Virus record (IMG/VR): IMGVR_UViG_3300043467_001232
Location: 1 to 29,466 of that record
DNA: 29,466 bases
Strand: one strand, 5' to 3'
Origin: a virus
Of the stretch, positions 1-29,466 are shown one piece after another. The position numbers and the translations under genes are program-made. How positions within the stretch are numbered: the first letter of the stretch is position 1; each line of letters starts with the position of its first letter. The notes under the pieces were generated by a model, which searched no databases, was not told the DNA's origin, and saw only the letters and a list, made by a program, of their open reading frames with translations.

Positions 1-2668
1 TGGCACTTGCTCCTTGAAGGTTGGAAATAACAAGTCTGTAGTTATCGTAAGTTGAACTAAATACCGATGTTATGTTTGCTGTTGTAACACCAGAGAACGT
101 TCCGCTGGACAAATAAACAAGGCCAATATCTCCAGTTGTTGCAACCGTTCCTGATTTGTTAGGCAAAGTTAAAGTACGACTAGCAGTTAGGGTAGTGGGC
201 GTTAAAGTGACACCATAACTAGATGTACCACCAGCACGACCTTGAAGTTCAACTGCATCTTGAGTAGCACTAGAAGTTGCTCGTATGTTACCAATAACAT
301 CTAGTGAACGGTTGGGTGAAGTGAGTCCAATACCAACACGACCTGCGGCATCGATAACGAAGGGGGTTGAGTCTGTACTGGCCGAGTCCTCAACAAGAAA
401 AGAGTTACCTATACCAGTATTGGTAATACGCATAGCGGTACCACTAGATGTCGCAACAACTAAAGATGCCGTATTTAATGTTGTTCCATCAAATGTGAGG
501 TTTGCACTACCTGCTGCAGCGTTTGAACCATCTTTGTAAACAACTTGATTAGCGGAACCAGCAACAGGTCCAGTCGCGCCCTGACTGCCAGTTGCACCTT
601 GGCTTCCAGTAGCGCCTTGTGGTCCAGTGAAACCTTGTGTTCCTTGGGGTCCAGTTTCGCCCTGAGTACCTTGTGGTCCTTGAGTTCCTTGCGGTCCAGT
701 AAACCCTTGAGTACCCTGAGGTCCTTGTGCACCCGTGAATCCTTGTGGACCTTGTGGACCCGTGTCTCCCTGTGTACCTTGCGGACCCTGTGCGCCCGTG
801 AATCCTTGCGCACCCTGAGCACCTTGGGGACCTGTGAAACCCTGGACCCCCTGAGGTCCCTGGGAGCCTGTTTCGCCTTGACTGCCAGTAAAACCCTGTG
901 CGCCCTGAACGCCCTGCGGACCAGTGAATCCTTGGGTGCCCTGTGGACCAGTTTCACCTTGTGGACCCGTCGCCCCCTGAGCACCTTGAGGACCTGTAAA
1001 ACCTTGCGCACCCTGCGAACCCTGAGAGCCTTGTGGGCCAGTAAAACCCTGAGCACCCTGACTCCCCTGTGCGCCTTGCGAACCTTGAGCACCAACATCG
1101 CCCGTACGAGCAAAAGTAATAATTACATCTTCACCATTAGAGAACGACGAAGCGGAACCAGAAACATATCCACACGCAACTTCAAAATAACCAGTTTCCT
1201 CAGTGACAGCAGAAATCGTAAACAACGCAAAATCTGTTGAGTCCGCTTTATTAGAAATTCTAAAGTGGCCCTTGATAGTGCTTGTTGAGTCATCAATGGT
1301 TCTTAAGAATGACTGAATGTCCGTTGATGAATCATCTTGGTCATCAATGAGTAGTTTTGTTGCTGTCGTAATGTTGGAAGCGTCAAACTTTAGTTTCCCT
1401 GCACCGGGGTCGGTTAGGGTTGTCCCTGTATCGAACGTGTAGTCGAGTGTGATGCCACCAAAGTTCCCTTGGATACCTTGGGGGCCTGTTTCGCCTTGGG
1501 AGCCTGTAGCGCCTTGTGGGCCGGTGAATCCTTGTGCACCTTCTGCGCCTTGGGGTCCAGTGAAACCTTGTGTTCCTTGAGGGCCTTGCGAGCCAGTAAA
1601 TCCTTGCGCCCCCTGTGCCCCTTGTGCTCCTGTATCACCTTGAGCACCTTGCGCTCCTTGGGGGCCTGTGAAGCCTTGTGCCCCAGTGAAGCCTTGAGTG
1701 CCTTGTGGTCCAGTGGCGCCTTGCGAGCCAGTAAATCCTTGAGTTCCCTGCGGACCAGTGTCGCCCTGTGGACCTTGCGGACCCGTTGCTCCTTGACTAC
1801 CTTGAGGTCCAGTGAAGCCTTGAGTGCCTTGGGGGCCTTGTGCACCAGTAAAACCTTGAGCACCTTGAGGACCAGTAGCGCCTTGTGCTCCTTCTGCTCC
1901 CTGTGAACCAGCAGTACCTTGTGGACCTGTGGCACCTTGACTACCAGTTGCCCCTTGCGCCCCAGTGAAACCTTGAGCGCCAGCAGAGCCCTGCGGTCCA
2001 GTGGAACCCTGTGGGCCAATATCTCCCTGTGGTCCTTGGGAACCAATAGCACCCTGTGCGCCAGTTGCACCTTGAGCGCCAGTTGAGCCTGTAGCACCCG
2101 TGGCACCTTGAGGACCAGTAGCGCCCTGTGCGCCAGTTGAGCCTTGTGCGCCAACATCTCCTTGCGGACCCTGACTGCCAGTAGCACCCTGACTACCAGC
2201 GGAACCCTGTGGCCCTTGTGAGCCCGTTGCGCCCTGAGAACCAGTGAAGCCTTGCGGACCAGTAGAACCCTGTGCACCTTGAGGACCCGTCACCGTACTA
2301 GCCGCACCCTCAGCGCCCTGCGAGCCAGTTGCGCCCTGCGGACCAGTAACACCAACAACAGTAGAGGGAACAAACTTTGCCCCATCAAACCTCAAAACTT
2401 GGTCAGCGGCAGCGCCAGAAGTATCTACCTCAATGCCATCAATAAATAAAATCGGAACCTTGAGAGTGTCGTCAGTTTTGAGGACATTCGCTGCATCACG
2501 ATATAGGTTTACGTCACCCGCAGCAGAACCATCACCCCAAACGAGTCGTCCACCGCCCTGAACCTGCAATCTTGCGTAAGTTTCGCCATCAAGAAAAATT
2601 GTTAAACCATCAGAGCCAGCAGAAGATAACTGCTTGATTGTGATTGGTGTTATAAATTTTTGAGCCAT
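1..2668 (-). CDS. Collagen-like tail fibre protein, 3' end cut by window
   Basis: An open frame begins with ATG at 2668 ([13 protein letters not shown]) and stays open to base 1, giving 889 visible residues; the C-terminus lies outside the window. The order is: N-terminal attachment region (about 1-108), first Gly-X-Y block (about 109-400, interrupted once by AASTVT), a globular spacer of about 120 residues (401-522), a second Gly-X-Y block (523-701), then a non-collagen tail with a VGIGLTSP fibre repeat (about 745-792), an RTLTLP...GTVATTG segment and the start of a probable receptor-binding domain ([10 protein letters not shown] onward). Triplets are mostly [12 protein letters not shown] and GAT, typical of phage collagen-like fibres that trimerise as a triple helix. 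The N-terminus MAQKF resembles that of the adjacent 528-residue fibre, suggesting a common attachment mode. The SD is weak (GAGGT lies very close to ATG). Role in host binding is inferred from family and position. Confidence 0.88.
566..1102 (-). repeat. Collagen-like Gly-X-Y block 2
   Basis: About 60 uninterrupted Gly-X-Y triplets are encoded here, with Gln or Thr usual at the third position. At DNA level the 9-base periodicity also creates long spurious open frames on both strands, rich in Thr/Leu/Ser or Arg/Lys/Val, which should not be called as genes. Confidence 0.9.
1467..2344 (-). repeat. Collagen-like Gly-X-Y block 1
   Basis: About 97 Gly-X-Y triplets are encoded, dominated by [12 protein letters not shown] and GFT. 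There is one break in the triplet phase near the start (AASTVT, around 2300). It is separated from block 2 by a globular spacer of about 120 residues. Confidence 0.9.
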
Positions 2669-2713
2669 GACCTCAGTCGTCTCTTATGATGGGCCCCTCG
2701 GGGCAATATTTAC

Positions 2714-4300
2714 TTAGCCTGTTACAATAATTCTGTATGCGCCGTTACCAATAGCACCCAAAAGGGTAACGCTGACTGTGTTGACATCGGTACGGGTGAC
2801 ATCACCAATAACTGTGGCCCCAGAAGCGACTTCCACAATCTGAACAATTACATCAAGAGTGTTGAAGTTGTGAACCACTGACGTTGTTGAAACATTGTCA
2901 GCGTGAGCAGCACAGGCTTTGGTAGCAATACGGGCAAGTGCTGGGGTGCTTGTTCCGCGACCTGTTGCTTCGGCGGCTGTTGATGCCAAGTTGGTACGAG
3001 CAGTTGCTTCGGTTGTTGCGTTAGTGCCACCATTAGCGATAGGGAGTGTTCCAGTGACACCAGTTGTCAACGGAAGTCCAGTTACGTTAGTGAGCGTTCC
3101 CGAGGCAGGGGTGCCTAATGCTGGGGTAGTAAGCGTAGGGCTAGTGAGCGTTTTGTTAGTAAGGGTCTCAGTGCCTGCTAAGGTGGAGAGAGTTCCCGTG
3201 GTGGGCAGGGTTACGCTCGTAGTGCCGGTTGTGGTGAGCGTCGTGGCGTGTGCACCAGAGGTAGTGAGGTTCCCGCCCAAAGTAATGGTTTTGCCGGTGT
3301 TGTCTACTCCAGTACCACCGTACTGGCCGGCAATGGCTGTGCCGTTCCATGTGCCGGTAGCAATCGTTCCAAGTGTCGTAATCGTTGATTGACCAACATA
3401 GGTGCTATCAATATCGATAGCGTCTTCAGAAACAGAGATACGACCCGCTGTTCCAACGGCGTTAATCGTAGCCCCAGTCTTAGTAAGACCATTGCCAGCC
3501 GTGATTTGCCCAGCGCCAGAGAACTGAACCCAAGCGATTGCGTCCGTGCCTACGGTAATGGCTCCGTTGCTTGTTACAACCCAGCCAGAGTCGGCGTTGG
3601 CGGTACCTTCTTCAACAAACGTGAACGCTCCACCAGATACTTCACCCGTACCATCAAAGTCTGTTGCACGAACAGCAGCGCCAGTAGACTGGACTACATA
3701 AATACCGTTTTCAGAAGCGGTGCTTTGGTTCTTTACGAGGACACGGTCACCGGCAACAAGAGTAACACTGGTGTCAAGAGTGACGCCAGCCTCAAGTTGT
3801 GATGCGAGGTTTACCGCAGCGGTAGTTGCTGCACGGACCGACTGCTTGACATCCAGTCCTGAACGGGCAGCATCTACATATGCTTTGTTGGCTGCATCGA
3901 GGTCATTTTGTGGCGCAGTTACTTGGAGGCGACCATTATCGTCGCGCTTTGCAAGGGTTCCATTGGTATTGGATGCCGTGGCATTATTAAGTAGAGTGTA
4001 GAATGCGCTGGTTAAAAGACCAGCGTTGCTACCATCTGCAAGGTTAAGAGTAAGTGTAATCTCTCCGGCATTGCTTTCGCCAACAGTTAAGGCGCTTGAA
4101 AAGGTTCCAGCAGATGTAACGCCATTAATCAGCGTTTCCCAAGCCTCTCCAGTGTAATACTTGACAGCATCATCACCGGTGTGATAAATCATCCGGCCTT
4201 CAAAGTTGCCGCTACTTGGGTTGGTGGCCAATGCCTCGAATTTTGCGTTAATCAGTTGATTCTGATTGAGGTCAATATTTGTTAGAAACTTCTGAGCCAT
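2714..4300 (-). CDS. Tail fibre protein (528 aa)
   Basis: The N-terminus [16 protein letters not shown] plus an [14 protein letters not shown] segment is a common phage fibre attachment region. Residues about 151-260 form a module containing [19 protein letters not shown], also found twice in the 652-residue tail protein of this window. Residues about 350-440 contain the fibre motif series [22 protein letters not shown] and [11 protein letters not shown]. The last 65 residues ([18 protein letters not shown] ... GAYRIIVTG) look like a C-terminal beta-sandwich domain of the kind common at fibre tips. A good SD (AAGGA) lies before the ATG. It lies between a small fibre-like protein and the collagen-like fibre, so a host-recognition role is likely. 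The fibre call is firm; the exact place on the baseplate is not known. Confidence 0.88.
3521..3850 (-). repeat. Shared fibre module, copy A
   Basis: This encodes residues 151-260 of the 528-residue fibre. It starts with SVRAATT, contains [19 protein letters not shown] and GIYVV, and ends near [10 protein letters not shown]. The same pattern occurs in tandem in the 652-residue tail protein (6115-6447 and 6448-6774). Confidence 0.75.
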
Positions 4301-4309
4301 GGTGTTTCC

Positions 4310-4648
4310 TTAAGTTAGGTAAGCGAATCCCGAAAATGCAGCACTAAATAAAATTTGCACTTGAGTACTAGATAAATATTGTATCTCACCATAGACAACT
4401 GTGTTGCTAGAATCCACAACCATTACACTAGGATTGCCCCCTAGGGTATGAGTAATTGTCCATGTAGAGGACACCGAACCCTGTGTGTGTATGTGTCTCC
4501 TAGTTGGTGCTGTTGCAATAGACCCCGTAGTCACGGTGACGTTATTGACCGTTGTTTGTACAGTAACTAGGTTTTGGTCTTCTTGATTTACGGTGACAGT
4601 ATTCGGGGTATCCTGCTGAATATTGACCGTATTAGGGATGCCGGTCAT
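4310..4648 (-). CDS. Small fibre-associated protein (112 aa)
   Basis: The first half is a Val/Thr/Asn/Gln-rich repetitive stretch (NTVNIQQ, NTVTVNQ, NLVTVQ, NNVTVTT) likely to form regular beta structure. The second half (HTQGSVSSTWTITHTLGG ... FSAAFSGFAYLT) matches the short beta-sandwich domain seen at the ends of many phage fibres, and is similar in style to the C-terminus of the neighbouring 528-residue fibre. Its ATG overlaps the upstream stop (ATGA), so its translation is coupled to the 174-residue protein. I take it to be a fibre or fibre-connector subunit. No catalytic motif is seen. Confidence 0.75.
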   Translation of the reverse strand: MTGIPNTVNIQQDTPNTVTVNQEDQNLVTVQTTVNNVTVTTGSIATAPTRRHIHTQGSVSSTWTITHTLGGNPSVMVVDSSNTVVYGEIQYLSSTQVQILFSAAFSGFAYLT

Positions 4649-5169
4649 CGGGTAACCTCAGGGAGAAGCGTGAAGGCTCCTTTTAGGAGTTTTGAGACTT
4701 GGCTTGATGAATTGATAATTTCTAGGTCGTACACACCGCTTGTTTCAAGTGCTGCGGTCTGTCCTGCCGTCATATTGATAGTCAGTTGTCCACCTGGGGA
4801 GTAGGCCGTTCCTGTTCCGCTACCCACTCCAGTGGCTACAAATGATGTTCCTGCCGTATTATTGGCAGCGCCAATTGCTGTAAAAGAGGTATTGCCTGCG
4901 GTCAAGATGACATATCTTGTTCCCACAACGAAAGAACCAGCGTTGACTGTTGCTGAAGCGGTATATACGATGCCGCTATTCGCTGTCGTGAGTTCAATCA
5001 TGACAGTGGCTGACTCAATCGTCCGCCGTATCTGCATTCTGCCGGTAAAACCAGTAAAGTCATACGGAAGCATCGTACTGGCGTCGTTGGGGTCGGGGTA
5101 TTCCACCGTAATGATACGGCTGAACGTCGAGCCCTGCTCACAAGTTATATTGTATGTTCCTGCAAGCAT
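4645..5169 (-). CDS. Fibre/baseplate-associated protein (174 aa) with inserted module
   Basis: The outer parts (AGTYNITCEQGSTFSRIITV ... DFTGFTGRMQIRR, then AGQTAALETSGVYDLEI ... LLPEVTR) match a widespread small phage structural protein found next to tail fibre genes, of unknown exact function. Residues about 72-123 (NAGSFVVGTRYVIL ... FTAIGAANNTAGTSFVATG) are an inserted module common in aquatic phage tail proteins, which makes the protein longer than usual for the family. The SD (AGGAG) is strong, but it lies in one arm of an inverted repeat that could hide it (see 5179-5239). It is translationally coupled to the 112-residue protein by an ATGA overlap. Confidence 0.72.
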   Translation of the reverse strand: MLAGTYNITCEQGSTFSRIITVEYPDPNDASTMLPYDFTGFTGRMQIRRTIESATVMIELTTANSGIVYTASATVNAGSFVVGTRYVILTAGNTSFTAIGAANNTAGTSFVATGVGSGTGTAYSPGGQLTINMTAGQTAALETSGVYDLEIINSSSQVSKLLKGAFTLLPEVTR

Positions 5170-5178
5170 GGGTTACTC

Positions 5179-5239
5179 TCCTCTGATGCCTACAATATTG
5201 TAGTTGAGAGAAGTATGTGCTGGCAGGACTATCAGAGGA
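5179..5239 (-). promoter_or_regulatory. Inverted repeat covering the SD of the 174-aa gene
   Basis: A perfect 9-base inverted repeat (tcctctgat at 5179-5187, atcagagga at 5231-5239) spans the gap between the holin and the next gene. In the minus-strand RNA the upstream arm contains the end and stop of the holin gene, and the downstream arm contains most of the SD of the 174-residue protein. Pairing would hide the SD, and ribosomes finishing the holin would open it. This is inferred from sequence only. Confidence 0.4.
5190..5203. repeat. Perfect 14-bp palindrome
   Basis: CTACAATATTGTAG is identical on both strands and lies in the 62-base gap after the holin, inside the larger inverted repeat. 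It could be an inner hairpin of that RNA structure or a protein-binding site. No function is shown by the sequence. Confidence 0.5.
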
Positions 5240-5447
5240 TAGAGCCAGAATCCTTGTTCGAACCGACTTTTTTGAGTCCGAGTGATGCGGCGACGATAAG
5301 TCCGGCAGCAACGACGCCAGTCTTCAGGCTGTCCGTGTTGGTCAGACCGTCAAAGTCTGCACCAGCATTGACCCAGGCACCCAGGTATGAGGCTAGGAAA
5401 GCGGTAACGGCTCGTTCTGCAGTGTCTTTGATAAATTTAATTGACAT
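5232..5447 (-). CDS. Holin, r1t-like (71 aa)
   Basis: The protein starts KFIKDTAERAVTAFLASYLG and ends with a second hydrophobic segment (LKTGVVAAGLIVAASLGL) followed by KKVGSNKDSGSIL. This architecture of two membrane segments separated by a short polar loop (DFDGLTNTDS), a charged C-terminus and about 70 residues is typical of the r1t holin family common in actinophages. It would form holes in the cytoplasmic membrane to time lysis. The SD AAGGAGA is strong. No endolysin gene is next to it; it sits among fibre genes. The family call is confident and supports an actinobacterial host. Confidence 0.85.
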   Translation of the reverse strand: MSIKFIKDTAERAVTAFLASYLGAWVNAGADFDGLTNTDSLKTGVVAAGLIVAASLGLKKVGSNKDSGSIL

Positions 5448-5457
5448 ATTTTTCTCC

Positions 5458-5766
5458 TTAGATTGTTTCCATATATACCATTACGAACATGTCTTGTATG
5501 GTGAGGCTCTCCGCGTCCACATAATCTTCTGACGCGATAGGCTTCCAATTAGTGCCGTTATAATAATACAAAGCACCAGTACCGTTATTGTCGGCTTGAA
5601 TGAAACTAAGATTACCTTTTGTTAAAATACTTCCATAAGTAGTGTCGGTATCGCGAGCGTTTTGAGTTTCCCAAATTGTCACATTTTGTTTCATCAAATA
5701 TGTCATAGCATCCGCAGCGTTAAACGTGTCACCCGAAACCCATGTTTTATAACCGTATGTTGTCAT
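5458..5766 (-). CDS. Small tail-fibre-region protein (102 aa)
   Basis: The N-terminal segment (YKTWVSGDTFNAADAMTYL followed by ARDTD) is a recognisable motif of small proteins encoded beside fibre genes in many actinophages; their function is not established. A YYYNGTNWKPI segment resembles short fibre beta-structures. A strong SD (GGGAG) precedes the ATG. The gene lies between tail protein I and the holin. It is likely a minor structural or fibre-connecting protein. Confidence 0.65.
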   Translation of the reverse strand: MTTYGYKTWVSGDTFNAADAMTYLMKQNVTIWETQNARDTDTTYGSILTKGNLSFIQADNNGTGALYYYNGTNWKPIASEDYVDAESLTIQDMFVMVYMETI

Positions 5767-5775
5767 AAAAACTCC

Positions 5776-7734
5776 CTATCCAAGCGGGTCATCATTAAAT
5801 TCACCCAAATCTTCATTATCGAACGTAAATCTTAAGTCGTGAACGACCTCTACTGTTAGTTTATACCCTGCAGGCCGTGCTGGTTCCAACAATGCTTCTA
5901 ATAATGGGCTACGACCGGCAGCCGCCCAAGGAGTTTCATCATACAAAGTTTTGATGGATAAAAGAAAACCAGTCAAAGTATAAGTACGATACTTAGTGCC
6001 AGTTAAATATCTGTCAAGAATACCATCAAAAGCCTCGCGAGTGCCAGCCTTATACCCCCAATACCCATTAGAAATCTGCCAACGAGCAAATGTATCCTCA
6101 TTTGCCTCGTAAGCATTTAAGGAAACTTCAGAAAAATTTAAACTATTAGTATTGATCTCGGCATTATTTGAAGTGCTTCTAAAAATTTTGTATTTATTAG
6201 ATAAACCGCCAGTCACAAAAACATCCAAATAATTACTTAACGTCAATGTGGCAGGTAGTGTCCCAATTCTAGCCGGCGCACCGCTGCTTTGAACAACATA
6301 AACACCATTAGTAGATGTTGACGCTTGATCTTTAATAAGAATTTTGTTGCCTGCTAATAAAGTGACGTTATCGACAACGGCCCCTGCTTGGAATGATGCT
6401 GGTCCCGTAAACGTCCCAGCCGTTGTCGTTGCAGCCACAACCGATATCTGCTTAATACCAAAAGTCAATGCATCCGTACCCACCGTAGGATTACTTGCAT
6501 TCGTCAATCTCCAAATAGTTCCAGAATTAAGATCGCCATCCCGAACAAGAATAGAAAAACCAGCAGAAATATTAAGTGAACCAGCCGGCATATCCGCGGC
6601 CCTGGTTGGAGCACCAGTAGCATTAACAACATAAATACCGTTTTGCGATGCTGTCGACTGATTTTTGATAAGAATTCTATTACCAGCAATTAATAAGACG
6701 CCATCGATAGTTTGTCCTGCCGCATAAGCAGTAGCAAGAGTACCGTTGCTGGTTGTCGCAGCACGAACCGACAAACTTTCAGTTTGCGTAGCATCAGCAG
6801 GGTTTGGCGCATAAACATTATCGCGTAAAGAAGTACCATTAAACTGTGCTAACCAACTCAAATACTCATAATCAGCAAGATTAGGATCAACAAGTTTACT
6901 TTTAGCAAAATCTTCAGTACCATCATATTCAACAGGTAATTCTTCTAAATCTAATTTCCAAAACCTTGCCGTTAACGCCGACGTTTGTGCGGAAGAATAA
7001 TTCAAAGCATGCATCAATTTAGACATTGGGTATTGTGGACTTTGTGCTTTGTCTATTTCAAGTAAAACTTGAGGGATGTATTTTGTGCTGTTGCTCACAA
7101 AAGGGTTTTGTTTATATTCGTTTTCTTGATATAAGAATGGGCAAGTCATATAGAAAGTTTGACCGTTGCCACCATGGTTTGTGATCGTAATAGTAATAGT
7201 GAAAGTGATATTTGATCCTGTGTAGGAACTAGTTGGTAGATCATTATTTGGGGACAGTTCAACAAAGTTTGATCTGACTGTTAAGTATTCGTCAACAGCA
7301 TCGAAATTTGTTATTACTGGAGCGATAGATGAGGCAGGGGAGTCTGTTTGTAAGGATGTTTCAATAGTGATTTTTTCACTGCTTTTAAACAGTGCATGAA
7401 AAATATATGTGAGTGAGTCTAATTCTGCTGTCGTTGTCCCATTTGCGGCGACACCGGTAATGGATAGTTTTAGTCGTTCTGTCCTGTTGGGTAGTATTTT
7501 TAATGCTAGTCGCCATGGTACGAGATAGTTGTCGTCTACGGCTAATATTTGTGGTGTTCCAGGAAGGACTACACCGTTACCGTCTATGTGTACTGCGGTC
7601 CATCCATAAAATTGGTTGATAGAAGCAGCGTTAGGGTTTAGGGTGTTTAGGTATGTGGCGTTGCGGATAACGTCGTCGGTGTCGTCTCGTTTTATTGCGT
7701 TTTGCCAAGTTAGGTATGGCGTGTTGTAATACAT
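5776..7734 (-). CDS. Tail protein I (gpI-like) baseplate protein with inserted fibre modules
   Basis: Residues about 1-230 form a beta-rich N-terminal domain. Residues about 231-310 (ALTARFWKLDLEELPVEYDG ... YLSWLAQFNGTSLRD) and about 548-652 (FARWQISNGYWGYKAGTREA ... LTGTK ... EPARPAGYKL) match the two halves of the phage P2 gpI-like domain, which links the baseplate wedge to the fibres. Between the halves are two tandem fibre modules (about 321-429 and 430-540), each with AGN(R/K)ILIK(N/D)QxxxxxNG(I/V)YVV. The family normally has these halves joined directly. Its start overlaps the stop of baseplate J (TAATG), fitting the usual J-I order. The gpI assignment rests on the motifs and on this order. 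Confidence 0.8.
   Translation of the reverse strand: MYYNTPYLTWQNAIKRDDTDDVIRNATYLNTLNPNAASINQFYGWTAVHIDGNGVVLPGTPQILAVDDNYLVPWRLALKILPNRTERLKLSITGVAANGTTTAELDSLTYIFHALFKSSEKITIETSLQTDSPASSIAPVITNFDAVDEYLTVRSNFVELSPNNDLPTSSYTGSNITFTITITITNHGGNGQTFYMTCPFLYQENEYKQNPFVSNSTKYIPQVLLEIDKAQSPQYPMSKLMHALNYSSAQTSALTARFWKLDLEELPVEYDGTEDFAKSKLVDPNLADYEYLSWLAQFNGTSLRDNVYAPNPADATQTESLSVRAATTSNGTLATAYAAGQTIDGVLLIAGNRILIKNQSTASQNGIYVVNATGAPTRAADMPAGSLNISAGFSILVRDGDLNSGTIWRLTNASNPTVGTDALTFGIKQISVVAATTTAGTFTGPASFQAGAVVDNVTLLAGNKILIKDQASTSTNGVYVVQSSGAPARIGTLPATLTLSNYLDVFVTGGLSNKYKIFRSTSNNAEINTNSLNFSEVSLNAYEANEDTFARWQISNGYWGYKAGTREAFDGILDRYLTGTKYRTYTLTGFLLSIKTLYDETPWAAAGRSPLLEALLEPARPAGYKLTVEVVHDLRFTFDNEDLGEFNDDPLG
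6115..6447 (-). repeat. Shared fibre module, copy C
   Basis: This encodes residues 430-540 of the gpI-like protein: SVVAATTTAGTF, LLAGNKILIKDQASTSTNG, VYVVQSSGAPAR. It lies in tandem with copy B and resembles the module in the 528-residue fibre. Confidence 0.75.
6448..6774 (-). repeat. Shared fibre module, copy B
   Basis: This encodes residues 321-429 of the gpI-like protein: LSVRAATTSNGTL, LIAGNRILIKNQSTASQNG, IYVVNATGAPTRAADMPAG. It begins the same way as copy A (SVRAATT). Confidence 0.75.
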
Positions 7735-9365
7735 TAGATGACCAGTGGTGTCGCGGTTATTGTAATGTCGGCAGCGGTGATGAGGGGTAGGTAACCTTTT
7801 TTAACAAAACTTAATGTTGATGTGTTGGTGTTGGCTGTTTCACTATAGTATTTGTTGTCTGCAACTGTGCCCGTAATAGTTAAAGTTAAGTCGCCACCGT
7901 TACCAAGGCTTGCGCCAGGGATAGTGATCGTGTTGCCTGCAACATATCCAGCACCACCCGAGGTTATTGTCACTGTAATAAAACCACTATATGCAGTCCC
8001 TGACCCAGTTTTAGTAATAGTAAACATTGCACCAGTACCGGAACCATTAGTTGCGCTCTGGGTGACGCCAGTATAAGTTCCTGCGTCCGAAATACTGGTG
8101 CCCGAAGCAGTGAACGTTGTGGAACCTTGTGATAAATAACCTACTACGCCTGCGTGTTGCATTGTGCATGAGGATACGTTGATAACCCCAGCGCCGGATT
8201 GGAACACGATTGCTGCAATATAATTTGATGTAATGTCTTTTTTGAATGTAGGGAAGTTTATGTAGCCAAATGCGTTAACTAGAGATTGTTTTATTATTTC
8301 TTCGACAGCACTGACATCTATTGTGGAGTTATATGTTATTGCTAAGTCAATTGTTAGTGGAGCAAATTTATAATTTTGCACTGATATTACGAGCCCTGGC
8401 ACTGATTTAAGAGTAACAAAATCATCAATTGAAGTTAGTTCTGGTGTTGTGAGTTCTCTATCTTTGCCATAGACGAATGCTGTAACATATCCGTCAGCAG
8501 ATGCTGCAGCGATTGCCAAGTTACTAGGGTTAGTGAGGTCGTATACTTTGCAAATTTCTGTTTCACGATAGTTGGTGAGGATGCTGGACTGTATTTGGTT
8601 TGCTGTGGAGAGACTATTGGATAAGGCTTGCACATGTGTGCGTGCCCCAGATAGGTAAACGGAGTCGATATCTCCGTCTATGCCTGCCGCAAAGTCATCT
8701 TCGCTGATTGCTATATCTACGACGTTGTTTGTTGTGATACAAACAAGTTCTGTTCCTTCTGTGATGGTTGGAGTGTAGCCAATTGTTTTTGATATGACTT
8801 GGATGCTGGCGGAGGGGGATGGGTCTGCTCCATCAACGAGGTCCCAGTATGCTGTTTGTGTTCCTGGGTTTTGGTTCGTCCCGTTTTGCAGTGCTTTATA
8901 TGTACTGCTATTGTATGTGACGTATTGTCCTGTTGTGTATGCGGTTGCGTTTGACCATATTGGGGCTAGGTCGACTTCTTCTGCTGTTTCGTATGTGTAT
9001 TCGGTTACTGATCCGTCTTGTTCAATGTATCTGTGAGCAAAAATTGTTGATTTTGGTACGACTCCTCCGAGCGTGTCAAATGCTGTGACTGTGAGTGTCA
9101 CTGTTGCTCGTGTTCCTTCAAATCTTGAGTATCCGACGAGGTTGGCGAATCCTTCCATCAGGCGTGATGGGAGGCTGTTGATGGTGGCGATGTTGAGGGC
9201 GTTCATGTATGCGGATGCTTGGAATATTGCGTCTTCTAGGGTTCCGCGACGAAGGTTGAATTCTGGGAGGACTGTTAGTGCTACGTCTATTGATTGTTGG
9301 TAGATGTCGCCTGGTTCTAGGTTTGCGGGTGTGAGGCTGATGTATGGGCTGAAGTTGATAGGCAT
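7734..9365 (-). CDS. Baseplate assembly protein J (T4 gp6-like wedge)
   Basis: The N-terminus (PGDIYQQSIDVALTVLPEFN ... RRGTLEDAIFQASAY) and the central DRELTTPELTSIDDFVTLK plus VPGLVISVQNYKFAPLTIDL region match baseplate J proteins, which form the wedge ring around the tail hub. Residues about 134-178 (APIWSNATAYTTGQYVTYNS ... TAYWDLVD) look like a CBM5/12-type carbohydrate-binding module set into the N-terminal half. Residues about 440-510 are Gly/Thr-rich (GAGYVAGNTITIPGASLG), a module often seen in aquatic phage structural proteins. The start lies just after the gp25 stop, with a weak SD. The gp25-J-I order is the classic myovirus arrangement. Confidence 0.85.
   Translation of the reverse strand: MPINFSPYISLTPANLEPGDIYQQSIDVALTVLPEFNLRRGTLEDAIFQASAYMNALNIATINSLPSRLMEGFANLVGYSRFEGTRATVTLTVTAFDTLGGVVPKSTIFAHRYIEQDGSVTEYTYETAEEVDLAPIWSNATAYTTGQYVTYNSSTYKALQNGTNQNPGTQTAYWDLVDGADPSPSASIQVISKTIGYTPTITEGTELVCITTNNVVDIAISEDDFAAGIDGDIDSVYLSGARTHVQALSNSLSTANQIQSSILTNYRETEICKVYDLTNPSNLAIAAASADGYVTAFVYGKDRELTTPELTSIDDFVTLKSVPGLVISVQNYKFAPLTIDLAITYNSTIDVSAVEEIIKQSLVNAFGYINFPTFKKDITSNYIAAIVFQSGAGVINVSSCTMQHAGVVGYLSQGSTTFTASGTSISDAGTYTGVTQSATNGSGTGAMFTITKTGSGTAYSGFITVTITSGGAGYVAGNTITIPGASLGNGGDLTLTITGTVADNKYYSETANTNTSTLSFVKKGYLPLITAADITITATPLVI
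8832..8966 (-). other. CBM5/12-like segment within baseplate J
   Basis: About 45 residues show the aromatic and glycine spacing of chitin/cellulose-binding modules: W near the start, AYTTGQYVTY, TYKAL, N..P and a final AYWDLVD. The identification is by pattern only. Confidence 0.6.
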
Positions 9366-9368
9366 TTT

Positions 9369-9662
9369 TTATCGTCTCGTGAAGTTGAATTTGATGAAGT
9401 TGTTGCCTTGTTCGTCAATATTGTTGTCAATGTTTGTGAGGATTATTTCTGGGATGTATTTGGATGCGTTGATAAGAAATTTTCCGTTGTCTACTATGTC
9501 GAATGTTGGGTCTTGTACGCCGAATTCTGGGAATAGTGGACTTATTCCTTTTTCTGTTCGTGCTGTAATACTCAATAATTGCTTATAGTAATCATCGGTT
9601 TCGTCTGTGACTTGCGTAAATCCATCACGACCATATTCTAATGGTATTTTAATTGTGTCCAT
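9369..9662 (-). CDS. gp25-like baseplate wedge protein (97 aa)
   Basis: The short length and the segment ARTEKGISPLFPEFGVQDPT match the T4 gp25 / phage W-like wedge family, in which the conserved R-T-x-x-G ... P-x-FG motif stabilises the sheath-to-baseplate junction and promotes sheath assembly. A strong SD (AGGAG) lies 5 bases before the ATG at 9662. It sits between the spike and baseplate J as expected for contractile tails. Only the C-terminal KFNFTRR is unremarkable. The call is confident. Confidence 0.85.
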   Translation of the reverse strand: MDTIKIPLEYGRDGFTQVTDETDDYYKQLLSITARTEKGISPLFPEFGVQDPTFDIVDNGKFLINASKYIPEIILTNIDNNIDEQGNNFIKFNFTRR

Positions 9663-9712
9663 GGGCGCTCCTAGTCCACATTAATCTTACACTGCAAGCA
9701 CCATCGTGGGGC

Positions 9713-9862
9713 TTATTTAATGTCAGGCGTAGTGGTTTTCTCTGACATTTCACGCATTGTGCCAATTGTTGCCTCAAGGACGGCAATGCGCTGTGCCTGT
9801 GCTGCAATCTGGTTTGTCAAAGATTCAATAATCTTATTGACATCTAATTGTACGTCACTCAT
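9713..9862 (-). CDS. Small coiled-coil protein (49 aa)
   Basis: ATG at 9862 overlaps the spike stop codon (AAATGA), and the frame runs to TAA at 9713, giving MSDVQLDVNKIIESL ... PDIK. The middle (IIESLTNQIAAQAQRIAVLE) has leucine/isoleucine heptad spacing and is probably a coiled coil. The stop-start overlap and its fit in the gap before gp25 support it as a real gene. It may be a small helper or trimer-forming peptide for the spike or baseplate, but no family is recognised. Confidence 0.65.
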   Translation of the reverse strand: MSDVQLDVNKIIESLTNQIAAQAQRIAVLEATIGTMREMSEKTTTPDIK

Positions 9863-12315
9863 TTGTTCTCCAATGTTTCGATTCTCTCTATGAGTGAGGT
9901 TACTTTAGCATCAAGTTCTTTGATTGCGGCTACTGTCAGCGCCGTCATTGCCAAACTGTCAAGCCCAGTAAAGTCTCCGTCTTCACCCAACATTGCTGCT
10001 TGTGGGATTACTGCACCTACTTCTTGGGATATGAAACCAATATTGCCAATTTCCCAGTTTTTTGTCCACTGACATGGACTCTCTGCGGTCCCAGAACAAC
10101 CATCTCGTGAACAGTCATGATGCAATTCATCTGAATAATATGGTTCAAGACCTTTTGATTTACGAATTGTATTTAACCGAGAAAGAGCAAGAGCGCGTCG
10201 TGGAGTTCCTGGAATTTGAGAAAGATGTTCTTTTTCTTTCCACCTATATGTAACGGGCCGTAATTGCCGTACGATATTCAGTCCTGTCAATATTTCATCT
10301 TGATTAACTGCCGCCCCCGCCGAATATAGTATTTGGGGGAATGTCTCTATGTCCTGCTTAAGATGGGCTGATGAAACAGCCGTAATAATACCTTCAAGCG
10401 TATTGTATCCACTATCATCCGCGTTCCGCAAGTAGACAGTGGGGTTATTGGCGCCGACACGAAACTGTGGCGCAACGTTGGTGGCCCATATAGCAACTGC
10501 CGCACCTGCATTTCCTGCGCCCGACTGTATACCCTGTACGGACCAGTCATCGGCATCAGCAGCGCCAGCCCCCCTAAAGGCTGTCCCATCAAAGCGTGAC
10601 CCACTAGCACTACCAGCAGAATCAGCATAGCCAACTCTAACTGGGGAACCATGGTTGGTGGTTAATTGCCAATGAGCACCCGTCCATGCGCCGGACATAT
10701 AGTAGGTACCGACATACCCCGTCATCCATAAGTATGTAGAATATGTTGCTGAACCAGATAATGCTCCACTGAAAGTAGGGGCAGAAACAGTTCCACCAAA
10801 TGTTGCATTATTGTTTTCAAGATTAATTATTAAAGGCCATACCCCACCAAATGTCGCCCAATTCAGTGAGTTGGTACCATCACCACGCAAAATATAAAAT
10901 AAATTACTATTAACATGAATCATTGCTGACCTATTATCGGTGTCTTGAAAGTAAGCCGTAGGCGAAGCGTTATTCATAACAACATTACCCGTTGTAGTAA
11001 GACTCGTTAGAGTACCCACAGAGGTGATTGCTGTTTGAGCCGCACCAGTAACAGTGGCAGCAGTACCCGACACGTTGCCCGTTACGTTGCCCGTTACGTT
11101 GCCCGTTACGTTGCCCGTTACGTTGCCCGTCAATGCACCAGCAAATGCCGTAGCAGTCACAGTTCCAACGACTTGAAGTGCTGTTGAAGGAGAGGCAGTA
11201 CCAATTCCAACGCGGTTATTTATTGCATCAACATTAAATGTTGACGTATCTACCGATAGGGCGCCAGTGATGTTTAATGATGACAGTGTTCCGGTAGATG
11301 TGATACCAGAAAGGTTTCCTGTCGTAATGACTGTGCCGCCAATATCGGGAAGAGTAATTGTCCTATCGGCAGTGGGGTCGGTAATTGCGAGTGTAGTTTC
11401 ATGAAGATTGTCGGTACCTTCAAAAATGACACTTCCGGTTGTGTAGATATTTCCACGAACATCCAACGCCTCAGTCGGTGAAGCAGTACCAATGCCAACG
11501 CGATTATTTGATGAGTCGACCTTGAGGGTCGTTGTATTAATAGTGAGGTCACCACTAATTACGGCAGACCCAGAAATATCTACTTTTGCGGACGGAGAAA
11601 GAAGTCCAATGCCAACATTTCCCGAAGCATCAATAGTGAATGGCGTTGAGTCTGGGTTACTAGAGTCTTCTACTAGGAAGGCGGCACCAGTACCAGTTTG
11701 GGTAATTCTGACGATTTCTCCAGATGTCGACCCAGTCACATGGAGTTTTGCTGCGGGCGTAGTCGTACCAATCCCAAGGCTATCTTCACTGACATCAAAA
11801 AATAAAGTACTTGTTCCAACGGTGAAATCGCCAGTAATCTGAGCATCGCCAGATACATGTAGTTTCTTTGTCGGGGACGTAAGTCCTATTCCGACAGAAC
11901 CATCTGATTTAACTATTAGGGGAGTTGAGTCAGGATTCGTGGAGTCCTCAACACGCAAAACATCGCCACTTCCTCTTTGCGTAAATCTCACCAAAGCATC
12001 TGAGGTTGATGAATCAACGATGAGATTGTCGGCGATAGATAATTGATCTTCTCGTGGGGTAATTCGTCCAATGACAACCATATCATTCAACATGTTGTCC
12101 AAAAACGTCACCAACACCTGCTCACCAACGACAGGAACGGATGCAGGCGTATAATCGACGACCTTAATTGGTCCAATAGTAGAACCAAGAAACTTCACAA
12201 AAACAGTGACAGTCCCATTGCCATGCTCACGCACAACCTTGCCGACATAAACGCCGCCAGGGCGCAAAGGACTACTAGCACCATCAAACCTATCCGGAGA
12301 CGTATTAAGAGCCAT
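9859..12315 (-). CDS. Central spike/fibre fusion with S74 intramolecular chaperone
   Basis: Residues 1-91 (GGVYVGKVVREHGNGTVTVF ... GEQVLVTFLDN ... VVIGRITP) form an OB-fold like gp5/gpV baseplate spikes. Residues about 100-400 carry five fibre repeats of the form GIGxxSPxxxLxVxG (GIGTTTP also seen), then five copies of TGNV. The final 171 residues form a peptidase S74 chaperone domain: S648-SAHL-K653 fits the autocleavage Ser-x4-Lys spacing, followed by QLRPVTYRWK and GFISQEVGAVIPQ, and a C-terminal coiled coil (ALTVAAIKELDAKVTSLIERI). An insert within the S74 domain contains a Cys/His cluster (HHDC...DGC...PC, about 733-748). Family knowledge predicts trimerisation and release of the chaperone. 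Joining spike and long fibre in one chain is unusual. SD AGGAT. Confidence 0.85.
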   Translation of the reverse strand: MALNTSPDRFDGASSPLRPGGVYVGKVVREHGNGTVTVFVKFLGSTIGPIKVVDYTPASVPVVGEQVLVTFLDNMLNDMVVIGRITPREDQLSIADNLIVDSSTSDALVRFTQRGSGDVLRVEDSTNPDSTPLIVKSDGSVGIGLTSPTKKLHVSGDAQITGDFTVGTSTLFFDVSEDSLGIGTTTPAAKLHVTGSTSGEIVRITQTGTGAAFLVEDSSNPDSTPFTIDASGNVGIGLLSPSAKVDISGSAVISGDLTINTTTLKVDSSNNRVGIGTASPTEALDVRGNIYTTGSVIFEGTDNLHETTLAITDPTADRTITLPDIGGTVITTGNLSGITSTGTLSSLNITGALSVDTSTFNVDAINNRVGIGTASPSTALQVVGTVTATAFAGALTGNVTGNVTGNVTGNVTGNVSGTAATVTGAAQTAITSVGTLTSLTTTGNVVMNNASPTAYFQDTDNRSAMIHVNSNLFYILRGDGTNSLNWATFGGVWPLIINLENNNATFGGTVSAPTFSGALSGSATYSTYLWMTGYVGTYYMSGAWTGAHWQLTTNHGSPVRVGYADSAGSASGSRFDGTAFRGAGAADADDWSVQGIQSGAGNAGAAVAIWATNVAPQFRVGANNPTVYLRNADDSGYNTLEGIITAVSSAHLKQDIETFPQILYSAGAAVNQDEILTGLNIVRQLRPVTYRWKEKEHLSQIPGTPRRALALSRLNTIRKSKGLEPYYSDELHHDCSRDGCSGTAESPCQWTKNWEIGNIGFISQEVGAVIPQAAMLGEDGDFTGLDSLAMTALTVAAIKELDAKVTSLIERIETLENK
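11072..11130 (-). repeat. 12-bp tandem repeat, five copies (TGNV)
   Basis: The + strand unit acgttgcccgtt occurs four times perfectly and a fifth time nearly complete, encoding T-G-N-V repeats within the spike-fibre protein. Units are nearly identical at DNA level, so copy number could change by slippage in steps that keep the reading frame. Confidence 0.85.
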
Positions 12316-12324
12316 ATTAGTATC

Positions 12325-13509
12325 CTATAGTACTAGCGTTGGCGCTTCAGCAGCAAAATACTTACCACCAACAAGATAATCCTGAATAGCCTTATCTTTA
12401 TCATCACGCTCAGGCTTAATCAAAGTCACAGAAACAGGATTAACAGACATCTCATCATAAGTAACACTGTTAATAATGAAAACATCAGAAAGTGTTGGTA
12501 TCCCCCACAAAGCAACAGTCATTCCAGGACGTAACGAGGTCCCAGCAAATCTATCTACAAAAATATCTGCCTGACACTGATATGGGTCTTTGTCTGATTT
12601 GGAGATTTGTGGAATTTGGGTAAGTATAAAATCTTCATATCGCGGTTTGCCTAATGCAATCATTTTCCCATATGGAGGAGGATAAAGGATAGGTATTGCA
12701 TTGATTACTTCCGATGAAATTGTGTTTGTTTTAAGATTATACATGTTGGCGGTAACGATTTCTGTTCCCCATTTGCCGAGAAGTGTTTTGAGTTTCACTA
12801 CATACAATGTTCCGTCAACTTCAAAAATTGCACAGTTGTTATCGCTTGCTATCCTGGACGCCACATCCCATGCTGAGTCTGAAGATTTGGTTGCGTCACT
12901 AGAAACATTAATTGATGATGTTTTTGAGATGAGTGGGTCGGCAACTAAATCTAATCCAAATGAAAAACAAAGATATTGCAAAAATCCGATAGCAGAGTTT
13001 TTGCCAGAAATTTTTGCTTGTGCTGTTTTTAGTTCGTTAGCATTTTTGTATCGTTGCATTTGTTGTACTGGCTTGCTGCGCGCCATGATTGTTATGGCTG
13101 GTGACATCCCTGGCCCCTGTGCGATGTTCATGCTGCTTATTTCTAGTTTTAATTCGTAATAATTTTTTGATTCTATTTGTTGTCCTGGCTGATCGTTTTT
13201 GTTATTTATTCTGTTTGTTGTAGCGATAGATTTTGTGCGATAAATAATATCGCGGCCAATAGTGAAATAGTTTGCTTTCAACATTTCGAAACCTGGATCA
13301 ATTAAAGATATGCTTAATTGCGTAACTTCGGACATGGAGTAACTAACTTGCATACTCAGGATTGATTCTTTGATTATGGCGACTTGTCTAGTATCTAGGT
13401 CGCCAATCACTACGTCCCATTCGTGTTTATTGTATTCGGATTTGATGTCGTCCCAGCGTGCTTTATCAAACTGATATTCGCTTGTGCTTGTAGGTTTTAA
13501 ATTATCCAT
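12325..13509 (-). CDS. Baseplate hub protein (gp27/XkdQ/late control D-like)
   Basis: The 394-residue protein is mostly beta/alpha. Segments VIGDLDTRQVAIIKESILSM, SYSMSEVTQLSISLIDPGFEM, and later WDVASRIASDNNCAIFEVDG with VVKLKTLLG resemble hub proteins of the XkdQ/YqbQ and gp27/gpD type, which connect the tube to the spike. The C-terminal part (FAGTSLRPGMTVALWGIPTL ... FIINSVTYDEMSVNPVSVTL) fits the domain that often closes such hubs. It lies between the adaptor protein and the spike, the expected order. I see no enzyme motif. Confidence 0.7.
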   Translation of the reverse strand: MDNLKPTSTSEYQFDKARWDDIKSEYNKHEWDVVIGDLDTRQVAIIKESILSMQVSYSMSEVTQLSISLIDPGFEMLKANYFTIGRDIIYRTKSIATTNRINNKNDQPGQQIESKNYYELKLEISSMNIAQGPGMSPAITIMARSKPVQQMQRYKNANELKTAQAKISGKNSAIGFLQYLCFSFGLDLVADPLISKTSSINVSSDATKSSDSAWDVASRIASDNNCAIFEVDGTLYVVKLKTLLGKWGTEIVTANMYNLKTNTISSEVINAIPILYPPPYGKMIALGKPRYEDFILTQIPQISKSDKDPYQCQADIFVDRFAGTSLRPGMTVALWGIPTLSDVFIINSVTYDEMSVNPVSVTLIKPERDDKDKAIQDYLVGGKYFAAEAPTLVL

Positions 13510-13515
13510 AATAAT

Positions 13516-15150
13516 TTATCCGTTAGGGTCTACTGGTGCGGGTATTTCCCACTTGAGCCCGGTTAGGAGTTCGCTTTGCAAACCAAGAGTAACGACGCCG
13601 CCGCCACCGCCGCCGCCGCCCTTGCCGACAACGGGGGTGCCTAATTCCAAGGGGGGGAGTTTAACTATAGTGACTGTTTCGACTGGTATTTCCTGCAAAG
13701 TAATGCTTACTTGAGCAGCGGAAATTAAAGAAGGGGTTGTTGCTAGGCCGGTTGTTTCATCAATAGTTCTGCGACCGGCAGTAATATTTAAATCTTGGAT
13801 AACAAACTGGAGGCCTCTGGGTTGTTCGAATCTTGAACGAGCCATTTGTATTTGGAGAATGTCATCAAAACCTTCAAGGGTGACAGGGAATTTATTTGTT
13901 GCCATCCTTCGTAGCATATTTAACTCGTTTGTTACACTGTTCATTAAGCCGTCAGAAACGGCAGTACCCTGAACAATAATTGTTCCATTTGCATTTTTGA
14001 TACTTGGTATGTATTGTGCGGAAACAAGAAAATCCATAGAAACTTTCATTAATTTATATCCGGACCAGTCGACAAAAGAAGTATTCATAGCGCGAGGAAC
14101 TTCTTGCCACGCTGAACCTATGTCTGAGTATCGAATGTTTTGTGGGATATAAGGAAAAATGAATGTATCTGTAACTGTGCCTATTACTTGGCCGCTATCT
14201 GTTAAATCTAGTTGTCTTTGTGTCATTCGTGGTTTGGTGCCAGCGGTTGAAAATGGAGGGGCATAGCCTTTTGGCATGCGGACAACAATTTTTGTTTCTG
14301 GTTTCGGCGCTGGAGGGGGTTGTTTGAATCCGCTGAAGTCAAGCCCGGGTGGAAGATAATATCTTTTCCCGTCTGCTCCGACGACCCATTTTCCGCCAGG
14401 TGGTTTACTGCCAATTGTTTTGGGCGGAGTAGGGTAACCTTGCCACCATGCTGCATCTTGCAAGTCACCACCACTAGGTGGTTGGTTCCCAATGGTTGTT
14501 CCGGAACCACTACCAGGGCCGAGAATACGGTCTACGGCATCGTCTGGTGACCCAGGATTTGTATTACTGCCATCACGACCATCTCGTCCATCCCAACCAG
14601 GATTATTTCCACGTCCACCACCAACGGGGGGTGTATTGCTGTTTGGTGTTTGATTACTGTCTTTAAACGGGCCAATTTCTCGATCATCAAGTATTGCATA
14701 ATAATCTTTACTGCCCCGTGCATAAAATCTGAAAACAGGACCTGCTTTTGGCGAATTAGGGTTACTGCTTATTCTGTTTTTATTGACATAGTCTCCGGCG
14801 AAGTATGCGGCAGTCATGGCGCGCGGGTTTGGTGGGAGTGTATCTCTCTTTCTCGGCATACCTACGAATGCGCCACTGTCATAATATTCCCATAACTGTA
14901 CTTTTGTCCAAATGTCTTTATTCGTATTATGAATCAATCCCCAATATTTTGTTGGTCGGAATATACGCTGCCCAAGCCCTTGTTCGAAATTATCTCCAGA
15001 CTTTCCAAAATAGCCCGAGATAGTTGTTTTGAAACCTGCCGGTTTACCAGAAGAACTTTTAACTTTATCCCCACCATTAATAACGAATATTCCATTTCCC
15101 TTTGCCTTATATGGGCCTTCGTTTTCAGTCCATAACCAAATATTCCCCAT
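13516..15150 (-). CDS. Baseplate/tail adaptor protein (544 aa)
   Basis: Residues about 1-170 are an unrecognised domain (WLWTENEGPYKAKGNG at the start, repeated YFAGDY and YYAILDD elements). Residues about 170-310 are a Pro/Gly/Asn/Asp-rich linker with a Gly-Arg-Asp repeat (GWDGRDGRDG). Residues about 335-515 (DTFIFPYIPQNIRYSDIGSA, SMDFLVSAQY, NELNMLRRMATNKFPVTLEG, ISAAQVSITLQEIPVE) match the domain of actinophage and Bacillus-type baseplate proteins that usually end in LysM. Here LysM is absent, replaced by a run of eight glycines and a short tail. The ATG overlaps the tape measure stop (TAATG). Position between tape measure and hub supports a hub adaptor role. Confidence 0.7.
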   Translation of the reverse strand: MGNIWLWTENEGPYKAKGNGIFVINGGDKVKSSSGKPAGFKTTISGYFGKSGDNFEQGLGQRIFRPTKYWGLIHNTNKDIWTKVQLWEYYDSGAFVGMPRKRDTLPPNPRAMTAAYFAGDYVNKNRISSNPNSPKAGPVFRFYARGSKDYYAILDDREIGPFKDSNQTPNSNTPPVGGGRGNNPGWDGRDGRDGSNTNPGSPDDAVDRILGPGSGSGTTIGNQPPSGGDLQDAAWWQGYPTPPKTIGSKPPGGKWVVGADGKRYYLPPGLDFSGFKQPPPAPKPETKIVVRMPKGYAPPFSTAGTKPRMTQRQLDLTDSGQVIGTVTDTFIFPYIPQNIRYSDIGSAWQEVPRAMNTSFVDWSGYKLMKVSMDFLVSAQYIPSIKNANGTIIVQGTAVSDGLMNSVTNELNMLRRMATNKFPVTLEGFDDILQIQMARSRFEQPRGLQFVIQDLNITAGRRTIDETTGLATTPSLISAAQVSITLQEIPVETVTIVKLPPLELGTPVVGKGGGGGGGGVVTLGLQSELLTGLKWEIPAPVDPNG

Positions 15151-18100
15151 TAGTAAGTTCTTTCTTTGCTAATTTTTTCATTAACTTTAATTTTATGCAT
15201 CACCATATTGGCTATTTCTTCAGGGTTAGAACCGGCACCATTAACAGTAATATTATATACGGGGGCTCCTGACGACTGAGAACTAGTAGCACTCGTAATA
15301 CCAGTTGCCATTGCGTACGCAGGCGACATTGAATCACCAATTCTAGGAACAACATGAAGATGCCTGTTTTGTGTATCACCATGGAATTGAGCAAAGCCAC
15401 CATCACGATTAACGGCATCACGATATGAAATCAAATTGTCGCCAACAAGATCATAGGCACGACCATTGACATGGTCTGAGTTGGATGATCCAAGAGCATA
15501 ATCTCTATAACTTGATGTAATAACCCTATTGCCGGCCATACTGTTTAGTCTTTGATGAGAATCTAGTGTTTTTGACAAATTTGTTCCTGTATCACCAACA
15601 GTCGGTGCCATTGGGGTTTTTGTATCTGCGTCTTTCTGAGAAATGTTGACAGTTGGGCTACCCGGGAATAGGGCATACGGCGTACTTATTTCTGCGACTT
15701 CAGCCGACAACTTAAACCCTGCAGCGAAAGCATCCGATACTGCCTTATATGTCGCATCGGCTTGTGCGGCGATTGACGCATCTTTTGCTTCGAATGCTTT
15801 TGTTGCAAGATTTCCAAATTCTGCCGGCAATGTTGCTAGGAACGCCTGTAATTCTCCTTGTATTGCTGCTCTTTCTGTATCCGTAGTTGCTAAATCCATC
15901 CGGTCACCAAATCCACCAAGTTGTGTTGTGATACCAGATGCTAAATAAGCACCAAAGTCTCCCTGTGAAGCAAGGGCAGCAACATTCCCACCAAAGTTTT
16001 TTGTAGTTTCTGGGTTGATAAATTGTAAGCCTGTTCGCGCAAGAGTAGATGTCAGCAATTCGGTTGATCCTTTAGACACCGCAACCCCACCTATATCCAT
16101 CAACTGTTCCATCACTTGTTGATTTGGTCCATTGTCGTAGAATGCGCCTTCCCTACCACTCAAAGGAAATTGCTCACCATTGGGGCCATACTGGAATGCT
16201 GCTCCACCCCTTCTGAATTGATTCTGGAATTCTATTAGGCCGCGCAATTGCCCACCTGGTGTACCGGCATACATTGCGGGGAACTGTTGCAACGCCGTTC
16301 CAAGAAAATCTTGAATATCTGCAGTTCCAAGAGTATTTGCTTGGGCCTTATCAAATACAGTACGTGCAGCCTCATCATAAATTTTTGGAGCATTCGCGGC
16401 TTTTTGCGCCACATCAACAACATCGTACATACTGGCAAATGTTTCACCAATATAAGCATTTAGTTCTGCTGTATTATTTATTAATCCTGAAGTTAATTGA
16501 GTTATTGATGAATTAAAATCTACCGTAGCATCCATTAGGTTGAGTCCAGATTGACGTGCCAATTCAAAAATTTGGTTTGAGTCCATCCCAAATGCTTCCG
16601 TATATTGCCCCATGCGACTATCGTAAATATCGAAAGTTGATTGCGCGGCGTTTGCCATAAGTTTAAATGTGTCCGCACTTTCTTTAACAAACGCTTGCGG
16701 GTCGCCTCGCAGACGTTGCCTCTCTTCTGAAGTCATAGTTGCAAAAATCCCAGTTCCACTCAATGTCTGAGCATCTACTGCACCTCTAATTTGTTCATCG
16801 CTCTGATTGACATATTGACCGAAATCTGCCGCCTTACTTGAATTCTGACTGATAATTGCTTTCAAGTTCTGTTCCGCGGTCGTACGAGCCATACCTGAAA
16901 CCATCTGCGTCGACGTCGCCATAGCCGAAGAAACACCACCCAGCATCTCTGATTGAATGTTCAACGCCAAATTACGACCTGCATCACGAGCAAGACGCAC
17001 ATCCTCCTTGCGCTTATTAATAGCGCCCATAATTCCGCCAGCAAGAGCACCAAGCACTGCACCGACGAGTGCACCAGGGAGACTGCCAGTCATCATTCCT
17101 GCAGCAAAACCACCCATCGCTCCAGAAGCAGCGCCAAAACCACTACTGGTACTAGTTGCTGCAGCACCAAGACCACCGATAGCAATACCAGCCCCAGGGT
17201 TAAACATCGCCACTCCAGAACCGAGAGCCAAAGCACCCTTGGCAGATTCGGGAGCAATGCTAGAAAGAAGACCAAGTCCCAAAGTTGCCCCTATGCCTGT
17301 CGAAGCCCTATTATTGAAACCCTTAATACCTTTTGCTTCGTCGCCAGCAAATCTTGCGTACATCTCTGATGTTCGCTGAGCACGTGGACCGTACTTCCCC
17401 ATAAATTTTTTGTATCTAGATGGATCAACACCATCTACAGACTGCGCATATCCGGGTGTGTTTGGTGTTGCCATAGCCTTCCACCACGCGCCATCCTTCA
17501 TGCTCAGTTTGCGTCCACTGGCAGTCTCATAAATACCTCTATTATGCGGTCCACTAACATAACCTGGAGCAATCTCTCTGCCACCGGCAGGAGTAACACC
17601 AGTACCAGTAGGAGCGCCACCACCAGTATTATCAATACCAACCTGTGATCTCATGCCTTGCTGACGAAGGGGAGACATTGCCCCCGCCTGAGACCCCGGC
17701 GGAATAGGTATACCATAGAGTCCGCGTGCCTGAAGTTGATTGACTGCCATCGGATAACCATTAATGCTACGAGCACCGCCACCACCAGCAATACCACCAC
17801 CACCAATACCTCCGCCGCCACCGGTCCTACTAGCCATACCGCCACCCGGACCATCAACATTAACAACACCAGCATTAACATTCATTAACTGAGTTTTCTG
17901 CATCTTCGCATAATCAGGAACAACACCACCAATAGTTTTCTTCATACCACGACCAGCAGCCATCAAGCCGCCCGCCAAACCAAAAGCACCAGCAGGACTA
18001 TCAACACCAGCAATTTGCCTAACTGCATTGAGAACATCATTGAATATACGGAAAAGTTTTGTAGCCCCCTCAACCGCATCATTAATAAACGGTAACGCCT

Positions 18101-19508
18101 GAACAAAAATTTCACGAGTAGCACCAGCAAACCGACCAAACTCAGTAATAAATGCACCAACACGCGTACCAAACTCTTCAAACGCTTGCTTATTATTAAG
18201 AATCAAATTACGAGTATTATCCATCGCACTACCGAACTCACTAAACAACGGTTGCAAAGCATTCTTGATCATGTTCTCAATAACTCTGGCGGCATCAATA
18301 AAAGGACGAGTCCTATCTAAAACATCATTCCAACCATTTCTAAAATCACTCCACCAACTACTAATACCCTTCAACATCCCCTCAGCCTTAGGGAGATAAT
18401 TGTTGATCATCTTGGCAAAACCATCAGCCAATTTTGCAAAACCGCTAGTAAGACCATCCATCATGGAACCCTTACCAAAAGTAGTAATAGTCCCAGTGAC
18501 CTGAATCAAAGTACGTCTAATAGTATGTTGAATTTCACTCAACGCATCTTTTGAAGGCCCCAAGAATATTTGACCGAAATCAGCAAAGTCAGCCTTAATA
18601 ATATTCATTGCTTTCTTAAAGCGACCGATAAGAGTATCGTTGACAGCAGCGAACTGACCATTCACGCCACCTATGACGGACAATGTTCCATCAAGGATCG
18701 CACCTTTTAATTCAGCAACAGTATCAATGCCCTTGGTCTTTGCTTCCTTAAGAGCATTCTCCATTGCAGGACCAAGGTCCTTGGCAGATGCAGTAATCTG
18801 AGCAAAAGTAGCCTTAGGGTCTTGAAGCATCCCAACCAAAGCACCAACAGCCTGCGCCCCCTGAGCAACATCTTGACCAGCAGCACCAAAATCCATCAAA
18901 CTTTTAACAAGAGCCTGAGAAGACTGTGTATAGACGCCCTTTTTTGATATTTCGGAATAAATAGAATTTAAATCTTTAGCACTCAAGCCTGCAAGGTCAG
19001 TATCGCGAGCCATGGCGCGCATTTCTTGACGAACCTGATTCATTCCAGAACCAAATTCGTTTTTGCCCATCTTCTTATAGGCAAACATTGCGGCTTGATT
19101 TTCCCTGATGGCGGCGGCTGCAGTTCCAGCAGCGACGGCGATGGAGGCTAGTCCGGCTGCAACACCTTTTGCTATATATCGGAATGCTTTCATTGCTGCA
19201 TTACCAAGAACAAACGCTCCGTGGACACCAACCATAGCGGCAGCAAGCGCACCAAGTTGTACTGCAGCAAATTTTGCTGACATACCCACGAATTTGGTGA
19301 GGGCGCCACCCATCATCTTGACCATTTTGTCGACTCCGTCAAAATGTTTTTTCCATTTCATGTCCATGCTGTCGAGGTTGGCAGTGACACGATTTTTTAG
19401 CAGGGTGACGTGGTCGTTGAGACCATTTATTTCACGTTTGAGTTTACGGAGTTGTTGTTCACCGTGGACTTTAACTTTGACTACAAGTCCAACTTTATCC
19501 TCTGCCAT
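15150..19508 (-). CDS. Tape measure protein with M15-like peptidase segment
   Basis: At 1452 residues this is by far the longest gene and follows the tail chaperone, both typical of tape measures that set tail length. The N-terminus is coiled coil (QQLRKLKREINGLNDHVTLL). A long hydrophobic Gly/Ala-rich stretch (about 735-832) probably inserts in the host membrane during DNA entry. A Gly-rich linker lies near 545-600. Near the C-terminus (about 1300-1392) SDHVNGRAYDLVG and RHLHVVP fit the zinc site of M15 D-Ala-D-Ala carboxypeptidases (H1346, D1353, H1383/H1385), suggesting local cell-wall cleavage during infection. A good SD (GGGAG) is present. By the usual proportion of tape length to tail length this implies a long tail of roughly 200 nm. 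Confidence 0.88.
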   Translation of the reverse strand: MAEDKVGLVVKVKVHGEQQLRKLKREINGLNDHVTLLKNRVTANLDSMDMKWKKHFDGVDKMVKMMGGALTKFVGMSAKFAAVQLGALAAAMVGVHGAFVLGNAAMKAFRYIAKGVAAGLASIAVAAGTAAAAIRENQAAMFAYKKMGKNEFGSGMNQVRQEMRAMARDTDLAGLSAKDLNSIYSEISKKGVYTQSSQALVKSLMDFGAAGQDVAQGAQAVGALVGMLQDPKATFAQITASAKDLGPAMENALKEAKTKGIDTVAELKGAILDGTLSVIGGVNGQFAAVNDTLIGRFKKAMNIIKADFADFGQIFLGPSKDALSEIQHTIRRTLIQVTGTITTFGKGSMMDGLTSGFAKLADGFAKMINNYLPKAEGMLKGISSWWSDFRNGWNDVLDRTRPFIDAARVIENMIKNALQPLFSEFGSAMDNTRNLILNNKQAFEEFGTRVGAFITEFGRFAGATREIFVQALPFINDAVEGATKLFRIFNDVLNAVRQIAGVDSPAGAFGLAGGLMAAGRGMKKTIGGVVPDYAKMQKTQLMNVNAGVVNVDGPGGGMASRTGGGGGIGGGGIAGGGGARSINGYPMAVNQLQARGLYGIPIPPGSQAGAMSPLRQQGMRSQVGIDNTGGGAPTGTGVTPAGGREIAPGYVSGPHNRGIYETASGRKLSMKDGAWWKAMATPNTPGYAQSVDGVDPSRYKKFMGKYGPRAQRTSEMYARFAGDEAKGIKGFNNRASTGIGATLGLGLLSSIAPESAKGALALGSGVAMFNPGAGIAIGGLGAAATSTSSGFGAASGAMGGFAAGMMTGSLPGALVGAVLGALAGGIMGAINKRKEDVRLARDAGRNLALNIQSEMLGGVSSAMATSTQMVSGMARTTAEQNLKAIISQNSSKAADFGQYVNQSDEQIRGAVDAQTLSGTGIFATMTSEERQRLRGDPQAFVKESADTFKLMANAAQSTFDIYDSRMGQYTEAFGMDSNQIFELARQSGLNLMDATVDFNSSITQLTSGLINNTAELNAYIGETFASMYDVVDVAQKAANAPKIYDEAARTVFDKAQANTLGTADIQDFLGTALQQFPAMYAGTPGGQLRGLIEFQNQFRRGGAAFQYGPNGEQFPLSGREGAFYDNGPNQQVMEQLMDIGGVAVSKGSTELLTSTLARTGLQFINPETTKNFGGNVAALASQGDFGAYLASGITTQLGGFGDRMDLATTDTERAAIQGELQAFLATLPAEFGNLATKAFEAKDASIAAQADATYKAVSDAFAAGFKLSAEVAEISTPYALFPGSPTVNISQKDADTKTPMAPTVGDTGTNLSKTLDSHQRLNSMAGNRVITSSYRDYALGSSNSDHVNGRAYDLVGDNLISYRDAVNRDGGFAQFHGDTQNRHLHVVPRIGDSMSPAYAMATGITSATSSQSSGAPVYNITVNGAGSNPEEIANMVMHKIKVNEKISKERTY

Positions 19509-19535
19509 TATTGCTCCCGGGAATCCGTATAACTA

Positions 19536-19742
19536 TTAACGAGGATTCCGTTTTTTCATTTCTCGGTCGCGATCCTCATTATCCTGCTGTATTACTTTAG
19601 CACAAGCAAGCAATATCATCCATTCGTCTTCATCGAGACGAAGGAGGTCTAAAGGATTACTACCCCAGAGTTCACCGAGGCGAGCGGCGCTTATAACCGA
19701 AGGGTCGTCAACTAGTTCTTCGAAGACGACATCGTAGGGTCC
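19536..19742 (-). CDS. Tail assembly chaperone, -1 frameshift extension (gpGT-type)
   Basis: A frame open only in the -1 phase relative to the upstream chaperone runs from a TGA at 19749-19751 to a TAA at 19536-19538, 27 bases before the tape measure start. It encodes PYDVVFEELVDDPSVIS ... LWGSNPLDLLRLDEDEWMIL ... MKKRNPR. No usable start codon occurs before an ATG that would leave only 27 residues, so it is best read as the second half of a frameshifted fusion, as in lambda gpG-gpT. Possible slip site: GGACCCT at 19736-19742, followed after 5 bases by a 6-bp stem (19704-19709 with 19725-19730). The slip site is not canonical. Confidence 0.68.
   Translation of the reverse strand, partial: GPYDVVFEELVDDPSVISAARLGELWGSNPLDLLRLDEDEWMILLACAKVIQQDNEDRDREMKKRNPR
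19704..19730 (-). promoter_or_regulatory. Candidate frameshift-stimulating hairpin
   Basis: In the minus-strand RNA, GTCGTC and GACGAC can pair around a 15-base loop. The stem begins 5 bases after the GGACCCT candidate slip site, the distance usual for stimulators of -1 frameshifting. The chaperone stop codon lies in the loop. Confidence 0.4.
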
Positions 19743-20251
19743 ACGGCATCAACGGTATCCGAATACCCAGCAGCGTCCAAAATAGTCAGAGCAGCAGCCT
19801 CAATGTGTGGATCGACACCAAAAAACTCGCGAACAGCGTCAGGGACAGGTCGTGTCGTATCGGTCATCTTAAGAACTTCTCTGGAAGCAAAGTTAAGACC
19901 ATGACCGTCTTCATCAAAGACTTCTTCGCCGTCAATGAGAATACCGTCGGTTGTGTGTCCAACTAGATAGCAAGCAAACTTGCTGGCATCCATTCCGGCC
20001 TTAGTGTCTTCACCAGAATTACGGCGCCAGGCCTTCATCTGCTGTTGGGTAATGTTCGGGCGAATGCGTAACTGCACGCCAGGACGTTCCGGAACATTAA
20101 TTACAATATGAGCACGCTCAACCTTTTTGGCGATGGTCTCCTTCAATCTCTGAAGAGGAGATGTTTCGATAGCAGATTCTCCAGCAGACTTAGATGCCTT
20201 GCTGGTCTTTTGCGGCTCTGTAGTTTCTTCTGTGTATAGGGGTTCTGTCAT
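19712..20251 (-). CDS. Tail assembly chaperone, 0-frame product (179 aa)
   Basis: It lies between the tail tube and the tape measure, where tail assembly chaperones sit in nearly all long-tailed phages. The start (MTEPLYTEETTEPQKTSKAS) is charged and disordered; the core (LQRLKETIAKKVERAHIVIN ... QQQMKAWRRNSGED ... FACYLVGHTTDGILIDGEEV ... PDAVREFFGVDPHIE) is a compact alpha/beta region. Known relatives bind the tape measure and keep it ready for tube assembly. The C-terminus SSSKN is short and non-conserved-looking, and the -1 frame continues from just before it for about 68 further residues, indicating a longer fusion product made by frameshifting. The SD is weak (AGG, 11 bases away). Confidence 0.75.
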   Translation of the reverse strand: MTEPLYTEETTEPQKTSKASKSAGESAIETSPLQRLKETIAKKVERAHIVINVPERPGVQLRIRPNITQQQMKAWRRNSGEDTKAGMDASKFACYLVGHTTDGILIDGEEVFDEDGHGLNFASREVLKMTDTTRPVPDAVREFFGVDPHIEAAALTILDAAGYSDTVDAVDPTMSSSKN

Positions 20252-20314
20252 GATTGAAAACCTAGCACAGCAATTCCTGTAGTAGTGGAACTACGAAAAT
20301 TATTATCAGGATGA

Positions 20315-20803
20315 CTACGGCGTTGGTTTGGCTGGCGTGCTGACGCTCTGCACAGAGAACGTCATAGAGAACATGGCGGGAGCGCCAGATGAGGCATCAC
20401 CGTCTGGCTCCGACAATGCTACCAAGAGGGCGTTTGTGTACTGTCGGTCACTGCCCCTGACCTGAATGTCACAGTCATATACTGAAATGTTGATGTCATA
20501 AAAAGCGCGACCGACTCTCTGGCGCAGTACGTTGATTTTTGCTGCAATATTGCTATCATCCTCAGTTATGCCGTCATCTGCACTGTCATCATAATAGGCA
20601 GTGAGCGAAATATCGCCGATTTCTGCTGGAGCGCAAAGTAGGCTGGGGAACATTGATCCACCGTCGTAGACTTTTTCCACAGATGCAGTGATTTCTCCAC
20701 CAGAAACCTGAGGGAACCTAAAGTCGGTCCACTTGGGACTAGTTGTGCCAGCCTTCGGGGTGATGGTCGCTACTATTTGCCTTGCAGAAACTTTTGATGC
20801 CAT
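20315..20803 (-). CDS. Tail tube protein (162 aa)
   Basis: It directly follows the sheath gene, has the right size, and is beta-rich with a low-charge core (EITASVEKVYDGGSMFPSLL, GDISLTAYYDDSADDGITED, FYDINISVYDCDIQVRGSDR), like gp19-type tube proteins that stack as hexamers. An upstream in-frame ATG (20809) would be too close to the SD; AGGAG lies 7 bases before the ATG at 20803, so MASKVSARQIV is the chosen start. It would form the inner tube through which DNA passes. The identification relies on order and size more than on motifs. Confidence 0.78.
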   Translation of the reverse strand: MASKVSARQIVATITPKAGTTSPKWTDFRFPQVSGGEITASVEKVYDGGSMFPSLLCAPAEIGDISLTAYYDDSADDGITEDDSNIAAKINVLRQRVGRAFYDINISVYDCDIQVRGSDRQYTNALLVALSEPDGDASSGAPAMFSMTFSVQSVSTPAKPTP

Positions 20804-20829
20804 GAGCATTCTCCTCTATGAATTTATTT

Positions 20830-22353
20830 TCAGACTACCGAAGCCGTAAGGCTTGATTTAATAATATCAACTTGAATAGAGTCGCCGATTCCAGTAACAC
20901 GGAGTCCAACACGAGCCGTCACTGTTCCATTAACCAAATTGGCGAGTGGGTTAATGCTTGAATCGCATATGACCGTGTATCCATAGTCGATTTGACGTCC
21001 ATTATTGTCAAATGCTGGATAAATGGCGCCAATTGTGCGCAATTCTTCCATAATTGACTGAAGACGCTGCTTGATTGAAACAAACAGTGCATTTCGTGCA
21101 TCGATTGGTCGGAACAAGACGTCTTCAAGACTGCGGTACGATTCAACAACAACATGGTTCAAAACGTCCTGTGACGTAATGTAACGGAAGTTTGGCAAGT
21201 CTCCAGAACATGAACGTGCACCATAAATACGGATAGTGTTGTTAATAATACGAATCGCATTAATTGATTCGGCATCAAGACTGTCACCCAAAGTTGAACC
21301 AATAGCAAATTCAATACCATTAACAAATCGTGCGGTACTTGTTACACCAGCACCAGGCTGGTGGGGTCCAACGTTATTGTGTGCTCGTGCTCGTGCGCCA
21401 GCAGCATAGCCGACCGGCGGAATTAATCTATTGACTCCGAGCGTACCTGTCGGTACGTAAACCCATGGGGCAAAAAATGCTACATGTTCAGCATTGTCGC
21501 TTCCTTGGATTCCTTGAGTGATAGAGATGAGATCGTCGTAGTCTCCGGATGCCGAGGCGTCGTTGGGGTCTGTTCCTGCGTCTGCGTAGAGGAAGGCTAG
21601 ACGGTTCATTGAGTTTGCGTGGGCGATGAGTTCGTCGTTAATCCCTGTTGACTCTGGGCAGGCGACGACGCCTGTTCCGTATGAGTCAAGGAACAAGTCC
21701 AATGCGTCGACGAGGTCGGAGTCGGCGACTGCCGTTCCGGCGGTACCATCGACGTCCGAACTGTCACCAAAATATTTCTCAGCGGCTGCACTTGCTAACT
21801 CAGTTGTTTCTTTTCCGGCAACAACTTGTGCGGTGCACAAAAGGCTAGCAACGGGATGAACGTTAATTTTTCCGGCGATCTGCTGGTTGGTCGTACAGTT
21901 TCCTGTAGACATTATTAGTGTTCCGCCCTTGTATATTTTGACTACTGCAGTGCTGGCTGCGGTGCCTGCTGTAACAACTGCTGACAATCTTTCAGCACCG
22001 CCAGCGGCAGATGACCATGTTCCTCCACCAACTGCGATAAGGGTAATGACTGTGGCCGAATTCGAGTTGTTTTTAAGGGAAAGTCGTCCTGCTACCGAAT
22101 CTGAAGCGAGAGCGCGAGCGACATAGCATTGCGAGCCGCCTTCTTCGAAGAAAGTTTCAACGGTCGAATACAGGTAGTTCCCATTGACGTATCCACCATA
22201 ATGGAGTTCGAATTGTTCCATTCCGGTGATTAGTGTGGCCACGTCGGTGGGTCCGCGGAAGGCTTTTCCTACAAAAAATGCTTGTGATGACTCGCGTACG
22301 GTTGTCGTTGTGGGACCTGTTCGTACAGCGGTACTAATGTTAATTCCGGGCAT
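20830..22353 (-). CDS. Tail sheath protein (507 aa)
   Basis: The N-terminus (PGINISTAVRTGPTTTTVRE, SSQAFFVGKAFRGPTDVATL, FELHYGGYVNGNYLYSTVET, GGSQCYVARAL) is typical of contractile tail sheath proteins. The conserved C-terminal half includes APWVYVPTG, PPVGYAAGARARAHN, GVHQPGAG-like NVGPHQPGAG, RSCSGDLPNFRYI and RPIDARNALFVSIKQRLQSI, ending in the handshake domain (GLRVTGIGDSIQVDII). The sheath contracts to drive the tube through the host envelope. The SD AGGAAGG is strong. Its gene is preceded by a 112-base gap and is likely highly expressed. The call is very confident and sets the myovirus type. Confidence 0.95.
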   Translation of the reverse strand: MPGINISTAVRTGPTTTTVRESSQAFFVGKAFRGPTDVATLITGMEQFELHYGGYVNGNYLYSTVETFFEEGGSQCYVARALASDSVAGRLSLKNNSNSATVITLIAVGGGTWSSAAGGAERLSAVVTAGTAASTAVVKIYKGGTLIMSTGNCTTNQQIAGKINVHPVASLLCTAQVVAGKETTELASAAAEKYFGDSSDVDGTAGTAVADSDLVDALDLFLDSYGTGVVACPESTGINDELIAHANSMNRLAFLYADAGTDPNDASASGDYDDLISITQGIQGSDNAEHVAFFAPWVYVPTGTLGVNRLIPPVGYAAGARARAHNNVGPHQPGAGVTSTARFVNGIEFAIGSTLGDSLDAESINAIRIINNTIRIYGARSCSGDLPNFRYITSQDVLNHVVVESYRSLEDVLFRPIDARNALFVSIKQRLQSIMEELRTIGAIYPAFDNNGRQIDYGYTVICDSSINPLANLVNGTVTARVGLRVTGIGDSIQVDIIKSSLTASVV

Positions 22354-22465
22354 AGGACCTTCCTACCTCATCGCTCAGACCGGCTGAAAATACTGCCAGT
22401 ACTTTGTATTGTATCTAATTATTAGTGTTCTCTAATGTAACTGCAGAGTAAAACTTTTATCGTAT
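22354..22465 (-). promoter_or_regulatory. AT-rich gap before sheath; possible late promoter
   Basis: This is one of the longest non-coding gaps in the window and lies before the highly expressed sheath gene. Its upstream edge contains TATAAATA (22462-22469, minus strand), identical to the T4 late promoter core, overlapping the stop of the preceding gene. An imperfect dyad TACTGGCAGTA lies nearer the sheath. No good sigma70-type -35/-10 pair is seen. TATAAATA can occur by chance in DNA this AT-rich, so this is only a candidate. Confidence 0.2.
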
Positions 22466-22891
22466 TTATATGTTCTTGCTGGTTTCTGGTGTTTCTTCTG
22501 CTGTTGTTTGTTCTTCGGTTGCTTCTTGTTCCTGCGGTTGGGGTGTTTCGGTTGCTGCGGGAATTTCTTCTGCTTCAGTGTTTTCTTGGCTTATTGCTTC
22601 TGATTCTGTTGTTTTCTTTTTCTTTTGTTTGGTTGCTTCTGTGGTTTCTGGGGTTTCTGCGGTGTTTTCTGCAGCGTAAATTGCGTTTGCTACAAGTTTT
22701 GCGAAACCTTTTCGTAGATAGCGTTCAAGGTTTGAGTTAATTTCTGATACCGCAAATTTTTCGCCTGACATTACGTGGTTGCCAAAAATGTTTAAATTTG
22801 TGTTTGCCAAATTAACGTATACATTCATGCCTTTGGACGTAAAGTCAACAAAATCTGTGTCATTTGCGACTCTGAAAAATGAGTTATTCAT
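22466..22891 (-). CDS. Hypothetical protein with acidic low-complexity tail (141 aa)
   Basis: No family is recognised. The first 70 residues (MNNSFFRVANDTDFVDF ... YLRKGFAKLVANAIYAAEN) could form a small folded domain. The second half is a repetitive Glu/Thr/Pro/Gln-rich stretch with a KQKKKK patch, probably disordered. It lies between the tail terminator and the sheath; proteins here are often neck or sheath-associated factors, so a structural or assembly role is possible. A good SD (AGAGG) precedes the ATG. Function is unknown. Confidence 0.7.
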   Translation of the reverse strand: MNNSFFRVANDTDFVDFTSKGMNVYVNLANTNLNIFGNHVMSGEKFAVSEINSNLERYLRKGFAKLVANAIYAAENTAETPETTEATKQKKKKTTESEAISQENTEAEEIPAATETPQPQEQEATEEQTTAEETPETSKNI

Positions 22892-22923
22892 ATAAAACCT
22901 CTTAGTTTCTAGTAAATAATAGC

Positions 22924-23526
22924 CTAGTCTATGATGTCAACACCCAAACCACTTAGGTTGAAGGTAATATCAACCTCGTCGAGGTTTGCAATATCTGCCC
23001 GAGAGACAACTTCGTTCATGTAAATTGTATATCCCAAATATGCTCCAGCGAGAACCCTATCACCTTTAAGGAGGGTTAAATCAGAATACTCTTCACTTAA
23101 AGACGTTTGTTCAATCTCTGCCTTGAATGTCTGGCGGGGGTCTACAAATTTCATCGAGGGGTAGTCAAGTAAGGATGAACGAAGAATGGCGGACAGCCTG
23201 TCACGCATGAGTGTTGTTTCTTCAGAACCTTCTGTTCGAACCCAAACATAAGTTCGCATATTGTAAGCAACGCGATATTCGGGGTCTGAGCCAATAAAGC
23301 CCAGACGATCAAAATATGATGTGGAAATAGCAACCGTGATAATGGTGGGCCATTCGTCCATTGCTAATGGTTCGTAGGTAAGAAATTTGATTGGCGTTGG
23401 GAGTGTTGCATCATCGAGACCCCAGCCATTTCGGTATGCCACTATCCTAGTTGGAATATCGTAAGATAAATAGTTGTTTACAAATGATTTTGCAAAATGT
23501 GATCCGTGCATTAGTGGGGCGGGCAT
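22924..23526 (-). CDS. Putative tail terminator / tail completion protein (200 aa)
   Basis: It follows the gpG/gpS-like completion gene and precedes the sheath, the position of tail terminator proteins (lambda gpU / T4 gp15 type). The sequence (MPAPLMHGSHFAKSFVNNYL ... WPTIITVAISTSYFDRLGFI ... YNMRTYVWVRTEGSEETTLM RDRL) shows an alpha/beta pattern with a segment MRTYVWVR followed by helix-forming RDRLSAILRSSLL, as in terminator folds. The C-terminus (DEVDITFNLSGLGVDIID) is beta-rich. SD AAGGGA. The function is assigned mainly from gene order. Confidence 0.6.
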   Translation of the reverse strand: MPAPLMHGSHFAKSFVNNYLSYDIPTRIVAYRNGWGLDDATLPTPIKFLTYEPLAMDEWPTIITVAISTSYFDRLGFIGSDPEYRVAYNMRTYVWVRTEGSEETTLMRDRLSAILRSSLLDYPSMKFVDPRQTFKAEIEQTSLSEEYSDLTLLKGDRVLAGAYLGYTIYMNEVVSRADIANLDEVDITFNLSGLGVDIID

Positions 23527-23528
23527 AT

Positions 23529-24002
23529 TTATCCCTTAATTCCAAAAGTTTCGCCATCAGCAATATATTTCACAGCCCACTTGCCCCATTTATTGGCAAC
23601 ATTATTGGGTTCAAAAATGATTGGGCGTTTAGGCATTTTTGTTGTTCCGTATTGATGGAATTTGGCGTATTCAATATTAGTGCCAAAATACGCTTCGTCA
23701 TCTTTGATGTCGTTTGGTGCACCATGAAGACTTCTGACGCTGTTAAATAGTTGCCCGCTACGAATCAAAATAGGCCCTGCGGAACCTCTCCATGCTGCGT
23801 ACTTTGGACTTAAAGGTTTCCATCCGCCATAATTTCCGCCCTCTGTTTTGAAGTTATTCGACCATTCTTTTTCTAGGTCGCTGCGTATATCATTGAATAT
23901 TGGTCGGAATGATTTCATGCGTCTTTGCATGTCGTCAATTCTGTCAAAACCTTGAGGATTTTGAAGCCTAGAAGTAATTTCGACAACTAATGGCCTGGCC
24001 AT
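23529..24002 (-). CDS. Phage virion morphogenesis / tail completion protein (Mu gpG / P2 gpS-like)
   Basis: The segments KEWSNNFKTEGGNYGGWKPL, SPKYAAWRGS, ILIRSGQLFNSV, YFGTNIEYAKFHQYGTTKMP and RPIIFEP form the hallmark series of the Mu gpG / P2 gpS / HK97 gp10 family. These proteins complete the neck or tail so heads can join tails. The length of 157 residues is usual. The ATG overlaps the connector stop (TAATG), indicating translational coupling, and the next gene is a putative terminator. This is a firm call. Confidence 0.85.
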   Translation of the reverse strand: MARPLVVEITSRLQNPQGFDRIDDMQRRMKSFRPIFNDIRSDLEKEWSNNFKTEGGNYGGWKPLSPKYAAWRGSAGPILIRSGQLFNSVRSLHGAPNDIKDDEAYFGTNIEYAKFHQYGTTKMPKRPIIFEPNNVANKWGKWAVKYIADGETFGIKG

Positions 24003-24862
24003 TATGCAGCCCTCACTCGGCGATAACGCTTAACGGTCATTAATTCTGAATCCATGAAACCTGTTTGCAATGGTGCGACATTGCGAGTATTGAGGTCTTT
24101 AACACCAACGACATCGTCGTGCATGTTTTGCATTTCTCGTACTGCGGCACGGAGAATCAGCAGTTTAAATATTGCTATTTCAGTACCATCGATGCCTGCC
24201 TCGTAGTCGATTGTGACAACGTCGTTAGCAAATCCACGATAAAGATCAATGCCAAAACGACGAATCACATAGTCGCTTCCTGTTGCTATGGCGCTGCCGC
24301 CTACTGTCATTGCACCAATTGATGCTGGCATGTCAATAACGGAGAATGTATTTGTTGTTACTTCGGTTATTTCACGAGCAACTACGTTGTACAGAATCGG
24401 TACCATGCTTTTGATGGTCACTCTTTGGCCGCGTGTAAATTTATGACTACTTGCGGTGTAAGTAACTTTTGTGCCTACTTGTGAGACTGCCGTGACTGTC
24501 GCCGAACGTTCCATTGCTTCACTCATGTATTGTCCAGAGACTGACCAGTTTTTGATGAATACGCTGTTGACTTTTACGATTGGGGAGTTTCTGACGCCGA
24601 TTGTTGATGGCGGTTGCGAGTAGGAGATTGGTGACATGGTTGTGTCTAGGGATGTGTTGTAAAAGAATGATGATGTGGGCATTCCGACGTAGTCTGAGGG
24701 GATGACGTATTCTTCTACGAAGTTTTGGACTTCTATTGGGCGTCGTAAAAAGGACTCCAATTCACTTTGAAGTCCAGCCAACACAATTTCAGCCGCATCT
24801 TGTTGGCGTAGTGAGAAGCGGATGTCCATATATGTGGTTAAATCATTGACACTAACCAGCAT
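24002..24862 (-). CDS. Head-tail connector (gp6-like) with inserted beta module
   Basis: The N-terminal helical part (LVSVNDLTTYMDIRFSL, AAEIVLAGLQSELESFLRR) and the C-terminal helices (AIFKLLILRAAVREMQNMHD) match gp6-type head-tail adaptors that bind below the portal. Residues about 119-194 (TVTAVSQVGTKVTYTASSHK, FTRGQRVTIKSMVPILYN, VTTNTFSVIDMP) are a small inserted beta domain of a type seen in several phage structural proteins. The family is usually shorter without it. It starts the neck-tail gene run. SD GGTGAG. The connector role is inferred from fold-like pattern and position. Confidence 0.72.
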   Translation of the reverse strand: MLVSVNDLTTYMDIRFSLRQQDAAEIVLAGLQSELESFLRRPIEVQNFVEEYVIPSDYVGMPTSSFFYNTSLDTTMSPISYSQPPSTIGVRNSPIVKVNSVFIKNWSVSGQYMSEAMERSATVTAVSQVGTKVTYTASSHKFTRGQRVTIKSMVPILYNVVAREITEVTTNTFSVIDMPASIGAMTVGGSAIATGSDYVIRRFGIDLYRGFANDVVTIDYEAGIDGTEIAIFKLLILRAAVREMQNMHDDVVGVKDLNTRNVAPLQTGFMDSELMTVKRYRRVRAA

Positions 24863-24897
24863 AACTCACCATCCTGTAAATAGAATATTACGAATTA

Positions 24898-25089
24898 TCA
24901 GCGTCCGCCACTACGGATAATGTCACGAAGACGAGCAGTCGGATTCACACCACGACCAGCACGACGACGACGACGCTGAAAAAGATTTCGTGCAGCACGA
25001 CGAATTCTTCCAGGAGTACGTCCAGTGTCAATATCTGCTGTTGTGCCAGGCTGAACCTTAATCCAACCGATGTTACGAATGTTGCGCAT
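24898..25089 (-). CDS. Arginine-rich small basic protein (63 aa)
   Basis: Seventeen of 63 residues are Arg, including a run RRRRR (encoded by a CGT repeat on the complementary strand), with only three acidic residues; the protein must be strongly basic and could bind nucleic acid or the capsid interior. The likely start is the ATG at 25089 (MRNIRNIGWIKVQPG): AGGA lies 8 bases before it, while an in-frame ATG at 25098 is too close to the SD. It lies between the IbrB-like gene and the connector. No family is recognised. Possible roles are DNA condensation or head completion. Confidence 0.7.
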   Translation of the reverse strand: MRNIRNIGWIKVQPGTTADIDTGRTPGRIRRAARNLFQRRRRRAGRGVNPTARLRDIIRSGGR

Positions 25090-25132
25090 AATAACCATCC
25101 TTTATGTATGTGCAGTTTTTATTCTACCACGA

Positions 25133-25684
25133 TTATCTATCAGGATTTGGCGGCGCCTCTGCAACAATGGGCATTTTATCCACAGTCCCTGGAGGTGCCT
25201 CAACCGGAACCCACGCCCGAGAATAATTATGTTCTGATATTTTTCGTTGTTTGATGATTGTTGGGTTCATCATCAGTTCCAACTCATCAAATTTCATACA
25301 AAAACGCTTCACAAAATCTTTTTCATCAAACTTACGGCTTTTCTTCAAAAGTCGGACAATAGATGAAAGTTGTTTCGCAACCATATTCCCACGACCACGG
25401 TTCATTTGAACATGGAGAACCATGGCATCAAGTTCATCGCAATCCACATACGTCACAGGCAAACCATCAGGGAATAAGGCTGACAGATTTTTGTTTCCTG
25501 CAATTAGTTTATATCTCTGACTACCATCAATAATTGAATTATCTTCTTTACGAACCACCAAAGGAGACATAATCCCAAAAGAAGACAAAGAATCAGCCAA
25601 AACAAGCAAATCAGGACGCAAAATATAAACAGTATTCCAAGAAGGAACACTCAAATCACCAATAGCCACAAAATCAATCTTCAT
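25133..25684 (-). CDS. ParB/sulfiredoxin-fold protein, IbrB-like (183 aa)
   Basis: The motifs are SLSSFGIMSPLVVRKEDNSI, IIDGSQRYKLIAG (residues 51-63) and HVQMNRGRGNMVAKQLS (from residue 91), matching the ParB N-terminal domain in IbrB-type proteins. The chosen start (ATG at 25684, MKIDFVAIG) has GAGGA upstream and overlaps the PP-loop gene by 11 bases; an upstream ATG at 25783 would add a poor, overlapping leucine-rich stretch and is rejected. The tight overlap with an IbrA-like gene repeats the IbrA-IbrB pairing known from Escherichia coli. The C-terminus is Pro-rich. Its biochemical activity is unknown; nuclease or nucleotide-binding activity is possible for this fold. Confidence 0.8.
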   Translation of the reverse strand: MKIDFVAIGDLSVPSWNTVYILRPDLLVLADSLSSFGIMSPLVVRKEDNSIIDGSQRYKLIAGNKNLSALFPDGLPVTYVDCDELDAMVLHVQMNRGRGNMVAKQLSSIVRLLKKSRKFDEKDFVKRFCMKFDELELMMNPTIIKQRKISEHNYSRAWVPVEAPPGTVDKMPIVAEAPPNPDR

Positions 25685-26822
25685 AAAAAACAACATCCTC
25701 ATCTTGTTTAGCAGCAGCAACACGCAACGCATGCGCCCTAGTACCAGGACCAACCGGACTAACCGACATCCCAGACAACTCATTCAAAAATATATTCCTA
25801 ATAAGCCACTCAATTGGATAAGAATACGGGTCCTTCGCATTCTTCTTCCTAAACTCGGCAGAAAAAGACAAAGCACGACTCCTCTTCGTCTCACCAATCA
25901 TGAAAGTATCAATCGCCCGCATGACACCATTCCAACCCTCGGCAGCAAACATCGCAATAACTTTCTCGACATCATATTCAGACCACCAACGACGCTGAGC
26001 ATCAATCTCAGGAAAACAGTCCCACAAGCGATCATAAAACTCGGGCTCCGTAGCAACTAAATCACCAATCCTACGAATAGCAATAGAGTGCAACGGAATA
26101 CCCACACGAGTATTAGAACCAGTCAAAGCCGCAACATCGTAATACTCGCAATAATCAGCACCGTGCTCCTCGTTGAGGAATTTAAAAACGTCATCCGTCT
26201 GCCAATCGTAAATCACCTTAGCCATCTTAAGAGGGATTCCCTTTTTGCTCTTATATGGCGTAACAATATAGTTTTCATGCAGTTTTTGAACACAAGAACG
26301 ATATCTAATCATTGACTCAGAAGCACGAACACCAGTCAAGAAAGCAACATTACCTTTCTTGCCCTGCATGGTGTAGTAATCAATATGGTTAGTCATTGGT
26401 GTTGAATGATCTAAGCCAAAATGGTATCCAGTAATTACGTCATCAGGCAAAGGCCTACAGGTGCGTCCTTCTTTGATGCGTTTTTCACCCCAAATCATAA
26501 TGGATTGACGTCGACCCAACACCCATACTTCGGTTCCATAGGGCAAGCAATACCATTCAAAATCTACCCAGTCATAATTCTTGATTTTATTGATGTAATC
26601 AAGAACAAATGGGCTAACCATTTCTTCATCTCGGAAAATAACTTTGACAGGCCCCAGGCCACGTTCTTCATGAATTTCTTTAGCAAGATATAAAACTGCG
26701 CTTGAGTCTTTACCACCAGAGAATTGAACGCAGACAGTGTCAAAAGTGTCGTATACGTGCCTAATTCTTTGACGGGCCGCTTCTACGCATGAGATATCCA
26801 GAAACATGCGCTGACGCGTCAT
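25674..26822 (-). CDS. PP-loop PAPS-reductase-like protein, IbrA/DUF3440 type (382 aa)
   Basis: A PP-loop SGGKDSS (residues 35-41) identifies an ATP-pyrophosphatase of the PAPS reductase superfamily. Later motifs TGVRASESMIRYRSC, VIYDWQTDDVFKFLN, CEYYDVAALTGSNTRVGIPL and PEFYDRLWDCFPE match IbrA-type (DUF3440) proteins. The KRTECG-L-H-type catalytic cysteine tail of true PAPS reductases is absent, so assimilatory sulfate reduction is unlikely. The partner gene is an overlapping IbrB-like ParB protein. In E. coli IbrA/IbrB affect expression of eib genes; in phages their role is open, and nucleic-acid or nucleotide modification is one possibility. SD AGGGGA. Confidence 0.82.
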   Translation of the reverse strand: MTRQRMFLDISCVEAARQRIRHVYDTFDTVCVQFSGGKDSSAVLYLAKEIHEERGLGPVKVIFRDEEMVSPFVLDYINKIKNYDWVDFEWYCLPYGTEVWVLGRRQSIMIWGEKRIKEGRTCRPLPDDVITGYHFGLDHSTPMTNHIDYYTMQGKKGNVAFLTGVRASESMIRYRSCVQKLHENYIVTPYKSKKGIPLKMAKVIYDWQTDDVFKFLNEEHGADYCEYYDVAALTGSNTRVGIPLHSIAIRRIGDLVATEPEFYDRLWDCFPEIDAQRRWWSEYDVEKVIAMFAAEGWNGVMRAIDTFMIGETKRSRALSFSAEFRKKNAKDPYSYPIEWLIRNIFLNELSGMSVSPVGPGTRAHALRVAAAKQDEDVVFYED

Positions 26823-26831
26823 GATGTTCCC

Positions 26832-27248
26832 CTATTTTTGCAGTTTAGTAACATTGGTCTCAACAGTATCAGTTGCGTCGACCTTTGTCCAGCCTTGTTG
26901 TAAAAAACTTTCGTTCAAAGTTTTAAGTTGCGCCATACCACGCGAACCATTCCTCATCAAATAACCGTGACCGCCAGTCACCTCGCAAGTCATACTGCAA
27001 ATTTTCTCGTACTTACGGACAACCAAATCCATACCTTCACTATTATGCGGATTAGAAGGACTGTAGTAATAACGCAACCCACCAAATTTTTCTTTAATTT
27101 GAAAAATAGTGTACTGAGGATCAAGTAAAGAAAGTTCCTTATCGCAAATTGACACAAGTTTCCACCAACCCTCATCACATGAAATACGAACGCCGTACTC
27201 TGGGTTAATGCGCGACAATACCGGCTGCAAATAATCGGGATATTCCAT
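26832..27248 (-). CDS. Hypothetical protein with QIKEKFGGLRYY motif (138 aa)
   Basis: CDEGWWKLVSICDKEL followed by FQIKEKFGGLRYYYS is a recognisable motif of a widespread phage and bacterial family of unknown function. Members usually carry a later Cys pair of the form CEVCG; here that reads CEVTGGHGYLMRNG, so the second cysteine is missing and a zinc site may be lost. It sits just upstream of the PP-loop gene, with a good SD (AGGA). Function is unknown. Confidence 0.75.
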   Translation of the reverse strand: MEYPDYLQPVLSRINPEYGVRISCDEGWWKLVSICDKELSLLDPQYTIFQIKEKFGGLRYYYSPSNPHNSEGMDLVVRKYEKICSMTCEVTGGHGYLMRNGSRGMAQLKTLNESFLQQGWTKVDATDTVETNVTKLQK

Positions 27249-27249
27249 A

Positions 27250-27471
27250 TTAATCCTTTTTACGAAGGTCTAATTTCAAAACAAGTATCCCATCTTCAAA
27301 CGTATACTCACAGTCACCAATCATGGCAAAATCTTGAAAATCAACTTTTGCTTGATCAACAAATTGGGCTCGCTCTGATCCAGCAACTGGCGGCAGGGGA
27401 CGTTTCTTAACTGCCTCAGCACGTTCCCTAAAACGTGCCAGCATCTCATCAATTTTTAGTTCCATTATCAT
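27250..27471 (-). CDS. Small conserved phage protein (73 aa)
   Basis: The protein has an amphipathic N-terminal helix (MLARFRERAEAVKKRPLPPV), then AQFVDQAKVDFQDFAMIGDC and a beta-rich end (YTFEDGILVLKLDLRKKD). This resembles small proteins found in actinophage accessory regions, of unknown function. Its start overlaps the end of the preceding gene; the SD is weak (AAGAAG), and an ATG two codons on (27465) is about equally good. It has no recognised catalytic motif. Confidence 0.62.
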   Translation of the reverse strand: MIMELKIDEMLARFRERAEAVKKRPLPPVAGSERAQFVDQAKVDFQDFAMIGDCEYTFEDGILVLKLDLRKKD

Positions 27472-27664
27472 ATTCTTCTTTAGTCACAAAACGAACGAGT
27501 GTTTCCCTATCTCTAGGAACAGGGTCACCACCAGGCCACACCTGTTCCATGGGGGTCTCCAAAACATACCAAGTACGAGAATCAGTTTCAATAATTTTGT
27601 ACTTACGTATTCTCTCTACCGTTGATTCATAACGAATTCTATCGATGTCTTCATTATGCGCCAT
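27449..27664 (-). CDS. Hypothetical protein (71 aa)
   Basis: The protein (MAHNEDIDRIRYESTVERI ... KIIETDSRTWYVLETPMEQV ... VTKEEYDNGTKN) is charged, with a central beta-prone segment and no recognised family. A usable SD (GAGGA, spacing about 9) precedes the ATG, and both its ends overlap neighbouring genes, supporting that it is translated as part of the small-gene run. No function can be given. Confidence 0.6.
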   Translation of the reverse strand: MAHNEDIDRIRYESTVERIRKYKIIETDSRTWYVLETPMEQVWPGGDPVPRDRETLVRFVTKEEYDNGTKN

Positions 27665-27950
27665 CTTCTATTTCCTCATACAGTGAATTGAATCTACCAT
27701 CATTACAGGGATAGAAAACATTATTATCAGTCTTTACAACATGATCGCCTAAACGAATAAAAAACTCGCCATCCACAGTTTTCATTGAAATAACCAATTC
27801 GGGCCGATTTGGGTCATTGTCTTTAGCAAGCACAGTTAGTTCGCCACTGCACCAATCAGCAACTTCACGCTGATTCAAAGGGACAAAACGCACAGCCTCA
27901 ACATCAGGACCGTTCGTGCGATAGCGCCTAACAACGGGAGTATCAATCAT
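27654..27950 (-). CDS. PGDYG-like small phage protein (98 aa)
   Basis: The pattern VEAVRFVPLNQREVADWCSG early, and GDHVVKTDNNVFYPCNDGRF then NSLYEEIE at the end, matches a frequent phage family (sometimes called PGDYG-like: GDW/GDY, FYPC, F...YE). Its function is unknown. The ATG overlaps the preceding stop by 8 bases, so translation is coupled; the SD is weak (AAGAAG). It lies in the accessory small-gene cluster. Confidence 0.72.
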   Translation of the reverse strand: MIDTPVVRRYRTNGPDVEAVRFVPLNQREVADWCSGELTVLAKDNDPNRPELVISMKTVDGEFFIRLGDHVVKTDNNVFYPCNDGRFNSLYEEIEDGA

Positions 27951-28104
27951 TATTCTTCTTTAAAGTTTCCAAAATCTCTGCTAAAAGAAATTTGATTTCT
28001 TTCAATGTTTCATTTGATTCACGAGCAGGCTGGCCAGCAAGATAGGCATTGCGCTGCGATTCTAGGCGAGCATTTTCTTTAATTGCTGATGCATTGGGTT
28101 CCAT
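27943..28104 (-). CDS. Small helical protein (53 aa)
   Basis: The ATG at 28104 (MEPNASAIKENARLESQRN) has a near-perfect SD, GGAGGA, 6 bases upstream, which decides the start. A longer frame from 28143 would overlap the tRNA gene and is rejected. The C-terminal half (NETLKEIKFLLAEILETLKK) is a leucine-rich amphipathic helix that may be coiled coil. No family is recognised. Confidence 0.68.
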   Translation of the reverse strand: MEPNASAIKENARLESQRNAYLAGQPARESNETLKEIKFLLAEILETLKKNND

Positions 28105-28128
28105 GTCTATTCCTCCATTGTTTGTTTT

Positions 28129-28204
28129 TGGCTGGAGAGGCAAGGGTCGAACTTGCGACGCGCGGATTAACAGTCCGCTGTTCTGCCAACTGAACTACTC
28201 TCCA
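28129..28204 (-). tRNA. tRNA-Asn (anticodon GTT), CCA encoded
   Basis: A full cloverleaf is present: 7-bp acceptor (TGGAGAG/CTCTCCA), D stem GTTC/GAAC, anticodon stem GCGGA/TCCGC with loop CTGTTAA, 5-base variable loop, T stem GCAAG/CTTGC with loop TTCGACC, discriminator G and genomic CCA. All stems pair fully, so it is probably functional. It lies between two small protein genes in the accessory cassette and is the only tRNA I found in the window. Confidence 0.95.
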
Positions 28205-28261
28205 TTGGTATGTGCTGAAAGATTATCAGCAATAGATTGTTCGTGCACAGATTACTTTATT

Positions 28262-28492
28262 TTATCGGCGTTCTTGCTCATATCTGAGGAGTAATTCGTT
28301 GCGTTCGTTATTGAAATCTAACAAATCTTCTATGGAGTAAATGAACTGTGCTAATTCATCACAAAGTTTATTTGACGCTTCAATTTTTTCTTCGAGAGAC
28401 TTAATGCGGGATCGCAAGTATATTGTTTCATCTTCCAGTGTGTACATTTCTTTTTGTACAGACCTCAGAATATATTCAGCATCACTAGACAT
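28262..28492 (-). CDS. Coiled-coil protein (76 aa)
   Basis: The ATG at 28492 (MSSDAEYILRSVQKEMYTL) has GGAG 6 bases upstream; an in-frame ATG at 28504 has no SD and is less likely. The protein is almost entirely charged helix with heptads (YTLEDETIYLRSRIKSLEEK), a likely coiled coil. It has no recognised family and no catalytic motif. It sits between the ParB-domain gene and the tRNA. Confidence 0.68.
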   Translation of the reverse strand: MSSDAEYILRSVQKEMYTLEDETIYLRSRIKSLEEKIEASNKLCDELAQFIYSIEDLLDFNNERNELLLRYEQERR

Positions 28493-28530
28493 AAGATACT
28501 CCATTCTATTAATTTAACTGTATGCGATAT

Positions 28531-29322
28531 TTAAATTTCTGAATGGGCATCTATAAAAGAAATAAGTTTTTCTGACGTCGTACTGCCATCATATGCAGGT
28601 TCGTTTCTTATCCAACGAATAAAATCATACCAACGTCGCTGCTGGTCGGGATCATCAAAAACAATAGTGTATTGAACTACGGCACGAGGCGCTGCTTCAG
28701 GGGTGGCGACAGTACTCCCCTTGATGGCAATTTCGTTATGATCCATATCTCGCGGAGCAACAATCCTGCGCTCCCCCTCATCATCCTCACGAACTAAAGA
28801 TGACAAAATGGTTGCACCAAGGTCACTCAACGGTTGCAAAACTGGCGGTACATAGATGTTTCCATTAGAATCAGAGGTTGTGTGCGAGTTGTATTGGATT
28901 GACTCGTCCATGGCAGCCAATTCCATTTCGTCCCAACCTAAATCTGCCATTAGATCGGAATAATCGGAAATAATGTCATCTAGCATTTCGCTCACTAACT
29001 CTTGGTCGGAGTGACCGAGTTCATTGGTGCGGTTGTCGGTTAAAGCAAATGCGATTGCCCGGTTGACGTCAACTTCAAATGGGACGGCAGCGATGTGTGT
29101 CCATCCAAGTGTTTGTGCAGCCAACAATTGGTGGTTTCCTGCGATAACAGTTGAGGTGCCGTCACCATTGGGGCGAACTACAATTGGTTTCACTTGACCA
29201 AACTCCGCATATGAAGCCATAATTGAGTCAACGTTACCTTTACGAGGGTTCCCTGGCAGTGGGAGTAAGGTATTCACATCGACCATAAGAGACTGAAGCG
29301 ACGGATCAACTTTATGTTTCAT
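28531..29322 (-). CDS. ParB-domain protein (263 aa)
   Basis: The ParB N-terminal domain is clear: GNPRKGNVDSI (from residue 24), FGQVKPIVVRPNGDG, VIAGNHQLLAA (GxHxxxAA, residues 59-69) and ALTDNRTNELG (93-103). The C-terminal part (VVQYTIVFDDPDQQRRWYDF IRWIRN) is a phage-specific domain often attached to such ParB proteins. No helix-turn-helix for centromere binding is evident, so a plasmid-partition role is doubtful; phage relatives may act as nucleases or regulators. A good SD (GGAG) lies before the ATG. It is the second ParB-fold protein of the cassette. Confidence 0.82.
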   Translation of the reverse strand: MKHKVDPSLQSLMVDVNTLLPLPGNPRKGNVDSIMASYAEFGQVKPIVVRPNGDGTSTVIAGNHQLLAAQTLGWTHIAAVPFEVDVNRAIAFALTDNRTNELGHSDQELVSEMLDDIISDYSDLMADLGWDEMELAAMDESIQYNSHTTSDSNGNIYVPPVLQPLSDLGATILSSLVREDDEGERRIVAPRDMDHNEIAIKGSTVATPEAAPRAVVQYTIVFDDPDQQRRWYDFIRWIRNEPAYDGSTTSEKLISFIDAHSEI

Positions 29323-29350
29323 TATTTTTCTCCAACACTAAAAGAATTAA

Positions 29351-29461
29351 CTACGGCATTACCTGGGCACGAACGTTGGCGTTAAGCGTACGCATGGCAT
29401 CAATTGAGGTTCGTAAAGAAAGAAGTTTCTCCCTCTTTGCTTTAACTAGACCTTCAGACAT
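29351..29461 (-). CDS. Small ORF at window edge (36 aa or end of a longer gene)
   Basis: A frame from ATG at 29461 encodes MSEGLVKAKREKLLSLRTSI ... RAQVMP and stops at TAG 29351. It may be a complete small gene or the 3' end of a larger gene starting beyond the window, because the frame is still open at the edge (only five bases are visible upstream) and no SD can be judged. The sequence is a basic helix. It has no recognised family. Confidence 0.4.
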   Translation of the reverse strand: MSEGLVKAKREKLLSLRTSIDAMRTLNANVRAQVMP

Positions 29462-29466
29462 CTTAT

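Follow-up and report, generated by a model that had tools for sequence, protein, structure and literature searches.

What does a PP-loop protein do when it is encoded together with ParB-like proteins in a phage genome? The question is raised by IMG/VR virus record IMGVR_UViG_3300043467_001232, from which a myovirus-like fragment of 29 466 nucleotides was analysed (29.5 kb; the window). It contains the gene for a PP-loop protein resembling PAPS reductase (PPL), followed by that for an IbrB-like protein with a ParB fold (ParB2) and preceded by that for another ParB domain protein (ParB1). An initial annotation had placed these genes, a tRNA-Asn and several small proteins in one cassette next to the neck and tail genes. 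The position is correct: ParB1, the tRNA, PPL and ParB2 all lie upstream of the neck and tail sheath genes (Table 1), and downstream of the module the window encodes proteins for Neck1/tail completion, sheath, tube and tail chaperone. A short basic ORF separates ParB2 from the neck genes; it is found in many members of the window's clade, and Pfam and PHROG searches gave no match for it.

Table 1. Features of the module and of its surroundings in the window.
Feature	Position	Strand	Size	Match or remark
ParB1, ParB domain	28531..29322	(-)	263 aa	ParB_N; phrog_723, E=4e-37
Insertion of six small ORFs, gap between ParB1 and PPL	26832..28504	(-)		ORF list, PHROG search
Small ORF of insertion	28262-28504	(-)		
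tRNA-Asn(gtt)	28129..28204	(-)		inside insertion
Small ORF of insertion	27943-28104	(-)		
Small ORF of insertion	27654-27950	(-)		
Small ORF of insertion	27449-27664	(-)		
Small ORF of insertion	27250-27471	(-)		
Small ORF of insertion	26832-27248	(-)		
PPL, PP-loop (PAPS-reductase-like)	25674..26822	(-)	382 aa	PF01507; phrog_2302
ParB2, IbrB-like ParB fold	25133..25684	(-)	183 aa	phrog_2159, E=1e-21
Basic ORF, gap between ParB2 and neck genes	24898..25098	(-)	66 aa	
Flanking neck/tail block	20830..24862	(-)		
Flanking gene	24002-24862	(-)		no assigned role
Neck1/tail completion	23529-24002	(-)		
phrog_5178 gene	22924-23526	(-)		
Tail sheath	20830-22353	(-)		

PPL scores 33.3 bits against PF01507 (cut-off 22.5) and matches its PHROG family with E=9e-70. 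An AF2 model was obtained with a pLDDT of 88.9, and the neighbours by structure and sequence are FAD synthase, CysD, CysH (E=1e-6 with Foldseek), TilS and TtuA/NcsA. The catalytic fold which PPL has in common with CysH, CysD and FAD synthase covers approximately residues 10–260; PPL has an extra helical C-terminal domain in addition. Conservation was scored over 134 phage-type and 49 IbrA-type proteins. Invariant are R19, D65, E67, W111, G164/R166/E169, R173, D206/W207, D211, Y228, R239 and P260. About 20 active-site residues are kept in both clades, including the PP-loop SGGKDS (residues 35–40 of PPL), GxRxxES..R and DW...D, and this invariant active site is of the AMP-forming type. No Cys residue is invariant in the family; C92 is kept in 82%, and C225 in 96% of the phage-type clade, with Asn at this position in IbrA. 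CysH has a C-terminal catalytic Cys (ECGLH-type), whereas the window's PPL has no Cys after residue 269, as the initial annotation had implied when it described this Cys as missing. On these grounds, PPL is not a PAPS reductase. The gene context strengthens, but does not prove, the suggestion of a nucleotide or nucleic acid as its substrate. An intein-like insert was seen to split the conserved WYC-P motif.

The pairing of PPL with ParB2 is not due to chance, since an overlapping ParB2 gene directly follows the PPL gene in all 79 IMG/VR relatives with downstream DNA. In the window, the overlap is 11 bp: the start codon of ParB2, an ATG within the PPL gene, is at 25684 (a start at 25783 is wrong), and the conserved protein opens with MKIDF. 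After dereplication, ParB2 adjoins PPL in 58 of 60 phage-type loci, and the reciprocal search from ParB2 to PPL held in 20 of 20 cases. The tight pair of the initial annotation is thus real and conserved in other phages. ParB1, which had been regarded simply as a second ParB protein, is located upstream of PPL in 45 of 47 dereplicated phage-type loci, and in many relatives it directly abuts or overlaps PPL without an insertion. The real unit consists of three genes, ParB1–PPL–ParB2, with ParB1 as a core member. All three are under strong purifying selection (dN/dS between the window and its relative L005: ~0.02 for PPL, ~0.05 for ParB2 and ~0.03 for ParB1). The tRNA-Asn and the small ORFs are present as annotated but represent a local insertion in close relatives. 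Among 45 relatives scanned, only the window, L003, L005 and L011 have the tRNA, and homologues of the small ORFs are confined to near relatives of the window. The tRNA was rejected as a member of the module, being absent from nearly all other loci. The site of the module varies among phages (before the terminase, beside the primase, or between recombination and neck genes), and its neighbours include terminase, RuvC, recombinases and primase.

ParB1 exceeds the cut-off of the ParB_N model (32.3 against 26.3 bits) and carries GNH and DNR motifs and a conserved C-terminal domain. ParB2 stays below the Pfam cut-off, but its fold matches the CTP-binding ParB/Noc proteins, and the helices which follow the NTP domain in ParB are retained. 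Its motifs are a DGxxR nucleotide site, NRxxG and a C-terminal YSxAW (YSRAW in the window), in which W158 is invariant. This tail has low confidence when ParB2 is folded alone, as expected of a partner-binding tail. No ParA was found among the recurrent neighbour genes of the module. A PPL-ParB fusion as proof of a complex was dropped, as none exists among 223 loci.

The initial annotation had read PPL and ParB2 as an IbrA/IbrB-like pair. Homology is evident from hhalign (99.9% over 297 columns for PPL and IbrA, 99.9% over 162 columns for ParB2 and IbrB), and the IbrA/IbrB systems (COG3969; E. coli K-12 YbdN/YbdM) have the same active-site invariants, the same A-B gene adjacency and an adjacent ParB protein with a YSxAW tail. 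However, IbrA is defined by the C-terminal domain DUF3440 (PF11922), which is found in true IbrA relatives (5e-28 to 6e-55) but is absent from the window's PPL, so that PPL is not IbrA proper. At true IbrA loci (dereplicated), IbrB is present in 42 of 44, but ParB1 in just two of 43. On the sequence tree, PPL forms a separate clade that is sister to IbrA. We know of no established chemistry for IbrAB.

In other clades than that of the window, an additional gene, for either a small methyltransferase or an acetyltransferase of the GNAT type, is frequent in the operon. This association is specific: all 33 matches to the GNAT among 15 772 ORFs sit in the operon, and all 14 matches to the methyltransferase do so too. 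It is also mutually exclusive, the two never co-occurring in one operon (p=0.015), and at least seven changes of state were counted on the tree. In Proteobacteria, the same GNAT family is placed between the IbrA and IbrB genes. In the window's clade itself, 17 records with lengths reaching 156 kb contained neither enzyme. Assignment of the GNAT to the Mom family, a known DNA modifier, was rejected because similarity to Mu Mom was undetectable (hhalign probability 0.2%). The targets of the GNAT and the methyltransferase could alternatively be protein or RNA.

Our preferred reading, which we hold tentatively, is that the module may be a three-subunit, nucleotide-dependent enzyme that modifies nucleic acids. 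FAD synthase, ATP sulfurylase CysD and TilS carry out adenylation with release of PPi. By analogy, PPL would bind ATP in the PP-loop and activate its substrate, a nucleic acid or nucleobase, by adenylation, releasing PPi. We infer that the proteins form a complex in which ParB2 docks on PPL, probably via the YSxAW tail, while target presentation, with binding of NTP and DNA, would fall to ParB2 and ParB1. In other phages, the methyltransferase or GNAT acyltransferase of the operon would complete the product. The likely gain would be phage DNA shielded from host nucleases. The three-gene linkage, the AMP-forming-type site without an invariant Cys, the NTP-binding fold of ParB2, the exclusive GNAT or methyltransferase, the interrupted WYC-P motif and the DNA-related neighbour genes speak for this reading; the lack of both transferases in the window's clade, of similarity to Mom and of any PPL-ParB fusion, together with the reported effect of IbrAB on gene expression, speaks against it. 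Target presentation may resemble that by DpdB, which partners DpdA (PMC12839542), and by the ParBc proteins of many CmoX contigs, which stand beside AMP-forming phage base modifiers (PMC12783734). Like the proposed module, the DpdA/DpdB and CmoX/CmoY systems use ATP for DNA modification and have a ParB-family partner; their chemistry is that of a TGT or an ATP-dependent amide ligase, whereas PPL is a PP-loop enzyme of the PAPS reductase type. More specifically, the module might represent an unrecognised hypermodification of phage DNA bases by an AMP-forming PP-loop protein and two ParB-fold subunits, with a swappable methyl- or acyltransferase and with chromosomal and plasmid IbrAB as the two-subunit relative. 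We regard this extension as doubtful.

The homology to IbrAB raises another explanation, which we consider unlikely, namely gene regulation: the ParB proteins would bind DNA, of the phage or of the host, to switch gene expression, and PPL would provide the signal, by way of a small molecule or of adenylylation. The target in the window would be the adjacent late neck/tail operon. Activation of eib prophage genes is reported, for E. coli IbrAB only, in papers citing Sandt et al. (2002) (PMC7649339, PMC6008420), and the homologous pair ybdNM of E. coli K-12 is regulated together with citrate genes, being derepressed when citR is deleted (PMC9068703). The retained helices of ParB2 would also suit a regulator. 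The inconstant position of the module, the invariant catalytic site of PPL and the linked methyltransferase and GNAT enzymes, which suggest chemistry, argue against it.

It is improbable that PPL modifies tRNA or another RNA (cf. TilS, TtcA, TtuA) and thus aids translation or evades tRNA-targeting defences. TilS and TtuA/NcsA are among its fold neighbours, a tRNA-Asn lies within the window's cassette, and phage Hendrix has a tRNA array with tRNA-Asn 4 kb from a related gene. Yet the other loci almost all lack a tRNA, the module neighbours DNA-packaging and recombination genes, and ParB folds are chiefly tied to DNA. We also give little credence to a conflict module, in which the ParB proteins would be NTP-regulated nucleases acting on host or rival DNA while PPL guards self DNA. 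Conflict systems are known to include ParB/Srx domains that act as nucleases or NTPases (PMC5512222), and an HNH-like gene often lies 3' of the module; this gene is missing from the window's clade, and nuclease activity of a ParB fold cannot be read from sequence.

DNA phosphorothioation, with PPL as a DndC/SspD-like sulfur transferase and the ParB proteins as DndB-like partners, is quite improbable. DndC/DndB and the BREX type 4 proteins BrxP/SspD have the PP-loop ATP pyrophosphatase fold of PPL, Dnd systems pair a PP-loop protein with DndB of the ParB superfamily (PMC10853773), and phosphorothioation has been proposed for a prophage PAPS-like gene (PMC8092301). However, the DndC, BrxP and SspD matches to PPL are weak, confined to the PP-loop and far below the cut-offs (21.7 against 290.4 bits for the DndC model TIGR03183), and PPL lacks the conserved cysteines for a 4Fe-4S cluster or for a persulfide/sulfur-transfer dyad. 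Cysteine desulfurase is not a recurrent neighbour, and neither DndD/DndE nor SspB/C are prominent among the recurrent neighbour clusters. That PPL is a CysH PAPS reductase boosting host sulfur metabolism is very improbable, as the PF01507 match and the common annotation of this kind (PMC6145125, PMC10434257) are opposed by the missing catalytic Cys, the extra helical C-terminal half, the different invariant set and the near-obligate linkage to ParB.

Actinophage gene sets annotated as ParB/PAPS reductase/ParB comprise the three protein families of the window's module, arranged in the same order: gp5-7 of Arthrobacter Laroyevirus, gp1/gp4/gp5 of Mycobacterium cluster B3 and gp92-97 of M. abscessus prophi79-1. 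In cluster B3, to which Phlyer and Heathcliff belong, gp4 corresponds to PPL and gp5 to ParB2. The actinophage proteins are only ~34–38% identical to the window's proteins, and their genes precede the terminase rather than the neck genes; the Laroyevirus and prophi79-1 sets include a small methyltransferase, which the window lacks. In the literature on such modules and their chemistry we found annotations and CysH or DndC guesses only, and for cluster B3 phages neither deletion phenotypes nor virion DNA chemistry. To our knowledge, no phage with the module has been subjected to nucleoside analysis.

The PPL gene has relatives in at least 566 IMG/VR stretches. The module occurs in many bacterial viruses, usually mislabelled as sulfur metabolism and plasmid partition. 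Genes of the PPL type regularly appear in reports as CysH ‘auxiliary metabolic genes’, a reading which is wrong for the PPL clade. The linkage to ParB1 and to a single, exclusive GNAT or methyltransferase family provides a concrete enzymatic hypothesis for the module. If the hypermodification reading were true, a DNA base pathway widespread in phages would have been misfiled under sulfur metabolism.

The genes of the 29,466-bp IMG/VR virus fragment lie on the minus strand. An overlapping IbrA/IbrB-like pair, a second ParB protein (ParB1) and a tRNA-Asn had been described upstream of neck-tail genes in the initial annotation, and all were recovered. PPL, a 382-residue PP-loop protein, is followed by the IbrB-like ParB2 (183 residues), whose start lies inside the PPL gene, and genes for Neck1, tail sheath, tail tube and tail chaperone, found downstream of the cassette, show that the source is a contractile-tailed phage. 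A longer ParB2 reading frame from 25783 is unsupported, because the relatives have the start MKIDF (ATG 25684) in common. The genes for PPL, ParB2 and ParB1 are all maintained, as dN/dS is about 0.02–0.05 against the related locus L005. Between ParB1 and PPL, small ORFs and the tRNA, about 1.7 kb in all, interrupt the module; only the closest relatives of the window have this insert too. ParB1 belongs to the proposed cassette and the tRNA and small ORFs do not. One of these ORFs (98 residues) resembles the N-terminal region of phage proteins annotated as nucleotide pyrophosphohydrolase (phrog_4159) and several PHROGs without known function. A long ORF with collagen-like GxQG repeats, running off the contig end, is probably a tail fibre.

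Features of the window and of related loci (L-numbers)
Feature	Position or loci	Strand	Remark
PPL	25674-26822	-	PF01507 above cut-off; phrog_2302, 9e-70
ParB2	25133-25684	-	overlaps PPL
ParB1	28531-29322	-	as first described
tRNA-Asn	28129-28204	-	as first described
98-residue ORF	27654-27950		
Repeat-containing ORF	2-2668	-	
PPL with intein-like insert	L120 3759-5861; also L121, L122		700-residue ORF
PPL without ParB neighbour	L144 6001-7152		
PPL relative, phage Hendrix	L087 2619-6167		
HNH-like zinc protein beside module	L125 6327-6728; L137 6599-7381; L150 8201-8653; others		HSEDYS motif
Methyltransferase	L082, L083, L085, L095, L096, L099-L101, L136, L148-L151, L158		phrog_11826
GNAT	L123-L131, L133-L135, L137, L139, L097, L098, L104, L109		
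GNAT, IbrAB loci	L159-L165, L168-L171, L175, L177, L183		
GNAT, further loci	L205, L208		

At least 566 relatives of PPL were confirmed by tblastn in IMG/VR. ParB2 comes next in all 79 nearest relatives having downstream DNA, usually with an overlap of 10–22 bp. IMG/VR relatives together with phage, plasmid and genome hits gave 223 loci, dereplicated at 88% identity. Within the window's clade, ParB2 adjoins PPL at 25/26 loci, and in the remaining phage-type loci at 33/34 (58/60 together), so the pair is co-conserved; ParB1 lies upstream of PPL in 15/17 and 30/30, respectively. IbrA-type loci have IbrB in 42 of 44 cases and a ParB1-like gene in only 2 of 43; these linkage counts place L088, L089, L092 and L093, first scored as phage-type, and L119 with IbrA, with which they group in a tree of 82 proteins. 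Among weak PP-loop relatives, a ParB gene is present in 1/12. A reverse search from ParB2, which covered close relatives only, found PPL adjoining in 20/20 loci unbroken by a contig end. As ParB1 often directly overlaps the PPL start, we define the module as ParB1–PPL–ParB2; it is real and widespread, and the original observation is sound. One contig binned as Oxalobacteraceae carries a 68%-identical PPL without a ParB neighbour and is possibly rearranged or chimeric.

In profile comparison, the alignments of PPL with a DUF3440 IbrA and of ParB2 with IbrB span 297 and 162 columns, respectively (99.9% probability each), although DUF3440, found in the IbrA relatives, is missing from the window PPL. 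PPL and IbrA form two separate clades (SH-aLRT 100) in the 82-protein tree, a quick tree with long branches joining at the root, whose placement is therefore uncertain. The Escherichia coli K-12 pair ybdN (DUF3440)/ybdM (ParB-like) fits the description of IbrA/IbrB (PMC9068703). Microbacterium phage Hendrix encodes a PPL relative that matches DUF3440 over a short stretch and has no ParB; its gene lies in a glycosyltransferase–methyltransferase–acetyltransferase operon near four tRNA genes.

Residue conservation was scored over 134 phage-type and 49 IbrA-type proteins. Fixed are R19, SGGKDS(35–40), D65, E67, W111, R166, E169, R173, D206, W207, D211, Y228, R239 and P260; G164 and P126 are almost fixed. 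No cysteine is fixed in this set: C92 reaches 82% and 92%, respectively, and C225 is conserved to 96% in the phage clade and is Asn in IbrA. The AlphaFold2 model (pLDDT 88.9) matches CysH, FAD synthase, CysD and TilS, chiefly in its PP-loop portion. The C-terminal Cys of CysH is missing, as the initial annotation had noted. Taken together, these features speak against a normal PAPS reductase or a persulfide enzyme and, by fold and motifs, for a putative adenylating enzyme. Loop 171–182, disordered in the model and bearing the fixed R173, may be a substrate or partner loop. Three loci have an intein-like insert (CVDGDTEV...HILTGN|C) within PPL, placed at its conserved WYC-P motif. Inteins prefer to insert where important enzymes have their active-site motifs.

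Outside the window's clade, the operon repeatedly carries one of two unrelated transferases. A small class-I methyltransferase occurs in 14 loci, 14/14 within the operon. A GNAT profile expanded from a single phage protein matched 33 of 15,772 ORFs, all 33 inside a PPL/ParB2 or IbrA/IbrB operon, with the gene placed downstream of ParB2, flanked by PPL and ParB2 or, in two-gene IbrA loci, flanked by IbrA and IbrB. A second GNAT profile added two loci (Bacteroidales) with GNAT ahead of IbrA. The GNAT was not recognizable as Mom by comparison. GNAT and methyltransferase never occur together in one locus (Fisher p=0.015, which ignores relatedness of the loci and still counts L088, L089, L092, L093 and L119, IbrA-grouped in the tree), and the tree shows seven or more switches between them, sister pairs included. 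An HNH-like CxxC...HSEDYS...CxxCH protein accompanies both alike and is once fused to GNAT (L137). This interchangeability suggests that methyl- or acyltransfer is the last step on one common product. Neither enzyme was found in the 17 records of the window's clade, which may be incomplete, so that in this clade the core works with neither.

Actinophage annotations in GenBank already contain the components and their plain gene order. What appears new is that a three-gene core is defined in distinction from IbrAB, that the CysH reading is excluded for PPL, and that GNAT and methyltransferase are associated with the operon exclusively and in alternation.

The ParB2 model (pLDDT 86) matches CTP-binding ParB and Noc, and ParB1, with a conserved C-terminal domain, matches Noc/Spo0J. 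Fixed ParB2 residues include D53-G54-R57, N95 and W158, the last within a YSxAW tail of low confidence in the model; a tail that keeps such a motif unchanged yet is flexible in the lone protein is typical of partner-binding peptides, and this one may act as such. A regulatory effect of IbrAB, reported by Sandt 2002 as cited in PMC7649339, counts against a modification function. Precedents in favour of modification are DpdB, a ParB-like ATPase that partners DpdA (PMC12839542), DndB, which adjoins the PP-loop protein DndC (PMC10853773), and the ParBc proteins frequent next to CmoX/CmoY, where phage DNA is the substrate of an AMP-forming ligase (PMC12783734). The best-supported reading is that the module would be a nucleotide-dependent nucleic-acid modification enzyme.
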